Notes under the pieces: generated by a model
Database searches by the model: none
The model's input: the letters and a program-made list of their open reading frames with translations, nothing else
What the model was told of the DNA's origin: nothing
Position numbers and translations under genes: made by a program
Assembly: GCA_017521425.1 (NCBI GenBank)
Contig: JAFXCQ010000016.1
Span: forward strand, 62,001 to 126,000
DNA: 64,000 nucleotides
Source of the DNA: Clostridia bacterium
Lineage (GTDB): Bacteria > Bacillota > Clostridia > Oscillospirales > Acutalibacteraceae
Direction: 5' to 3'
Shown here: positions 1 to 64,000 of the stretch, piece by piece
Position numbering within the stretch: position 1 is the stretch's first letter
Layout of the letters: each line of letters starts with the position of its first letter

Positions 1-560
1 GTTCAGAGAGTGTTTTAAAGCTTATGGGTAAGCCTGAATTTTCAGTTTATGAAAAATTCAGAAACAGATATTTTGAACTCACAAAAAGCTTTAATAAAGA
101 GCAGTATTTAGTGCCGTATTTAATGTCAAGTCACCCTGGCAGTAAATTACAGGATGCAATCAAGCTTTCTGAATTTATAAGAAAATGGAATTATAATCCC
201 GAACAGGTGCAGGATTTTTACCCGACACCGGGTACTGCATCAACAGTTATGTTTTATACAGGCCTTGACCCATTTACATTAAATGAAGTTTATGTGCCGC
301 GTTCACCTGAAGAAAAAAGAATGCAAAGAGCATTACTTCAGTGCAAAGACCCTAAAAATGCAGATTTGGTAAGAAAAGCATTAAAAATTGCACATCGTGA
401 AGATTTAATAGGAAACTCTAAAAAGTGTCTTGTTGCCCCGTCTTATAAAGACAGGGTAGAAAAGGCAAAACAGAATAATAAACAGAAAACCTTAAAAAAC
501 ACTTCACGTCAGAATAATAAAATGCAAACAAAAAGAAATAATAAAGGAAAGAGAAGATAA
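1..560 (+). CDS. ygiQ: YgiQ family radical SAM protein, C-terminal part (5' end outside window)
   Basis: The frame is open to the left edge, so this is the 3' end of a longer gene and the ATG at 24 is an internal Met. The visible part matches the end of YgiQ/UPF0313 radical SAM proteins: a VLKLMGKP stretch, LVPYLMSSHPGS, then VQDFYPTPGTASTVMFYTG and the MQRALLQCKDPKN segment typical of the family's C-terminal domain. The radical SAM CxxxCxxC cluster would lie upstream, outside the window. After about residue 140 comes a Lys/Asn/Gln-rich basic tail, variable in the family and probably disordered. The family's substrate is not established. The stop is only 2 bp from the next ATG, so the two genes are probably co-transcribed and coupled. 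The family call is confident; the biochemical role is not known. Confidence 0.9.
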   Translation, partial: SESVLKLMGKPEFSVYEKFRNRYFELTKSFNKEQYLVPYLMSSHPGSKLQDAIKLSEFIRKWNYNPEQVQDFYPTPGTASTVMFYTGLDPFTLNEVYVPRSPEEKRMQRALLQCKDPKNADLVRKALKIAHREDLIGNSKKCLVAPSYKDRVEKAKQNNKQKTLKNTSRQNNKMQTKRNNKGKRR

Positions 561-562
561 TA

Positions 563-1666
563 ATGGTACTCGAAAAATTAGTTGAATTTTCAAATTTTTA
601 CGGAAGTAACGAAGAACTTGTTTTAGCTGGTGGTGGTAACACATCTGCAAAGACAGATGAGGTTATGTACATCAAAGGTTCAGGCACAAGTCTTTCTACA
701 ATTACAAGGGATGGCTTTGTAAAAATGAACAGAGCAAAGCTTAAGGATATTTTTACAAAAACTTATCCTGATAATGATAAAGAAAGAGAAGCATTATTTT
801 TAGAGGATTTGTCAGCTGCTAAAGAAAAAGGTGAAGAAAGTAAAAGACCGAGTGTTGAAACTACACTTCACAGTCTTTTTGAATACACCTTTGTTTTGCA
901 TTTGCATCCTGCATTGGTAAATGGTCTTACCTGTTCACAAAATGGTAAAGTTAAAGCAGAAGAATTATTCGGTGACAGTATTATATGGGTAGATGTATGT
1001 AAGCCAGGTTATATTCTTTCAAAAATTTGCTTTGATTTAATGGAAGAATATAAAAAAGAAAAGGGTAAAGCTGCTGATATAATTTTACTTGAAAATCATG
1101 GTGTTTTTGTAGCAGGTAACACAGTTGAAGAATTAGGTGAAAAGTTAGGTTTTGTTACAAGTAAAATCAGAAATGAAATCATAAGAGAGCCTGATTTGTC
1201 ATCAGGTGAATTTGATGGTGACAAGAGTATGAGCACATTCAATATTTTAAATGAAACTTTTTCTGATGATTGTGTTATAAGCTACGACCCGTCAGTAGAA
1301 TCTTTAAAAGTTTCAGAAAATGAGGAAACACTCAAAAAGATTTATAAACCGTTTAATCCTGACCAGGTGGTTTATTGCAAACCTTATCCGCTTTACATTG
1401 TAGATGAAAAGACGATTCCTGAAAAAGTCGAAGAATATAGAGTTAAAAACGGATTTTTGCCAAAAATTATTTTAGTAAAAAATTGTGGTGCTTACGCTGT
1501 CGATGTAAGTGAAAAGGGTTCAGATAACGCATCAATGCTTTTTAATGATGCACTTAAAATTGCGTGTTACGCTGAAAATTTCGGCGGTGGTAAACCTATG
1601 ACAGATGAACTCACAGATTTTATTGTTAATTGGGAAGCCGAAAGTTACAGAAGTAAACAAGTTTAA
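563..1666 (+). CDS. Class II aldolase/adducin family protein
   Basis: This 367-aa protein begins with a class II aldolase/adducin fold: GGGNTSAK near residue 24, then YIKGSGTSL, a zinc-ligand-like HLHPALVNGL near residue 112, and LLENHGVFVAG near residue 175. In family members such as fuculose- and rhamnulose-phosphate aldolases, the histidines bind the metal that polarises a dihydroxyacetone-phosphate-type substrate. It is longer than simple L-fuculose-phosphate aldolases (about 215 aa). The extra C-terminal 150 residues resemble the middle of the RhaD/RhaE-type bifunctional proteins, but no dehydrogenase domain follows. It starts 2 bp after the YgiQ stop and uses the AAAGGAAAGAG stretch inside that gene as ribosome site. 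The sugar phosphate cannot be told from sequence. Confidence 0.8.
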   Translation: MVLEKLVEFSNFYGSNEELVLAGGGNTSAKTDEVMYIKGSGTSLSTITRDGFVKMNRAKLKDIFTKTYPDNDKEREALFLEDLSAAKEKGEESKRPSVETTLHSLFEYTFVLHLHPALVNGLTCSQNGKVKAEELFGDSIIWVDVCKPGYILSKICFDLMEEYKKEKGKAADIILLENHGVFVAGNTVEELGEKLGFVTSKIRNEIIREPDLSSGEFDGDKSMSTFNILNETFSDDCVISYDPSVESLKVSENEETLKKIYKPFNPDQVVYCKPYPLYIVDEKTIPEKVEEYRVKNGFLPKIILVKNCGAYAVDVSEKGSDNASMLFNDALKIACYAENFGGGKPMTDELTDFIVNWEAESYRSKQV

Positions 1667-1737
1667 GTTTATTTGCACAAATAAAAAAGACTTTATTTGG
1701 CTAAAGTTCCAAAAATGAATTTTCATAGTATTTGTAA

Positions 1738-1766
1738 TTGGAAATTACAGTTTATTATGATATAAT
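1738..1766 (+). promoter_or_regulatory. Sigma-A-type promoter for the MFS transporter
   Basis: A -35 box TTGGAA (1738-1743) and a perfect -10 box TATAAT (1761-1766) are separated by 17 bp. They sit 34 bp upstream of the preferred transporter start. Confidence 0.6.
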
Positions 1767-1799
1767 CAACCTATCAATTTATGAATGGAGGTAGGTCCG

Positions 1800-3683
1800 A
1801 TGGCTGAAAAAACAAAAGACGGTTTAAAACTCGACTATAAAAAGACGATTTTAACAGGTTTCGGCTTCTTGGCTACATCAATTGCGTGGGCAATTTATGA
1901 CCCGTATATTACAAAAATTCTTAATAAAATTCTTTCAGAAAGTTCAATGATTTCTGACTGGAGTAATGCTATTGCAAATGCTATTCCGTGGATTGGCGAC
2001 TTTGCAGCAGCACAAGGTGAGAGTACAGTTGCTCTCGGTGGTGGATTTACATTAGTACCACTCTTTATTGGTATTATTATGACATTCGATAATATCTTCG
2101 GTGTTATATTCCAACCAACATTCGGTAAGCTTTCAGATAACTGTCACTCAAAATTGGGTAAGCGCCGTCCGTTTATCGTGAGTTGCGCACCTATTTCTGC
2201 AGTGTTATTTGCACTTATTCCGTTTGTTGCACTTAATACTAAAGGTGATTTGGCACTTCCACTTACAATGATTACAGTTATTTTGTTTGTATTTTCTATG
2301 TCTTTGTGGCGTGCCCCTGTTGTTGCACTTATGCCTGACTTGACACCACCATCACTTCGTTCAGAAGGTAATGCGGTTATCAACCTTATGGGTGGTTTAG
2401 GTTCTGCAGTTGGTATGATTGCAGGTACAATTGCTATTGCACTTTGTGCGGCATTTACCGGCTTAACAACAGCTGAAGTAAAAGCAAATGAAACAATTTC
2501 TTTCCCTTATGTTTTCATTATTGGTTCAGTAATTATGATTTTAGGTATGCTCGTTCTTCTCTTCTTTGTTAAGGAAGAGGACACAAGCATCAAGCTTAAA
2601 TTAGATGCTAACCAGTATGCAGATGAAAAAGCAAAAAGAAAAGCAGAAAAAGAAGCGGCAAAAGCTCAAAAGGCTGCTCTTAAAGCAACAAAACTTACAA
2701 AGAGTGAAAGAAAGAGCCTTATCTTTATGCTCGGCTGTCTTTTCTTCCTTTTCTGTGCAGCGAATGCTATTACAACATTCTTCTCACTTTTTGCACAAGA
2801 AATCCTTCATATGATTACTTCTGAAGCAACTGCTATAATGCTTCTTTTTGCGGTTGCGGCAGCTATTGGCGCACTTCCTGCGGGTAAAGCGGGTAAGAAA
2901 TTTGGCAGAAAGAAAACGATACTTGCAGGTCTTGCAGTTTTCCTTGTTGCTTTTATAATGTTCTTTGGTGTATTCCTTGGTATGCTTGGAAGCAAAAATC
3001 TTTCTATCAACAATTACGTTCAGGTGAACAATGCTTATATTACAATCGATGACCAGATAAATGCTTATAATGCTGAAAAGAGAGCTGAAGCAAAGGAACA
3101 GGGATTAGAACCAGAAGAAGAATCAGTTCTTTCTATGGCAGGTTATGCTGAATATATTCAGGCAAAAGAAGCAGGAAAAACAACAGCTACAGATAAATAT
3201 TATTCGGATTTTGAAACTTACCTTGAAGCAAATGCAGGCGAAGGTATTTACGATGCAATTATTAAGGTTGTTAAAGATGTTTTAAAACCGGAAGGTGAGT
3301 TAACATTTGCAGGTGCAATTTCAAGTGTACAGACAGTTGTAAATGATGTTACAAAGGTACTTCGTATTCTTATTTTCCCTGTTCTTGTTCTTGCAGGTGC
3401 AGCAAATATGTTTGTTACTGTTAACACACTTCCGCTTGTTCTTGATATTGGTGGTGTTGAAAAAGTTGGTACTTTTACAGGTTACTACTACACAGCAACA
3501 TTCTCTGCACAAATTGCGTCACCAATTCTTTATGGTTTCGTGAGAATGTTCTCGGGAACTTATATATCGCTCTTCTATTACAGTCCGGTAGCATTTGCAA
3601 TTGCGATTTTAATGCTTCTCTTTGTAAAACACGGCGAAGCAGTTCCGGATGATGTTGTTAAAGCGGCAGCTCAGGAAGATTAA
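1800..3683 (+). CDS. MFS sugar transporter with large extra loops
   Basis: The start is ATG 1800 because GGAGGT (1787-1792) lies 7 bp upstream; an ATG at 1785 would overlap that ribosome site. The product is 627 aa with about 12 hydrophobic segments. The cytoplasmic loop after helix 2 has GKLSDNCHSKLGKRRPFI, resembling GPH/SLC45-type sugar:cation symporters. Two insertions lengthen it: a Lys/Ala-rich cytoplasmic stretch near residues 270-300 and a roughly 120-residue hydrophilic loop (about residues 400-520) rich in Glu, Ala and Tyr before the last helices. It has its own promoter and a strong terminator. The substrate is probably a mono- or disaccharide, by family, but is not identifiable here. 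A sugar role fits the aldolase upstream, though the two are probably separate transcription units. Confidence 0.78.
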   Translation: MAEKTKDGLKLDYKKTILTGFGFLATSIAWAIYDPYITKILNKILSESSMISDWSNAIANAIPWIGDFAAAQGESTVALGGGFTLVPLFIGIIMTFDNIFGVIFQPTFGKLSDNCHSKLGKRRPFIVSCAPISAVLFALIPFVALNTKGDLALPLTMITVILFVFSMSLWRAPVVALMPDLTPPSLRSEGNAVINLMGGLGSAVGMIAGTIAIALCAAFTGLTTAEVKANETISFPYVFIIGSVIMILGMLVLLFFVKEEDTSIKLKLDANQYADEKAKRKAEKEAAKAQKAALKATKLTKSERKSLIFMLGCLFFLFCAANAITTFFSLFAQEILHMITSEATAIMLLFAVAAAIGALPAGKAGKKFGRKKTILAGLAVFLVAFIMFFGVFLGMLGSKNLSINNYVQVNNAYITIDDQINAYNAEKRAEAKEQGLEPEEESVLSMAGYAEYIQAKEAGKTTATDKYYSDFETYLEANAGEGIYDAIIKVVKDVLKPEGELTFAGAISSVQTVVNDVTKVLRILIFPVLVLAGAANMFVTVNTLPLVLDIGGVEKVGTFTGYYYTATFSAQIASPILYGFVRMFSGTYISLFYYSPVAFAIAILMLLFVKHGEAVPDDVVKAAAQED

Positions 3684-3694
3684 AAAATAAAAAT

Positions 3695-3740
3695 CAATCC
3701 CCTTGATATTTCCCAAAAATATCAAGGGGATTGTTGTTTT
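3695..3740. terminator. Bidirectional intrinsic terminator
   Basis: A near-perfect 17-bp stem (3695-3711 with 3717-3733, 5-nt loop) is followed by TTTT on the plus strand and by a T-rich run on the minus strand. It serves the transporter and the convergent XRE gene. Confidence 0.9.
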
Positions 3741-4458
3741 AAAATAAACCTCCATTGTATTTGAGTTGTGTTTTGAAAATAAATATAAAACAGATTATAA
3801 AGCCGATGCTTAAAACTAATTTAGATAATATTGCAATTATTTCAATTGAAGCCCATAATTCTAATATAGTTGCAATTAAGAGTGGAGAACTCATAAACAT
3901 CAATTCTTTTCCTATTTCGTGGCAGTATCCATTGAAATCAGATACATTATGGTAGTGGTATTTGTGTAAAATCTTGTAATGTCCTTTATAAACGACTAAT
4001 CCTGCAAAGAAAATACACAATGATACAAATAAATTAATGATTATGAGCCAGGGTTCTTGAATAAGAGTGTATTTCCATAGCATTTCTATAATGCTTTCGA
4101 TACTGTCTTTTAAAAGTGGAATTGTAAGTACTAAAGCGACTATTGATGAAAGTATAATAGTTGATTTTTTTGTTTTCTTGCTTTTTTCAGTTTCTGCTAT
4201 TGCAGATATTATATTTTCTTCTGCTATTTCTTCTATTGTTTTTATTTCGGCTTTTTCACCCGCTAAAAGCTCGTTTATTGTAACAGCGAAAAATTTACTT
4301 AAGCTTTGTAAAGATTCAACATCGGGGAAGCCTTTACCGGTTTCCCAACGAGAAATAGCCTTGTCAGAAACATTTAATTCGTTTGCTAAATCCTTTTGAG
4401 TAAGATTTTTTTCTTTTCTCAATTTGGTAATAAATTCACCACATTTTTGTGCGTCCAT
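3739..4458 (-). CDS. XRE-family regulator with C-terminal membrane segments
   Basis: This 239-aa protein has an N-terminal Cro/C1-type helix-turn-helix (residues 8-65: LRKEKNLTQKDLANEL, then SDKAISRWETGKGFPD, very typical). A linker follows, then three or four hydrophobic segments from about residue 100: SSIVALVLTIPLL, IINLFVSLCIFFAGLVVY, LLIATILELWA and LSIGFIICFIFIF. Such membrane-tethered XRE proteins are common in Clostridia and may sense envelope state, but the signal is unknown. The ribosome site AGGGAG sits 8 bp before the ATG. It lies convergent to the transporter and downstream of the FN3 gene on the same strand, from which a terminator separates it, so it is probably transcribed alone from its own promoter. 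Confidence 0.82.
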   Translation of the reverse strand: MDAQKCGEFITKLRKEKNLTQKDLANELNVSDKAISRWETGKGFPDVESLQSLSKFFAVTINELLAGEKAEIKTIEEIAEENIISAIAETEKSKKTKKSTIILSSIVALVLTIPLLKDSIESIIEMLWKYTLIQEPWLIIINLFVSLCIFFAGLVVYKGHYKILHKYHYHNVSDFNGYCHEIGKELMFMSSPLLIATILELWASIEIIAILSKLVLSIGFIICFIFIFKTQLKYNGGLF

Positions 4459-4479
4459 ATTATCACTCCCTTTGAAAAT

Positions 4480-4508
4480 ATTGTATTATGAAGCATACAA
4501 ATAATCAA
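4480..4508 (-). promoter_or_regulatory. Promoter for the membrane XRE gene
   Basis: On the minus strand TTGATT (4503-4508) and TACAAT (4480-4485) are spaced 17 bp apart, 22 bp before the start codon. Confidence 0.5.
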
Positions 4509-4531
4509 CCTATGATTCGTAGAGTTAAAAA

Positions 4532-4574
4532 ATTTCGCTACAAGCTATTCAAAATAACTTGTAGCGAATTTATT
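4532..4574 (-). terminator. Terminator of the FN3 surface-protein gene
   Basis: An inverted repeat around TTCGCTACAAG/CTTGTAGCGAA (4532-4569) lies just after the FN3 gene stop. On the minus strand it is followed by ATTTTTT. Confidence 0.8.
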
Positions 4575-4578
4575 TTAA

Positions 4579-7500
4579 TTAAGCATCCGGAATATCTAAA
4601 CTACCATCATAAGTAGTGTCTTCCGGCTTTGTTGTAGGAAGAGTTGTTTCGGGGAGTGTTGTGTCCGGAACAGTACTTTCAGGTTCGCTTGTGTCAGGAA
4701 CAGTAGTATCCGGTACTGTGGTTTCAGGAGTTGTAGTATCTTCTGTACCATCTGTCCAGGTAATTGTTTTACCTACCATATTATCAATGCTTGGTCTGTC
4801 TGGTGCATAGGTGTGAATTGTGTAAGTATAAGTTACACCTTTTTCAATAGTGTTATCAGTAAATACCAATACATCACAACTTAAGAAGAGACCCATAAAT
4901 TCCCATTCGCCATCAGGACCAGCTTTACGCATTACTTTGTAAAGTGAAGCTTTTTCGTTTGGTGCCCACGCAAGAGTAACTTGCTTTTTACCGTTACCGC
5001 TTGGTGAATCGGTTAATTGAACGAACATGTCGCGAATTTCTTCAACAGGACCATTGAGCATTGTTTCTGTACCAACCTCATCAAATAAGCTGTCGCGGTC
5101 AGAAGCCACACCCTTAACACTATAATAGTAAGTTACATCTGTAACGATATCTGTATCAATATAAGTGTATTCGCTGTCTTTTTCTATTGTTGCAAGATAT
5201 GTCCAGTCAGTATCAGCGGTTCTTCTGTAAACATCGTAGGTTTCAGCAGTTTCAACACCTTCCCAGAATATTTCAATTCTGTCAGCATATTCTGTGTTAG
5301 CATAAGCAGGAACAGCAAGAATCTTAACTACAGGAACAGGTGGGAAATCCCATTTAACTGATTCAGAATCAACAGAAATTGAAAGCTTGTTTTCTTTGAT
5401 TGGCTTAACAGTGTAAATATGATTTGTACCCTGAACTATTTTGTCATCAAGGAAGCTCTGTGCATCTGCCGCAGAAACTGTTGCAATATGAATAGATGTG
5501 TTACCATTATCTGAACGATAAATTTCGTAAGAATCAGCGCCTGAAGCTACCCAGGTCAAATTAACAAATGCTGTATTTGCTTCAACATTGTTTTCAAATA
5601 TAGCATCTACGGAATCAACTGAAACGAAGTTTTTAACACCGTTAATCATATAATTACTCTTTAAGTCGCCGGAAACTGCACGAACTGTGTAAATATATGG
5701 TGTTGTAGTAGAATTTTCAGAAGCATCAATATATTCAGCAGTTGTTGCTGTGCCGAGTGTTTCCCAAGCACCTGTGAGAGTTCTTCTGAATACAATGTAG
5801 CTTGTTGCGCCGCCAACTGCATCCCAAGTGATTTTTACACCTGCATCTGTTAAGATAGCATCTTGAAGAATCGGTGTGCCAAGTACTGTAATAAGTGGGG
5901 TAGAGGTATAAGCACTCTGGTAAGCACCATTCTGAGCTTTTACAGTATAGTAATATTTAATACCGCTTTCTGCAGTTTTATCGTAATAAACCTTATCTGC
6001 ATAAGCTTCTGCGAGAACTGACCATGTTGTATCTGTTGAAGCTTTTCTGTAAACTCTGTAGCTTTTTGCACCAGGAATAGAGTTCCATGTAATTTTTACT
6101 GAACTACCTTGCTCTACTGTGTAGTCGTTCTTTGCAGTAACTGTTGGTGTTGCAAGATACATAACAGAAAGCCCTTTTGTGTTATAGTAACTTGCATAAG
6201 AACCGTTTATTGCACGAACTGTATAAGAATAGGTTTCCCCTGATTTTTTAGCAGTTGTATCTTTATAAGAAACTGTTTTCGGGTTATTTATTGTTGCAAT
6301 TTTTGTCCATTTTGAACCATTTACACTTTTGTAAACATAGTAACTTTTAATGCCTGTTACTGCACTCCAGGTTATAGTAGTATCACCATTTTTTGCTATT
6401 GATATTTTTTTGAGCGCAGGGGTCTGAATGTAAAGTGTTGTAATGCCCTTTGTATCATAAGAGCTACGGTTTGTAGCAGTAGCAGTACGAACTGTGTAAG
6501 TGTAAGAGGTACCGTTAGTAACATTCTTATCTGTATATGAAGCGGTAGTAGATGTACCTATGCTTTTCCAGCTTGTTTCGCCTGCAGCTTTGCGATAAAT
6601 GTAGAATTTCTTTGCAGCTGTATTTGTATCTAACCAGGTGATTTTAACACCACCGTTAACACTTGATGCAGATTTTAATACAGGGGCTACAGCAAAATTG
6701 TAATTGATACCATTTGAATCATAAGAGCTACCGTAAGAACCGTTGTAGGCACGGACTGTGTAATTGTATTGCCAGTCAGGGCTTGTTGCAGTTTTATCAG
6801 TGTAGCTTATTGTTGAAGGGTCTTTTATAGTAGCAATTTTTTTCCAAGTAGTTGAATCGTTAAGAGAACCGCCTTTTCTGTAAACATAATAGCCTTTGGC
6901 ACCTGAAACTTTAGACCATTTAATAACAGGGTAAACATTAGCACTTGCTTTAGGTTGCGTAAGAGTAGGGGTTGAAAGGAAAATAGTTGTAAGACCTGTT
7001 TTGTCATAAAGACTTGTGTAAAGATTGTCGAAAGCCTTTACTGTGTAAGTGTACTTAGAGCCGCTTTTTACATTTTTATCTGTATAAGAGGTTGTACCGG
7101 CTTTTACATCTGCGAGTATAGTCCAGCTTGTTTCGTTGTTAGCTTTTCTGTAAATTCTGTATTTTAAAGCAGTGCTTAAATTGTTCCATTTAATAACAAC
7201 ACCGCTTTTACTGTTGCTTATACTTGTTAAAGTAACCTGTTCTTTACCAAGACGATTAAGCTTTATTGTGAATTCATAAATAGTGGATGTATCAATTGTT
7301 TCTTCTTCACCATCTATAATAGAAGTGTAACATCTTCCGTAATAAGTACCACTTGGATTTGCTTTGAAAGGCCAGGTAAGAGCAAGAGGAGCAGTACCTT
7401 TATCGCCATAAGCATTTGTGAAGCTTGAAACAACATTTTCAGGGTTGTAGTCACTACTTGAGAAAATTTCTACTGTGTAAAAAGTATTTTCTTTACCGTT

Positions 7501-7710
7501 GCTGAAGAGCATAAAGTAAAGCACGGTAGAGTTACCATAAAATGTATAAGATGTTTTTGGTGCTGAAAGATTTGAGTCGGTAGGAACAATATAACCATAA
7601 GCACCGCCTAACTCTTTTTCTGCTGCAAAAGCGGTTACTGCAAAAGTGCTGAAAATAACCATTACAGCAAGAATGATTGAGATAGCTCTCATAGAAAGAG
7701 AACGTTTCAT
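4579..7710 (-). CDS. Large secreted protein with nine fibronectin type III-like repeats
   Basis: This 1043-aa protein has a clear signal peptide (KRSLSMR, hydrophobic core, then TAFAAE; cleavage near residue 30). A unique region follows to about residue 150. Then come about nine FN3-like repeats of some 90 residues, each with a ...ITWxxVxGAxxYxVYRK core and ending SYTYTVRAxNGxYxSxY. The last 60 residues are a Thr/Pro/Glu-rich spacer with repeated TVPDT units. The spacer looks wall-spanning, but there is no LPxTG motif, membrane anchor or SLH domain, so attachment is unexplained. No catalytic domain was recognised. Its role is probably surface adhesion or scaffolding, by analogy. Its repeats resemble those of the 1288-aa protein at 20 kb, pointing to a shared origin. 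The ribosome site is GGAGG shortly before ATG 7710. Confidence 0.8.
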   Translation of the reverse strand: MKRSLSMRAISIILAVMVIFSTFAVTAFAAEKELGGAYGYIVPTDSNLSAPKTSYTFYGNSTVLYFMLFSNGKENTFYTVEIFSSSDYNPENVVSSFTNAYGDKGTAPLALTWPFKANPSGTYYGRCYTSIIDGEEETIDTSTIYEFTIKLNRLGKEQVTLTSISNSKSGVVIKWNNLSTALKYRIYRKANNETSWTILADVKAGTTSYTDKNVKSGSKYTYTVKAFDNLYTSLYDKTGLTTIFLSTPTLTQPKASANVYPVIKWSKVSGAKGYYVYRKGGSLNDSTTWKKIATIKDPSTISYTDKTATSPDWQYNYTVRAYNGSYGSSYDSNGINYNFAVAPVLKSASSVNGGVKITWLDTNTAAKKFYIYRKAAGETSWKSIGTSTTASYTDKNVTNGTSYTYTVRTATATNRSSYDTKGITTLYIQTPALKKISIAKNGDTTITWSAVTGIKSYYVYKSVNGSKWTKIATINNPKTVSYKDTTAKKSGETYSYTVRAINGSYASYYNTKGLSVMYLATPTVTAKNDYTVEQGSSVKITWNSIPGAKSYRVYRKASTDTTWSVLAEAYADKVYYDKTAESGIKYYYTVKAQNGAYQSAYTSTPLITVLGTPILQDAILTDAGVKITWDAVGGATSYIVFRRTLTGAWETLGTATTAEYIDASENSTTTPYIYTVRAVSGDLKSNYMINGVKNFVSVDSVDAIFENNVEANTAFVNLTWVASGADSYEIYRSDNGNTSIHIATVSAADAQSFLDDKIVQGTNHIYTVKPIKENKLSISVDSESVKWDFPPVPVVKILAVPAYANTEYADRIEIFWEGVETAETYDVYRRTADTDWTYLATIEKDSEYTYIDTDIVTDVTYYYSVKGVASDRDSLFDEVGTETMLNGPVEEIRDMFVQLTDSPSGNGKKQVTLAWAPNEKASLYKVMRKAGPDGEWEFMGLFLSCDVLVFTDNTIEKGVTYTYTIHTYAPDRPSIDNMVGKTITWTDGTEDTTTPETTVPDTTVPDTSEPESTVPDTTLPETTLPTTKPEDTTYDGSLDIPDA

Positions 7711-7767
7711 AATTAACCTCCTAAAACTATTCGTATGTAAAAAGATTTTTTGACGATATATACACGA

Positions 7768-7796
7768 ATTATATCATAATACAATATATATTTCAA
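7768..7796 (-). promoter_or_regulatory. Promoter for the FN3 surface-protein gene
   Basis: On the minus strand TTGAAA (7791-7796) and a perfect TATAAT (7768-7773) are 17 bp apart, about 58 bp before the start codon. Confidence 0.65.
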
Positions 7797-7980
7797 GATT
7801 TTTTACTAAATTATAAAGAATTAACAAACTTGTAAAAAATTTGATAAAAGAACTGTATTTATTTGTCAAAAATGGGGTTTTTATGTAAAAAACACTTATT
7901 TTTTGGTGAGTTGTAGTCACACTTAACAAAAAACTGAGTGTTTTTTTGGATATGCTTATTTCAGTTAATTTATTGCTTTT
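7797..7980. other. Divergent intergenic region with an orphan hairpin
   Basis: No convincing ORF was seen. At 7887-7947 a long imperfect inverted repeat (arms about 25 bp around AAAAAACACTTA and GAGTGTTTTTTT) carries a T-run after the stem on both strands, so it looks like a bidirectional terminator. No gene on either strand reads into it from the expected side. It may end a small RNA or be a remnant. Confidence 0.45.
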
Positions 7981-8020
7981 TTTACTAAAAAATGATAAAA
8001 TCTTATAATAGTGTTACTAT
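7981..8020 (+). promoter_or_regulatory. tetR promoter with overlapping palindrome (candidate operator)
   Basis: TTTACT (7981-7986) and TATAAT (8004-8009) are spaced 17 bp. A perfect palindrome ATAGT-GTT-ACTAT (8008-8020) overlaps the -10 box and start point, the usual place for a TetR-family autorepression site. The operator assignment is inference. Confidence 0.5.
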
Positions 8021-8051
8021 GTGTATACCCAAAAATATAAAGGAGCAAAAA

Positions 8052-8708
8052 ATGAATTCTCAGGAAATGCAATTTCACAAAGAAGCATTTGATAAAATTC
8101 CCGAAGCAAAGCGAAAAAGAATTTTAGATGCTGCGACAGATGAATTTGCTACTTATGGTTTTGAAAATACATCAATTCAACAAATTGCCAAAAGGGCAGA
8201 AATAAGTGTTGGCTCGGTGTACAAATATTTTGAAAATAAAGATGAGCTTTTTGCAATGGTTGTAAAAGAAAATCTTTTATTGCTTGAAGAGCTTTTACTT
8301 CACCATTCTTCTTCAAATGAAGATATTATGGTCAAAGCAGAAAGTGTTTTGAAGGAGCTTTTGAAATTTGCCAAAAAGCATCCGCAGTTAATAAAGCTTT
8401 ACTGTGCTATTACAACTGGCAATAACACTGAGTTTTCAAGACTTTTAGCACAAAGAATTGCGTCAATCTCTGCAAAAATTTACTCAGAGGTAATAGAAAA
8501 GGCTCAAAGTACAGGCGATGTTAGAAAAGATATTGACCCGAAGTTTTTTGCATTTTTACTTGATAATGTTTTTATGATGCTACAATTTTCAATTTCTTGT
8601 GATTACTACAAAGAACGATTTAAAGTTTATGTAGGCGAAGATGTTGAAGATAAAGATGATTTGATAATCAGTCAGACTTTAAAGTTTATAAAAGCGGCAT
8701 TTAAATAA
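8052..8708 (+). CDS. TetR/AcrR family transcriptional regulator
   Basis: The start is ATG 8052, with AAAGGAGC 6 bp upstream; the in-frame ATG at 7992 lies upstream of the -10 box. The product is 218 aa. Residues 20-65 form the TetR DNA-binding domain: KRKRILDAATDEFATYGFE, then SIQQIAKRAEISVGSVYKYF and NKDELF, close to consensus. The all-helical C-terminal part is the divergent ligand and dimer domain, so the effector cannot be guessed. The gene lies 15 bp upstream of the dockerin gene on the same strand, so the two are probably one operon. A palindrome over its own promoter suggests autoregulation that would also control the dockerin protein. Confidence 0.9.
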   Translation: MNSQEMQFHKEAFDKIPEAKRKRILDAATDEFATYGFENTSIQQIAKRAEISVGSVYKYFENKDELFAMVVKENLLLLEELLLHHSSSNEDIMVKAESVLKELLKFAKKHPQLIKLYCAITTGNNTEFSRLLAQRIASISAKIYSEVIEKAQSTGDVRKDIDPKFFAFLLDNVFMMLQFSISCDYYKERFKVYVGEDVEDKDDLIISQTLKFIKAAFK

Positions 8709-8723
8709 GAAAGGAAGAAAATT

Positions 8724-9797
8724 ATGAAAAAAGCATTAAGTTTACTTTTAGCAGGTTGTCTTTTTGTTACTGCATTTTCTGTCAATGCTTTTGCAGCAGA
8801 TAGCTCTGAGGAAGCAAATGCTAATCTCACACAGGAATATACAGATGTATTTTTATCTAAGCTCAACCGTGGGGACCTTAACGGTGATAATAATGTTACT
8901 GTAGAAGAAGCTTCAAAATATTTAAGAATTGCAGCGAAGCTTGATGAGCCTCAGGCTGGCATTGATTACGATATAACAGGTGATGGTAAGGTTACGACAG
9001 AAGATGCAAGACGTGCTTTAAGAATTGCGAGTGGTCTTGAAATGGGCGCAACAAATGAAGAAGTTTTTGAATATTTCAAAAACGAACTCAATACTGTTAA
9101 GCTGGCTTTCCCTGGTTTTGAAAGAAAAACAACTTCTACCTGTAAATCTGCAAAAATAGCAATTAAAAGTGAACCTTCAAGTATTCTCGATACATCTGAA
9201 GTAGAATTTATTGATTATATTGAGGGCAAGAAGACAATATTTACACTTATCGGCAAGAAAGCGGAGTATGAAGAGTTGTATGCAGATGCACTCAAAAAAT
9301 ATGAGCCAGTAGTATCAAACAGAGTTGTAGCAGCAGGTAGCTCAAGTCATTACAGCTATTTCCCTGTAGCAGGTCGTTCAAATGCTTGCTATTTAAATTA
9401 TGAAGATATCAAGTCAATTACAATAAAAGAAAGTAATGGTCAGTTCATTATAACATTATCAATGAACAACTATACTTACGATAAGAAAAATCCATACCCA
9501 GCAACTGCTTACGAGGATGAAGAAAGACTCAAATTACCTTATGGTAAAATCTTCAATATTCCACAATTCAGTGAAGCAGAAGAAATGGATATTACAAAGG
9601 TTGTTCTCGATAAAGGTAAGGTTGTACTTAAGGTTGATTCAACAACAGGTGAAATTGCTGATGTAGATTATTTCTATCGTTGTACAGTAACAGGTGTTTT
9701 GGTAGAAAATGTAAAGGATAGTTCAGGTGCCGAAACTGTTATGACAACAACAATGAAGAATGTTATTGAAAATCAGGAATATTTTAAAATGAAATAA
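8724..9797 (+). CDS. Secreted protein with N-terminal dockerin-like repeat pair
   Basis: This 357-aa protein has a signal peptide (MKKALSLLLAGCLFVTAFS, cleavage near NAFAA, residue 25). Residues about 48-108 hold two type I dockerin-like calcium loops, DLNGDNNVTVEEA and DITGDGKVTTEDA, each followed by a helix with LRIA. Dockerins bind cohesin modules of cellulosomes or cell-surface scaffoldins. Here the module sits directly after the signal peptide rather than at the usual C-terminus. The remaining 240 residues contain no carbohydrate-active domain I recognise. Ribosome site GAAAGGAAG lies about 6 bp before the ATG. It follows the TetR gene closely. No cohesin gene is visible in the window, so the partner is unknown and binding is inferred from the repeats only. 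Confidence 0.78.
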   Translation: MKKALSLLLAGCLFVTAFSVNAFAADSSEEANANLTQEYTDVFLSKLNRGDLNGDNNVTVEEASKYLRIAAKLDEPQAGIDYDITGDGKVTTEDARRALRIASGLEMGATNEEVFEYFKNELNTVKLAFPGFERKTTSTCKSAKIAIKSEPSSILDTSEVEFIDYIEGKKTIFTLIGKKAEYEELYADALKKYEPVVSNRVVAAGSSSHYSYFPVAGRSNACYLNYEDIKSITIKESNGQFIITLSMNNYTYDKKNPYPATAYEDEERLKLPYGKIFNIPQFSEAEEMDITKVVLDKGKVVLKVDSTTGEIADVDYFYRCTVTGVLVENVKDSSGAETVMTTTMKNVIENQEYFKMK

Positions 9798-9828
9798 TAT
9801 TTAAAATGCAATAAGGAGAAAAAGTAAA

Positions 9829-10320
9829 ATGTCTAAAGTAAAAGTTACAATGGAAAATGGTAAAGAATTTATTATAGAACTTTACCCTCAGCATGCACCA
9901 ATCACAGTTGAAAACTTTGAAACTCTTGTTAAAGAGGGTTTTTATGATGGCCTTACATTCCACAGAGTTATTGAAGATTTTATGGCTCAGGGCGGTGACC
10001 CTGATGGCACAGGTATGGGTGGTAGCGAAAAAAATATTAAAGGCGAATTTAAAATGAATGGTGTAAACAATACACTTTCACACACTCGCGGAGTTATTTC
10101 AATGGCAAGAAGTATGAATCCAAACTCTGCAAGCAGTCAGTTCTTTATCTGCTATGGCGACTGCACATTTTTAGATGGTCAGTACGCAGCTTTTGGTAAA
10201 GTAATTGAAGGTATGGAAACAGTTGACGATTTTCTTAACACAGAGAGAGTAATGCGCGGTGGCGAACTTTCATCTCCTGTTACTCCTATTGTGATGAAAA
10301 AAGCGGAAATTATTGAGTAA
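9829..10320 (+). CDS. Peptidyl-prolyl cis-trans isomerase, cyclophilin type
   Basis: This 163-aa protein is a complete single-domain cyclophilin. It shows the opening VENFETLVKEGFYDGLTFHRVI (the Arg of FHR is catalytic), then MAQGGDPDGTGMGG, GVISMAR, NSASSQFFI and the LDGQYAAFGKVIEGME segment. It catalyses proline isomerisation during protein folding. No signal peptide or membrane segment is present, so it acts in the cytoplasm. Ribosome site AAGGAG is 9 bp before the ATG. It follows the dockerin gene by 31 bp and precedes the symporter by 44 bp; co-transcription is possible but no functional link is evident. Confidence 0.95.
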   Translation: MSKVKVTMENGKEFIIELYPQHAPITVENFETLVKEGFYDGLTFHRVIEDFMAQGGDPDGTGMGGSEKNIKGEFKMNGVNNTLSHTRGVISMARSMNPNSASSQFFICYGDCTFLDGQYAAFGKVIEGMETVDDFLNTERVMRGGELSSPVTPIVMKKAEIIE

Positions 10321-10364
10321 TCAATTTTTTTATAAAACTATAATATAAAGAAAAAGGTGAAGAA

Positions 10365-11951
10365 ATGAAAATCAATGATTTACTTCATAAGGTTTACGGC
10401 ACTACACCAAATGACGGAAACCTTCAACCAAAAGAAGCTATTGCTTATGGTGTAGCGGGTTTTGGTCAGAACTTTATCTGCACAATTATTGGTTCCTATT
10501 TGACAATTTTCTTGACAGATGCACTTCTTTTTGGTGCTGACGGTGTTACTATAGGTTCAGTTGCAGGTTCAATGGCAGTTGCATACTTAATGCTCGGTAC
10601 TCGTATTTTTGACGCATTTAATGACCCCATTATGGGTAGTATTGTTGACAGAACAAGAACAAAGTGGGGAAAATGTCGTCCTTACCTCAAATGGATGGCA
10701 ATTCCTATTGCAATTATGACAATTGCTTGCTTCCTTCCTGTTTTTCAGGCAAAAGCATCATCAACATTTATTATTATTGGTATAATTTATGTTCTCTGGT
10801 CTGTTGCATATACAGTTGCAGACGTTCCTTATTGGGGACTTTCAACCTGTATGACAAACGATACAGTTGTTCGAGGTAATCTTCTTACTGTTACACGTCT
10901 TCTTTGCACATTAGGTGCAGGTATTGTTACTGTTTTTGTTCCTATTATTACAGGTGCAGTTACAAGTAAATATAAATATGCCGGTACAGAAGAGGGCTTA
11001 AAGCAAATTGCTGTTGACAAAGCGATAGAAATTGAGAAATTAGTTGCAAATCAGGGTCTTACAGTTGAAGAAGCTGCACAGACTTTCGTTGGTACAGTTA
11101 TTAAAGGCCAGGAACTTGCAAATGCTGATACTCTTAAGTGGACATATTTTATTGCAGCAGTTGTACTTGTTATTGCAGCAGTTCCAATGTTCTTCTATGG
11201 TTTCAAACATACAAAAGAACGCTTTACAGCAGATGATAACCCGCCAAGCCTTGGTCATAACTTAAAACTTCTCTTTAAAAACAAAGAACTTCTTCTTATT
11301 GTTATTTCAGGTATTCTTGGTGGTGCAAGAATGGTTTACACCTACACAGGTGGTCTTTACTTCGCAAAGTATGTTCTTCAGAATGAAGGTATGTACAGTT
11401 TAATTACACTTCTTGTTGTTCCCGGTGGACTTGTTGCTTCACTTCTCGTTCCTTGGATGTCAAAGAAATTCACAAAGAAATGGGCTTATGTTGCAGTTCA
11501 TATCTTCGGTGGTGTTGTAATGGGTATTATGTACTTTGTAGGCTATGACGCACCATGGAAATTAGTAATTTGTGCTATTGCACTTGTTCTTCTTGGTATT
11601 CCACAGGGTGTTAACAACATTATTACTTATGCTATGATTGGTGATACTGTTGATTACCTCGAATGGAAAACAGGTGAACGTGGTGAGGGTATCTGCTTCG
11701 CTATGCAGACACTTATCAACAAAATCGGTATGGCAGTTGGTGCATTTATAGGTGTTATTTCTTTCGCTGCTGCAGGTATTGATGCTGAAACAGGTTACAT
11801 TTCTGCAGAAGGTGCAAGAACACTTTGGAATATGCTCGTTCTTTCAGGCGTAATCAGTATGTTTGCTTGTGCAGTTCCAATGTTCTTCTATACTCTTACT
11901 GAAAAACGTCAGGCAGAGATGGTAGCAGAGATTGCTGCGAGAAAAGAATAA
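10365..11951 (+). CDS. GPH-family (MFS) sugar:cation symporter
   Basis: This 528-aa membrane protein has about 12 hydrophobic segments. The signature FDAFNDPIMGSIVDRTRTKWGKCRPYL (in pieces near residues 83-108) and PYWGLSTCMT are hallmarks of the glycoside-pentoside-hexuronide:cation symporters (MelB/YicJ type). IGDTVDYLEWKTGERGEG near residue 425 is the usual late cytoplasmic motif. Family members import oligosaccharides or glycosides with H+ or Na+. A roughly 60-residue hydrophilic insert (about 205-265) lies in the middle of the protein. The gene has ribosome site AAAGGTGA and is followed by a strong terminator. The substrate is unknown; it could feed the cytosolic GH36/GH3 enzymes at 59-63 kb, which is speculation. 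Confidence 0.88.
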   Translation: MKINDLLHKVYGTTPNDGNLQPKEAIAYGVAGFGQNFICTIIGSYLTIFLTDALLFGADGVTIGSVAGSMAVAYLMLGTRIFDAFNDPIMGSIVDRTRTKWGKCRPYLKWMAIPIAIMTIACFLPVFQAKASSTFIIIGIIYVLWSVAYTVADVPYWGLSTCMTNDTVVRGNLLTVTRLLCTLGAGIVTVFVPIITGAVTSKYKYAGTEEGLKQIAVDKAIEIEKLVANQGLTVEEAAQTFVGTVIKGQELANADTLKWTYFIAAVVLVIAAVPMFFYGFKHTKERFTADDNPPSLGHNLKLLFKNKELLLIVISGILGGARMVYTYTGGLYFAKYVLQNEGMYSLITLLVVPGGLVASLLVPWMSKKFTKKWAYVAVHIFGGVVMGIMYFVGYDAPWKLVICAIALVLLGIPQGVNNIITYAMIGDTVDYLEWKTGERGEGICFAMQTLINKIGMAVGAFIGVISFAAAGIDAETGYISAEGARTLWNMLVLSGVISMFACAVPMFFYTLTEKRQAEMVAEIAARKE

Positions 11952-11991
11952 TTCATAATGCGTAATTTGGAATTATGTTAAAATAAAAATT

Positions 11992-12036
11992 ATCCTATCA
12001 TTTTTAGTTGGTACTGAAAATGATAGGATTTTTTAC
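11992..12036. terminator. Bidirectional intrinsic terminator
   Basis: The stem TCCTATCATTTT/AAAATGATAGGA (11993-12028) is followed by TTTTTT on the plus strand and a T-rich tail on the minus strand. It sits between convergent genes. Confidence 0.88.
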
Positions 12037-12046
12037 GGTTTATATG

Positions 12047-13072
12047 TTAGTTAAGTTTATCGATGATTTGTTGACCATGTGTATTAATCTTTACAGGTGA
12101 AAGAATATTAGCATTTTTTAATTCGTCTAAAGTTTTTGGTTTTATTTCCAATAATTTATTTAATTCATCATTTGAGAAAATATAGTAAGCAGGTATATTC
12201 ATTTGGTTTGACCTGTTTTTTCTGAATGTAATCATTTTTTCTCTTAAATCATCATTTGAAGTATTGTTTGGAATATCATTCAAATTATTGCTATTTGATG
12301 TTAGAGAAAATTTCTCTTTGTAATAATCGTAATAATTTATATCTTCATTATAGGAAATATCAATATAGTATTGAGCAGTTTTTTCCATATCTTTTTTTGA
12401 ATAATATGGGTCGTTATCGCCTTTATGTTTTATATCATATTCGATTTGTCTTACCAATGCATCAGCTCTTAAAATTTTGTATTTCATTTCTTTCGGTGCC
12501 TTATTAGTATTTAAAATAGTTTCCTGATTAGCTGCTACAACTAAAACCCTTCTTAAATGCTCAAAGTATTTTGAACCGAAAATCTTTTGCATAGTATTTG
12601 CATTGCTATCCCAGATTTTTCTTAAAACTTCTCTTTGCGCCTCTACTTGTCTTAATGGAGAATACATTCCTTTTTTAATTTTTCTTCCATTAACAGTAAA
12701 TTCTCTTATGAAATCGCCTTTATCAGTAACAGTGATATTACCAACGAGATTTTTGCATTCTATGTAATAATCGTAAGTAGGCGTAATGATAACATAATCT
12801 ATTTGGGCAGTTAAATCTTCGTATTTGACCTTGATATCCCTTAAAACATACATTCCGATATGTGCCTTTTTTAATTGATATGCTATTTCGTTTTCTCCGT
12901 CTAAACCTTTTTTAATAATATATAATTCGCTCAAAAGGTCATTGTTATTTGGGTATTCTTCATTTAATTGCTTTAAGGCATCATGTCTGCTTTGTAAATC
13001 GCTGTTTTCTTTATAAAAAATTGTATCATTAAATCCTGTTAAGGTGTCAATAACACTATCTAAAAATCCCAT
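12047..13072 (-). CDS. NERD nuclease-related domain protein with C-terminal HRDC-like domain
   Basis: In this 341-aa protein, residues about 50-115 match the NERD domain: GLDGENEIAYQL, then AQIDYVIIT and YYIECKN, the core D...E-x-K pattern of PD-(D/E)xK-like nucleases (D in QID, ECK). The C-terminal 55 residues resemble an HRDC domain (NIPAYYIFSNDELNKLLE, then PKTLDEL and a terminal helix), a nucleic-acid-binding module of RecQ and RNase D. A charged helical linker lies between. No helicase or kinase domain is attached, unlike many NERD proteins. Ribosome site AGAGGAG precedes the ATG, and a consensus promoter lies upstream. Function is unproven; a role in DNA processing or defence is plausible. 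It lies next to a small accessory regulator module. Confidence 0.75.
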   Translation of the reverse strand: MGFLDSVIDTLTGFNDTIFYKENSDLQSRHDALKQLNEEYPNNNDLLSELYIIKKGLDGENEIAYQLKKAHIGMYVLRDIKVKYEDLTAQIDYVIITPTYDYYIECKNLVGNITVTDKGDFIREFTVNGRKIKKGMYSPLRQVEAQREVLRKIWDSNANTMQKIFGSKYFEHLRRVLVVAANQETILNTNKAPKEMKYKILRADALVRQIEYDIKHKGDNDPYYSKKDMEKTAQYYIDISYNEDINYYDYYKEKFSLTSNSNNLNDIPNNTSNDDLREKMITFRKNRSNQMNIPAYYIFSNDELNKLLEIKPKTLDELKNANILSPVKINTHGQQIIDKLN

Positions 13073-13096
13073 TTTATCAACTCCTCTTTTAATTTA

Positions 13097-13124
13097 ATTA
13101 TAATATGCTGTGAAAAAATGTCAA
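13097..13124 (-). promoter_or_regulatory. Consensus promoter for the NERD gene
   Basis: On the minus strand perfect TTGACA (13119-13124) and perfect TATAAT (13097-13102) are spaced 16 bp. It starts just after the hairpin at 13136-13172. Confidence 0.75.
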
Positions 13125-13135
13125 GTTGTATATAA

Positions 13136-13172
13136 ATAACCTCGGATAATTGATTTTTTTCAACTATCCGAG
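13136..13172. repeat. 37-bp hairpin repeat, copy 1
   Basis: An imperfect stem CTCGGATAATTG/CAACTATCCGAG with an oligo-T loop. It is identical at 36 of 37 positions to the copy at 13820-13856, in the same orientation. Placed after the 80-aa gene, it probably acts as that gene's terminator. Confidence 0.85.
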
Positions 13173-13188
13173 ATTTTTTATTAGTTTG

Positions 13189-13431
13189 CTATTTTTCAGG
13201 AATAAAAGGGTTGCTTCCAAAAAGAAAAATTACTGAAAGGAAATCATCTGTTGATGGATGTGGTTTTCCTTGGAATTCTTCAAACCATAATCTTTTTGCT
13301 TCATTATCATTCGAATTATCAATATTTCTTTTTAATTCAATTATGTAGTTTTCAAGAATATTTTTAGCGCCTATAATGTCTGTATTGAATTGTTTTGCGA
13401 TGGCTGTGTAATATATTTCTAAAAAATTCAT
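13189..13431 (-). CDS. Small hypothetical protein, 80 aa
   Basis: I do not recognise the family. The product starts MNFLEIYYTAIAKQFNTD and is predicted helical and charged through residue 50, followed by EEFQGKPHPSTDDFLSVIFLFG. It has no signal peptide or clear membrane helix. AAGGAAG lies 7 bp before the ATG, so the gene is credible. It is divergent from a small XRE regulator, with repeated operator-like motifs between them, and the pair is flanked by the two copies of the 37-bp hairpin. The arrangement resembles a regulator/target or toxin-antitoxin-like module, but nothing in the protein proves this. Confidence 0.6.
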   Translation of the reverse strand: MNFLEIYYTAIAKQFNTDIIGAKNILENYIIELKRNIDNSNDNEAKRLWFEEFQGKPHPSTDDFLSVIFLFGSNPFIPEK

Positions 13432-13445
13432 ATATTTACTTCCTT

Positions 13446-13485
13446 ATTTAAATAGTTATACAAAAAACTCTTTTAAATAGTTATA
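13446..13485. repeat. Direct repeat in the divergent promoter region
   Basis: TTTAAATAGTTATA occurs twice, 25 bp apart (copies end at 13460 and 13485), close to the start of the 80-aa gene. The spacing of about 2.5 helical turns suits a regulator site. Confidence 0.5.
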
Positions 13486-13506
13486 ACATACTATATCCTT
13501 TAAGTC

Positions 13507-13567
13507 AACTCAAAAGAGGTAACTTTTACAACTCAAAATGGTTAATATAATATTGATATCTTGAGTT
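13507..13567 (+). promoter_or_regulatory. XRE-gene promoter region with AACTCAA motifs
   Basis: The motif AACTCAAAA occurs at 13507-13515 and 13530-13538, and TTGAGTT (its inverse) at 13561-13567. A -10 box TATAAT (13546-13551) lies between the second and third copies. They are candidate operator half-sites for the small XRE protein. Confidence 0.45.
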
Positions 13568-13580
13568 GGAGGTGTTATTT

Positions 13581-13823
13581 TTGAATATTGGTGAAGCAGT
13601 AAAGTTGCGAATTGTTGAACTTTGTGAAGAAAATAATATTACAGTAAATAAACTCGCTACTATCAGTGGTGTAACACAATCTACATTAAGTAATATAACA
13701 GGTGGCAGAAATAACAGCACAACAATATCAACGATTAAAAAATTATGTGATGGTTTGAATATATCGATAGAAGATTTCTTTAAATCAGAATATTTTAAAA
13801 ATTTAGAACAAGAAATAAAATAA
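13581..13823 (+). CDS. Small XRE-family (Cro/C1-type) regulator
   Basis: The start is TTG 13581 because GGAGGTG (13568-13574) sits 6-7 bp upstream; the earlier TTG at 13566 lies at the edge of that site. The 80-aa product is a bare helix-turn-helix domain (VKLRIVELCEENNITVNKLA, then SGVTQSTLSNITGGR and IKKLCDGLNISIEDFF), the usual shape of single-domain XRE repressors. It is divergent from the 80-aa orphan gene and probably controls the shared promoter region through the AACTCAA motifs. It is followed directly by copy 2 of the 37-bp hairpin, which is its terminator. Confidence 0.85.
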   Translation: MNIGEAVKLRIVELCEENNITVNKLATISGVTQSTLSNITGGRNNSTTISTIKKLCDGLNISIEDFFKSEYFKNLEQEIK

Positions 13824-13865
13824 CCTCGGATAATTGATTCTTTTCAACTATCCGAGGTTTTGCTT
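13820..13865. terminator. 37-bp hairpin repeat, copy 2; terminator between XRE gene and secA
   Basis: The stem CCTCGGATA...TATCCGAGG is followed by TTTTGCTTTT on the plus strand and TTATTTTATTT on the minus strand, so it can end both convergent genes. It matches copy 1 at 36 of 37 positions. Confidence 0.85.
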
Positions 13866-13869
13866 TTAT

Positions 13870-13898
13870 ACTTGCAACTTGCACACTTGCATACTTGC
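13870..13898. repeat. Heptamer array, ACTTGCA family
   Basis: Units ACTTGCA (13870-13876), ACTTGCA (13877-13883), C+ACTTGCA (to 13891) and T+ACTTGC lie between the XRE terminator and the secA stop. The inverse unit TGCAAGT recurs at 23941-23969. Confidence 0.7.
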
Positions 13899-13916
13899 TA
13901 CTGAGAACGAAAATAT

Positions 13917-16643
13917 TTAATTTTCGTTCTGACCACAGCACTTCTTATATTTCTTACCACTACCACAAGGGCAAGGGTCGTTTCTGCCGATTTTCTGAGC
14001 CTTTTTAACGGGCTGCTTTTTAACTGTCTGGTCATCGCTACCGGATGTAGCAGTGATTTTAACTGTCTGCTTTCTTTCAACTGGATCTTCTTTTCTTATT
14101 CTTACCTTGAGAACAAAGTCAACAGTACCTTCTCTTATTTCGTTTGTCATTTCGTCAAACATATCGAAACTTTCTTCTCTGAAAGCAATAGCAGGGTCTT
14201 TTTGTGCGTAAGCGCGAAGACCTATACCGCGTTTTAACTGGTCCATAGCATCAATGTGGTCCATCCAACGCATATCTACATTACGAAGAAGAGCGCTTCT
14301 TTCGATTTCTTTAATTAACTCTTCACCAAATTCTGCTTTTCTGTCATCGTAGAGCTTTTGTGCTTTATCAAGAAGAACTTCTGCGATATCTTCAGTTTTT
14401 GTAAGGTTTTCTATTTCTTCTTCGGTAATGAGCCAGTTGTATTTTGTAGCAAGACCTTTTATATTCCAGTCTTCTGGTTTGTTTGAAGAAGGGCAGTAGA
14501 AGTCTGCAGATTCAGAAATTGTATCAACAATCATCTTCTGGATTGTTGCACTTATATCTGCACCGTCAAGAACTTTATTTCTTTGACCGTAAATAACCTC
14601 TCTCTGTTTGTTCATAACGTCGTCATATTTAAGAACGTTACGACGAATAGCAAAGTTGTTGCTTTCAACCTTCTTTTGAGCACTTTCAATTGTATTTGTG
14701 AAAAGCTTTGCTTCAACAGGCATATCGCCGATTGATTTGAAAGCATCAAGAGTATTATAGAATCTGTCACCTGCGAAAAGTCTTAATAAATCGTCTTCAG
14801 CAGAGAGGAAGAAACGGCTTTCACCCGGGTCACCCTGACGACCTGCACGACCACGTAACTGGTTGTCAATTCGTCTTGATTCGTGACGCTCTGTACCAAT
14901 GATATAAAGTCCGCCCGCTTCACGAACTTTATCAGCTTCTTCTTTTGTTTCTTCTTTGAATTTTGCTTCTAATTCTCTGAAAGTTTGTCTTGCGTTTATG
15001 ATTTCTTCATCAGTTGTTTCTGCAAAACCTGTTGCTTCTGCAATAAGCTCATCAGGGAAGCCCTTTTTACGCATTTCAAGCTTTGCCATAAATTCAGGGT
15101 TACCGCCCAAGATAATATCAGTACCACGACCAGCCATATTTGTAGCAATAGTAACTGCGCCAAATTTACCAGCCTGAGCTACGATTTCTGCTTCTTTTTC
15201 GTGGAATTTAGCATTGAGTACCTCGTGCTTAATACCACGCTTTTTAAGAAGGCGAGAAAGCTTCTCACTCTTTTCAATGTTTACAGTACCAACTAAAACC
15301 GGTTGACCTTTTTGATGTGCTTCCTGTATTACATCAATAATTGCATTGAATTTTGCTTCCTCTGTTTTGTAAAGAACATCGTCATTATCCTGACGGATAA
15401 GTGGTTTGTTTGTTGGGATTTCAACAACGTCAAGTGAATAAATTTCCTTGAATTCTTCACTTTCAGTCATAGCGGTACCGGTCATACCTGAAAGTTTCTT
15501 GTAAAGACGGAAGTAGTTCTGGAATGTTATAGTTGCAAGAGTTTTGCTCTCGTGCTCAACCTTAACATTTTCTTTTGCTTCAATAGCCTGGTGAAGACCT
15601 TCGCTATAACGTCTACCGAGCATAATTCTACCTGTAAATTCGTCAACGATGAGTACCTGACCGTCTTTTACAACATAGTCAACATCTCGTTGCATTGTAC
15701 CGTGCGCCTTTAAAGCCTGATTTATGTGGTGCTGAATTGTAAGGTTTTCAGCATCCATAAGGTTTTCAAGTCCGAATGCTTTTTCGGCTTTAGCAATACC
15801 TTGCTTTGTAAGAGTAGCAGTTTTTGCTTTTTCGTCAACAAGATAATCACCGTCGTCAGTAATTTCTTCGGCATTAGTTTTGTCGTCAAGCTCTTTAACC
15901 TTAACCATTTTAAGTCTTTTTACAAAATCGTTAGCTATTTTGTAAAGGTCGGTTGATGCTTCGCCAATACCTGAAATAATAAGAGGAGTTCTTGCTTCAT
16001 CTATGAGAATAGAGTCAACCTCATCGACAATAGCAAATGCGTGACCACGTTGAACTCTTTGGTCTTTATACATAACCATATTGTCACGAAGGTAGTCAAA
16101 GCCCATTTCGTTATTAGTACCGAAGGTGATATCGGCATTATATGCTTCTTTTCTTTCGTTGTTGTCTTTTTCGTGAATAATAAGACCAACAGAAAGCCCC
16201 ATGAATCTGTAAAGCTTACCCATCCATTCAGAGTCACGCTTTGCAAGGTAATCGTTTACAGTAACAATGTGAACGCCTTCACCAGAAAGTGCGTTTAAGT
16301 AAGCAGGCAAGGTAGCAACCAAAGTTTTACCTTCACCAGTTCTCATTTCTGCAATTCTACCCTGGTGGAGAATAATACCACCTAAAATCTGAACAGGGTA
16401 GTGCTTCATATTAAGTACACGGGTAGCCGCTTCTCTACAAGCCGCAAATGCTTCTGGTAAAATATCGTCAAGTGTTTCACCATTATTAAGACGTTCTTTG
16501 AATTCAGGTGTTTTTGCCTGAAGCTCACTGTCTGTAAGTTTTGAATATTCTTCTTCTAAACTGAGAACCTTATCTTTAAGACCAGAAATTCTCTTGATTT
16601 CTTTTGTTGAGTAATCCCCAAAAAGTTTTTTGAAAAAAGACAT
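13917..16643 (-). CDS. secA: Preprotein translocase ATPase SecA
   Basis: The start is the ATG at 16643 ([12 protein letters not shown]), with AAAGGTCAA 7 bp upstream; an in-frame ATG six codons earlier precedes that site. The product is about 908 aa, full length. It shows Walker [27 protein letters not shown] (Walker B), [10 protein letters not shown], the helicase motif [12 protein letters not shown], and a C-terminal zinc-binding tail [18 protein letters not shown]. SecA drives post-translational export of unfolded preproteins through SecYEG, which the signal-peptide proteins nearby would need. It is transcribed alone from a good promoter and ends at a hairpin shared with the XRE gene. Confidence 0.98.
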
Positions 16644-16688
16644 TTTTATTTGACCTTTCATTTTTAAATTTCAAAATAATTACTGATT

Positions 16689-16717
16689 ATTATAACACAA
16701 TACATATTATATTGCAA
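16689..16717 (-). promoter_or_regulatory. secA promoter
   Basis: On the minus strand TTGCAA (16712-16717) and TATAAT (16689-16694) are spaced 17 bp, 45 bp before the SecA start. Confidence 0.65.
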
Positions 16718-16786
16718 ATGTTTTGAGGGAATTTATTATTTGTTTACAATTGTTGTCTTTTTTGATATATTGGAGGAAATAGTGGT

Positions 16787-16875
16787 CAGGGACCAGAAAT
16801 CAGAAATTAGAAATCAGAGTTGTAATTTTATGTTTAGTATATTCCTGATTTCTTCTTTCTGATCCCTGATCCCTA
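16787..16875. repeat. Facing heptamer arrays (inverted repeat), CAGRRAN family
   Basis: The left arm is CAGGGAC, CAGAAAT, CAGAAAT, TAGAAAT and a partial CAG (16787-16817). The right arm, read on the minus strand, is TAGGGAT, CAGGGAT, CAGAAAG, AAGAAAT, CAGGAAT (16875-16841). About 23 bp separate the arms, which can pair into an imperfect hairpin. This element fills most of the 306-bp gap between secA and the sigma gene; apart from the two promoters nothing else was seen there. Confidence 0.8.
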
Positions 16876-16890
16876 AAAAATAAATTTCTT

Positions 16891-16920
16891 GCAACAATTT
16901 CAATGTTACAACACTCTTAT
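16891..16920 (+). promoter_or_regulatory. Candidate ECF-type autoregulatory promoter
   Basis: GCAACAATTT (16891-16900) and CTCTTAT (16914-16920) resemble the AAC-containing -35 and C-rich -10 elements of ECF-sigma promoters. They lie just upstream of an ECF sigma gene. This is inference from resemblance. Confidence 0.4.
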
Positions 16921-16949
16921 AGTTAGAGAGTAAAAGGGGCGTGAGAAAA

Positions 16950-17465
16950 ATGGATATATCCTTTTTAGTGAAAAAAGCAAAAGACCGTGATATAACTGCA
17001 TTTTCAGAATTGTATTCTTTTTATAGTGAAGATATGTATCGTTTTGCACTTTATATGCTTAACTCTAAAGAAGACGCTGAAGATGCGGTGCAAGAAACAG
17101 TTATAACTGCATTTAAACAATTAAGTAATTTAAGGGACGATTCGCTTTTTAAATCGTGGCTTTTTAAAATACTCTCTAATCAATGTAAAAGCCAGCTTAA
17201 AAAGAATAAGAAAAATCCTGATTTATTACCCGAAGATGATTACATATTTTTAATCGAAGATGAAAGTGTGAGTAGTGAATTTACAAGTATTGAGCTTGTA
17301 GAAGCACTAAAATCACTTACGCCACCGGACGGGCAAATTGTTTTACTCTCTATAATCGGCGGTTTTAGAAGCGATGAGCTTTCAAAGATTTACAATCTTT
17401 CTCCGTCAACAATCCGTTCAAAGCAAAAAAGAGCACTTGAAAAATTAAGAAAGGTATTAGGGTGA
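16950..17465 (+). CDS. ECF-type RNA polymerase sigma factor
   Basis: The start is ATG 16950, with AAAGGGG 10 bp upstream; the GTG at 16941 abuts that site. The product is 171 aa. Region 2 (residues about 20-85) has FSELYSFYSEDMYRFALYML and the signature EDAEDAVQETVITAFKQL. Region 4 (about 115-168) ends SDELSKIYNLSPSTIRSKQKRALEKLRK, a typical promoter-recognition helix-turn-helix. No region 3 or extra domains are present, so it is an extracytoplasmic-function sigma factor. It is 4 bp from the membrane beta-propeller gene, the usual position for a cognate anti-sigma factor. An ECF-like promoter upstream suggests autoregulation. Confidence 0.9.
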   Translation: MDISFLVKKAKDRDITAFSELYSFYSEDMYRFALYMLNSKEDAEDAVQETVITAFKQLSNLRDDSLFKSWLFKILSNQCKSQLKKNKKNPDLLPEDDYIFLIEDESVSSEFTSIELVEALKSLTPPDGQIVLLSIIGGFRSDELSKIYNLSPSTIRSKQKRALEKLRKVLG

Positions 17466-17469
17466 GTTT

Positions 17470-19917
17470 ATGAAAAATGAAGATATGAACTTAAATGAAA
17501 TTAACACCGAAGAAGTTTTAAGTGAACAGGAACTTTCAGAATTAAACGAGACTCTTAAAAATAATGAAAATATAGAGTTACCCGAAAAATTAAGTAAAGA
17601 TAACATTAAAGATTTGCTTAAAAAAGAGGTAAATAAATTAGAAATTCTTGAAAAAGAAACAGAAAAATTAAAAAGCGAAAATAAAAATCTTTTCAGAAAA
17701 ATGATAGCAGTTGCGGCGGTTTTTGCAATTGTTGTTACAAGTGTATTTGTTGCAAAACCGTGGCAATATATAAATGTAAAAGAAGAGCAAATTGCTGATA
17801 ACGATAGCAAGCAGAATGTTGTGGTACAAGACTATTCTGAAATTGAAACTTTATTTGTGAATTACCAGAAAAACTATCAGAAAATGCAGAAGTTAAACTA
17901 TGCAATAGATATGTTCGGTTCAATTGGTGCTACTAAAGAAGAAGCGGTTTGGGATTATGATGCTATGCCTGAAGGTAGTATGAACACTGGTGCAGCACCC
18001 GAGTATGGTACAGGATTTCAAGAACTGACAGATGATTCTGTACTTAAAGAAGAATTTACAAGCAACTCTGCAACACGAGAAGAACATGGTGAAACCAACG
18101 AGCAGGTAAAAGGTGTAAACGAAGCTGATATTATTAAAAATGATGGTAAATTTCTTTATGTTGTGCCTTCACAAAAATCTTTCTGGGAGTATAAAAACTT
18201 TTTAGATTATAAATATAAGTACAATGAAAAACTCGAAGCAACAACAGGTGTTGCGGGAGAAGACAGTATATATATTACATCAGGCTATGACCCGAATGAA
18301 GAACTTTATAAAAATATGACAGAAGAAGATTTTATAAATAAAATTTTCATTGTCGAAACAGGTAAAAATGGTTCTTTGACAGAAAATAGTGCTATTCAGA
18401 TTGGTAAACATGAAAACGAAAAAATTGAATATTCAGAAGTAAAAGAAATTTTTGTTGATAACGAAAGACTTATTGCAATTGTTGACTGCTATTCTTACTA
18501 TGGTGAAGAAGACAGGGAAGAAACAGAAAATAAATCAGTATATCGTTATAGCAATTATAAAATGATTACCTGTGCTGTTTCTTACAATATAAGCAATAAA
18601 GAAAAACCGGTTGAAGAATGGCGTGTTTATCAGGATGGCGATTATCTTTCTGCAAGAAAAATAGGTAACAAAGTAGTGCTTATTTCTAACTACAATGTTC
18701 CACTATATTTTGATAATATAAAAATTACAGATTACTGTATTCCTGAAGTTTATTATGGTAACGAAGGTTGCAGAATTCCGTCAGATGATATTTGCGTGAT
18801 GGGTGAAGTAAAAGACAGCTCTTATGTAGTTGTTTCTACGCTTGATGCAACAAATCATAAAGAAACATTTAACTCGACCGCAGTTTTAGGTGGTGGCGAA
18901 AATGTTTACTGCACACAAAATAATCTTTATGTGACAAGTGGCAGATTTGAAGAAACAATTTCTTCAAAAGACGGAGCAGTGGCAGAAATTTTTATGATTG
19001 ACGACTCTGCACTTTACTCAACCGAAATTTTAAAATTTGATATTTCAGGTGACAAAATCAAGTATAAAACAAAAGGCAAAGTACCGGGTACTGCCCTTAA
19101 TCAATTCAGTGTTGATGAATATAACGGATATTTAAGAATTGCTACAACTAACGGCAATTTCCAGAATGCAAAAAACAACCTTTATGTGCTTGACAATGAT
19201 ATGGTAATTGTCGGTATGATTGAAGGTCTTGCAAAGGGTGAAACAATTAAATCTGTTCGTTTTATGGGTGATACAGGTTACGTTGTAACATTTGAGCAGA
19301 CAGACCCACTCTTTGTAATTGACCTCACAAATCCTGAAAAGCCTGAGGTTTTAGGCGAACTTAAAATACCTGGATTTTCAAATTATCTTCATCCTGTTAC
19401 AGAAAATTATCTTTTAGGTATTGGTGTTAATGGTGACGACAATGGTGCTAAAAACGGAATGAAAGTCTCTCTCTTTGATGTGAGTGATAAGAAAAATCCG
19501 AAAGAGGTTGCAAAATTTGAGGTGCAACCACAGGAAAACAGCGATAATCTCTGGGGATATTTAGATTGTTCTGCATTTTATGACCACAAGGCAGTTTGCT
19601 GGGATTCTAAAAATCTTACAATGTACATTCCATACAGAGTGACTACAGAGTATATGCACACAGAAGATAACAGTTATCGTTCAGAGTTTTATAAAACTGA
19701 TAATGTTATTGCTTTACAGGTAAATACAACAACAGGTGAACTTAAAAAGCTCAATAATTATGTTGTAGAAAAAAGTGATGATTATGGATATTATAAGCCA
19801 GTAAACAGAGTGACTTATATTGGTGACACAATTTACAGTTATTCACAGGATGGTAGTGAAATTTGTTCATTTAACAAGGCGAGTGCAGAGAAACTCAACA
19901 CAATTACTTTGAACTGA
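17470..19917 (+). CDS. Membrane-anchored beta-propeller protein, probable anti-sigma partner
   Basis: This 815-aa protein has three parts. Residues 1-77 are acidic, charged and partly coiled-coil (LKKEVNKLEILEKETEKLKS) and should be cytoplasmic. Residues 78-95 are a single hydrophobic helix. The large C-terminal part outside the membrane starts with NEQVKGVNEADIIKNDG near residue 215, the hallmark of the secreted beta-propeller family (PF09826). WRVYQDGDYLSARKIGNKVVLIS and LYVLDNDMVIVGMIEGL are propeller-blade-like. In Firmicutes such proteins often follow ECF sigma genes. Here the start is 4 bp after the sigma stop, implying translational coupling. No zinc anti-sigma (HxxxCxxC) motif is seen, so sigma binding by the N-terminal segment is inferred from position. 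Confidence 0.78.
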   Translation: MKNEDMNLNEINTEEVLSEQELSELNETLKNNENIELPEKLSKDNIKDLLKKEVNKLEILEKETEKLKSENKNLFRKMIAVAAVFAIVVTSVFVAKPWQYINVKEEQIADNDSKQNVVVQDYSEIETLFVNYQKNYQKMQKLNYAIDMFGSIGATKEEAVWDYDAMPEGSMNTGAAPEYGTGFQELTDDSVLKEEFTSNSATREEHGETNEQVKGVNEADIIKNDGKFLYVVPSQKSFWEYKNFLDYKYKYNEKLEATTGVAGEDSIYITSGYDPNEELYKNMTEEDFINKIFIVETGKNGSLTENSAIQIGKHENEKIEYSEVKEIFVDNERLIAIVDCYSYYGEEDREETENKSVYRYSNYKMITCAVSYNISNKEKPVEEWRVYQDGDYLSARKIGNKVVLISNYNVPLYFDNIKITDYCIPEVYYGNEGCRIPSDDICVMGEVKDSSYVVVSTLDATNHKETFNSTAVLGGGENVYCTQNNLYVTSGRFEETISSKDGAVAEIFMIDDSALYSTEILKFDISGDKIKYKTKGKVPGTALNQFSVDEYNGYLRIATTNGNFQNAKNNLYVLDNDMVIVGMIEGLAKGETIKSVRFMGDTGYVVTFEQTDPLFVIDLTNPEKPEVLGELKIPGFSNYLHPVTENYLLGIGVNGDDNGAKNGMKVSLFDVSDKKNPKEVAKFEVQPQENSDNLWGYLDCSAFYDHKAVCWDSKNLTMYIPYRVTTEYMHTEDNSYRSEFYKTDNVIALQVNTTTGELKKLNNYVVEKSDDYGYYKPVNRVTYIGDTIYSYSQDGSEICSFNKASAEKLNTITLN

Positions 19918-19923
19918 CGGATA

Positions 19924-19961
19924 AAAAAGAGGATGTTACGAATAGTGACATTCTCTTTTTG
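19924..19961 (+). terminator. Intrinsic terminator of the sigma/beta-propeller operon
   Basis: The imperfect stem AAAAAGAGGATGTTAC with GTGACATTCTCTTTTT lies 6 bp after the stop and ends in a T-run. Confidence 0.85.
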
Positions 19962-19974
19962 TGTAATCTGCGTA

Positions 19975-20003
19975 TTGTATATTGAAATCCAAAGTGATAT
20001 AAT
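19975..20003 (+). promoter_or_regulatory. Promoter for the 1288-aa FN3 protein
   Basis: TTGTAT (19975-19980) and perfect TATAAT (19998-20003) are spaced 17 bp, 65 bp before the start codon. Confidence 0.55.
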
Positions 20004-20068
20004 ACCGAATGTGGTAGTATGTGTGAATAAGTACATTCATTAAAATATTGTTTAAAGGAGAAAAAGAA

Positions 20069-23000
20069 ATGAAAAAAGTATTATCACTTTTATTGGCAAT
20101 TGTTTTTGTGTTTGCGGCATTTCCTGTTACATTTGCATCTGCGGCAGATGTTATTGAAATCAGTGATGCGGCACAATTAGCATCAATTGGTACTAATGAT
20201 AACTATCCACTTTCAGGTAGTTACAAACTTACAAAAAGTATCAACTTAAGCGGTTATGACAGTTGGACACCAATTGGTCAGTCAAGCGCCTTTTCGGGTA
20301 CATTTGAAGGTAATGGTAAAACAATTTCGGGCTTGAAAGTTAACACAAGTGGTACTTATGCGGGACTTTTCGGTCAGGTTACAGGTACTATTAAAAACCT
20401 TACAGTTACAGGTAGTGTTACATTAAATAACACTTCAAGCAGTGCAACAAGCGTTTATGCGGGTATCTTAGCGGGTAATGTAAGCGGTTGGTTTGCTACA
20501 ATTGACAGTTGTTCAACATCTGGTGAGGTTTCTGCTACACTTAATTGTACAGCTTCATGGGGTATTGGCTCTGCAAATGTGTATGCAGGTGGTGTTATTG
20601 GTAATAGCAACTCATGGATTGCTATGGAGGTGCTTTCTCACAAATCGGGCACAGTAACTGCTTCCTATTCAGGCAGTAAGGTGAGCGGTAATACTTATGC
20701 TGGTGGTATTGTTGGTAAAACATCGGCAGGACTTGTTGACTGCTACAACAAAGCAGATATAACTTCATCAACATCTAAAGGCTCATCTTATGCCGGTGGT
20801 CTTGCAGGTCAGTGTGCTTCAACAGAAACATCTTATAACACAGGTACAATTACTGCAGGTACATACGCAGGCGGTATTGCAGGTTATACATCAGGTTCTT
20901 CTAAAAACTGCTACTATTTAAGTGGTAGTGCTTCACAAGGCTTCGGCGGTAGCAGTAGTAGTTCAACACCTACTGCAACAAGTAAAAAATCTACAGAAAT
21001 GTGGAATAAAAATTTATCTGGCTTTAACTTTGATGATGTCTGGGAAAGCTCTCTTGTCTCAGCACCAAATCATTATTCAAAAAATGAAATCATTACTGGC
21101 AGTGTAGCTGTTTTGGGTTCTTTCCAGGTAGGTGAAAAGCTTACTGCAGATATGAGCAAGGTTACACCAACCTCTGCTTATGATGGTCTTATTAAATACG
21201 TAAAATACCAATGGGAATCCGGTACAAAAGATAGCGAAGGCAATATTACATATGAAAAAATAAGCGGTGCAACAAGCAACACTTATACAATTGCTGCTTC
21301 TGATATGGGTAAATATATCCGCCTTGTAGTTCGTGGCAGATATACTTATGGTGGTAAACTCGAAAGTAAAGAATCTTTAGTTACAGCAGCAGTTCCAAAG
21401 AATGTTAAAGTAGAGAATACTGATAATGGTATTAAAGTTACCTGGGATAAAATTTCAGGTGCTTCACAATACACAATTTACAGAAGTACATATTCCGAAG
21501 GTTTTATGGGATTCGGTGCAGGTTACAACTCATATACTTCAATAGGTAATTCTACAACAAATAGCTATACGGATTCATCTGTTACAAATAACACAAAATA
21601 TAAATATAAAGTTTCTGTTACTATGAGTGGTACAGAAAGTGACAAGTCACAGGAGTCAGCAGAAATTACTGCATCACTTCCATGTCAGCATAGCTGGGAT
21701 AGTGGTAAAGAAACAACAAAAGCAAAATGTGAAACAGCAGGTGTTAAAACCTACACTTGTTCTCTTTGCGGTACAACAAGAACAGAAACAATCCCTGCTT
21801 TAGGTCATAGCTATAACAATGGTACAGTTACTAAAAAAGCGACCTGTGAGGAAGCAGGTACAAAGACTTTCACTTGTTCAACATGTTGGAATTCTAAAAC
21901 AGAAACTATTCCGGCATTGGGTCACAGTTATGGTACTGCAACAGTAACAAAGGCTGCAACCTGTGAAGAAGCAGGTGAAAAAACATCTACCTGTGCAAAC
22001 TGTGGTGACAAAAAGACACAGACTATTCCTGCAACAGGGCATACATTTGATGCAACTAATGTAATTAAAAATCCTACATGTACAGAGCCGGGTCTTAAAA
22101 GAGGTACTTGTAAGACTTGCGGACAATATAAAGAAGAAAAACCTGCCGCTTTAGGTCATGCTTTTTCAAGTAGTTTTACAGTAGATAAAGAAGCAACTTA
22201 TGAATCAGAGGGCGAAAAATCAAGACATTGTTCAAGATGTGACGCAAGAACAGATGTAACAGTAATTCCGAAGTTAATAAAAATAACAGAGCCTGTTCAT
22301 AAAGAGCAGAGAACAAAAGCTGGTGTTACAATTACATGGGAAAAGGTTGCAAATGCAACTGGTTACAATGTTTATAAAGCAACAAAGTCTTCAAGCGGTG
22401 TATGGTCAGCATGGTCAAAGATTAAAGCGTTGAATTCAACTACATTAACTTATACCGATACTTATGTAGAGTCAGGTAAGAGTTACAGATATGCCGTTTC
22501 GGCAACTGCAAATGGTGAAGAAACAACATACAGCTCAAACAGAGAAATTATTTACCTTGCAGAGCCTGTAATCAAAACTACAGAAATAGTATCTAAAGGT
22601 ATCAAATTTACGTGGAGTCAGGTAAGCGGTGTTGAAGGTTACATTGTTTATAAACTTGTTGATGGTGAATATCAGCAAGTGGCAGTTCAGGCTCCTTCAA
22701 ATACAACATATATCGACCAGAAAGCAGTAAATGGTCAGACATATTACTACGCGGTAGCATCTATGGACTATATAGGTAATCCGGGTTCACTTAACAAATT
22801 TTCTGTTAAGTATGATGTTCCTGTAGTTAAAGACCTTGCAACTCCTGTTGTAAAAACAAGTAATACTGCAAAAGGTATTAAACTTACCTGGGAAAAGGTA
22901 GAAAATGCAAATAGTTATATTGTTTACAAGAGAACATATAACGAAAGCACTAAAAAATATTCAGGTTGGACTGTTCTTAATAGTTCTTTTACAGGTACAA

Positions 23001-23935
23001 CCTATACAGATACAAAGGTAAAACTTAATGTAATTTACAGCTACACAGTAAAAGCTGTTAATGGTAATGTAAAGAGTGCATATAAAGCAACAACAGGTTT
23101 AAGATATAAGGTTACTCCTACTGTAACAGTTGCTAATGCTTCAAACGGTGTTAAAGTCAACTGGACTACTATTGCAAATGTAGATGGCTATATAGTTTAC
23201 TCTTCAACCTACAATACAAGCACTAAAAAGTGGTCAAGCTGGAAAAACCGCGGAACAGCATCTGCAAGTAAAACTTCCTGGACTGACAAAAATGTAAAGA
23301 GTGGTACATATTATAAGTACACAGTAAGGGGTGTTGAGGGTAGTTATAAAGGTCCTTATAACGCATCTGGCATTAAAACACTCTTCTTAAAACAACCTAC
23401 AGTTAAATTTGTGAATACAGCAACAGGTATTAAAATCAGTTGGAGTAAAACAGCAGGTGCTAAAAATTACACAGTTTACAGAGCAGAATATGTAAATGGT
23501 AAATGGTCAGGCTGGAAAAATGTAGGTACTTGCGGTAATAATGTTTTTGCTTGTGTAGATAAGGGTGTGGAAAGCGGTGTTAAATATCGCTACACAGTAA
23601 GAGCGGTAAACGGCAGTTACAGAAGTAGCTTCGTAACACCAAGTGGCTTAATGTTCCTTTCAATGCCAACTGTTTCAGTAGCAAAAAATTCAAGTGGAAT
23701 TAAAGTTGCTTTTGACAGAGTTGATGGTGCAACAAGCTATGCAGTTTATAGGTCTGAATATAATGCAAAAACAAAGAAGTGGTCAGGCTGGAAAAACATA
23801 GGCACTTCTAAATCTGCGATAACAGGTTATACAGATAAAACTGCAACAAGCGGTGTAACATATAAGTACACAGTTCGTGCAGTTAATGGCAATTCAAAGA
23901 GTGCTTATAAAGCAAGCAGCTCAATAAAAAGATAA
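20069..23935 (+). CDS. Giant secreted protein: GLUG-like region, CxxC repeats, seven FN3-like repeats
   Basis: The start is ATG 20069, with AAAGGAG 9 bp upstream. The product is 1288 aa with a signal peptide (KKVLSLLLAIVFVFAAF, cleavage near SAADV). Residues about 30-300 are Gly/Ser/Thr-rich repeats with YAGGxxG and GTIxNLTVTGSV, resembling GLUG motifs of surface proteins. One FN3-like repeat (about 440-530) precedes five roughly 40-residue Cys repeats (about 538-737; pattern KATC..AG.KT.TC..C....T.TIPALGH). Six more FN3-like repeats follow to the end, each with a GIKxxWxKxxxAxxYxVYxxxY core. No sortase signal, SLH domain or enzyme domain was recognised. It is probably a surface adhesin or scaffold. 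It shares FN3 repeat style with the protein at 4.6-7.7 kb. Confidence 0.78.
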   Translation: MKKVLSLLLAIVFVFAAFPVTFASAADVIEISDAAQLASIGTNDNYPLSGSYKLTKSINLSGYDSWTPIGQSSAFSGTFEGNGKTISGLKVNTSGTYAGLFGQVTGTIKNLTVTGSVTLNNTSSSATSVYAGILAGNVSGWFATIDSCSTSGEVSATLNCTASWGIGSANVYAGGVIGNSNSWIAMEVLSHKSGTVTASYSGSKVSGNTYAGGIVGKTSAGLVDCYNKADITSSTSKGSSYAGGLAGQCASTETSYNTGTITAGTYAGGIAGYTSGSSKNCYYLSGSASQGFGGSSSSSTPTATSKKSTEMWNKNLSGFNFDDVWESSLVSAPNHYSKNEIITGSVAVLGSFQVGEKLTADMSKVTPTSAYDGLIKYVKYQWESGTKDSEGNITYEKISGATSNTYTIAASDMGKYIRLVVRGRYTYGGKLESKESLVTAAVPKNVKVENTDNGIKVTWDKISGASQYTIYRSTYSEGFMGFGAGYNSYTSIGNSTTNSYTDSSVTNNTKYKYKVSVTMSGTESDKSQESAEITASLPCQHSWDSGKETTKAKCETAGVKTYTCSLCGTTRTETIPALGHSYNNGTVTKKATCEEAGTKTFTCSTCWNSKTETIPALGHSYGTATVTKAATCEEAGEKTSTCANCGDKKTQTIPATGHTFDATNVIKNPTCTEPGLKRGTCKTCGQYKEEKPAALGHAFSSSFTVDKEATYESEGEKSRHCSRCDARTDVTVIPKLIKITEPVHKEQRTKAGVTITWEKVANATGYNVYKATKSSSGVWSAWSKIKALNSTTLTYTDTYVESGKSYRYAVSATANGEETTYSSNREIIYLAEPVIKTTEIVSKGIKFTWSQVSGVEGYIVYKLVDGEYQQVAVQAPSNTTYIDQKAVNGQTYYYAVASMDYIGNPGSLNKFSVKYDVPVVKDLATPVVKTSNTAKGIKLTWEKVENANSYIVYKRTYNESTKKYSGWTVLNSSFTGTTYTDTKVKLNVIYSYTVKAVNGNVKSAYKATTGLRYKVTPTVTVANASNGVKVNWTTIANVDGYIVYSSTYNTSTKKWSSWKNRGTASASKTSWTDKNVKSGTYYKYTVRGVEGSYKGPYNASGIKTLFLKQPTVKFVNTATGIKISWSKTAGAKNYTVYRAEYVNGKWSGWKNVGTCGNNVFACVDKGVESGVKYRYTVRAVNGSYRSSFVTPSGLMFLSMPTVSVAKNSSGIKVAFDRVDGATSYAVYRSEYNAKTKKWSGWKNIGTSKSAITGYTDKTATSGVTYKYTVRAVNGNSKSAYKASSSIKR

Positions 23936-23940
23936 TATAG

Positions 23941-23969
23941 TTGCAAGTTGCAAGTATGCAAGTTGTAAG
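23941..23969. repeat. Heptamer array, TTGCAAG family
   Basis: Units TTGCAAG (23941-23947), TTGCAAG (23948-23954), TATGCAAG (23955-23962) and TTGTAAG (23963-23969). It starts 5 bp after the FN3 gene stop. Confidence 0.75.
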
Positions 23970-23980
23970 TGGATGGTAAA

Positions 23981-24026
23981 AAACTACACTCTTTCATTTG
24001 AAATTGAGAGAGTGTAGTTTCTTTTT
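23981..24026 (+). terminator. Terminator of the giant FN3 gene
   Basis: The stem AAACTACACTCT/AGAGTGTAGTTT (23981-24020) is followed by CTTTTTCT. It lies between two heptamer arrays. Confidence 0.85.
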
Positions 24027-24058
24027 CTAATTTCTGTTTCCTGCCCCCCTGCTTGCTG
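24023..24058. repeat. Heptamer array, CAGRRAN family (minus orientation)
   Basis: Read on the minus strand: CAGCAAG, CAGGGGGG (8 bp), CAGGAAA, CAGAAAT, TAGAAAA. It overlaps the T-rich tail of the terminator. Confidence 0.7.
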
Positions 24059-24096
24059 AAAAATAAAAATTAAACGAATTTTTTTACTAAAATCTC

Positions 24097-24125
24097 TTGA
24101 TACTTTTTGAATTTTCTGCGATAAT
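24097..24125 (+). promoter_or_regulatory. gltX-glnS promoter
   Basis: TTGATA (24097-24102) and GATAAT (24120-24125) are spaced 17 bp, about 42 bp before gltX. Confidence 0.5.
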
Positions 24126-24167
24126 AAGATGATATATTATTTTCTTTTATAATGAATGGAGTTTATT

Positions 24168-25820
24168 ATGAGCTACGATTGTAAAGCTTTGGCAAATCTT
24201 CTTTTTCCTGATGTAAAGGAAACAGTAGAAGATTTAGAAAAAAGATACCCTGAAAGAGATTTGAAAGAGGGTGCAAGAGTTACAAGATTTGCGCCAAGTC
24301 CAACAGGCTATCTTCATATTGGCGGTCTTTTCGGTGCACTTGTAGATGTGCTTACAGCAAGAGCAACAAATGGTGTTTCCTATCTTCGTATTGAGGACAC
24401 TGATAAAAAACGTGAAATTGAAGATGGTGTTTCAGCTATTATCAATGGTTTTGATTCTTTCGGCATTGGCTTTGATGAGGGAGTTACAGGCTTTAATGAA
24501 GAAAAAGGGGAGTACGGACCTTACACACAAAGTCAGCGTGCTGGTATTTATCATGTAGTTGCAAAGGCTTTAGTTGAACAAGGTCTTGCATATCCGTGCT
24601 TCTGTACTTCAGAAGAATTAACAGAACTTCGTGCGACACAAGAAAAAGATGGTGCGTTAATTACCGGTTACTTTGGTAAATATGCAAAATGCCGTGATTT
24701 GACTTTAGAACAAATCGAAGAAAATATTAAAGCGAATAAACCTTATGTGTTGCGCTTCCGTTCACAAGGTAGTGAAGATAAACGAATTATGTTTGAGGAT
24801 ATGATTCGTGGCAAAATTGAAATGCCCGAAAATGTGATTGATGAGGTTTTACTTAAATCAGACGGAATTCCTACTTATCACTTTGCCCACGCTTGTGATG
24901 ACCATTTTATGAGAACAACTCACGTAATAAGAGGTGAGGAGTGGATTTCATCTGTTCCTAAACATATTGCTCTTTTTAAAGCATGTGGTTTTAAAGTTCC
25001 TAAATATGCACACACACCACAGGTTATGAAAATAGATGAAGATGACGGTACAAAGCGTAAACTTTCAAAGCGTAAAGACCCTGAAGCGGCAGTAAGTTAT
25101 TTTGTTGAACAAGGTTTTCCTAAAGAAAGTCTTATTGAGTATCTTCTTACTTTACTTAACTCCAATTTTGAAGATTGGCGCAGAGCTAACCCTAAAGAAG
25201 ATGCATTCAGTTTTCCTTTTAATCTAAAAAAGATGAGTCCTTCGGGTTGTCTTTTTGATCTTGTTAAACTTAATGACGTAAGCAAAAACGTAATTTCTGT
25301 AATGAAAGCAGACGAGGTTTACAATCTTGTTTCAGCGTGGTCACAGAAGTACGATGAAGATTTTTATAAGGTGTTTACAAAAGATAAAGCATTTTCAACT
25401 GAAATGGTTAATATCGACCGTGAAAGCAATAAACCGAGAAAAGATATTGCAAAATGGTGTGAGGTTAAGGACTATTATTCATATATGTTTAATGAATATT
25501 ATGTTCCTGATTTTGACCTTCCTGAAAATATAAGTATGGAAGATGCAAAAGCGATACTTAATGAATATATTAAAGTGTTTGATGTTGATGATGATAAAGA
25601 TACATGGTTCAACAAAATCAAAGAACTTTGTTCACCATTAGGTTTTACACCAAATGTAAAAGAATATAAACAAAATCCTGAAAGCTTTAAAGGTCATGTT
25701 GGTGATGTTTCAACAGTTATCCGTTTAGCAGTAACAGGCAGAAAAAATACACCTGACCTTTACACAATAATGAAGCTTTTAGGTAAAGATGAAGTGACAA
25801 AAAGACTTAGCAACATTTAA
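24168..25820 (+). CDS. gltX: Glutamate--tRNA ligase
   Basis: The start is ATG 24168, with ATGGAG (24156-24161) as ribosome site; the ATG at 24156 is part of that site. The product is 550 aa. The class I synthetase HIGH motif appears as APSPTGYLHIGGLFGAL near residue 44 and the KMSKS motif as KRKLSKRKDP near residue 305, with YLRIEDTDKKREIEDGV between, as in GluRS. It charges tRNA-Glu for protein synthesis. At 550 aa it is longer than the usual 465-490 aa, with the extra length mostly in the anticodon-binding half. It is followed 12 bp later by glnS, so the organism can charge tRNA-Gln directly and GltX is probably the discriminating type. Confidence 0.95.
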   Translation: MSYDCKALANLLFPDVKETVEDLEKRYPERDLKEGARVTRFAPSPTGYLHIGGLFGALVDVLTARATNGVSYLRIEDTDKKREIEDGVSAIINGFDSFGIGFDEGVTGFNEEKGEYGPYTQSQRAGIYHVVAKALVEQGLAYPCFCTSEELTELRATQEKDGALITGYFGKYAKCRDLTLEQIEENIKANKPYVLRFRSQGSEDKRIMFEDMIRGKIEMPENVIDEVLLKSDGIPTYHFAHACDDHFMRTTHVIRGEEWISSVPKHIALFKACGFKVPKYAHTPQVMKIDEDDGTKRKLSKRKDPEAAVSYFVEQGFPKESLIEYLLTLLNSNFEDWRRANPKEDAFSFPFNLKKMSPSGCLFDLVKLNDVSKNVISVMKADEVYNLVSAWSQKYDEDFYKVFTKDKAFSTEMVNIDRESNKPRKDIAKWCEVKDYYSYMFNEYYVPDFDLPENISMEDAKAILNEYIKVFDVDDDKDTWFNKIKELCSPLGFTPNVKEYKQNPESFKGHVGDVSTVIRLAVTGRKNTPDLYTIMKLLGKDEVTKRLSNI

Positions 25821-25832
25821 GGAGTGTCAGAT

Positions 25833-27497
25833 ATGGAAGAAACTATAAACACAGAAGGTTTGTCAAACTTTATTCATGACATTATTGATGAAGAATTAAG
25901 AGAAGGTGTGAATACACGTGTTCAGACACGTTTTCCACCTGAGCCAAATGGCTATTTGCATATTGGTCACGCAAAGGCTATCTGCATTGACTTTATGACA
26001 GCATTAAAATATGGGGGCGTTTGTAATTTAAGACTTGACGATACAAACCCTGCTAAAGAAGACCTTGAATATGTTGAATCAATCAAAGAGGATATTGAAT
26101 GGTTAGGCTTTAAATGGGAAAAATGCCTTTTCGCTTCAAGCTATTTTGATTTTATTTATGAGTGTGCAATAAAGCTTATAAAAGACGGTAAGGCTTATGT
26201 TTGTGACCTTTCTGCAGATGAAATCAGAGAATATCGTGGTACACTTACAGAGCCAGGTAAAAATAGCCCTTACAGAGACAGAAGTGTTGAAGAAAATCTT
26301 GATTTATTTGAGAGAATGACAAAGGGCGAATTCAAAGATGGTGAAAAAGTATTAAGAGCAAAAATTGATATGGCTTCACCAAATATGAATATGCGTGACC
26401 CTGTTATTTACAGAATTGCTCACGTAAGTCACCACCAGACAGGTGATAAGTGGTGCGTTTACCCTATGTATGACTTTGCTCATCCGTTATCAGATGCAAA
26501 AGAAGAGGTAACCTACTCACTTTGCTCACTTGAATTTGAAAACCATAGACCTCTTTATAATTGGTTTATCGAACAAATTGGCTTTAAAGAACCACCAAGA
26601 CAAATTGAATTTGCAAGACTTAATATTAACTACTGCATTACAAGTAAACGTAAGAATATCCGTCTTGTTACTGAAAAAATGGTTAGCGGTTGGGATGACC
26701 CAAGAATGGCTACCATTTGCGGTATGAGAAGACGCGGTTACCCTGCATCTTCAATCCGTACATTTATTGAAAAGGTTGGTGTTTCAAAAGCTTACAGTGT
26801 TGTAGATTACGGTCTTTTAGAATCTTGCGTAAGAGATGACCTTAATGCATCTGCACCAAGAGCAATGGCAGTTTTAGACCCACTCAAAGTTATAATTGAC
26901 AACTATCCTGAAGGCCAGACCGAAGAGATTGAAGTAGATGTTCATCCTGAAAAACCGGAATTAGGTAAAGCAAAAATTACTTTTGGTAAAGAAATTTATG
27001 TTGAAAAATCCGACTTTATGATTGAACCCGTTAAAAAGTATTTCAGACTCTTCCCTGGTAACGAAGTTCGTTTCAGAGGCGCATATTTCTTAACCTGTAC
27101 TTCTTACGATTTAGATGAAAATGGCGAAGTCACAGCAATTCACTGTACTTATGACCCGGCATCAAAAGGTGGTAACTCACCAGACGGCAGAAAGGTTAAA
27201 GGTACAATTCACTGGGCAGGTCCTAATGCGTTTAAAGCAGAAGTTCGTCTTTACGACAGACTCTTTACTGTTGAAGACCCTGCATCTGTTTCGGATGAAG
27301 AATTCCCAAGTGTTATAAATAAAGATTCTCTTATAGTTCTTAAAGATTGTCTTATTGAAGAAACTATTAAAGATGCACCGGCTGAAAGTTCATTCCAGTT
27401 TATGAGAAATGGTTACTTCTGTGTAGATAAAGATTCAACTCCTGAAAAAATGATTTTCAACAGAACAGTTCAACTTAATTCATCCTGGGGTAAATAA
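25833..27497 (+). CDS. glnS: Glutamine--tRNA ligase
   Basis: The start is ATG 25833, with AAGGAG 8 bp upstream; the GTG at 25824 overlaps that site. The 554-aa length is typical of bacterial GlnRS. FPPEPNGYLHIGHAKA near residue 34 is the GlnRS form of the HIGH motif, RLDDTNPAKE follows, and CITSKRKN is the KMSKS equivalent. The C-terminal half is the two-barrel anticodon-binding domain (GNEVRFRGAYFLTC region). It charges tRNA-Gln directly. Most Firmicutes lack GlnRS and use GatCAB transamidation, so its presence is a lineage trait seen in some Clostridia. It is co-transcribed with gltX and probably with the membrane protein that follows. Confidence 0.95.
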   Translation: MEETINTEGLSNFIHDIIDEELREGVNTRVQTRFPPEPNGYLHIGHAKAICIDFMTALKYGGVCNLRLDDTNPAKEDLEYVESIKEDIEWLGFKWEKCLFASSYFDFIYECAIKLIKDGKAYVCDLSADEIREYRGTLTEPGKNSPYRDRSVEENLDLFERMTKGEFKDGEKVLRAKIDMASPNMNMRDPVIYRIAHVSHHQTGDKWCVYPMYDFAHPLSDAKEEVTYSLCSLEFENHRPLYNWFIEQIGFKEPPRQIEFARLNINYCITSKRKNIRLVTEKMVSGWDDPRMATICGMRRRGYPASSIRTFIEKVGVSKAYSVVDYGLLESCVRDDLNASAPRAMAVLDPLKVIIDNYPEGQTEEIEVDVHPEKPELGKAKITFGKEIYVEKSDFMIEPVKKYFRLFPGNEVRFRGAYFLTCTSYDLDENGEVTAIHCTYDPASKGGNSPDGRKVKGTIHWAGPNAFKAEVRLYDRLFTVEDPASVSDEEFPSVINKDSLIVLKDCLIEETIKDAPAESSFQFMRNGYFCVDKDSTPEKMIFNRTVQLNSSWGK

Positions 27498-27517
27498 TTG
27501 AAAGGCAGGAAAATTAA

Positions 27518-28186
27518 ATGAAATATGTTTATAGAATAGTTTCTGCTATTTGTGCGTTAGCAGTTTTACCGATTACGGTATTTTCGCCAATGATTTATTA
27601 TTATTTTTCTTCAACAGCACTTCAGAGTGTATTTACTTTGGGTCAGCTTTTAGGTAGTGAAACCTTCGCAAATGCGATGGAAGAATTTGGTCTTGATACT
27701 GCACCTACGGGCATGGCTAATAATGTTTCTGTTTATGATTTAATAGAATTAGTAAGAAGATTTGGTGGTCTTGTGGATTCGGGAGAGGTTTCTGAAGCTG
27801 TGGCAACAGTGATTCCGTCTTTTATCGCTATGATTATTGCAATAGCATTTACTTTTATAACTGCAATAGCTATTGTAGTTCTTGCTTTTGCTTGTAAAGA
27901 TAACAGAAAAGTAATTGCGGCATCATTTGCAGGGATTGGTTTTTCTTTAATGATTCGTATGCTTTTTGAAAATACTGTTAGTCCGTTTGTTAATGGCGAA
28001 ATAACAATAACCGATTTTATTGATAATGCATGGGCATCATTGATAGCAGAGGTTGAAATAATTACATTGAATTCAATGTTCTACTTTATCCCCGCTACGT
28101 TTGGCTTTATAGCATTATGGACTATTCTTTATAATGCAACTCTTCCTGAAAAAGAAAAAGCAGAAAGACAAAAGATGATTGGATAA
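27518..28186 (+). CDS. Hypothetical membrane protein
   Basis: I do not recognise the family. The 222-aa product has four probable membrane helices: residues about 5-32, 98-126, 132-150 (weaker) and 180-205. A hydrophilic segment after helix 1 contains LIELVRRFGGLVDSGEV. The C-terminus is a charged cytoplasmic tail. It starts 20 bp after glnS, with a weak GAAAGG site, so it is probably the third gene of that operon, and it ends at a strong terminator. Nothing in the sequence suggests a function; the neighbours are housekeeping tRNA synthetases. Confidence 0.7.
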   Translation: MKYVYRIVSAICALAVLPITVFSPMIYYYFSSTALQSVFTLGQLLGSETFANAMEEFGLDTAPTGMANNVSVYDLIELVRRFGGLVDSGEVSEAVATVIPSFIAMIIAIAFTFITAIAIVVLAFACKDNRKVIAASFAGIGFSLMIRMLFENTVSPFVNGEITITDFIDNAWASLIAEVEIITLNSMFYFIPATFGFIALWTILYNATLPEKEKAERQKMIG

Positions 28187-28203
28187 TTCATATTCAAGTT
28201 AAA

Positions 28204-28250
28204 AATCAAATGCTCTGTATCGTAATTGATACAGAGCATTTGATTCTTTT
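28204..28250. terminator. Bidirectional intrinsic terminator
   Basis: A perfect 18-bp stem (28204-28221 with 28228-28245, 6-nt loop) is followed by CTTTTATTT. It lies between convergent genes. Confidence 0.93.
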
Positions 28251-28539
28251 ATTTATTTGATTTCTTATTTTGATTCGTCTGCGATGCGGTTGAAAGAATT
28301 TGTGCATAAATTATAGCAACCGTTTCGTAAAGCTCACGCGGAATTTGTGTTCCGACATCCAACATACAAAGAACGGATGAAGCACTGTCGTCACGATAAA
28401 CCGGAATACCTTCTGTTTCGGCAATATCAATAATTCTTTCAGCAACCTCGCCATAGCCGGAGGCTATAACAATAGGTGCCATATCCTGCTCTTGATTATA
28501 TTTAAGAGCAACTGCCTGTTTTGATTTTGTCTGACTCAT
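28249..28539 (-). CDS. Free-standing FlhB C-terminal-domain-like protein (YlqH type)
   Basis: The start is ATG 28539, with AAAGGA 8 bp upstream. The 96-aa product matches the cytoplasmic domain of flagellar export switch protein FlhB from just after its self-cleavage site: QAVALKYNQEQDMAPIVIASG, then AERIIDIAETEGIPVYRD, LCMLDVGTQIPRELYETVA. There is no membrane part and no NPTH cleavage motif, as in B. subtilis YlqH. In flagellar export this domain meets FliK to switch substrate class. Here it is the last gene of a minus-strand trio that starts with a FliK-like gene and contains a chemoreceptor. Its role with or beside the main flagellar apparatus is inference; the full FlhB must be encoded elsewhere. 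Confidence 0.82.
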   Translation of the reverse strand: MSQTKSKQAVALKYNQEQDMAPIVIASGYGEVAERIIDIAETEGIPVYRDDSASSVLCMLDVGTQIPRELYETVAIIYAQILSTASQTNQNKKSNK

Positions 28540-28578
28540 TTGCACCATCCTTTCGTTTGTGTTTTATTTTTGATTGAA

Positions 28579-30378
28579 TCAATATTTGTCGTCGTAACTA
28601 TCAAAGTTGTAATCGTTTTCAGGGTTGTAGTTGTTCATTTCTGGAACTTCCATCTGTGCAGATGTGCTTACATCTTTAAGCTGGAAAGCACCAATAATCT
28701 GTTTAAGCATTTGTGCCTGACCTGAAAGCTCTTCTGATGCAGATGCACTTTCTTCAGATGTTGCAGAGTTAGTCTGAACAACTGCAGAAATCTGCTCAAT
28801 ACCGCCTTTAAGTTGTGTAACTGCTGTTGCCTGTTCTTCAGAAGCAGTTGCAATTTCGTCAATCTTTTTAGAAACAGAATTAACTTTTTCAACAACTTCT
28901 AAAAGTGAAGTAGCAGTTTCGTCTGCAATCTTTGTACCGTTTTCAATTGCTTTAATAGCACTTTCAATAAGAACTGTTGTACTCTTAGCTGCTTCTGCAG
29001 ATTTACCAGCAAGGTTTCTTACTTCGTCAGCAACAACTGCGAAGCCTTTACCTGCTGCACCAGCTCTTGCTGCTTCAACTGCTGCATTAAGGGCCAAGAT
29101 ATTTGTCTGGAATGCAATATCATCAATTGTTTTGATAATTTTGCTGATTTCGTTAGATGTATTTGTAATGTCGTTCATAGCAAGTACCATTTCTTGCATT
29201 TGTGCATTACTTTCGTTAATACCACTTGAAGCGATATTTGCTTGTTCTGTTGCTTCAACCGCATTTTTAGCAGTATGATTTATATGTTCAGAAATTTCAA
29301 CAATTGTAGCAGAAAGTTCTTGTACACTACTTGCCTGTTGAGTAGCACCTTGTGAAAGTGCCTGAGCACCGCTTGCCACCTGGTCCGAACCATTAGCAAC
29401 CTGTTCTGAACCCTGATAAATCTGGTACATTGTATCTGTTAAGTCAACAACAATTTTATCGAGTGATGTAAGGAGTGGTTGGAAACCACCTTTGTATGCA
29501 TCCGGATTTTCAGATGATACATTTAAGTTACCACTTGCAATTGCACCTAAAAGAGCGCTCTGGTCATTGATGATATTATTCATATTTTCAGTGATTTTTA
29601 CGGTTGCTTTATAAAGAATACCTGTTTCATCTTCTGCGTTTGTAGAAGGAACTGGTGTGTCTAAATCGCCTTCTGCGAGTAATTCGAGTCTTTCGGCATA
29701 TTTCTTTACAGGTTTTGCAATCATATTTGAAAGAACGAAACCGTAAGTAATAGAAACTACACTGATAATAATAACAAGTATCATAACAAGTACAGCCATT
29801 TTATTACCTTCAGCTTTGACAGATGATACTGTTGCATCACCATTTGCTACTTTGATTTCGAGTATACTATTTAAAGCAGCGTCAATTTTATCATATTCGA
29901 CATCAAGTTCATCAATAAGCCTTGCTTGTAATCTTTCAATAGTTTCGCGGTCGTCACCATTTTCACGTTCCGCCATTATGTCATCAGCGACTTCACAATA
30001 AGTTTCAAAAACAGTTGCTACTTCTTTGTAAGCCTCAAGCTCTGCCTTGGTTTTTAAGGTTGGTTCTATTGCCGCGAAATCTTCCTTAAATTTACCCTGA
30101 TACATAGCTAATTGTGATTTGCAGAATTCACGACGCTCCTCATCGTAATAGGAAATATAGTCGTGAATATATTCGTCAACTAAGCAGAAATTCTGAATAG
30201 CCTTACCGATATCGCCTTGAGCGAAGCCATCATTTACAACAACGTCATAATAACCGTTGTTTAATGCTGCAGTAGATTTACCTGTTAGCACACCCATAAA
30301 GAGTACCAACACGGTTACTCCTACAAATGCCGACATAAGTTTTCCCCTAATTGTCATTTTGTTTGCATATTTTCTCAT
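28579..30378 (-). CDS. Methyl-accepting chemotaxis protein
   Basis: The start is ATG 30378, with GGAGGGC 6 bp upstream. The product is 599 aa. Membrane helices lie at about residues 13-32 and 190-213 and bracket a helical ligand-binding domain rich in Asp/Glu and Tyr, similar to four-helix-bundle sensors. A HAMP segment follows ([22 protein letters not shown]). The signalling domain is at about 320-560, with the conserved hairpin [20 protein letters not shown] and [20 protein letters not shown]. The tail ends with an Asn/Asp/Tyr-rich stretch and no CheR-docking pentapeptide. It should signal through the CheA-CheW pair encoded nearby. It sits between the FliK-like and FlhB-like genes, a curious placement. 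Confidence 0.93.
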
Positions 30379-30404
30379 TTTAAAGCCCTCCATAGAGTTT
30401 ATAA

Positions 30405-31841
30405 TTAAATGGTAACATCAACACCAACGCGTCTGTACGGAAGTGATTTAAAAACATCCATAAGTGAGCGCGGTTCTTTCATTGTGTCTACCTTTGCTTT
30501 ACCTAATTTATATTCAGCATTACGAAGTAACCCTGGTAATGAACGCACCATTGTTGTGAACTGTGGTTCAAGACCTTTCGGACAATACAAACTCAAATCA
30601 ATGAGCTTTGTAGTTTCGTGGGCGAAAAATTCTACTTCGAAACGACCAACACCATCTACATCCATAACCATAAGGAAGTGTATTCCCTTGCCTTTTGAAC
30701 TTCCTTCGGGGTAGTCGTGCTCATCACTCTGTGGGTTTATCCACATTTCAGCGAATGAACGGACATCACCGAAAACAGATGGTATTATATAATGTAATAG
30801 TGGAGTGAAGTTGCAGGGGGAAGATAAAAGACTATGAAGAATCTTTTCTGTCTTTGCAACATCCATAAGACTTTCTTTACTTGTCGATGATTGGAAATTC
30901 AGTAAAGAAACGAGAGAATCTATAACTTTTGAATGGAAAGGTGATGCTTCAGCGGTTAAACGGTGAAGACCACCAACCTGGTATTTTGATGTAAATTCAT
31001 CAATAAGCCTTGTTAATTCGCGCCTGTCATCAAGATTTATGAGTTTTTTAAGATTGAAGGTAGCTTCTTTAAAATAGTCAATACTATCGTTAAACCTTGA
31101 AAGATTATATATTGTAATAGACACATTCTTTGCAAGCTTTGGTGTAAAAAGAATGCTTTCTTCAATCTCTTTTAAAACTGCGAGAGTGTCAGCTTTTAAT
31201 TCTGGGAAATTCTCATAAGCTTCATTTGATGAAAATTTGATAATGAGATTTGTAAGCTTACCTACTAAATCAGGGCTTGTGTTAACGCTGTTCTTCAAAA
31301 AAGTAAGATTGTTAATAACCGCACCTAAAATATCGTCTTTATATAAAAGATTGTTTATAGATTTAAGCTCATTTGCGACAGCTCTTAAAAGTGGTGTGTT
31401 ATCAGGATTTTCTGAACAGATTTTTCTTAAAAAATCAAAAATTTCACCCTTGAAGCCAGTTGACTCTTTTTCCTGACGCACCATTTCGTTTGCAATATCT
31501 TCAGTTGGTACAAACATACCATTTACATACTGTTCAATCTGCTCGGTTGTAGTTGTGTTTTTAGCAGAAAGTAATTTGAATGTTTCTTCAAGAAGATATA
31601 TGTTTTTGAGGTATGTTGCCGCTACCGCAGGGTCACGCAGAAGCGTGAGTAGAAGTGTAGGGGCATCCTGACCTTCAAGGAAGTTTGTATTATGTTTTAA
31701 AATTTCACTTTGGTTATGAGTCTGAATAACTTTAGTCGGGTCCTGTATGTTAAAAGGTACAGTCGGCTCGACTTGTGGTTTCAGTTGAGCGGACTGATTT
31801 TTATTTACATACGGGGTGACAATTCTTAATACGTCAGCCAA
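30405..31841 (-). CDS. FliK-like protein (YlqG type), C-terminal hook-length-control-like domain
   Basis: The start is TTG 31841, with AAAGGAG 8 bp upstream and no competing ATG. In the 478-aa product, residues 1-390 are mostly helical and unlike anything I recognise. The last 90 residues resemble the FliK C-terminal domain: [38 protein letters not shown], then [18 protein letters not shown]. FliK measures hook length and triggers the FlhB switch. Its pairing with a free FlhB C-domain downstream supports a FliK-like call, and B. subtilis has a comparable ylqG-ylqH pair of unknown role. The FliK resemblance is by eye and moderate. Confidence 0.6.
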
Positions 31842-32006
31842 CGAAACTACTCCTTTAAAAGAATTTTAAGTATGATATAAGTATTCTATAATAATACAAT
31901 TATAAATATAGCACAAAAAAAGTCAAAAAATCAAGGTATTTTGTCAAAATATCTAAAAAACCCTTGATTTTTTTCAAAATAATGTTATAAATATATTATA
32001 GGTATA

Positions 32007-32036
32007 TTGTAATTTGACTTAAGGTTGTGTTATAAT
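32007..32036 (+). promoter_or_regulatory. Possible cheA operon promoter
   Basis: TTGTAA (32007-32012) and perfect TATAAT (32031-32036) are 18 bp apart, about 32 bp before cheA. No sigma-28-type box was seen here. Confidence 0.4.
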
Positions 32037-32068
32037 TACAATACCGAAATTTAAGGAGGTCTCACAAT

Positions 32069-34189
32069 ATGGGAATAGTTGAACCCGGAATGGAAGCCAT
32101 GTTGGATGTTTTTGTCCATGAAACTGATACTATGTTAGAAGAATTGGACGAGGTCCTTATTGACTCCGAAAAAGCACGTAATATTGATGATGACAATATA
32201 AATACTATATTCAGAATTACACATACAATCAAAGGCTCAGCCGCTATGATGAACTTTGAGGGTATGTCAAACCTTGCACACTCTATTGAAGATGTTTTCT
32301 ACATACTCAGAGAGAGTCCTGAAAAATTAAAAATTGTTTTTGATACAATATTTGATTTGGTTTTTCAATCATCAGATTTTCTTAAGGATGAGCTTAATCA
32401 GATTCGCACAGGCGTTTATGAGCCAAGTGACCCAAGTGAGCTTATTGAAAAGATTCATGGTCAGGTTGCAGTTTTAAAAGGAGAAGCACCTGCTGAGGCA
32501 CCGGTTGAAGAAGCGGCACAAGTTGAGTCTTCAGCAGCACCAGTTGAAGCTGATGAAGATTCTGAAACACTTCATATTTTCTTTGATGATGGTTGTCAGA
32601 TGGAAAACATCCGCGGATTTATGATTGTTACTCAGCTCGAAAAGGTTTGTGATTCTGTAAAAACTGTTCCTGCTAATATTGAAAATGACCCTGAAACTGC
32701 GGCAGAAATTGAGAAAAAAGGTTTGTTTATTACAATTAAACCTGCAGATGCTTTGCAAGAAGCAATTGAAACAGTTGAATCTGCTTTAAGTGTAAAAAGC
32801 TACGAGGTAGTTGCAAAGGGTGAAGAGGTCAAAGCTCCAGAAAAAGCTGAAAAAACTGAAACTCCTGAACAAATAGAAGCAGAGTTAAAGGCTGCAGGAA
32901 TTGAAGAAATAAAAACAGAGGCTCTTGCGAAAGAGGTTGCGGCAGTAAAAGCTGCGGCAGCACCACAACCAAAACAAAATGCAAAAACAGGAGCAAAAGA
33001 AAATGCAAAGCAAAGTCTTTTAAGTGTTAATCAGGCAAAGCTTGACAAGCTTATGGACCTTGTTGGTGAAATTGTTACTACTGAATCAATGGTTGCACGT
33101 AACCCTGATATTCAGGATTTAAAACTCGATAATTTCACAAAATCTCTTCGCGAGTTAGATAAATTGACAGACGAGCTTCAGGATATTGTTATGTCTATAA
33201 GAATGGTGCCTCTTCAGGGTACATTCCACAAGATGAGCAGAATAGTTCGTGATATGAGCAAGAAGCTCGACAAAAAGGTTGAGCTTGTTACAATAGGTGA
33301 AGATACTGAAGTTGATAAAACAATCAACGATGCAATTGTTGACCCACTTATGCATATGGTAAGAAATGCGGTTGATCATGCAATTGAATCACCTGAGCGT
33401 CGCCGTGAATTGGGTAAACCGGAAATGGGTACAGTTACTCTTCATGCTCGTAATGCAGGTGGCGAAATTCTTATTGATATTTCAGATGATGGTTCAGGTC
33501 TTGACCCACAAAAGCTTATTGCTAAAGCAAAAGAAAAGGGTATCTTGACAAAACCAGAAAGTGAATATACAGATAAAGAAGCGTTCCAGCTTATTATGGC
33601 TGCAGGTTTCTCAACAAACACTACTGTTACAGAGTTTTCAGGTAGAGGCGTTGGTATGGACGTTGTAAGAAAGAATATTGAACAAATCAATGGTTCAATT
33701 TCAATTAACAGCGTTAAAGACCAGGGAACAACATTTACAATAAAAATCCCACTTACAATCGCTATTGTTGATGGTATGAATATTGGTCTTGGTAATAATG
33801 TGTTTACATTACCTATTACTTCTATCAAGCAATTGTTCAGACTTACAGATGAATCTTCAATCGTAAAAAATACCAATGGTGCTGAAATGATTATGATTCG
33901 TGGTGAATGTTATCCTATTTACAGATTACATAAAGTATTCGGTATCGGTGATAGTGAAAAACCATTTACAGAAGGTCTTCTTATCCATGTTGAAAGTGGT
34001 AACGGCAATGCTTGCTTCTTCGCAGATGAACTTTTAGGCGAATATCAGGTTGTTGTTAAGCCGTTCCCTGTACTCTTCAATCATTACGGATTAAAGAAAA
34101 TGGGACTTTCAGGTTGTAGTATTTTAGGTGATGGTAGCATAAGTCTTATTATAGATGCCGCTACGTTAATCGCAAATAATAAAAAATAA
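32069..34189 (+). CDS. cheA: Chemotaxis histidine kinase CheA
   Basis: This 706-aa protein opens with ribosome site AAGGAGGT. Domain order: Hpt phosphotransfer domain (1-105; phospho-His52 in THTIKGSAAMM), a P2-like region with acidic Ala/Glu linkers (about 165-310), dimerisation helices (LLSVNQAKLDKLMDLVGEIV), ATPase domain (N box HMVRNAVDHAIESPERR, G1 DISDDGSGLD, G2 FSGRGVGMDVV), and a C-terminal CheW-like domain (about 565-706). It autophosphorylates in response to chemoreceptors and passes phosphate to CheY and CheB. It is the first gene of cheA-cheW-cheR-cheB; no cheY, cheC, cheD or cheX is in the window. The operon is divergent from the FliK-like/chemoreceptor/FlhB-like operon. Confidence 0.97.
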   Translation: MGIVEPGMEAMLDVFVHETDTMLEELDEVLIDSEKARNIDDDNINTIFRITHTIKGSAAMMNFEGMSNLAHSIEDVFYILRESPEKLKIVFDTIFDLVFQSSDFLKDELNQIRTGVYEPSDPSELIEKIHGQVAVLKGEAPAEAPVEEAAQVESSAAPVEADEDSETLHIFFDDGCQMENIRGFMIVTQLEKVCDSVKTVPANIENDPETAAEIEKKGLFITIKPADALQEAIETVESALSVKSYEVVAKGEEVKAPEKAEKTETPEQIEAELKAAGIEEIKTEALAKEVAAVKAAAAPQPKQNAKTGAKENAKQSLLSVNQAKLDKLMDLVGEIVTTESMVARNPDIQDLKLDNFTKSLRELDKLTDELQDIVMSIRMVPLQGTFHKMSRIVRDMSKKLDKKVELVTIGEDTEVDKTINDAIVDPLMHMVRNAVDHAIESPERRRELGKPEMGTVTLHARNAGGEILIDISDDGSGLDPQKLIAKAKEKGILTKPESEYTDKEAFQLIMAAGFSTNTTVTEFSGRGVGMDVVRKNIEQINGSISINSVKDQGTTFTIKIPLTIAIVDGMNIGLGNNVFTLPITSIKQLFRLTDESSIVKNTNGAEMIMIRGECYPIYRLHKVFGIGDSEKPFTEGLLIHVESGNGNACFFADELLGEYQVVVKPFPVLFNHYGLKKMGLSGCSILGDGSISLIIDAATLIANNKK

Positions 34190-34210
34190 ACAGAATGGAG
34201 AATATATATT

Positions 34211-34690
34211 ATGAATGAAAATGTAACAATGAATACAGATGTAATCGAAGAATTAAGTAACAGATATTTATTATTCAGAATTGACGAGGCTTATTACGGT
34301 TTATCATTAACATCAGTAAGAGAAATAATTCAGGTTCCGAAAATTACAGATATTCCCGGTACACCTGAATATGTAAAAGGTATCATCAATCTTCGTGGTG
34401 GTGTTGTTCCTGTAATTGATGTGCGTCTTAAATTTGCTATGCCAGAAAGAGAATATGACAGCCAGACTTGCATAGTTGTTTTAGATGTTCACGACACAAG
34501 TGTTGGTTTAATTGTTGACCGTGTTTCAGAAGTTGTTACAGTTGAACAATCACAGCTCGTTGCACCACCTGATATGGGTGATGTTGTAAGCAATTATCTT
34601 GACTCTGTTTCAGAAATAGATGATAAAATTGTTCTTAACATTGACTGTGTTAAATTTTTAGAGCAGGATGTTAATTCACTTCAGTTATAA
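34211..34690 (+). CDS. cheW: Chemotaxis coupling protein CheW
   Basis: This 159-aa protein is a single CheW domain: LFRIDEAYYGLSLTSVREII, then GTPEYVKGIINLRGGVVPVIDVR and SVGLIVDRVSEVV, all family hallmarks. It bridges chemoreceptors and CheA in the signalling array at the inner face of the membrane. It starts 21 bp after cheA, with an AATGGAGA ribosome site, and is followed 35 bp later by cheR. Confidence 0.97.
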   Translation: MNENVTMNTDVIEELSNRYLLFRIDEAYYGLSLTSVREIIQVPKITDIPGTPEYVKGIINLRGGVVPVIDVRLKFAMPEREYDSQTCIVVLDVHDTSVGLIVDRVSEVVTVEQSQLVAPPDMGDVVSNYLDSVSEIDDKIVLNIDCVKFLEQDVNSLQL

Positions 34691-34725
34691 TATTAAACGT
34701 ATATTATTAAAAAGGGGAATTACAA

Positions 34726-35562
34726 ATGATTGCTCAGAATAGTCCGATTGTAAACATTACTGATGCGGAATTTGAAAAGATTGTTAATTTTGTTTACAGA
34801 ACTTATGGCATTGATTTAAGAAAGAAAAGACAGCTTATTGAGGGTCGCCTTTCACAGACAATCAAGACCAAAGGACTTACAAGCTTTGAACAGTATTTTA
34901 ATATGCTTCTCAATGATAAGAGCGGTACAGAAATGAATTTATTCTTAAATAAAATCACTACAAATCATTCTTATTTTGGTAGAGAAAATGAACATTTTGA
35001 ATTTCTTCAGAATGTAGCACTCCCAGATCTTGAAAAACGCAGACAAAGAGAATTAAGAATCTGGAGTGCGGGTTGTTCTGCTGGTCAGGAAGCATATAAT
35101 ATAGCTATGACAATAGACCAGTATTTCGGTCCGAGAAAATCTCAGTGGGATACAAGAATTCTCGCAACAGATATTTCTACCGAGGTGCTTGAAAAAGCCA
35201 AGAAAGGTGTATATTCTGCAGATAATCTTACAGATTTACCACCAATCTGGCGTTCAAAATACTTTAAATCGCAACCTGACGGAAGTTACCAGATTTCTGA
35301 AGCTATGCGTAAGGAAGTAATTTTTAAAGTGTTTAATCTTATGGACCAGATTGTCTATAAAAAACCGTTTGACATTATTTTCTGTCGTAATGTAATGATT
35401 TATTTTGATGCTGAGACAACAAATAAGCTCGTAAAGAGATTTTACGATGCAACCTCAGAAGGTGGTTACTTATTTATCGGTCATTCAGAATCAATAGATA
35501 AAGAATATACTGGATATACTTATGTCAGACCTTCTACATATCAGAAGATAACACGAAAATAA
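34726..35562 (+). CDS. cheR: Chemoreceptor glutamate methyltransferase CheR
   Basis: This 278-aa protein, full length, has an N-terminal helical CheR domain (YRTYGIDLRKKRQLIEGRL) followed by an S-adenosylmethionine-binding fold: LRIWSAGCSAGQEAYNIAM is the SAM-binding loop, ILATDISTEVLEKAKKG follows, and FDIIFCRNVMIYFD completes the family signature. It methylates receptor glutamates in chemotactic adaptation and opposes CheB, encoded next. Ribosome site AAAGGGG lies 8 bp before the ATG. Confidence 0.97.
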   Translation: MIAQNSPIVNITDAEFEKIVNFVYRTYGIDLRKKRQLIEGRLSQTIKTKGLTSFEQYFNMLLNDKSGTEMNLFLNKITTNHSYFGRENEHFEFLQNVALPDLEKRRQRELRIWSAGCSAGQEAYNIAMTIDQYFGPRKSQWDTRILATDISTEVLEKAKKGVYSADNLTDLPPIWRSKYFKSQPDGSYQISEAMRKEVIFKVFNLMDQIVYKKPFDIIFCRNVMIYFDAETTNKLVKRFYDATSEGGYLFIGHSESIDKEYTGYTYVRPSTYQKITRK

Positions 35563-35581
35563 TTGAAAGTCGGTGAATTAG

Positions 35582-36631
35582 TTGTCTATTCGTGTTCTTG
35601 TAGTTGATGATTCTATTATTTTCAGAACCAAGTTACAATTGTCACTCAGTCAGGATAAGGATATAGAAGTTGTTGGCAGTGCAATTAACGCAAAAGATGC
35701 GATGAGTAAAATTGAGGAGTTAAACCCTGATGTTGTTACTCTCGATGTGGAAATGCCTGGTATGAACGGAATTGAGTTTTTGAAAACTCTTATTCCTAAA
35801 AGGCAGATTCCTGTTGTTGTTGTAAGCTCACTTCCTATAAATGCTCTCGATGCTCTTGATGCGGGTGCGGTTGATTTCGTTAAAAAACCTGATGCAAGTC
35901 AGGAGGCTATAAAAGAATTTTTTGCTGAATTAACAGAAAAAGTTAAAGTTGCTTCAAAGGCTAAAGTTAAAAGAATGAAGCCGGTTGCAGAGATTGCACA
36001 AAAAACTCAGGCAACAAGTGCACTTGCATCTATGGTGAGTGTTAAAGCGGGTAGCAAGTCAGTTATTGCTATTGGTGCTTCAACGGGTGGTACAGAAGCA
36101 ATTATTGAAGTTGTCAAAGATTTTCCTGCAAATACACCGGGTGTCGTGATTGTTCAGCACATGCCACCTAAATTTACAGACCTTTATGCACAAAGACTCG
36201 ACAAAATCTGTAAAATGCGTGTTAAAGAAGCAGAAGATTTTGACAGAGTTGTACCAGGTCAGATTATTATTGCTGCAGGTGAATTTCACCTTACCTTAAA
36301 GGAAGATGCAAAAGGCTACTACATCAGAAGCCAACGCGGTGAAAAAGTAAGTGGACACTGTCCGTCAGTTGATGTAATGTTTGATTCAGTTGCAAAAACA
36401 GCAGGCAAAAATGCGGTTGGTGTTATTCTTACAGGTATGGGTGCCGATGGTGCAAAGGGTATTAAATTCTTAAAGGATACCGGTGCTTATACAATCGGTC
36501 AGGATAAAGAAACCTGCGTTGTTTATGGTATGCCAATGGAAGCATATAAAATCGGGGGTATCTCCCGCCAACTTCCGTTAGACCAGATTGGTTCAGAAGT
36601 AATTTATCAGATTAACAAAACTAATAAATAA
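35582..36631 (+). CDS. cheB: Chemotaxis methylesterase/deamidase CheB
   Basis: The start is TTG 35582; the receiver domain begins at once (IRVLVVDDSIIFR), leaving no later ATG that would keep it. The ribosome site is weak. The product is 349 aa. The receiver domain (1-120) has phospho-Asp in VVTLDVEMPGMNG. The linker runs to about residue 158. The methylesterase domain shows catalytic Ser in IGASTGGTEA, His in VIVQHMPP and Asp in ILTGMGADGAKG. It removes receptor methyl groups when phosphorylated by CheA. It ends at a very strong hairpin shared with the convergent ComFB-like gene. Confidence 0.96.
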   Translation: MSIRVLVVDDSIIFRTKLQLSLSQDKDIEVVGSAINAKDAMSKIEELNPDVVTLDVEMPGMNGIEFLKTLIPKRQIPVVVVSSLPINALDALDAGAVDFVKKPDASQEAIKEFFAELTEKVKVASKAKVKRMKPVAEIAQKTQATSALASMVSVKAGSKSVIAIGASTGGTEAIIEVVKDFPANTPGVVIVQHMPPKFTDLYAQRLDKICKMRVKEAEDFDRVVPGQIIIAAGEFHLTLKEDAKGYYIRSQRGEKVSGHCPSVDVMFDSVAKTAGKNAVGVILTGMGADGAKGIKFLKDTGAYTIGQDKETCVVYGMPMEAYKIGGISRQLPLDQIGSEVIYQINKTNK

Positions 36632-36674
36632 AAAATAAAAGTTTGTATCGGTATCGATACAAACTTTTATTTTT
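36631..36674. terminator. Bidirectional intrinsic terminator
   Basis: A perfect 20-bp palindromic stem (36631-36650 with 36655-36674, loop GTAT) is flanked by A- and T-runs on both sides. It overlaps the stop codons of both convergent genes. Confidence 0.95.
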
Positions 36675-37131
36675 AGTGTTGTGGATTTGAACGAAGGCTT
36701 ATTACTGCTTTAATTAAAGCATCTGTAATAACCTTTTGTGGTATTTCCAGTTCAGCTTGTCTTATTTCTTCCTGAGTTCCTGCAACATATTTGGTTTCAG
36801 CAACATTAAGTGCGAAAGCAGCAACATAACATTTGCATTTATCACAAGTACAAACATTGAATTTCTTCATAGCAGAATCAAGATAACCTAAAACTAAATT
36901 TTCCATTATATTTATAACAGAAATTTCTGTTCCAGGGTCGCACATATATGTGCTTGAAAAAACTTTTTTTCTTAAATTCTGAAAAGCATCGTGGTCGCTT
37001 TTTTGCTCCGGTGTAGCAGATTCGCCTGGGTGGTTTGCGTTATAAACAGTAGAAAAAGGGTTGTCCGCAATAGCGGGCATAATTTTCTGGAACATCAAAT
37101 CCTTATCGAGTTCTCTTTTTGTTTTTGCCAT
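36673..37131 (-). CDS. ComFB-like protein (late competence/c-di-nucleotide-binding family)
   Basis: In this 152-aa protein the core EISVINIMENLVLGYLDSAMKKFNVCTCDKCKCYVAAFALN (in pieces, residues about 75-115) matches the ComFB family: a conserved NIMExLV helix, a C-x-C-x2-C-x-C metal-binding-like cluster, and ALN followed by KYV. ComFB-type proteins have been reported to bind cyclic dinucleotides in some bacteria; whether this one does cannot be read here. A 65-residue N-terminal extension is less typical. It overlaps the stop of the ParA gene by 1 bp (TAATG), so the two are translationally coupled. In B. subtilis comFB also lies close upstream of the flgM-flgK operon, so the neighbourhood is partly conserved. 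Confidence 0.75.
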   Translation of the reverse strand: MAKTKRELDKDLMFQKIMPAIADNPFSTVYNANHPGESATPEQKSDHDAFQNLRKKVFSSTYMCDPGTEISVINIMENLVLGYLDSAMKKFNVCTCDKCKCYVAAFALNVAETKYVAGTQEEIRQAELEIPQKVITDALIKAVISLRSNPQH

Positions 37132-37898
37132 TAAAGAATCCCCCTTTCAAAAAGTTCATCTACTAAAGCAATATAATCCTTTACAACAGCATTTCTCGGA
37201 GCATATTCAATAATATCCTCTTGTAAAGCAGTCATAGCATTACTTATAACTGTACTGTGACGGATATTTGTGTCAAGCAAAGTCATATTAAGTGCCTTGC
37301 AAAGCTCTGCCGCAGTTTCTTTTGTAACTCTACTGAGTTCTTCTCTCGGGTAATATCTGCAAAGGAACATACCACCTAAAACCAACTCAGGGTTAATAGC
37401 CTGTTTAATTCTTGAAATAGTTTCGTGAACCTGAATAACACCACGAAGACTATAGCCATCGCTTAAGCCAGGAACAAGAACAACATTAGAAGCTGTGATT
37501 ATATTTGCAGAAAGAAGACCTAATTCTGGTGGTGAATCTATAACAATGTAGTCATATAAATGCTCAATTGTTTTAAGTGCATCCTTTAACATTCTTTCTG
37601 TACCTGCACCTGAAAATTCTCTTTCAACATTACCTAAAAGTCCGTCGGTAGGAATTACATCTAAAACAGGTGCGTGTTGAATTGCGTCAATAGCTGAAAC
37701 ACGCTTTTTTATAACATCATAAATAGTCGGATGTTCACGTGTGTCAGCACCTACACTGAAAGAAAAATAACCCTGAGGGTCAAAGTCAACACCAAGAACT
37801 TTATAGTTTTTGTGCTTTAAGCAAACAGCAATCGCATTTGCAGATGATGTTTTGCCTACGCCACCTTTTTCGTTTATTAAAGAAATAATTTTTGCCAA
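37131..37898 (-). CDS. ParA/Soj-family ATPase
   Basis: The start is TTG 37898 (AKIISLINEKGG...), with AAGGAG 9 bp upstream; a GTG three codons earlier falls inside that site. The product is 255 aa. It has the deviant Walker A EKGGVGKTSSAN (both lysines), switch I VDFDPQG, and Walker B YDYIVIDSPPELGLLS. Such ATPases position DNA, chemoreceptor arrays or flagella by cycling on DNA or membrane. No parB gene or parS-like site is adjacent; the partner is a ComFB-like gene overlapping by 1 bp. It lies between the che operon and the flg operon, so a role in placing motility machinery is plausible but inferred. An ATTATA (TATAAT on the minus strand) at 37921-37926 is a likely -10 box. Confidence 0.88.
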   Translation of the reverse strand: MAKIISLINEKGGVGKTSSANAIAVCLKHKNYKVLGVDFDPQGYFSFSVGADTREHPTIYDVIKKRVSAIDAIQHAPVLDVIPTDGLLGNVEREFSGAGTERMLKDALKTIEHLYDYIVIDSPPELGLLSANIITASNVVLVPGLSDGYSLRGVIQVHETISRIKQAINPELVLGGMFLCRYYPREELSRVTKETAAELCKALNMTLLDTNIRHSTVISNAMTALQEDIIEYAPRNAVVKDYIALVDELFERGIL

Positions 37899-38103
37899 AG
37901 AAACCACTCCTTAAAATACTATTATATCACATTTAAAAGTAAATTAAAAGAGTGAATGGAAAAATAGTGAAAATAATGTTGATATTTATAGATTTTTGGA
38001 GGTATTCAAAGAAATAATAAAAAAATTGAAAAAAATCAAAAATTTTTTGAAAAAATACTTTAGTTTTTAAAAAATCGTAGAACAATTATAAGTGAGATAT
38101 AAA

Positions 38104-38137
38104 AACATGACTAAAATTGCGTCATGTTGGCAGATAA
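38104..38137 (+). promoter_or_regulatory. Sigma-28-like promoter with overlapping inverted repeat, flgM operon
   Basis: TAAA (38112-38115) and GCAGATAA (38130-38137) are 14 bp apart, near the flagellar sigma consensus TAAA-N15-GCCGATAA. An inverted repeat AACATGAC/GTCATGTT (38104-38111 with 38121-38128) covers the -35 side, a candidate regulator site. The remaining upstream DNA to 37927 is AT-rich with nothing else recognised. Confidence 0.5.
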
Positions 38138-38160
38138 AACTAATATAAGGAGGCAATATT

Positions 38161-38481
38161 GTGGATATTAATTCAATCAGAAATTATTACACAAGAAACA
38201 ATGTTAACAGTGTTTATACAAAGGATGTTAACGCAAAAAGTGCAGATTCTGTAATCAAAACTTCTGCATCCAATATAGATGTGGTTGATTTTGGTACAAA
38301 GGGAACTGAAAAAACAACTTATGATAAAGCAGTTATGAATTACAAGGTTGCTTATAACAAACCAACTGATGCTGCTAAAATCAAAGAATTAAAAGAAAAA
38401 TATCAAGGTGATGCTTGTCCGATATCTTCTTCTGAAATTGCAGGTGCAATAATGAGCAATGTTATCGGCTTTAATCGCTGA
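38161..38481 (+). CDS. flgM: FlgM-type anti-sigma-28 factor
   Basis: The start is GTG 38161, with AAGGAGG 8 bp upstream. The 106-aa length is usual for FlgM. The N-terminal half is low in structure. The C-terminal part AAKIKELKEKYQGDACPISSSEIAGAIMSNVI (in pieces) matches the FlgM sigma-binding helices (R/K-x2-IxxG-Y-x(3)-xxxIAxxM). FlgM holds flagellar sigma factor inactive until the hook is finished and it is exported. Position is diagnostic: first gene of flgM-flgN-flgK-flgL. Confidence 0.85.
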   Translation: MDINSIRNYYTRNNVNSVYTKDVNAKSADSVIKTSASNIDVVDFGTKGTEKTTYDKAVMNYKVAYNKPTDAAKIKELKEKYQGDACPISSSEIAGAIMSNVIGFNR

Positions 38482-38502
38482 TGCTATTTTTCGGAGGAAA
38501 TT

Positions 38503-38976
38503 ATGAACCAGAATATCGTTGAATATAAAGCTGTTTTAGAAGAATGTCTTGTTGAGTGTAAAAAAATGCTTGACTTTGAAGCAAAAAAGAGAAAAGCCCT
38601 TTTAGATAGCGATGTTAATAATTTAACTGCAGTGCTTCAGGCTCAACAGGCAACTATGATGAAACTCGAAAATATTGAAAAGAAAAGAATTGCTGCTCAG
38701 GAAAAAGCTGGTTTCGGTGAAATGAAAGCTGATGAAATTATTGAGAAGATTGAAGATAAAGAGCAGAAAAACAGCTTTACTTCTACAGTAAATGAATTAA
38801 GAGCGATTGTTGAGGAGATTCAGAGTCTCAACAAGATTTCAATAGATATTGCAAAATCTAACCTTAAAATTGCGAATACGATTTTGCAACAGCAACAAGC
38901 TGATAACACAGGTGTTTATACATCTTCCGGTGCGAATGCGAACTGGTCAAGTTCGTCATTTGAAGAAAAAATATAA
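38503..38976 (+). CDS. flgN: FlgN-family flagellar export chaperone
   Basis: This 157-aa protein is almost entirely helical and coiled-coil (YKAVLEECLVECKKMLDFEAKKRKALLDSDVNNL, in pieces), as in FlgN, which escorts the hook-filament junction proteins FlgK and FlgL to the export gate. It lies between flgM and flgK with ribosome site GGAGG. Sequence conservation in this family is low; the call leans on the helical profile and gene order. Confidence 0.85.
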   Translation: MNQNIVEYKAVLEECLVECKKMLDFEAKKRKALLDSDVNNLTAVLQAQQATMMKLENIEKKRIAAQEKAGFGEMKADEIIEKIEDKEQKNSFTSTVNELRAIVEEIQSLNKISIDIAKSNLKIANTILQQQQADNTGVYTSSGANANWSSSSFEEKI

Positions 38977-38988
38977 GGAGTGTTACAA

Positions 38989-40527
38989 TTGAGACCTACC
39001 TTTATGGGCATTGAAACTGCCAAAAGTTCAGTTTTTACAAATCAGAAATCTTTAGATATAGTTGGTAACAACCTTGCTAACGTTGATACAGATGGTTATA
39101 CAAGACAAAGAGTTGACAGAGCAGTTGTTGCAGTCAATACATCAACACAACGTGTTGCGTATGATGGAATCGGTCTTGCAGGTCAGGGTGTTAAAGCTAC
39201 AAGCATCACTCAGATGAGAGATGCATTCCTCGATAAGAGATTCAGAGAAGAGAATGCACAGGCATCTTTCCACGACCAATCAGCAACAATTCTTAAAGAT
39301 ATTCAGGCAGCTTTAGGTGACGGTGCTGATATTACAGATCAGTCTGGTCTTATGGGTGCTATTGAGCAGATTTATACAAACCTTCAGAATTTTATCAGTT
39401 CACCTGTTTCTGACTCAGAAGCAAACCTTGTAATGTCTGCATTCAAGAATCTTACACAGGTTCTTTCACAGATGAATGCAAGACTTGATAATGTTCTTAA
39501 ACAACAATATACAGATATGTCTGTTACTATTGATAAAACAAACAGTATATTGGAACAGATTGCTCACATAAATAAAACAATCCGTGACAATATTGCAACA
39601 GATAACGATTATCAGGCTAACGAGCTTTTAGACAGAAGAAATTTACTTCTTGATGAGCTTTCAGGTTATTGTGATATTCATGTTACAGAAAATCTTGATG
39701 GTACTATTGATGTTGATATTGGTGACCACAATGCAATTGATGGTATTAAGTACAATGTTCTTAACCTTTATCAGAATCAGGATGGCACAGTTGCTGTTAC
39801 CTGGAGTGATACAGGTAAGAATGTAGGTCTTACAGGTGGTACAATTCACGCGTATATGGAATTTCTTAATGGTCGCGGACCTTGTATGCAAAGTGGTAAT
39901 GAAACTGCCGCAAACGGTCTTATGTACTATCGTGACAGAATTGACTCAATTGCAAGTGCATTTGCAAAAATCGCAAATAATGCAATTCCTGAATATGATG
40001 AAGCAACAGGTCAACCAAAGGTTGATGCAGAAGGCAGAACAGTTTATAAAGTTTTACTTGCTGCAAAAACCGAAAGCGGTAAGACAAACTCTAAAGCACC
40101 TGTTACTGCAGCAAATATTTCTCTTAGTGATGAATGGGTAAATAATGCGGCAGGTTACTTTATCTACAACAGAGCAGAAACAATTGAAGATTATGCTTCG
40201 AATTTAGCATCTGCACTTATCGAAGATAAATTTACATTTGAGGCTTATGGCGAAACCTTCACAGGTACATTTGCTGAATACGAAATCGACTTCTTAGGTA
40301 AGCTCGGTACAGAAATCAGCTTCCAGGAAGGCAGACACGATGCTACTGAACTTGTTGCAAATGATTTCCAGGGTCAGAGGGATTCAATCTCTGCAGTTTC
40401 ATCTGATGAAGAAGCAGCAGATATGATTGTTTATCAGAAGGCTTACGAAGCAGCTTCACGTTTAATGACTGCTATGGATGATTTGTTAGATACAATCATA
40501 AACAGAATGGGTCGAGTAGGACTTTAA
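38989..40527 (+). CDS. flgK: Flagellar hook-associated protein 1 (FlgK)
   Basis: The start is TTG 38989, with AAGGAG 8 bp upstream; the GTG at 38980 lies inside that site. The product is 512 aa. The N-terminus (FMGIETAKSSVFTNQKSLDIVGNN, then LANVDTDGYTRQRV) is the rod/hook-protein signature. The C-terminus ends SSDEEAADMIVYQKAYEAASRLMTAMDDLLDTIINRMG, the pairing helix of axial proteins. FlgK forms the first hook-filament junction zone. It is third in the operon. Confidence 0.96.
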   Translation: MRPTFMGIETAKSSVFTNQKSLDIVGNNLANVDTDGYTRQRVDRAVVAVNTSTQRVAYDGIGLAGQGVKATSITQMRDAFLDKRFREENAQASFHDQSATILKDIQAALGDGADITDQSGLMGAIEQIYTNLQNFISSPVSDSEANLVMSAFKNLTQVLSQMNARLDNVLKQQYTDMSVTIDKTNSILEQIAHINKTIRDNIATDNDYQANELLDRRNLLLDELSGYCDIHVTENLDGTIDVDIGDHNAIDGIKYNVLNLYQNQDGTVAVTWSDTGKNVGLTGGTIHAYMEFLNGRGPCMQSGNETAANGLMYYRDRIDSIASAFAKIANNAIPEYDEATGQPKVDAEGRTVYKVLLAAKTESGKTNSKAPVTAANISLSDEWVNNAAGYFIYNRAETIEDYASNLASALIEDKFTFEAYGETFTGTFAEYEIDFLGKLGTEISFQEGRHDATELVANDFQGQRDSISAVSSDEEAADMIVYQKAYEAASRLMTAMDDLLDTIINRMGRVGL

Positions 40528-40543
40528 GAGAGGAGAATAAGCA

Positions 40544-41572
40544 ATGAGAGTTGCAGATAAAACAACGCAAAGAAACTATATAAAGTATCTCAACAAAGCA
40601 AGAAATGACTATGCTGAAACTAATATGAAAATTGCTTCAGGTAACCGTTTCATTAAGTTGTCAGACGATGTTTCTGCAGGTACAAGAATGCTTAACTCAA
40701 GAGTTGAACTTTTCAAATCTGAAAAACAACTTTCTAATGTTCAGGCTATAAACAGTGAATTCAAAGCAGTTGAAGATTCAATGATTTCTATCAACGATAT
40801 TCTTAATGAGATTATCGGTACAAAGCTTATTAAAGCTTCATCAGAAACTGTTGGCGATACAGGTCGTGTTACAATAGCTGGCGAACTTAAATCTATGAAA
40901 GAAGAGATTATTCAGTTTGCAAATATGAAATTTGCTACTAAATATCCTTTCGGTGGTTCTACTGCAAAGGTTGCACCATTCTCATTAAGCGATGATGGTA
41001 AACTTCTTTATAATGGTATTGATGTTGATTCTGTTAAACAGAGAGATGATGGTTCCAGATACTATGTAGATGAAAATGGTGTTGAACAGGAAATTGCAAA
41101 GGATAATCCGTTGTTTATAGATATCGGCTTAGGTGTTCGTGTTGATGGTAGTTCTTTCAACTCTGTTTCAGGTTTTGAAGCATCTTTCTCAGGTCTTCAG
41201 ATTTTAGGTTTTGGTGTTGACGATGAAAATGGTCATTCAAACAATATTGTAAATCTTATTACTGATATAGAAGATGCATTGATAAATTATGATTATGGAA
41301 AATTCCGTAGCCTTCAATCGCATCTTACAGCACGAGTTGATATTTACAGAACAAATATTACCGATATGGGTGCTAAAACAAGTTTCCTTGATACAATGGA
41401 AACAAGACTTCAGAATCAGGTTGATAACTACAAATTCAGAATCGATGAGCTTGTTGGTATCAATGATGCTGAAGAAGCAACAAATCAGTCAATGAATGAC
41501 TACATTTTAAAAGCAGTTATTCAGATGGGTTCACAAATACTTCCTGTTTCATTATGGGATTATTTAAGATAA
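40544..41572 (+). CDS. flgL: Flagellar hook-associated protein 3 (FlgL)
   Basis: This 342-aa protein has a flagellin-like N-terminal coiled coil (RNYIKYLNKARNDYAETNMKIASGNRFIKLSDDVSAGTRML, in pieces) and a C-terminal helix TSFLDTMETRLQNQVDNYKFR, as in FlgL, the second junction protein. Ribosome site GAGAGGAG precedes the ATG. It directly follows flgK. It is shorter than full flagellins with large central domains and lies in the canonical place. Confidence 0.94.
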   Translation: MRVADKTTQRNYIKYLNKARNDYAETNMKIASGNRFIKLSDDVSAGTRMLNSRVELFKSEKQLSNVQAINSEFKAVEDSMISINDILNEIIGTKLIKASSETVGDTGRVTIAGELKSMKEEIIQFANMKFATKYPFGGSTAKVAPFSLSDDGKLLYNGIDVDSVKQRDDGSRYYVDENGVEQEIAKDNPLFIDIGLGVRVDGSSFNSVSGFEASFSGLQILGFGVDDENGHSNNIVNLITDIEDALINYDYGKFRSLQSHLTARVDIYRTNITDMGAKTSFLDTMETRLQNQVDNYKFRIDELVGINDAEEATNQSMNDYILKAVIQMGSQILPVSLWDYLR

Positions 41573-41630
41573 AAGAAGCTTATAAACATACGAATTAAAT
41601 GGATTTAATTTTAGAGAAGAAGGGATTTAA

Positions 41631-42233
41631 ATGCAAGTTATCGAGATTAAAACTACCCCCGGTAAGTACGAATTAGAAGTAACACCTGCAAAGTTAGAGT
41701 ACGATAATGATGCTATACGTGATATGCATGTGCAGACTACACCGTCTACACTTAAAATTGACGCGAAAAACATTTCTGTTAAAATAGACAGTTATGAAAG
41801 CCGTAAATCTATAGGCTTAATGACTATGGGTGACAGAATAAGCTACGAAGCAAATCGTGGCAAACAACATATAGCAGAAAAAACAAGAGAATATGTTGAT
41901 ATCGGTAAACAGATTTCAAAAGTAAACGAAGGTGCAAATATTCCAAGTATTATTGCCCAGAAGAGAATAAATGAAGGTACAACACATCTTGTTACAGCGT
42001 TCTTTCCAAGCGTTGGTCCTAATATTTCATGGGAGCCAAATGACCTTAATATGGAATATACACCAACAGAACTTGATATTAATTGGCAAGAGCTTGACCG
42101 TTCAATGACTTACATTGCAGGTAGTGTTAAATTCAATGTTGTTCAGAGAGCAAGTGTTGATATTGAATATATTGGTGGTCCGAATTACTTCCCAAAAAGT
42201 TCAGACCCAAATCACGAGGCGGATGAAGAATAA
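41631..42233 (+). CDS. DUF6470/YviE-like flagellar-operon protein
   Basis: This 200-aa protein has a repeated ...ELEVTPAKLEYD and MHVQTTPSTLKID pattern near the start, then a helical segment (YEANRGKQHIAEKTREYVDIGKQ), ending with a beta-rich VKFNVVQRASVDIEYIGGPNYFP. This matches the YviE/DUF6470 proteins that sit between flgL and fliW in many Firmicutes. Its function is unknown. The AGAAGGG site precedes the ATG. Operon position (flgL-this-fliW-csrA) supports the call. Confidence 0.8.
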   Translation: MQVIEIKTTPGKYELEVTPAKLEYDNDAIRDMHVQTTPSTLKIDAKNISVKIDSYESRKSIGLMTMGDRISYEANRGKQHIAEKTREYVDIGKQISKVNEGANIPSIIAQKRINEGTTHLVTAFFPSVGPNISWEPNDLNMEYTPTELDINWQELDRSMTYIAGSVKFNVVQRASVDIEYIGGPNYFPKSSDPNHEADEE

Positions 42234-42285
42234 TCTGGAAGAAATTTTCAGTAGTTCAGCTTAACAAACACAAGGAGTTCAAAAT

Positions 42286-42708
42286 ATGATTTATAAAACA
42301 AGAGACTTTGGTGAGAGAGAAATTCCGGATTCAAAGGTAATAATTTTCAAACAGCCAATTTTTGGCTTTGACGATTACAAAAGATATACATTGATTTTCG
42401 ATGAAGAAATTGGTGAACAAATTGTTTGGTTACAATCTCTTGAGGAACCAGGTCTTTGTTTCTTATTATTTAACCCCTCACAGTTTGAAGATTTTTATAA
42501 ACCTGAAATAACAGAAGAAAACGAAAAGCTCCTTGGTTCAGGTGAATATGCTTGTTGGACAGTTCTTTCTTTAAAGGAAGATTTTGAAGCTTCAACTGTA
42601 AATCTTAAAAGTCCTGTTGTTATAAACAGTACAACAGGTGTTGCTGCACAGATACTTTTAGAGCAGGATTACCCCGTAAGACATCCTATTATGGAGGGGG
42701 CAAAATAA
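42286..42708 (+). CDS. fliW: Flagellar assembly factor FliW
   Basis: This 140-aa protein has the pattern IIFKQPIFGFDDYKRYTLI, then LQSLEEPGLCFLLFNPSQF and ENLKSPVVIN-like SPVVINSTTGVAAQILLE with VRHPI near the end, diagnostic of FliW. FliW binds flagellin and releases CsrA repression of flagellin translation by antagonising CsrA. It lies 1 bp before csrA, the classic regulatory pair. Confidence 0.96.
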   Translation: MIYKTRDFGEREIPDSKVIIFKQPIFGFDDYKRYTLIFDEEIGEQIVWLQSLEEPGLCFLLFNPSQFEDFYKPEITEENEKLLGSGEYACWTVLSLKEDFEASTVNLKSPVVINSTTGVAAQILLEQDYPVRHPIMEGAK

Positions 42709-42709
42709 T

Positions 42710-42958
42710 ATGTTATTATTAACAAGAAAAGAAGGCGAATCTTTAATTATCGAAGTGGAAGGCCTTAAAGAACCAATTGAATTAAAAATTGTTGATATAA
42801 ACAATCAGGTAAGAGTTGGTGTTACTGCACCAAAAGAATGTAAAATCTGGCGTGAAGAATTATACCAGACAATACAAGCCAATAAACAGGCTGCAACAGT
42901 AACATCCGCTTTACCAAAAGCAAATCTCAAATCTATGGTTCAGAAACTTAATAAATGA
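42710..42958 (+). CDS. csrA: Carbon storage/translational regulator CsrA
   Basis: This 82-aa protein has MLLLTRKEGESLII at the start, IVDINNQVRVGVTAPKE in the middle and REEL at the RNA-contact end. CsrA binds GGA motifs in leader RNAs (flagellin in Firmicutes) and blocks translation; FliW antagonises it. It is coupled to fliW (stop and start nearly touching). It carries about 8-10 more C-terminal residues than the common 72-74 aa form. Confidence 0.97.
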   Translation: MLLLTRKEGESLIIEVEGLKEPIELKIVDINNQVRVGVTAPKECKIWREELYQTIQANKQAATVTSALPKANLKSMVQKLNK

Positions 42959-42982
42959 AAATAAGAAAGGGGTGTTATCGGT

Positions 42983-43459
42983 ATGTCACAGATTTATGAG
43001 GATGTAATCGGTTACCTCCGAGAAAAAACAGCGCTTTTAAGCGAAATAGAAAAAATTACTGATTCAATGGCAGTTGTTCCTCAAGAAGAACTTTTAGCGT
43101 GTACTGAAAAACGTGGCGAATTGGTAGATAAAATCAAAATAATTGATGATAAACTCAGAGAGTTTGCAGGAATGGATAACGATGTAAGAAATGTTCTTAA
43201 TAATGCTTGTGAAAAAGACGATTTAACACCAGAACTTTCTAAAATATATATCGAAGTTCTTGCAGTAAATGCTGTGTTAAACAGAATAAACAGTAACGAT
43301 GATGTTATAAAAAACAGAATTCAGTACGAAAAAGAAAAGATTTTAAATAAAATACAGACTTTTAATCAGGGTGGCGAGGCTGCTACTCAGAGGTATTACA
43401 AATCCGTTCACGGTACAAGTTTTGCAACAGTAAATGTTTCAAGAGATATCAAAATATAA
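42983..43459 (+). CDS. Helical protein between csrA and fliD, possible flagellar chaperone
   Basis: I do not recognise the family with certainty. This 158-aa, mainly helical protein (YLREKTALLSEIEKITDSM, EKRGELVDKIKIIDDKLREFAG, VIKNRIQYEKEKILNKIQTF) has a short, less structured C-terminal tail. It looks like FlgN/FliT-type export chaperones in composition and length. In B. subtilis the flagellin gene hag occupies this site between csrA and fliD; here no flagellin is found. Ribosome site AAAGGGGTG lies upstream. A chaperone role is an inference from shape and neighbours only. Confidence 0.65.
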   Translation: MSQIYEDVIGYLREKTALLSEIEKITDSMAVVPQEELLACTEKRGELVDKIKIIDDKLREFAGMDNDVRNVLNNACEKDDLTPELSKIYIEVLAVNAVLNRINSNDDVIKNRIQYEKEKILNKIQTFNQGGEAATQRYYKSVHGTSFATVNVSRDIKI

Positions 43460-43491
43460 TCTTATGATTACTAACAAAAGGAGTTGTTTTT

Positions 43492-45420
43492 ATGAACGTT
43501 AATTCAACATCTTCAGTAAGTTCAAACAATGGTTTTTCAGGTATGATTTCTGGTATGGATACCGATAGCTTAGTTGAAAAATTATTATCTGGTACACAAT
43601 CTAAAATAGATAAACAAAAAGGTTTAAAAACACAGACCGAATGGAAAATAGAAAACTACCGTGATGTTATAACACAAATCAATAGTTTTTCAAGTAAATA
43701 TTTTAATACAACATATGGTGCAAGTGCTAAAAATAATTTATCATCATCTGCATTTTTTAATGCTATGACATCTAAAGTTATTTCCGGTAATGCTGTTAAA
43801 GTTGTATCATCTGCAGCAGGTGCTTCTACAGAAGATATGAATATCATAGTTAAACAGCTTGCTTCTAAAGCAAAGCTCACATCTTCTGTTAATGTAAGCG
43901 GTGAATCTGTTCTTAAAGGTGGCAAGATTGATACAGAGGCAATTAAGTCAACTATAAATGAAACCGGTGAATTTACATTTACTCTTACATTAGATGGTGC
44001 ACAGAAAGCAATTACTCTAAAAAAAGAAGATTTAATGGATGCTGATGGTAATATAACAGAGGATGCAGTTATAAGTGCTCTTGAAACAGAAGTTTCACAA
44101 AAATTTGGTGGTTATATAAAAGTTAATGTAGCAGAAGTTGATGGAGCAAAAAACATAAGTTTAGCAATTGACTTTAACGGTGAAAAAGGCCATGAATTAA
44201 AGGTAACTGGTGCAAATGCTTCTGCACTTGGTCTTGTTCCGGGTGCCTCAACAAGAATCAGCACATCTTCAAAATTAAGTGAATTAGGTCTTACAGGTGA
44301 CAGCTTCTCATTTGAAATTAATGGTGAAAAATTTTCATTTACTGCTGAGAATACTGTTGCAGATGTTATAAGCGCTGTAAATAAGAGTGATGCAGGTGTT
44401 AAGCTTTCATACTCATCAATTTCAGACTCTTTCTCAATGGAAGCAACAGAATCTGGTGCAAAATTTGGTATAAATATTACAGAAACCTCTGGTAATTTCT
44501 TATCAAAGATTTTTGGTAGCGATAAGTTTGAGAATGGTGCGTTAAAAGCAGATGCAGTAGTTGCAGGACAGGATGCTATTGTATCAATAAATGGTAACGA
44601 ATTTTCAAGAACTTCAAATAACTTCACAATTGATGGTGTTACTTTACAGCTTACAGATGTTAGTGCTGCAAAATATGATGGTAGCGGTAATGTAATTGGT
44701 TACGAAGAAACAAAGATTACAACAGAACGTGATACAGAATCTATTTTGGAAACAATTAAATCTTTTGTTGAAGATTATAACAAAATGCTTGATAAGCTTA
44801 ATGGTTACATATATGAAGAACCTAACTATCGTAAATATGCACCACTTACAGATGCACAAAGAGACGAAATGACTGAAAGTCAGATTGAAAAGTGGGAAGA
44901 AAAATCAAAACAAGGTCTTCTTTATGGTGACTCAACAATCCGTAATTTCCTTCAACAGATGAGAGGCGCACTTTATACAAAATCTACAACTTCTTCCGTT
45001 GCACTTTATAACATTGGTATTGAAACATCAAGCAATAAAGACGACAGAGGTAAGCTTGTTATTGATGAAGAAGCACTTAAAAAGGCTCTTGAAACAAATG
45101 CAGATGAAGTTGAAAAATTATTTGTAGGTGAGAACGGACTTGCAGAAAAACTCACAAACATAATGGACAGAACTGCAAAAGTCAGTGCAGCAGACCCAGG
45201 TGAATTAGTTCGCATTGCAGGTGCTAAAGAGTCAAAAGCTACACAGACACAGTCAACTCTTTATAATGAACTAAAAAGAATTGATGACAGAATTTCAATT
45301 CTTAATACAAGATATAACAAAGAAAAAGATAGATATTGGAAGCAATTTAATGCTATGGAAACTATCATTTCTAACTATAGTTCACAGAGTGCATATCTTG
45401 GACAACAATTTACCTATTGA
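43492..45420 (+). CDS. fliD: Flagellar filament cap protein FliD
   Basis: This 642-aa protein starts with the FliD N-terminal motif FSGMISGMDTDSLVEKLLS and a following coiled coil. The C-terminus has IEKWEEKSKQGLLYGDSTIRNFLQQMR and ends RYNKEKDRYWKQFNAMETIISNYSSQSAYLGQQF, the canonical FliD cap ending. The central Ser/Ala/Asp-rich part is the variable cap-plate region. FliD sits at the filament tip and folds incoming flagellin. Ribosome site AAGGAG. It is followed by fliS, as usual. Confidence 0.95.
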   Translation: MNVNSTSSVSSNNGFSGMISGMDTDSLVEKLLSGTQSKIDKQKGLKTQTEWKIENYRDVITQINSFSSKYFNTTYGASAKNNLSSSAFFNAMTSKVISGNAVKVVSSAAGASTEDMNIIVKQLASKAKLTSSVNVSGESVLKGGKIDTEAIKSTINETGEFTFTLTLDGAQKAITLKKEDLMDADGNITEDAVISALETEVSQKFGGYIKVNVAEVDGAKNISLAIDFNGEKGHELKVTGANASALGLVPGASTRISTSSKLSELGLTGDSFSFEINGEKFSFTAENTVADVISAVNKSDAGVKLSYSSISDSFSMEATESGAKFGINITETSGNFLSKIFGSDKFENGALKADAVVAGQDAIVSINGNEFSRTSNNFTIDGVTLQLTDVSAAKYDGSGNVIGYEETKITTERDTESILETIKSFVEDYNKMLDKLNGYIYEEPNYRKYAPLTDAQRDEMTESQIEKWEEKSKQGLLYGDSTIRNFLQQMRGALYTKSTTSSVALYNIGIETSSNKDDRGKLVIDEEALKKALETNADEVEKLFVGENGLAEKLTNIMDRTAKVSAADPGELVRIAGAKESKATQTQSTLYNELKRIDDRISILNTRYNKEKDRYWKQFNAMETIISNYSSQSAYLGQQFTY

Positions 45421-45456
45421 TTTTTTCGGAGAAATAGTATAAAATGAGGGTGTATT

Positions 45457-45855
45457 ATGGTAAATAATCCGTACCAACAGTACTCACAGCAGTACAAACA
45501 ACAATCTGTTATGTCTATGACTGCTGTTGAAATGCTTACTGCATTATATGATGCAGCTATGAAAGATTTTGAATTAGCAAAGATTGCAAATGGAAAAAAT
45601 GATATTCAGGGGGTTAATAAAAATCTCCAGAAGGTTCAGGCGATTTTCAGATATTTAAGAGCTAATCTTGATTTCAAGTATGATATATCTAAAAATCTCG
45701 ACCAGCTTTACGAATACTTTCTGAATGTTGCAATTCAGGCTAATATCAAAAAAGATTTTTCACAGGTTGATGAGGTTATTACGATGATTAAAGAGCTTCG
45801 TGATACTTATGTTCAGGCTGACAGAATAGCTCGTACATCAGGTGCAGGTGCATAA
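45457..45855 (+). CDS. fliS: Flagellin export chaperone FliS
   Basis: This 132-aa protein has NNPYQQYSQQYKQQSVMSMTAVEMLTALYDAAMKDFELAK (in pieces), close to the FliS N-terminal consensus, with later helices LDFKYDISKNLDQLYEYF and DEVITMIKELRDTY. FliS binds flagellin's C-terminus before export. Its presence implies a flagellin gene elsewhere. It follows fliD by 36 bp. Confidence 0.95.
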   Translation: MVNNPYQQYSQQYKQQSVMSMTAVEMLTALYDAAMKDFELAKIANGKNDIQGVNKNLQKVQAIFRYLRANLDFKYDISKNLDQLYEYFLNVAIQANIKKDFSQVDEVITMIKELRDTYVQADRIARTSGAGA

Positions 45856-45890
45856 TTGAATTTTTGAATTAAAATTAAGGGAGAACTACT

Positions 45891-46250
45891 ATGTTTTTCA
45901 ATTCTTATGATTTTAAATTGCTTGAAGCGGGTACAAATTTAGCCTGGACAAAGCAAGAACTTCATATGCAGAATATAGCCAATGTTGAAACACCTGGTTA
46001 TAAAGCGAAACAACTTGATTTTGTTAATGTTTTAAGTGAAGAGAGAAGAAATATTACTGCACAAAACATTATCGAGACACAGGTAATTGAAGATGAAACT
46101 GCGTCAACACGCTCTGACGGTAACAATGTTAATATGGAAAAAGAGAGCATTGAGCTTTATAAGTCTTATGCTCAGTACAGTATGTTATTAACAAAGGTTA
46201 AATCAGAATTCGACAAGTTCGGATATGTATTGAACAGTAGTATTAAATAA
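45891..46250 (+). CDS. flgB: Flagellar basal-body rod protein FlgB
   Basis: This 119-aa protein has MFFNSYDFKLLEAGTN, then MQNIANVETPGYKAKQLDF, the FlgB/FlgC rod signature, and a C-terminal helix NMEKESIELYKSYAQYSMLLTKV. It forms the proximal rod with FlgC. Unlike the B. subtilis fla/che operon, flgB-flgC sit at the end of the flgM-fliS unit and are not followed here by fliE or fliF. Confidence 0.94.
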   Translation: MFFNSYDFKLLEAGTNLAWTKQELHMQNIANVETPGYKAKQLDFVNVLSEERRNITAQNIIETQVIEDETASTRSDGNNVNMEKESIELYKSYAQYSMLLTKVKSEFDKFGYVLNSSIK

Positions 46251-46261
46251 GGAGTTTAGTT

Positions 46262-46684
46262 ATGGGATTTTGTAATTCATTAGATATAGTTGGTTCTGCT
46301 TTAACTGCTGAACGTTTCAGAACAGATATTATTACACAGAACATAGCAAATGAAAAAACAACAATGACTGAAAGTGGCGAGCCTTACAGAAGACAACAGG
46401 TTGTTTTCCAGGAGCGTGCTATGACATTCAAAGATGAACTCTCAAATGCTCAGGGCGGTGGTGTAAGAATTGCTGAGGTTGTAGAAAGTGAACGCGAGTT
46501 TACAAAAGTTTATGACCCAACAAACCCACTTGCAGATGAAAATGGCTATGTTACATATTCAAATGTTGATACAACTGAAGAAATGATTGACTTAATGGCA
46601 GCATCAAATGCTTATCAGGCAAACCTTACAGCACTTTCTGTTGTTAAATCAATGATTACTAAAACACTTGAAATGAAGAAATAA
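46262..46684 (+). CDS. flgC: Flagellar basal-body rod protein FlgC
   Basis: This 140-aa protein has LDIVGSALTAERFRTDIITQNIANEKTTMTESGEPYRR (in pieces) and YVTYSNVDTTEEMIDLMAASNAYQANLTALSVVKSMITKTLEM, matching FlgC throughout. Ribosome site AAGGAG. It is the last gene of the operon, 11 bp after flgB, and ends at a strong terminator. Confidence 0.96.
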   Translation: MGFCNSLDIVGSALTAERFRTDIITQNIANEKTTMTESGEPYRRQQVVFQERAMTFKDELSNAQGGGVRIAEVVESEREFTKVYDPTNPLADENGYVTYSNVDTTEEMIDLMAASNAYQANLTALSVVKSMITKTLEMKK

Positions 46685-46691
46685 TTTAATT

Positions 46692-46729
46692 GAGCTGTAA
46701 AAAACGATAAGTTTTTTACAGCTCTTTTG
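46692..46729 (+). terminator. Terminator of the flagellar operon
   Basis: A perfect 14-bp stem GAGCTGTAAAAAAC/GTTTTTTACAGCTC (46692-46724) is followed by TTTTGT. Confidence 0.93.
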
Positions 46730-46734
46730 TATAA

Positions 46735-46790
46735 GATTTTCAATATTTTTCATAAAAAATATTGAAAATCTTTATTTTTTATGTTAAAAT
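46735..46790 (+). promoter_or_regulatory. Inverted repeat overlapping the hybrid-kinase promoter
   Basis: A perfect 16-bp inverted repeat GATTTTCAATATTTTT/AAAAATATTGAAAATC (46735-46750 with 46755-46770) covers the -35 box TTGAAA (46762-46767); TAAAAT (46785-46790) lies 17 bp on. T-rich DNA follows the stem, so it may be a second terminator, an operator, or both. Confidence 0.55.
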
Positions 46791-46811
46791 TGTACTATAT
46801 TGGAGGAATGT

Positions 46812-49800
46812 ATGCTGTTGTGGGGTGTCGGTATGAGTGAAAATGTTAAAAAAACAGTTGAGTTTTTGAAAAAACTTTTTTGCGCTCATTTAGAAGAAAA
46901 GAAATATGAAGAGAGCTACAAGGCTTTTACTGAGGATGCGGATATCTTGGGATTGGTTCAGAACGGGACGCTTCACGGTGTTGTAGCTATAAAAGCAGCA
47001 CTAAGAACATTTTTGACATTTGCAAATGTTAAGTGTTCTTTAAGCTTTTCAGATGAGAACGAAAAAGAAATTTCTAAAGGGATTTATTCAACAAACTTTA
47101 TTACTGAAGTGAAAAATACCGAATCTGAACAGGTTATGGTGTTGAGAGTTTCAGCAATTGTTGTTCTTATGAATGATGAATTTAAAGTTTCTACTCTGGA
47201 TATTTCAGTAGTGGATAGAAACTCTATGCCAATTCGTTATTTTGTAGAAGAGGTAGAATTAGGTTATGAGGCAGAGCTTTACCGCGATATCTTAAGCGAA
47301 GGTGTTAACGCGGGTATTTTAGGCTGCTTCAATGAAGAGGATTCTCAGATTTTTGTAATTGATGATAATTTCGTGAGATTGTTAGGTTATCTTAACAAAA
47401 AAGAGCTTCTTTTAGATATAAATAATAAAGTTGAAAATCTTGTTTATAGAGAAGATATGCCACGCGTTATGGAGAAGCTAAAAAGCCTTACTAAGATTGG
47501 CGATAAGTATGAGCTTACATATCGCGTAAGAAAGAAAAATGGCAGATTTATATGGATAAAAGATAATGGTAAAGTTGTTAAGGTTCAGGATAAAATTGCT
47601 TTAGTTGGTGTATGCCACGATGTAACAGAAATTATAGAGAATAAGCAGAAGCTTAAGGATACTGAAAATAGATTCAAACTTGCAATAAGCGGTGCAAAAA
47701 TGCTCGTTTGGGAGTATGATATAAAAAATAAGTCAGCACGCTATCCGCAAGGTACTGAAATAGGTGAAATCGGCAGAGAGGTTATTCTTTATGATTTCCC
47801 GGACAGGCTTTTTAATAAAAATGTCATTATTGAAGAACAATATGAAGAATTTAAAGAGTTTTACAAGAGAGTAGATTTTGGTGAGGAAAAAGAGTTAAGA
47901 GGCACTTTCTGGATGCTTAACTCTATTTCAAATATAAAACGATGTGTTGAAATTTCTTATTCTGTTGTAAGAGATGATGCGGGTAATGGTATTATTGCTT
48001 ATGGTATGAGCAGAGATGTTACTGAACAAAAATTCACCGAAAAAAGATTCAGAGAAGAACTTGCATTCAGAAATAAAACAGGTGACAATATTATTTCAAC
48101 ATCGTGTGTTAATCTTACTTTGGGTATGGTTGAAAATTTAAGATACGGTGAATCTTATGTTAAAGATGAAAATATCATCACAACTATTGATTATAGAGAA
48201 CGTTCTATGAATTTTCTCGATGCTTGTGAAATGACAGATGAACAGGCAAAAACCCTTTCTGTTGATAATCTTCTTAATCTTTTTGAAAAAGGTGTAACAG
48301 AAGTAAGAGAAGAGTATTTTGCGAAAATAAAAGGCGACAAAAAAAGAATTTGGATTTGTGTTGATGTTAACATTCTTAAAAGTCCTAAAACGGGCAACAT
48401 TCTTGCATTCTTTTATAATAAAGACATGACAAAAGAAAAAATGACGTCAATTATTTCTGAAAGCATACTTGAGCAGAATTACCTTGAGGTTGGTGTAATT
48501 GATACACAGCACGACATTTATACAAGATTTCATTCTGCAGGTACCAACATTACGAATTTTAATAATACTTTCGATTTTGAAAGTGGTATGGATGTATTTT
48601 GTGAAAAACGTGTGACAGAGAGGGATAGAAAAAGAGTCAGGAAATATATGTCAATTGACTATATCAATTCTGCAATTAAAAAGAATGGCATTATTGAGTT
48701 TCAATTTTTAGGTCTCGACAGAAATGGCGAAGAAGAATATAACAGCATGGTTATAAAACCATTGTTTAAAGAACGTACCGATATTCTTCTTTCAACAAGG
48801 TCAAATGTTGATGCTATTGTAAGAGAAAGTCTTAAGAAAGAGAAGAAACTCAAAAAGGCTATGGAAGAAGTTAAGAAGGCGAATGAAGCCCGTTCAGATT
48901 TCTTTGCAGGCATAAGTCACGATATGCGTACACCAATGAATGCTATTATTGGTATGTCTGCATTGGGTGTTGAAGAAAGTAAAGATGAAACTATAAAGAA
49001 ATACTTTACAAATATTGATGCTTCAGCACACTTCCTTTTAGGTCTTATAAATGACGCACTTGATAGTTCGCAAATTGAGAAAAATGCTTTGAATTTAACA
49101 TTTGAACCTTACTCAATGGATGAGTTTAAACTCTATGTGAACACTATGGTTCGTTCGCTTTGTGATGCTAAAAAGATTGAATTTACAATGAAAACTGATA
49201 AAAGTCTGGCGAAGTGTGTGAGTACTGATAAGTTAAGATTTAATCAGATTTTCTTCAATTTGCTTTCTAACGCTGTTAAGTTTACGCCTGAAAAAGGTAA
49301 AATAGATTTTATAATAGAGTTCGTAAGCAGAAACGACGGTGTTATAGTAGAACGATTTATTATAAAAGATACCGGTATCGGAATGAGTAAAGAATTTCAA
49401 AAGAAAATGTTTAACCGATTTACCAGAGAGGGTAATAACTCTATTAACAGTTCAGGTACAGGTCTTGGTCTATTTATTACAAAGTATGTTGTTGAACTTA
49501 TGGGTGGCACAATTTCTGTTGAAAGTGAAGTTGGTAAAGGTTCTGAATTCACTGTTGAACTTGCTTTAGAGGAAGTTGAAGTCGATGATTCATTTGCACA
49601 GAGCAAAGAAGAACTTTCAAATGACGATTTTGATAGTATATTGAAAGACAAAAGGGTACTTCTTTGTGAGGATAACGAAATGAATAGTCAGATTGCAGTC
49701 AGAGTATTAGAGAAAAAAGGTATGATTGTTGAATGTGCGCCTGACGGACAAGCAGGTCTTGAAAAATTCAACAACTCTGACGAAGGCTATTATGATGTTG

Positions 49801-50030
49801 TTCTTATGGATGTAAGAATGCCGGTAATGGATGGCCTTGAAGCAACAAAATTCATTCGTAATTTAGAGAGAATGGACTCTAAAAAAGTGCCAATAATTGC
49901 AATGAGTGCAAACACTCATAAAAAGGATGTAGAAATTGCATTAAAAGCAGGTGTGTCAACACATATAGGCAAACCGTTTGATGTAAAAGAACTTTACAAA
50001 GTTATAAGTTTAGAGTTAATAAAAGAATAA
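46812..50030 (+). CDS. Hybrid sensor histidine kinase with NTF2-like and PAS domains and C-terminal receiver
   Basis: The start is ATG 46812, with GGAGG 5 bp upstream; the TTG at 46800 precedes that site and ATG 46833 is a later option. The product is about 1072 aa. Domains: an NTF2/SnoaL-like fold (about 10-140), two PAS domains (about 165-280 and 285-405) with EYDIKNK and WIKDNGK motifs, a third PAS-like region, coiled coil, HisKA (phospho-His703 in SHDMRTPMNAIIG), ATPase (N box FFNLLSNAVKF, G boxes DTGIGMS and GTGLGLF), and a receiver domain (phospho-Asp1000 in LMDVRMPVMDG). No membrane helix is seen, so it is cytosolic. The ligand is unknown. It stands alone after the flagellar operon, so a link to motility is only positional. 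Confidence 0.92.
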   Translation: MLLWGVGMSENVKKTVEFLKKLFCAHLEEKKYEESYKAFTEDADILGLVQNGTLHGVVAIKAALRTFLTFANVKCSLSFSDENEKEISKGIYSTNFITEVKNTESEQVMVLRVSAIVVLMNDEFKVSTLDISVVDRNSMPIRYFVEEVELGYEAELYRDILSEGVNAGILGCFNEEDSQIFVIDDNFVRLLGYLNKKELLLDINNKVENLVYREDMPRVMEKLKSLTKIGDKYELTYRVRKKNGRFIWIKDNGKVVKVQDKIALVGVCHDVTEIIENKQKLKDTENRFKLAISGAKMLVWEYDIKNKSARYPQGTEIGEIGREVILYDFPDRLFNKNVIIEEQYEEFKEFYKRVDFGEEKELRGTFWMLNSISNIKRCVEISYSVVRDDAGNGIIAYGMSRDVTEQKFTEKRFREELAFRNKTGDNIISTSCVNLTLGMVENLRYGESYVKDENIITTIDYRERSMNFLDACEMTDEQAKTLSVDNLLNLFEKGVTEVREEYFAKIKGDKKRIWICVDVNILKSPKTGNILAFFYNKDMTKEKMTSIISESILEQNYLEVGVIDTQHDIYTRFHSAGTNITNFNNTFDFESGMDVFCEKRVTERDRKRVRKYMSIDYINSAIKKNGIIEFQFLGLDRNGEEEYNSMVIKPLFKERTDILLSTRSNVDAIVRESLKKEKKLKKAMEEVKKANEARSDFFAGISHDMRTPMNAIIGMSALGVEESKDETIKKYFTNIDASAHFLLGLINDALDSSQIEKNALNLTFEPYSMDEFKLYVNTMVRSLCDAKKIEFTMKTDKSLAKCVSTDKLRFNQIFFNLLSNAVKFTPEKGKIDFIIEFVSRNDGVIVERFIIKDTGIGMSKEFQKKMFNRFTREGNNSINSSGTGLGLFITKYVVELMGGTISVESEVGKGSEFTVELALEEVEVDDSFAQSKEELSNDDFDSILKDKRVLLCEDNEMNSQIAVRVLEKKGMIVECAPDGQAGLEKFNNSDEGYYDVVLMDVRMPVMDGLEATKFIRNLERMDSKKVPIIAMSANTHKKDVEIALKAGVSTHIGKPFDVKELYKVISLELIKE

Positions 50031-50035
50031 TTAAA

Positions 50036-50077
50036 AACAACCATTGAAATCGAAAATTTCAATGGTTGTTTTGCTTT
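50036..50077 (+). terminator. Terminator of the hybrid kinase gene
   Basis: The stem AACAACCATTGAAAT/ATTTCAATGGTTGTT (50036-50070) is followed by TTGCTTT. Confidence 0.9.
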
Positions 50078-50176
50078 AGAAATTAGAAAATCGTAGAATA
50101 ATCTAATTAGAGGGCAATTATACCCTATTGGTTGTTAGTAAATATATAATATTTATTATTGAAAGCAGGTGTTAAA

Positions 50177-51064
50177 ATGAGTTTTATTGATACAAGTAGC
50201 TTTGGTCTTATGACTTCTCTAAATCATATAAGAAAAAATGCAAAACTTGAAAGCAAGTGGGAGCAAAGAAAACAACAAGGCTTTTCTACCGATGGTCTGA
50301 CTGAGCGCCAGAAAGACAATGTGAATTTTATTAACGCCTATAAAGAACAACAGGAGTTGCATCCTGAAGATAAAGAAATGCAGAGAATAACAAATAAAAT
50401 TTACGCTGGTAGTAAATTAACAGAACAAGAAATGCAGTATCTGCAAAAGAAAAACCCTGTTCTGTATCAGAAAATGCGTGCAGTGGAAGCAGAAGCCAAA
50501 CAGTACGAAGAAGATTTAAAGCGTTGTAAAACGAAAGATGAAGCACAACGTATTAAAATGAATAAAATAAATGCTTCTGTAGCAAGTATTCGTTCTGTGG
50601 AAAGTAACCCGAATATTTCAGATGCAGATAAATTAGCATTTGCTCAGGCAGAGCAGGTAAAAATGCGTGAAATTGAAAAGATTACTGTAAAATTTATTGA
50701 AAGTGGTGCTTACGCTGCTCTTCCTACAGATGCAGAAAAATTCCAGACAGAAAAAGAACTGGAAGAAGCAAAGCTCAGGGATCAGGGAACAGAAATCAGG
50801 GATCAGGAAACAGAGGAGATTCAGGAAGCAGAAAGTAGGAAGCAGGAGACAGGGGAAGTAAAGACTGCGACTTCAGAAGAAATTGCTGAAGCGGTTGAAA
50901 AACTTGTTGGCAAAAATACCAAAACTGAATTTAAAATTGGCGACAACAAGCGTAACGAAACTGAAATTGAACTTTCAGACGAGTTTAGAAAAATTAAAAA
51001 CTCAAAGGCGAAGAAAGCATACATTAAAGCAGTATTAGATTATAATATTAATTCTGAAAAATAA
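50177..51064 (+). CDS. Orphan helical protein with translated heptamer repeats
   Basis: The start is ATG 50177, with AGGTG 7 bp upstream. The product is 295 aa. I do not recognise the family. It is charged, helical and coiled-coil rich (VEAEAKQYEEDLKRCKTKDEAQRI), with no signal peptide or membrane helix. Residues about 200-227 (KLRDQGTEIRDQETEEIQEAE, in part, then SRKQETGE) are encoded by a run of CAGRRAN heptamers at 50776-50856, so part of the protein is repeat-derived. The C-terminal 65 residues (TSEEIAEAVEKLVGKN and SKAKKAYIKAVLDYNI) are again helical. The N-terminal SFGLMTSLNHIRKNAKLE resembles no domain I know. It follows the kinase gene but has a separate terminator on each side. Confidence 0.7.
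   Translation: MSFIDTSSFGLMTSLNHIRKNAKLESKWEQRKQQGFSTDGLTERQKDNVNFINAYKEQQELHPEDKEMQRITNKIYAGSKLTEQEMQYLQKKNPVLYQKMRAVEAEAKQYEEDLKRCKTKDEAQRIKMNKINASVASIRSVESNPNISDADKLAFAQAEQVKMREIEKITVKFIESGAYAALPTDAEKFQTEKELEEAKLRDQGTEIRDQETEEIQEAESRKQETGEVKTATSEEIAEAVEKLVGKNTKTEFKIGDNKRNETEIELSDEFRKIKNSKAKKAYIKAVLDYNINSEK
50776..50856 (+). repeat. Heptamer array inside a coding region, CAGRRAN family
   Basis: CAGGGAT, CAGGGAA, CAGAAAT, CAGGGAT, CAGGAAA, an 11-bp unit CAGAGGAGATT, CAGGAAG, CAGAAAG, TAGGAAG, CAGGAGA and CAGGGGA run end to end. The array contributes no in-frame stop. Confidence 0.85.
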
Positions 51065-51073
51065 AATAAAAAA

Positions 51074-51117
51074 ACAGCAATCTATTCAATAAAGTGAATA
51101 GATTGCTGTCTTTTATT
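51074..51117. terminator. Bidirectional terminator
   Basis: A perfect 15-bp stem ACAGCAATCTATTCA/TGAATAGATTGCTGT (51074-51109) is followed by CTTTTATT on the plus strand and an A-to-T mirrored tail for the convergent SulP gene. Confidence 0.92.
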
Positions 51118-52756
51118 CTGCCTTTAAAATTTCATCTGCTCTCTTTAAAGCATCGTCAATATTTCGCTTAAAGTTTTCTTTACCAATTCGTGTGTAAAGG
51201 CCTGACTTTTTGAGTGCTTTTAATGGTTGTTCATTTGCGTGAGAAATTATAAGTGTTTTGCCTTTTTTCTCGAAGTTTTTAAGAATTGTTTCAAATGCGT
51301 GAATACCGGTTGCATCAATTGCAGGTACGCTTCTCATTCTTAATATAAGCACTTTTTTGTCTGTGGATGAAAGTGTATCTGTAAATTTAGTTGCCGCACC
51401 AAAGAAGATAGGACCTGTAATTTCAAATACAGAAGCACCTTCCGGAATAACCTTTAAGTTAACATTATCTTCGTCTGTTGCTTCGTCAATTTCTTTCCAG
51501 CCATACGCGTTTGTTTCGTCACTCATACGTTTCATAAAGAGAAGTGTTGAAAGAACAAGACCAACTGCAATAGCAACAACCAAGTCAAATGCAATAGTGA
51601 GTACAAAAGTTAAAACTAAAACGAAAATATCGCTCTTTGGTGATGTTTTAACAATTGCTTTAAATTCACGCCATTCACTCATATTATAAGCGACTATAAA
51701 GAGAATTGCTGCAATAGTTGGCATTGGAATGTAAGACGCAAGTGGCATTAAAACAAGTAAAACTAAAAGAAGTACTACTGCGTGTACCATACCTGCTATT
51801 GGAGTTCTACCACCATTTTTTATATTAGCCGCAGTTCTTGCAATAGCACCTGTCGCAGGAATACCACCGAAGAGAGCAGAGCCGATATTACCGACACCTT
51901 GCGCAACAAGTTCCATATTTGAGTTGTGTCTGCTACCAATCATACCATCGGCAACAACACAAGAAAGGAGGGACTCAATAGCGGCTAAAACTGCAATTGT
52001 AACTGCATCAGGGAAAACTGCCTTTATTGTTTCAAATGAAAATTCAGGAATAGATGGTGTTGGTGCTTTAGATGAAATTTCATACAAATCACCAATAGTA
52101 AGTACATCTAAATCTAAAAAGTGAACGAGTAATGCAGAAACGAGAATTGCAAAAATTGATGGTGGAACTTTTTTTATGAGTTTTGGCATTATAATTAAAA
52201 TTGCAAGAGAAACAACACCAATCAAAGCTGCCATAGGGTTAATTGTGGTGATTGAGTGTATAATTTCTTCAACTTTTTCAACTGTTTCAACAGGTGAGTT
52301 TTTAAATGTAAGTCCTAAAAAGTCTTTAATTTGTCCGATTAAAATTGTAACCGCAATACCTGAAGTAAAACCGGTTGTAATTGTAAACGGAATAAATTTA
52401 ATAAGGCTACCAAATTTGCATACACCCATTATTATGAGCATTACACCCGCCATAAGTGTTGCTATAACAAGTCCCGAAAATCCGTTTGTTGCAATTATAC
52501 CCGCAACAATTGAAGCGAATGCCGCAGTAGGACCTGCAATCTGTACACGGCTACCACCTAAAAAGGAAATTAAAAAACCTGCAACAATAGCGGTGTAAAG
52601 ACCTTGCTCAGGTGTTGCACCGGAAGCGAGTGCCAGAGCAATTGAAAGTGGCAAAGCAATAATTGCAACTATAAGACCAGCGGTTAAGTCTTTTACAAAT
52701 TGCCCTTTGTTGTAGTTTTTAATTACCGAAAAAAGCTTCGGTTTTAATTTTGTCAT
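51113..52756 (-). CDS. SulP family anion transporter with STAS domain
   Basis: The start is ATG 52756, with GGGGT 6 bp upstream. An in-frame ATG at 52822 would place 22 codons across the promoter, so it is rejected. The product is 547 aa. About 12-14 membrane segments follow the SulP pattern: DLTAGLIVAIIALPLSIALALASG, LYTAIVAGFLISFLGGSRVQIAGPTAAF (in pieces) and GGIPATGAIARTAANIKNGGRTP. The C-terminal STAS domain (about 430-540: VFEITGPIFFGAATKF, VLILRMRSVPAIDATGIHAFE) is the regulatory domain. Family members carry sulfate, bicarbonate or other anions; the substrate is not identifiable. It is convergent with the orphan protein and upstream of it lies the atp operon end. Confidence 0.94.
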   Translation of the reverse strand: MTKLKPKLFSVIKNYNKGQFVKDLTAGLIVAIIALPLSIALALASGATPEQGLYTAIVAGFLISFLGGSRVQIAGPTAAFASIVAGIIATNGFSGLVIATLMAGVMLIIMGVCKFGSLIKFIPFTITTGFTSGIAVTILIGQIKDFLGLTFKNSPVETVEKVEEIIHSITTINPMAALIGVVSLAILIIMPKLIKKVPPSIFAILVSALLVHFLDLDVLTIGDLYEISSKAPTPSIPEFSFETIKAVFPDAVTIAVLAAIESLLSCVVADGMIGSRHNSNMELVAQGVGNIGSALFGGIPATGAIARTAANIKNGGRTPIAGMVHAVVLLLVLLVLMPLASYIPMPTIAAILFIVAYNMSEWREFKAIVKTSPKSDIFVLVLTFVLTIAFDLVVAIAVGLVLSTLLFMKRMSDETNAYGWKEIDEATDEDNVNLKVIPEGASVFEITGPIFFGAATKFTDTLSSTDKKVLILRMRSVPAIDATGIHAFETILKNFEKKGKTLIISHANEQPLKALKKSGLYTRIGKENFKRNIDDALKRADEILKAE

Positions 52757-52793
52757 AATACCCCGACCTATTTTAAATTTTTTAACAGGGGTT

Positions 52794-52822
52794 ATTATAC
52801 GCCTATTTTTTTTATATTTCAA
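52794..52822 (-). promoter_or_regulatory. SulP gene promoter
   Basis: On the minus strand TTGAAA (52817-52822) and perfect TATAAT (52794-52799) are 17 bp apart, upstream of the chosen start. Confidence 0.65.
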
Positions 52823-52837
52823 TAAAATTCGACACTA

Positions 52838-52884
52838 CAAAAAAATTCCTATGTATTCAACTAAAAATTGAAATACATAGGAAT
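52838..52884 (-). terminator. Terminator of the atp operon
   Basis: A stem around ATTCCTATGTATTcAA/TTgAAATACATAGGAAT (52845-52884) is followed on the minus strand by TTTTTTT. It lies 25 bp after the atpC stop. Confidence 0.9.
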
Positions 52885-52908
52885 AAATTTATAGAAAATT
52901 ACAATACA

Positions 52909-53319
52909 TTATATGTTTAAATTATAATTTCTTTTTCTCAAAGTGGTCATCATTCGCTGAAGTTCTATTTCAGTTCGTCTGTGCTCACTGAATGAAGCGG
53001 CATTTCTTAATTGTTCTTTTTCTTGCTCTAAAAGTAACTGTGCCTTTGCTTCGTCAATATTCTCTGGCCACTCTAAAAGGTGAGTGAAGACCAAAACATC
53101 GTCAGGTCTTACTTCCATAAAACCATCGCCGACAAATGCTTTTTTCCATTCACCGTCTTGTTTTATTTTTATTTCCCCTGGTGGTAACGCAACAATCATT
53201 GGCTGGTGTCCGTAAAGAACACTTAATTCACCGTCAGATGCGTTACAGGTAACTGCATCCACTTCGCCAACAAAAAATTGCTTTTTCGGGGTGAACATTT
53301 CTAATTTGAATTTAGGCAT
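52909..53319 (-). CDS. atpC: F1 ATP synthase epsilon subunit
   Basis: This 136-aa protein has an N-terminal beta-sandwich (KLEMFTPKKQFFVGEVDAVTCNASDGELSVLYGHQPMIVALPPGEI, in pieces) with the conserved D-G-E-L-x-V-L-x-G-H motif and a C-terminal two-helix part (LLLEQEKEQLRNAASFSEH), of normal length. It joins the gamma subunit in the central rotor and can inhibit ATP hydrolysis. It is the last gene of the operon, 23 bp after atpD. Confidence 0.96.
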   Translation of the reverse strand: MPKFKLEMFTPKKQFFVGEVDAVTCNASDGELSVLYGHQPMIVALPPGEIKIKQDGEWKKAFVGDGFMEVRPDDVLVFTHLLEWPENIDEAKAQLLLEQEKEQLRNAASFSEHRRTEIELQRMMTTLRKRNYNLNI

Positions 53320-53342
53320 CTTAAATCACCCTGTAATATGAA

Positions 53343-54737
<1,395 letters not shown>

Positions 54738-55607
54738 TCACTTTTGTAATTCTGTTGCCGCAGCAATTTCTGTTATTTCATTAGTGATTTGAAGCTGACG
54801 GGCAGCATTGAGCTCTTTCGCAAGACTCTCAATCATTTCATCGGCATTTTTAGTAGCATTTTGCATTGCGTTCATTCGTGCAATGTTTTCACTTACTGCC
54901 GATTGCATAAATACATCGTACATAAAGCCCGTCACATATTGATAAACAACCTGTTCAAAAACAACCTCAACCGAGGGTTCATAAATCATCTGAGCTCGCT
55001 TGTCACTTTCAAAATCAATATCGAGAAAATCTCGTCTTAAAAGTGGTAAAAGTCGTTTAACACAAGGAGTCTGTACAGATGAAGAAACATATTCGGTATA
55101 AACTAAATAAACTTCTTTGTAGTCATTTGTTAAAAACAATTCAATGAGCTTTGAAGCAACCTGACCTGCAAGGTTCAGAGTAGGATGCTGTGAAGCACCA
55201 TACCAGGAGTATGCAGGCTCAATACCATGGTTTTTAAAAAGTCGGTCACCAATAATGCCGAGTGAAATAACCATAGGGTCTTTGTGCTCTTTCATTTTTT
55301 CGAGTGCTAAATTTACAACACCTGAATTGTAACCACCGCAAAGACCTTTGTCAGAGGTTACAACAACAAAAACTGCACTGCCCGAGTCGCTTTCTTCAAT
55401 GAACTTGTTTGTTAAGTTGTTGTTTTTTGTTTTTGAAAGAATATCTTTTATTGTAGTACGCAGTCTCTCAAGATAAAAAAGGTTAAAGTCAATACTGCTC
55501 ATAGCCTTTTTCATTCGTGAAGTAGATAACAAATACATAGCATTTGTTATTTTTCTTGTCTGTTCAACTGCTTTGAGATGCTGCTTTATTTCGTTAGCAT
55601 TACTCAT
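54738..55607 (-). CDS. atpG: F1 ATP synthase gamma subunit (rotor)
   Basis: This 289-aa protein has N-terminal helix EIKQHLKAVEQTRKITNAMYLLSTSRMKKA and C-terminal helix SENIARMNAMQNATKNADEMIESLAKELNAARQLQITNEITEI (in pieces), the coiled coil that turns inside the alpha3-beta3 ring. VVTSDKGLCGGYN near residue 83 is conserved. The start overlaps the atpA stop by 4 bp (ATGA), implying coupled translation. Confidence 0.97.
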   Translation of the reverse strand: MSNANEIKQHLKAVEQTRKITNAMYLLSTSRMKKAMSSIDFNLFYLERLRTTIKDILSKTKNNNLTNKFIEESDSGSAVFVVVTSDKGLCGGYNSGVVNLALEKMKEHKDPMVISLGIIGDRLFKNHGIEPAYSWYGASQHPTLNLAGQVASKLIELFLTNDYKEVYLVYTEYVSSSVQTPCVKRLLPLLRRDFLDIDFESDKRAQMIYEPSVEVVFEQVVYQYVTGFMYDVFMQSAVSENIARMNAMQNATKNADEMIESLAKELNAARQLQITNEITEIAAATELQK

Positions 55608-57100
55608 TGTTTAAACTCCAACATTGTTTTAGTGAAAATCTTTTCAATTGCGTCAGTAATATCACCTGTTTTATTGATTTCTTTTGCATAATCAGGGTAT
55701 TTACTTTGCAACATATCTACAAGCTCGTTTGCTTTTTCTTTGATTTCCTTTTTAGGAACGTTTTCAAAAACATCAAGTTTGTAAGCTAAAAGAATTGCAA
55801 CCTGCTTAAATAAGTTCAATGGCTCGCCCTTACCTTGCTTTAAGAGCTCAGTAAGGCATTCACCCTTTCTTAAAAGTTTAGCAGTAGATTCGTCAACATC
55901 ACTACCAAAACGGGTGAAAATAGCCATTTCTCTGTATTGAGAAAGCTCGATACGAAGTGTACCCGAAACCTTTCTCATTGCTTTGTGCTGAGCACTTCTA
56001 CCAACACGGGAAACTGAAAGACCGGTGTTGATAGCAGGACGCATACCGCTGTGGAATAATTCACTCTCTAAATAAATCTGACCATCTGTAATAGAAATTA
56101 CGTTGGTTGGTATGTAAGCGGAAATATTACCACCTGTTGTTTCAACAATAGGCAATGCAGTAATGCTACCGCCACCTAATTTTTTAGAAAGACAAGCACT
56201 TCTTTCAAGAAGTCTTGAGTGAAGATAGAAAACGTCACCGGGATATGCTTCACGTCCTGGTGGTCTGTGAAGAAGTAAAGACATTGCACGGTAAGCTACC
56301 GCATGTTTAGATAAATCGTCATAAATAACTAAAACATCTTTACCTTCAGCCATAAAGCCTTCTGCAACAGTACAAGCACAGTAAGGTGCGAGGTATTGAG
56401 TTGCAGGGGAATCGGAAGCAGTTGAAGCGACAACCACTGTGTATTCCATAGCATCGTTTTTGTTAAGATAATCAACAACCTGTGAAATGTTAGATGCTTT
56501 TTGGCCGATAGCACAGTAAACACAAATTACATCTTTACCCTTCTGATTGAAGATAGTGTCAAGCGCAATAGAGGTTTTACCTGTCTGTCTGTCACCAATG
56601 ATAAGCTCACGTTGACCACGACCAATAGGCACCATACTGTCAATTGCAAGAATACCTGTTTCAAGTGGTTTTGAAACTGGCTCTCTGTCAATAATTGTAG
56701 GTGCAGGTCTTTCTGCAGGTAAATATTTTTTTGCATCGAGTGCTTTACCGTCAATAGCTCTGCCTATAGGGTCAATAATTCTGCCTAAAAGCTCTGGGCC
56801 TACGGGAATTTCTGCAACTCTGCTAGTACCCTTAACCTTATCACCAACACTTACTGCGTCTGCACTGTCAAAAAGAACAGCGCCAACGCCATCTTCGTTA
56901 AGGTCAAGGGCCATACCATAAATTTCGCCATCGAATTCTAAAAGTTCGCCATAAAGACGGTTTTTAAGTCCTGAAACAGTAGCAACACCGTCACCAACAG
57001 ATGAAACCTTACCACATTCATAAACAAGCGGAGTAGCTGAGAAACTCTGAAGTCTGCTTTTCAGATATTCGTTTTTTGTTGCGAAAATATCGTGGGACAT
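55604..57100 (-). CDS. atpA: F1 ATP synthase alpha subunit
   Basis: This 498-aa protein has P-loop IIGDRQTGKTSIAL, AYRAMSLLLHRPPGREAYPGDVFYLHSRLLERSA (in pieces), ISITDGQIYLES, and the arginine finger in SVSRVGRSAQHKAM. It binds nucleotide non-catalytically and forms the ring with beta. The first 30 residues (MSHDIFATKNEYLKSRLQSF...) lack the common EEIsxxIkxqIxxy helix that docks onto the delta N-terminal domain in other ATP synthases. This fits the shortened delta gene upstream (inference). The start overlaps the atpH stop by 1 bp (TGATG). Confidence 0.96.
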   Translation of the reverse strand: MSHDIFATKNEYLKSRLQSFSATPLVYECGKVSSVGDGVATVSGLKNRLYGELLEFDGEIYGMALDLNEDGVGAVLFDSADAVSVGDKVKGTSRVAEIPVGPELLGRIIDPIGRAIDGKALDAKKYLPAERPAPTIIDREPVSKPLETGILAIDSMVPIGRGQRELIIGDRQTGKTSIALDTIFNQKGKDVICVYCAIGQKASNISQVVDYLNKNDAMEYTVVVASTASDSPATQYLAPYCACTVAEGFMAEGKDVLVIYDDLSKHAVAYRAMSLLLHRPPGREAYPGDVFYLHSRLLERSACLSKKLGGGSITALPIVETTGGNISAYIPTNVISITDGQIYLESELFHSGMRPAINTGLSVSRVGRSAQHKAMRKVSGTLRIELSQYREMAIFTRFGSDVDESTAKLLRKGECLTELLKQGKGEPLNLFKQVAILLAYKLDVFENVPKKEIKEKANELVDMLQSKYPDYAKEINKTGDITDAIEKIFTKTMLEFKQ

Positions 57101-57330
57101 CAGGCTTCATCTCCCTTCTTTATGTGCTTTTTAAGTCTTTCGAGTTGGGTTTTAATGCTATTGTCGTAAACTACACCGTCAAGATTGATTATAAAGCCAC
57201 CGATAATTGAGTTGTCTATTTTATACTCAAAATCAATATCCTTGCCAAGCTTTTTCTTCAATTCATCGCAAAGATATCTGTAAGTAGGAATAGTGATATT
57301 ATCGGCAACTATAATAGTTGATTTACGCAT
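57100..57330 (-). CDS. atpH: F1 ATP synthase delta subunit, C-terminal domain only
   Basis: This protein is only 76 aa; bacterial delta is usually about 175-185 aa. The sequence matches the delta C-terminal domain: STIIVADNIT, YLCDELKKKLGKDIDFEYKID, then SIIGGFIINLDGVVYDNSIKTQLERLKKHI, with the conserved IGG and YD-x-S motifs. The six-helix N-terminal domain, which ties delta to the alpha N-termini, is missing. The start overlaps atpF by 8 bp, and ribosome site GGTGAT lies 7 bp upstream, so no hidden N-terminal coding space exists and no frameshift was found. Either the stator uses a minimal delta or the missing part is encoded elsewhere. This is the most unusual gene in the window. Confidence 0.85.
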   Translation of the reverse strand: MRKSTIIVADNITIPTYRYLCDELKKKLGKDIDFEYKIDNSIIGGFIINLDGVVYDNSIKTQLERLKKHIKKGDEA

Positions 57331-57847
57331 CTATATCACCATTACTTTTTAATGAATCAAGAAAATCTTCTATAAGTCGCTTATTGTCTGCATCATCAAA
57401 TTCTCTATGTAAAAGAGCTGTAGATGCATCAATAGCGAGATTAATAATTTCTTCACGAGCATTATCAAGCGCTTCCTGCTCTTTTTCTTTTGCATTTTTG
57501 TTTGCCTTATCAACAATTGCTTTGGCTTGTTCTCTTGCAGATTCAAGAATATCAGTAGCTTCTGCCTTCGCGTTGTTAATGCCTTCTTTGATTGCGTCAG
57601 CCTTAGCATTTTCTGAGTCTTTGAGAAGCTCGTCATATTTTTCTTTCATCTGGGTAGCTTCTTTAAGATTTTCTGCTGCTTCTGCCTTTTGTGCTTCAAC
57701 CTTTTCAGTTCTTGCATCAAGAAACTTTTTAACAGGGTTGTAAGCTAATTTTTTAACAACAAGGTAAAGAACAATTATGCTGACTATGTTAATCAAAAGA
57801 TCGGCAATAAGGTCTTTTGACATACCTAAAGATTGTAACATATCCAT
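57323..57847 (-). CDS. atpF: F0 ATP synthase subunit b
   Basis: This 174-aa protein, of normal length, has an N-terminal membrane helix (LLINIVSIIVLYLVVKKLA, residues about 17-35), a long charged coiled coil (FLDARTEKVEAQKAEAAENLKEA onward) and a C-terminal helix INLAIDASTALLHREF, ending DSLKSNGDIDA. It forms the peripheral stalk whose top binds delta. It is not a b-delta fusion: it ends normally before the short atpH, with an 8-bp overlap. Confidence 0.95.
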   Translation of the reverse strand: MDMLQSLGMSKDLIADLLINIVSIIVLYLVVKKLAYNPVKKFLDARTEKVEAQKAEAAENLKEATQMKEKYDELLKDSENAKADAIKEGINNAKAEATDILESAREQAKAIVDKANKNAKEKEQEALDNAREEIINLAIDASTALLHREFDDADNKRLIEDFLDSLKSNGDIDA

Positions 57848-57871
57848 AATAAATACACCTTAAAAATTAAA

Positions 57872-58072
57872 TTATTTACCAGAAAGAATAAGAGCTACAA
57901 CGAAAGCGTAGATAGCTGTTGATTCTGCGAGCGCACAACCTAAAAGAAGGATTGTCTGAATTTTACTTGCTGCTTCTGGTTGACGTGCAACTGACTCAAC
58001 TGCCTTTGCAGTTGCGAAACACATACCGAAACCTGCACCGAGTGCTGTAAGCATTGCTATTGCTGAACCCAT
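57872..58072 (-). CDS. atpE: F0 ATP synthase subunit c (ring), mixed ion-site motif
   Basis: This 66-aa protein has two helices joined by the polar loop ESVARQPEA. Helix 1 begins late (GSAIAMLTALGAGFG), about 5 residues shorter than usual. The ion-site Glu50 lies in LAESTAIYAF, i.e. E-S-T-x-x-Y as in sodium-type c subunits (Ilyobacter-like). The helix-1 position that is Gln in sodium rings is Met17 here. Ribosome site GGAGGT is 9 bp upstream. The coupling ion (H+ or Na+) is therefore unclear. Confidence 0.93.
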   Translation of the reverse strand: MGSAIAMLTALGAGFGMCFATAKAVESVARQPEAASKIQTILLLGCALAESTAIYAFVVALILSGK

Positions 58073-58129
58073 AATAAATTACCTCCGAAATAAATATGAA
58101 TTTGATTTATTTTTATTTTTGTTTTTATA

Positions 58130-59074
58130 TTATTCTTCAAGACCTTCCATTGCTTCATCAATAAATGTGAGTGAAAGGGTAATGAAGATATATGCCTGAA
58201 TAAGAGGGTGGAAAAGGTTAAAATATAAACCTGCAATACCAGGAATACCTGATGCGTAGCCACCAAGAGCACCTTTTAAAAGCTCCATAACTATCATACC
58301 ACCGAGCATATTACCGAAAAGACGACAAGCAAGTGAAATTGGAATTGCAATGTCGCTGACGATTTTCATAGGAATCATAATTGGTCTCATTGCAACCATA
58401 GGACCACCCATTGCCTTGAATCTTCCGCCGATTCCAAGTTTTTTGAAGCCGAAATAGTTAAGAAGAACAAAGGTTATAAGACCCATAGAGAATGTAACAA
58501 CCAAATCTGAGGTAGGTGCTCTTAAACCGAATAACTCGAAGCTCGCACTGAATATTAAATAAATTGCAAGTGCGAACATATAAGGTGCAAGACTCTTACC
58601 TGCTTTCTTACCAGTTGCATCTACACAAAAACTTTCAACTGTTTCAACGCAGAGTTCCATAACATTCTGGAAGCCTTCGGGCTTTTCCTTGAATTTCGGG
58701 AATACAAGGAATCTGAAAAGAAGGCAAAGAATAGTAACAATCAAAACAATAATCATTGTGTAAATTGTTGTTTCGCCTAATTTAAAGCCGAGCAATTCAA
58801 CCGTGCTTCTGTCGCTGAACATTGAAAACTCAATGTGCATAGTGCCTAAGTGCTTGCCTGAGAACCATGTTATAAATACACCTAAGGCAAACCAGATGCT
58901 GATAATTATTCCTGTGAAGCATAGCTTTTTAAGTCTTTTTTTCTTTTTGAGTGTCTTCTTGTCAACATCATCGCCAAGGTTTTTTATTATTCCTTTAAAG
59001 TGGATGTTAAGAACAAGACAAATAACAAAAACTACTATGCTTATGCCGATTTTTATTAAATCAGCAGTACCCAT
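58130..59074 (-). CDS. atpB: F0 ATP synthase subunit a, N-terminally extended
   Basis: This 314-aa protein is longer than common forms (230-270). The conserved core starts near residue 83 (FSMFSDRSTVELLGF). The essential arginine is Arg251 in ISLACRLFGNMLGG, with HPLIQAYIFITLSLTFI near the end. Before the core are two extra hydrophobic segments (about 6-24 and 51-71) joined by a Lys-rich loop (KKKKRLKKL). The channel machinery looks complete. The extension could add contacts in the membrane stator; this is inference. GGAG ribosome site upstream. Confidence 0.94.
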   Translation of the reverse strand: MGTADLIKIGISIVVFVICLVLNIHFKGIIKNLGDDVDKKTLKKKKRLKKLCFTGIIISIWFALGVFITWFSGKHLGTMHIEFSMFSDRSTVELLGFKLGETTIYTMIIVLIVTILCLLFRFLVFPKFKEKPEGFQNVMELCVETVESFCVDATGKKAGKSLAPYMFALAIYLIFSASFELFGLRAPTSDLVVTFSMGLITFVLLNYFGFKKLGIGGRFKAMGGPMVAMRPIMIPMKIVSDIAIPISLACRLFGNMLGGMIVMELLKGALGGYASGIPGIAGLYFNLFHPLIQAYIFITLSLTFIDEAMEGLEE

Positions 59075-59100
59075 TTATTATCATCTCCTTCATTGGAAAT

Positions 59101-59373
59101 TTATTTTTTCGATTTTTGTTCATTCTTTTTAGAAATAAGTAAAATAACCGGAATTGAAACAATAACACCTATTGTATAACCGATTGCTAAAAGCTTTACG
59201 GATTCCATAAAGAAAAAATAGATAAGTAATAGAGCTGCCCCGTAAGATAAAAGCTTTATAAAGAGTGGTAATATAGATTTTTTCAAATCACCAGACAAAG
59301 CACTTTTTAAAAGTATGTGGAGCAAAAAAACCTCTAAAATGCCGTATGCGACACCCGATAAAATAAATGCCAT
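59101..59373 (-). CDS. AtpI-like small membrane protein
   Basis: The start is ATG 59373, with GAGGTGA 6 bp upstream; an ATG five codons earlier overlaps that site. The 90-aa product has three hydrophobic helices (FILSGVAYGILEVFLLHILL, LLSYGAALLLIYFFFM, AIGYTIGVIVSIPVILLI) and a Lys-rich end. It sits first in the atp operon, where AtpI, an assembly or Mg2+-related factor, is found. Its sequence is only AtpI-like in size and layout; the family cannot be named with confidence. Confidence 0.65.
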   Translation of the reverse strand: MAFILSGVAYGILEVFLLHILLKSALSGDLKKSILPLFIKLLSYGAALLLIYFFFMESVKLLAIGYTIGVIVSIPVILLISKKNEQKSKK

Positions 59374-59397
59374 TAAGTCACCTCGCATATCAGTTCA

Positions 59398-59426
59398 ATT
59401 CTATTCCTTTTTATATGATAAGTCAA
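59398..59426 (-). promoter_or_regulatory. atp operon promoter
   Basis: On the minus strand TTGACT (59421-59426) and TAGAAT (59398-59403) are spaced 17 bp, just upstream of the AtpI-like gene. Confidence 0.65.
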
Positions 59427-59493
59427 TACAAAATAAGAGTTTTTTACTGTTGTTTTCACTAATTTTTAAGGTAATTTATTGGAGAGATTTACA

Positions 59494-59522
59494 TTGTCTT
59501 TTTTTATAATTTATGGTAAAAT
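59494..59522 (+). promoter_or_regulatory. GH36-GH3 operon promoter
   Basis: TTGTCT (59494-59499) and TAAAAT (59517-59522) are 17 bp apart with an extended TGG before the -10, divergent from the atp promoter. Confidence 0.55.
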
Positions 59523-59563
59523 GATAGTCATATTGAAAATCTATCTGAAAGGTGCAAAAAACA

Positions 59564-61261
59564 ATGTTTAAAAACGCAAAAGTTGCATTGAATTACAAAG
59601 TAAATGGCAAGACAGTTGCTTTTTCAGAAAACAATGAAGATTTAGCGGTGAATTACTCATTTGATGGTAAATCTTTAAAGGTTACTTTAAAAGCAAGTAA
59701 AGAAACTGAGCTTTATAATCTTAAAGTTATTGCCGACTACAATTATCCTGATGATGTCCGCATTATGCCAAATGGTTACCAGAGCTGGAGTCTTACAAGA
59801 GAGTATAAGAAAAATGAGCTTTACAGAGGTATGAATAAGCTTGTTAAATCTATTCCTTTAGGCTTCAATATGGCTGGCTGTAGCGGTGACTATATGTTCA
59901 GAGAATATCCTGATAAATCAGGTGTATTCCACGGTTACACATATTCATATATCCGTACAGGTAACGAATTTACACTCTTTGGTAGTCTTAGTGAGCAAGA
60001 GGGTTACACTATATTCAATTTTGATACTAATGCTAACACAATTGTTATTGAAAAGGATTTGGAGTGTAAAGTAATAAACGGTGAAGTTACTGTTTTGGAC
60101 ATGGTTGTTTTAACCGGTGAACACGATGCTTTATTTGATGAGTATTTTACTTTGATGGGCATTGAAAAACCAAAAACAAACAGAATCAATGGTTACACAA
60201 GCTGGTACAACTACTACACAGATATTACAGAGGGTATTATTATCCGTGACCTTGAGGCATTAAAAGCAACAGGTGCAGATATAAACATCTTCCAGATAGA
60301 TGACGGTTATCAGAGCTTTATAGGTGACTGGGAAGTACCAAACGAAAAATTTCCTAAGGGTATGAAATATATTGCAGATGAAATTCATTCTAAGGGTTGG
60401 CTTGCAGGTCTCTGGCTTGCACCATTCTATATCCAGAAGGATTCAGTTGTTGCAAAAAATCATCCTGAATGGATTGTTAAAAAACCAGATGGTAAGCCTA
60501 TCTATGGTTTCGTAGGTCTTGGTAGAGATTGTTACACACTTGATTTTTATAACCCTGAATGTGCGGCATATATCAAGCAATTCTTTAACACAATTCTCAA
60601 CACATGGGGCTTTGATATGGTTAAGCTCGACTTCCTTTATACTGCTTGTATCGTTCCAAGAAACGGCAAGAGCCGTGGTGAAATTATGTGTGATGCAATG
60701 GCACTTTTAAGAGAATGTGTCGGCGAAAAGCTTATTTTAGGTTGTGGTGTTCCATTAGGACCTGCATTCGGTAAGGTTGATTATTGTCGTATTGGTAGTG
60801 ACGTTGATTTAGTATTTGAGCCAGTACCAGTAAAGAGCACAGTAAACAGAGAAATTGTTTCTGTTCAGACTGCAATTAAAAATACAATATTCCGTCGTGG
60901 TCTTAATGGCAGAGTGTTCGGTAACGACCCTGATGTATTCTATTTAAGAAATGCTTTAAAAGAGGTTGACGGTGACAGAAAGAGTAAGAAGAAGCTCAAA
61001 ATCACTTGGGAACAACGCGTTTTATGGGCAGACCTTTGCAGAAATTTAGGTACAATTATCTTTACATCTGACAATGCTGCAAACTATGATGAAAAACAAA
61101 GTGCAGAGCTTATGAAAACATATAGTGCACCAACAGTTAAAGTGCTTGATGCTATTTACGAGGGTGATAATGTTGTTAAACTTACCTGTGAGGAAAATGG
61201 TAAAAAGTTTGAGCATTTAATTAACTGGAATACAGGCGAAAATAGTAAAATTGATATATAA
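59564..61261 (+). CDS. GH36-family alpha-galactosidase-like enzyme
   Basis: The start is ATG 59564, with AAAGGTG 9 bp upstream; the TTG at 59552 lies inside that site. The product is 565 aa. A beta-sandwich N-terminal part is followed by a (beta/alpha)8 barrel: NGYTSWYNYYTDIT, FQIDDGYQSFIGDWEVP, GLWLAPFYI. The nucleophile is Asp356 in MVKLDFLYTA and the acid/base is Asp413 in CRIGSDVDL, both in GH36 positions. Family enzymes hydrolyse alpha-galactosides such as raffinose and melibiose. No signal peptide is seen, so it is intracellular and needs an importer. It is shorter than many GH36 enzymes (about 700-730 aa). It is followed 15 bp on by a GH3 enzyme in the same operon. Confidence 0.88.
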   Translation: MFKNAKVALNYKVNGKTVAFSENNEDLAVNYSFDGKSLKVTLKASKETELYNLKVIADYNYPDDVRIMPNGYQSWSLTREYKKNELYRGMNKLVKSIPLGFNMAGCSGDYMFREYPDKSGVFHGYTYSYIRTGNEFTLFGSLSEQEGYTIFNFDTNANTIVIEKDLECKVINGEVTVLDMVVLTGEHDALFDEYFTLMGIEKPKTNRINGYTSWYNYYTDITEGIIIRDLEALKATGADINIFQIDDGYQSFIGDWEVPNEKFPKGMKYIADEIHSKGWLAGLWLAPFYIQKDSVVAKNHPEWIVKKPDGKPIYGFVGLGRDCYTLDFYNPECAAYIKQFFNTILNTWGFDMVKLDFLYTACIVPRNGKSRGEIMCDAMALLRECVGEKLILGCGVPLGPAFGKVDYCRIGSDVDLVFEPVPVKSTVNREIVSVQTAIKNTIFRRGLNGRVFGNDPDVFYLRNALKEVDGDRKSKKKLKITWEQRVLWADLCRNLGTIIFTSDNAANYDEKQSAELMKTYSAPTVKVLDAIYEGDNVVKLTCEENGKKFEHLINWNTGENSKIDI

Positions 61262-61276
61262 AAGGAGATAAAAGGA

Positions 61277-63754
61277 ATGAAACACGCTGATATTATTAAC
61301 CAAATGTCACTTGAAGAAAAAGTTCGTTTTTGTTCAGGTAAAGACTACTGGCACACAGATGCAATTGAAAAATATGGTATTCCTGCAATTCTTTGGAGCG
61401 ACGGACCTCATGGTATAAGAAATAGTGTAGGTACAAAGGATAAAGAAAAGAAAAAAGAATTAAAAGAACAACAAAAGAAAAGTGATAACTTTTTAGGTGG
61501 TGTTCCTGCAATCTGTTATCCGACTGCGGCAACAACTGCTTGCTCATGGAACCCTGAATTACTCTACGAAATGGGTGTTCGATTAGGTGAAGAATCTTTA
61601 AAAGAAAAAGTTTCGGTTCTTTTAGGACCTGGTACTAATATGAAGCGTTCACCACTTTGTGGTAGAAACTTTGAGTATTTTTCAGAAGACCCGCTTCTTG
61701 CTGGTAAGCTTTCTGCAGCATTCTGCAATGGTGTTCAGAGCAAGGGTGTTGGTACATCTTTAAAGCACTATGCTGTAAACAATCAGGAAACACGCAGAAT
61801 GACAGTAAGCGCAGTTGTTGACGAAAGAACATTAAGAGAAATTTACTTAACAGCATTTGAAATTGCAGTTAAAGAAGCACAGCCCTGGACTATTATGTGT
61901 ATGTACAACCGTCTTAACGGTATTTATGGTGCCGAAAACAAATGGCTTCTTACAGATGTTTTAAGAGACGAATGGGGCTTCGAGGGTATGATTGTTACTG
62001 ACTGGGGTGCAGAAAATGAACGCGTACCTGGTCTTCTTGCAGGTCAGAACCTTGAAATGCCGACTTCAAACGGTGAAGGTAACAGAGAAATTGCAGAAGC
62101 AGTTCGTGACGGCAGAATTTCTGAAGAACAACTCAACGAAATGGTTGACGGTGTTTTAGATGTTATCTTTAAAGCAAAAGAAGTATTAGGTGAACATACA
62201 TATAACGAAGCAGAGCACCACGAATTTGCAAGAAAAGTTGCTCAGGATTCAATGGTACTCTTAAAGAACGAAGAAGACATTCTTCCTCTTAGTAAAGATA
62301 AAAAATATGCAGTTATCGGTCAGATGGCTAAAAAGCCTCGTCATCAGGGTGCAGGTAGCTCACTTGTTAATCCTATTAAACTCGATAACGCATTCGACAC
62401 AATGTTTGACCGTGGCATAAATATTACTTATGCACCGGGCTACGCTCTTACAAAGAAAGAAGCAAAAAATAAAACTCAGGATGCTTACATAAACGAAGCA
62501 GTTGTTGCTGCTAAAAATGCAGATATTGCATTAGTTTTCGTTGGTCTTACAGATGTATTTGAATCAGAAGGCTTTGACAGAAGTCACTTAAGAATCCCAC
62601 CAGAGCACGTAGCACTTATTGAAGCAGTTAAAAATGTAAACAGTAATGTTGTTTTAGTTTTAGCTGGTGGTGCAGTAGTAGAAATGCCTTGGGAAGACAA
62701 TGCAAAAGCAATTCTTCATAGCTTCTTAGGTGGTGAAGCAGGCGGCAGTGCAGTTGTTGACCTTCTCTTTGGTGATGTTAACCCATCTGGTAAGCTTGCT
62801 GAAACATATCCTTACGCACTTGAGGATACACCTTGCTACGATTACTTCCCTGGTAATACAACAACAGTTGAATACAGAGAGGGTATTTATATCGGTTACC
62901 GTTATTACGATACAGCTAAAAAGCAGGTTCGTTACCCATTCGGCTACGGTCTTTCTTACACCAAATTTGAGTATAGTGATATTTCTGTTTCAAATGATGA
63001 TATTAAAGACACAGACACTATTACAGTTAAATTTAAAATTAAGAATACAGGCGATAAAGACGGTGCAGAAATTGCTCAGGTTTATGTTTCTAAAGAAGAA
63101 AGTAAAATCTTTAGAGCAGAAAAAGAATTAAGAGGCTTCAAGAAGGTTTACTTAAAAGCAGGCGAAGAAAAAGAGGTTGAGATTGAGCTTTCAAAGAGAG
63201 CATTCGCATTCTATAATGTAGAAATTCACGACTGGCACGTTGAAAGTGGTAAATATAATATTCTTGTTGGTGCATCTTCAAGAAATATTCTTCTTAGTGC
63301 TTCTATAAATGTAGCTTCTACCTGCGACAAAGAAGTGCCGGATATGAAAGCTATGTATCCTGCATATGCCGCTGCAGATGTTAAGAATATTACAGACGAA
63401 CAATTTGAGAAGCTTCTTGGTTTCCCGATTCCTCAGAAGGATGTTATTTGTTACCCTAACCTTACAATTGCAAATACTCTTGAAGATTCTTGTCAGGGTA
63501 AAAATGGTAAAAAGATTGTTGGTCTTATAGCTAAAATCCTTGGTACTGATAATATGGCTTATGCTATTGCAGTACAGACACCGGTTAAGAACTTTATTTC
63601 AATGTCAATGGGTGTGTTCAGTCCAAAAATGGCAGGCAGACTTCTTGATATTCTCAACGATAAGGAGCCATTAACCTGGGGTATTGTTAAGCTTATTGTT
63701 AAGGCGTTACCAAGTGTAATTAAAGGTTTACCAGAATTACTTAATAATATCTGA
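61277..63754 (+). CDS. GH3-family beta-glucosidase-like enzyme
   Basis: This 825-aa protein has ribosome site AAAAGGAGATAAAAGGA upstream. The N-terminal barrel has KYGIPAILWSDGPHGIR, LLGPGTNMKRSPLCGRNFEYFSEDP (in pieces) and the nucleophile Asp242 in GMIVTDWGAENE. The second domain starts LPLSKDKKYAVIGQMA and carries FVGLTDVFESEGFDRSHL. A fibronectin-like domain follows YPFGYGLSYTKFEY. The last 150 residues are an extension with no domain I know. No signal peptide is seen, so it works in the cytosol on imported beta-glucosides or xylosides. It is co-transcribed with the GH36 gene. Exact substrate is unknown. Confidence 0.93.
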   Translation: MKHADIINQMSLEEKVRFCSGKDYWHTDAIEKYGIPAILWSDGPHGIRNSVGTKDKEKKKELKEQQKKSDNFLGGVPAICYPTAATTACSWNPELLYEMGVRLGEESLKEKVSVLLGPGTNMKRSPLCGRNFEYFSEDPLLAGKLSAAFCNGVQSKGVGTSLKHYAVNNQETRRMTVSAVVDERTLREIYLTAFEIAVKEAQPWTIMCMYNRLNGIYGAENKWLLTDVLRDEWGFEGMIVTDWGAENERVPGLLAGQNLEMPTSNGEGNREIAEAVRDGRISEEQLNEMVDGVLDVIFKAKEVLGEHTYNEAEHHEFARKVAQDSMVLLKNEEDILPLSKDKKYAVIGQMAKKPRHQGAGSSLVNPIKLDNAFDTMFDRGINITYAPGYALTKKEAKNKTQDAYINEAVVAAKNADIALVFVGLTDVFESEGFDRSHLRIPPEHVALIEAVKNVNSNVVLVLAGGAVVEMPWEDNAKAILHSFLGGEAGGSAVVDLLFGDVNPSGKLAETYPYALEDTPCYDYFPGNTTTVEYREGIYIGYRYYDTAKKQVRYPFGYGLSYTKFEYSDISVSNDDIKDTDTITVKFKIKNTGDKDGAEIAQVYVSKEESKIFRAEKELRGFKKVYLKAGEEKEVEIELSKRAFAFYNVEIHDWHVESGKYNILVGASSRNILLSASINVASTCDKEVPDMKAMYPAYAAADVKNITDEQFEKLLGFPIPQKDVICYPNLTIANTLEDSCQGKNGKKIVGLIAKILGTDNMAYAIAVQTPVKNFISMSMGVFSPKMAGRLLDILNDKEPLTWGIVKLIVKALPSVIKGLPELLNNI

Positions 63755-63782
63755 TTGCTACTTTTTGCGCACAAGTCATTTT

Positions 63783-63822
63783 TTCACCCACTCAGCGTAC
63801 CTTTGTACGCGGTCGGGGTGAA
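63783..63822. repeat. GC-rich hairpin element
   Basis: TTCACCC (63783-63789) pairs with GGGTGAA (63816-63822), and GCGTAC (63795-63800) with GTACGC (63805-63810). It is richer in GC than its surroundings and lacks a T-run on either strand. Confidence 0.5.
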
Positions 63823-63861
63823 GAAAAAGCCTTCTGCATCAAAAATAAGTCACAATAATAA

Positions 63862-63900
63862 AATTGGCGATGTGTTTTTACACATCGCCAATAATTTTTA
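63862..63900. terminator. Bidirectional terminator
   Basis: The stem ATTGGCGATGTG/CACATCGCCAAT (around 63863-63891) is followed by AATTTTTA on the plus strand. It lies between the GH3 gene and the convergent gene at the window edge. Confidence 0.88.
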
Positions 63901-64000
63901 CATTCCCATCATTTCTTGCATAAAGCCTTTTTTCTTCTTTGCTTTTGGTTTATAAATTGGTGGGTTTTTAAGTCTCATTTTAGCACCTTTACTTCTTGGT
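63898..64000 (-). CDS. C-terminal end of a minus-strand gene (5' end outside window)
   Basis: An ORF is open from the right edge to TAA at 63898. It encodes about 33 residues, strongly basic (RLKNPPIYKPKAKKKKGFMQ) and ending EMMGM. Such a Lys-rich tail suits a soluble end of a membrane or nucleic-acid-binding protein. Too little is present to name the family. A shared terminator right after the stop supports that it is a real gene end. Confidence 0.5.
   Translation of the reverse strand, partial: PRSKGAKMRLKNPPIYKPKAKKKKGFMQEMMGM

Follow-up and report, generated by a model that had tools for sequence, protein, structure and literature searches.

Genes for S23 proteins were first known from 23S rRNA, where an intervening sequence (IVS) can encode such a protein, for example in Coxiella burnetii and Leptospira, and the stems of these intervening sequences are cut by RNase III. 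Bacterial heptamer repeats (STRR) have been known since 1990. In the IVS of Coxiella, GACAGAT heptamers precede the S23 ORF in a strain-variable number, which is treated there as a local detail, and the same paper reports that the structure of S23 proteins has been solved (2006) while their function is not known (PMC4990558). Heptamers are over-represented among the simple repeats of many bacteria for no accepted reason; those of Xanthomonas and Nostoc have been catalogued, with 70–75 facing pairs in Xanthomonas, and Rehm et al. describe heptamer repeats as generally not associated with mobile elements (PMC4692102). For the TAACTGA heptamers of Beggiatoaceae, MacGregor sees no evident transfer mechanism (PMC4679880), and a paper on DGRs notes that PF05635 resembles Avd (PMC10053308). 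A literature search, outside which lay preprints and most subscription papers, turned up only the Coxiella IVS report on S23 together with heptamers, and no paper that joins S23 to dispersed heptamers. The S23 relative XCC0516 comes from Xanthomonas campestris, the heptamers of which were catalogued in PMC4692102.

The window, i.e. the whole stretch of 64,000 nt analysed here, belongs to genome G000 (2.35 Mb in 33 contigs, 97% complete), the close relatives of which are Oscillospiraceae/Clostridia MAGs such as SIG595, SIG596 and SIG561. The plus-strand ORF at 50177–51064 encodes P0001, a protein of 295 aa (RDQGTEIRDQETEEIQEAESRKQETG) that gave no family match above the curated cut-off in a profile search and that, among 99 genomes searched, has relatives only in G005, G006, G010, G013 and G015. 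This orphan gene is known only in six genomes of the genus; it contains, at 50776–50856, an array of ten 7-mers and one 11-mer that has neither a gap nor a stop codon, as the first-pass annotation had stated. The first block (50776–50821, plus strand) consists of CAGGGAT, CAGGGAA, CAGAAAT, CAGGGAT and CAGGAAA followed by the irregular 11-mer CAGAGGAGATT, and the second (50822–50856, plus strand) of CAGGAAG, CAGAAAG, TAGGAAG, CAGGAGA and CAGGGGA. One unit begins with TAG and the sixth base is G in two others; CAGRRAN-type is a fair label for the set. Neither a facing partner nor a core accompanies this array, and the segment that it encodes is a charged and probably disordered linker. The period of 7 passes through every codon phase, and of 2000 shuffles of the codon order only 3 score as high as the real linker. 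Codon repetition can be ruled out because the period is 7; simple slippage was also discarded, given that the repeat is not restricted to the gene, has a period that is not a multiple of 3 and shares its units with intergenic arrays. A run of nine random CAGRRAN units has no stop codon in any of the three sense frames, whereas each antisense frame is free of stops in only 42–56% of cases; it is therefore to be expected that an array in sense orientation can be read through.

An alignment of the six P0001 orthologues finds the full array in G000, G005 and G013, with a first block that is identical or nearly so, whereas the first half of the linker is mostly non-array in G006, G010 and G015 (EELQGADTEKTQESEDI type). 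The 11-mer has a counterpart in G006 and G010 (CAGAAGATATT in the latter), and in the 3' half of the linker all six share the register of their CAG units, which are degenerate in G015. Orthologues lacking the segment, which the first-pass annotation had proposed to look for, were not among them: even G015 has the linker at the same place, although its genome contains no perfect CAGRRAN triplet. Linker lengths are 87, 93 or 105 nt, and the frame is always kept despite the 7-base unit. A fresh insertion into P0001 is rejected because the 3' register is common to all six orthologues. The linker is also not conserved as protein with synonymous drift, the pattern that had been set against a mobile repeat; in most pairs its amino-acid divergence is about 5–15 times as high as elsewhere in the gene, and lineages exchange it. 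With the linker set aside, G000 is nearest to G006 (pS 0.14), yet the linkers of these two differ strongly (pS 0.61, pN 0.24), and between G000 and G005 the linker shows pN 0 and pS 0.25 against pS 0.54 for the rest of the gene. The distribution of the full array over three orthologues thus conflicts with the relationships given by the remainder of the gene, and since linker and rest-of-gene divergences disagree, the linker appears to have been exchanged between lineages as a block. By these comparisons this is an old captured array under frame constraint and not a new insertion.

In a search for three consecutive CAGRRAN units, with the reversed pattern as control, G000 gave 31 matches (control, 1) and G005 gave 219 (control, 7), so the genome-wide occurrence that the earlier annotation had asked about is borne out. 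Across 22 genomes of the genus, triplets number 219 in G005, 73 in G006, 31 in G000, 17 in G013 and 7 in G010, and are absent from the other 17. Period 7 is the only clearly enriched array period among 4–12, and array unit counts peak at 4, which is the floor of the detector used. The arrays of G000 are often facing pairs, the right-hand array being the reverse complement of the left-hand units, and frequently enclose a palindromic core such as CATCCTATCATTTTTAGTTG..CAACTTTAAATGATAGGATG; many element cores resemble bidirectional terminators. A dispersed and variable STRR-like heptamer family in this lineage is supported by these counts, and two further heptamers found at S23 genes have an equally patchy, lineage-limited distribution. 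Of the earlier proposal, a mobile or expanding repeat that can invade genes, the part on a dispersed and variable family stands (five genomes with the family, 17 with none), while a recent invasion of P0001 does not, given the linker register shared by its six orthologues. Like STRR, the GGGAATC repeats of Xanthomonas and the TAACTGA repeats of Beggiatoaceae, the arrays are degenerate 7-base tandems, dispersed and mostly intergenic, with a minority in genes, and often form facing pairs; unlike in the reports on those repeats, which name no protein, the arrays here are tied to S23 genes. At L008, L010 and the xpt site of G010 (L146), a second small palindromic repeat (CTACGGGCGACCAAAGGTCTGCCCCTACG type) adjoins the heptamer arrays.

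Array pairs with short hairpin cores and no S23 gene are dispersed through the genome, and two of them lie in the window, at the two intergenic places (16787–16875 and 24027–24043) where the same units had already been seen. The first, upstream of a sigma-factor-like gene, comprises a left array of five units (16787–16821, plus strand), a short core (16822–16854) and a right array of three units (16855–16875, minus strand), the inversion of which is evident from sequence and site comparison; the entire element folds into a single hairpin (z = -6.2). The second element (23938–24046) has a left array of the heptamer TTGCAAG (23938–23971, plus strand), which flanks S23 genes in G007, G008 and G016, a core that reads as palindromic and terminator-like (ACTACACTCTTTCATTT..AAATTGAGAGAGTGTAGTTTCTTTTT, 23980–24026), and a right array of the CAGRRAN family (24027–24043, CAGGAAACAGAAATTAG on the minus strand). 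With TTGCAAG on the left and CAGRRAN on the right it is a hybrid. It is placed between two plus-strand genes.

What such arrays are had been overlooked: they form the two ends, facing each other, of S23 (PF05635) elements and of derivatives without the gene. In G000 itself, a facing CAGRRAN pair encloses the gene for P0002 (L066; C14:209823–210299), an S23/IVP four-helix protein (Pfam PF05635, E 1.5e-39; TIGR02436). Arrays within 300 bp of the ORF were scored at 84 S23 loci from the genus and from plasmids, and period-7 arrays were present upstream at 48, downstream at 45, on both sides at 39 and on either side at 54, compared with 0–9 loci for periods 4–6 and 8–12. A second set of 29 loci, one per genome out of 199 genomes of the phylum, has period-7 arrays at 21, on both sides at 16 of them, and other periods at 0–2. 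In a matched control, arrays on both sides were found at only 9 of 1073 ordinary genes of the genus (0.84%) versus 46–55% of S23 genes. The upstream and downstream arrays have the same heptamer, inverted, at 36 of the 39 loci with both, and at 26 of these 39 the best match of an array is its own partner. The heptamers include TGCAAAA, TGCAGAR, TGCTGAR, TGCGAAR, CGTAATK, GGCAAGT, CAGTCRC, CAGTGGT, GGGAACA, GGGTGTA and AAAAGCT, among others. About a third of the 84 loci have no clear array; age, decay or truncation at the end of a contig may account for some of these. S23 genes bounded by inverted heptamer arrays are thus shown for this genus, for other families of Bacillota, and for cyanobacterial and Azospirillum plasmids.

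L066 and most of the S23 loci resemble the 23S rRNA IVS in that an S23 ORF lies between inverted, stem-forming ends, whereas the elements of the window are without the gene. One locus, L087 on Azospirillum lipoferum plasmid AZO_p2, lies inside a 23S rRNA gene, and the GACRGAN heptamers at its two ends resemble the GACAGAT of Coxiella; the other S23 loci are placed between protein genes. In contrast to the 23S rRNA IVS, the elements described here sit in operons, their heptamer differs with the S23 lineage, and dispersed gene-less relatives exist. Plasmid S23 genes are found in operons or clusters, for instance between ribonucleotide reductase genes or after a TraM gene. On three cyanobacterial plasmids (L079, L080 and L083), S23 elements lie in CRISPR-Cas operons (cas6/S23/cas4, cas10/S23/cmr3), and at L080 heptamer arrays also occur between further neighbouring genes. 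Where the neighbours, called from ORFs and not from curated genes, are co-directional, S23 is in sense at 64 loci and antisense at 5 (p = 4e-14). Hairpin folding of elements gives z values of -6.2 to -7.4, Rfam returned no known RNA family in five element loci, and facing arrays are predicted to form long RNA stems once transcribed. Arrays and S23 genes do not always coincide within a genome: G006 has many CAGRRAN arrays, yet no S23 gene with clear CAGRRAN ends is among its fetched loci, and G003 has 12 arrays, mostly TTAGCTG, in 225 kb with no S23 detected in an assembly that is 81% complete. Some of the TTAGCTG arrays of G003 (L189–L194) are clustered within 1 kb, and this type is also the heptamer of S23 in Calothrix (L082) and in G187 (L161).

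The heptamer follows the protein. When S23 pairs at the same site are left out, 78% of pairs with 70–80% identity share a heptamer, against 3% of those below 40%, and heptamer sharing correlates with S23 identity (r = 0.38), a value reached in none of 1000 permutations. YAG-type heptamers are concentrated in one S23 clade that spans Bacillota and cyanobacteria (Fisher p = 3e-4), with similar YAG heptamers at related S23 genes of Nostoc plasmids and Bacillota (L084, L085, L164 and L166), while another clade is mostly without them. S23 lineages are thereby shown to differ in their heptamer. Such covariation is what recognition of the heptamer by S23 would predict; it can arise by joint inheritance without binding, which alone would give part of it.

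Orthologous sites differ in ways that indicate movement, and the comparison of array lengths between genomes, another of the checks suggested earlier, shows arrays appearing, disappearing and changing by whole units. At the site of the 16787–16875 element, G010 and G015 have no array, G000 has 5+3 units and G013 has 8+3, exactly 21 bp more than G000, while G005 and G006 have long arrays around longer and different cores. The site between the gene for a solute-binding protein and xpt is empty in six genomes and filled in G000, G005 and G006 by S23 elements with three different heptamers; the TGCTGAR element found there in G010 still has the sub-terminal sequence of its G006 counterpart, but no S23. 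Insertion is shown by these comparisons taken together: sites are filled in some genomes and empty in others, elements replace one another at one site, and one deletion derivative is without S23. The elements have no fixed terminal inverted repeats; each end is an array of 3 to about 29 units, and these arrays are not the same in orthologous copies. At the two sites compared, no target-site duplication was evident by eye, and no transposition intermediate or strand-level product was seen; the empty sites of G015 show CAGAAAA and TTTCAGAAG at these two places. The C-terminus of the xpt protein of G000 is encoded by an array (SFREQGSEIRN). At L012 (1947–2543, xpt) and at about 1463 of L001, heptamer arrays run across stop codons, so that the proteins gain new residues at the C-terminus.

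An unlikely account of the array in P0001 is that codons of a disordered linker rich in Gln, Glu, Lys and Thr (CAG GAA ACA GAA) expanded locally, unrelated to the intergenic arrays. It would fit G015, which has no perfect CAGRRAN triplets but already possesses a Q/E/T/K-rich linker of nearly the same length, with a codon-shuffle score only modestly above chance (81/2000). However, the units match a genome-wide family (31 against 1), a period of 7 is not a multiple of 3, and the full array is limited to genomes that hold the dispersed family; the first-block identity of G000 and G005 (linker pN 0, pS 0.25) is moreover far above that of the rest (pS 0.54), which points to transfer of the segment. 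We hold it to be still less probable that the arrays are selected regulatory or structural DNA at gene ends (terminators, G-quadruplexes or RNA stabilisers), which S23 adjoins by accident or by inserting there. Many cores are terminator-like and the elements fold strongly, and in Xanthomonas the GGGAATC arrays are no more than 50 bp from ORFs and for the most part transcribed (PMC4692102), but every S23 gene is flanked on either side by a heptamer of its own, and the heptamer can be predicted from S23 relatedness even between phyla, a match that unrelated host sites would not give. Most of the heptamers (TGCAAAA, TGCTGAR) are not G-rich, and sites are empty in close relatives, as at xpt, where S23 with its own heptamer is newly inserted at a place without an array in sister genomes.

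The elements might instead be REPIN- or MITE-like and be moved by a Y1 (RAYT/IS200-type) transposase or a reverse transcriptase encoded elsewhere in the genome, with S23 an accessory as Avd is in DGRs, an idea to which we likewise attach only a small probability. As with REPIN/RAYT systems and MITEs, there are many short non-autonomous copies with inverted repeats, resembling REPINs in being dispersed and palindromic, and few copies with a gene; here, however, the ends are degenerate heptamer arrays of variable length and the gene encodes a four-helix bundle and not a transposase. S23 is a four-helix protein distantly related in sequence to Avd (NF033474, E 8e-10; bAvd, E 4e-9), and G000 and G005 have one Y1 match each. 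Unlike in REPIN/RAYT systems, however, the presence of a Y1 transposase does not track the arrays over the 22 congeners: neither G006 nor G013 has a match, whereas G009, G011, G012 and G020, which lack CAGRRAN arrays, do. RVT_1 was not found in the array-bearing G000 (97% complete), G005 and G006, and G002, G017 and G021, which do have a reverse transcriptase, are without CAGRRAN; no pair of template and variable repeats was seen either, a further difference from DGRs. Given this want of correlation, both enzymes were rejected as the mover, though absence from incomplete assemblies is weak evidence.

The best explanation, and one we regard as probable, is that the array in P0001 is a copy of the CAGRRAN family, the home of which is a small S23 mobile element with element-specific facing arrays. 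The family to which its units belong forms the facing ends of S23 elements, and it is from the unit family that we infer an element origin. With somewhat less assurance, though we lean towards it, S23/IVP genes may be the autonomous members of a widespread class of mobile elements that have no recognisable transposase, recombinase or reverse transcriptase and whose ends are matched to their own S23; STRR, GGGAATC and similar repeats would then be non-autonomous copies or debris, and the 23S rRNA IVS a special case. The S23 protein likely recognises its own heptamer array, perhaps with one unit per subunit, so that gene and ends would travel and diverge together. Solved S23 relatives are 2GSC (XCC0516) and 2RLD, and XCC0516 is a ring of five (PMC4990558); a ring of S23 would bind several heptamers of one strand. 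Gene-less copies were likely moved in trans. Less surely, insertion may start at a short heptamer-like target, seeding being suggested by two sites, and the array might be copied in when strands anneal and templates are switched in the course of replication or repair, a route proposed because the family is tracked by neither a reverse transcriptase nor a Y1 transposase. A long RNA stem from facing arrays would make sense-strand insertion in operons tolerable, as in the 23S rRNA IVS. In P0001, an array may have been seeded in, or have replaced, a Gln/Glu-rich linker in the ancestor of the six orthologues, would have been retained because CAGRRAN on the sense strand has no stop codon in any frame, and may afterwards have been exchanged between lineages.

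The link between S23 and heptamers joins two unexplained features of bacterial genomes, and makes both the heptamer excess and the function of S23 testable by one question, namely whether S23 binds its own array. If the link is true, the intervening sequences of 23S rRNA would be one landing site of a general element, and the strain-variable repeats used in STRR typing would have a source. It would also show how repeat DNA free of stop codons can turn into new stretches of protein, such as the linker of P0001 and the C-terminus of the xpt protein.
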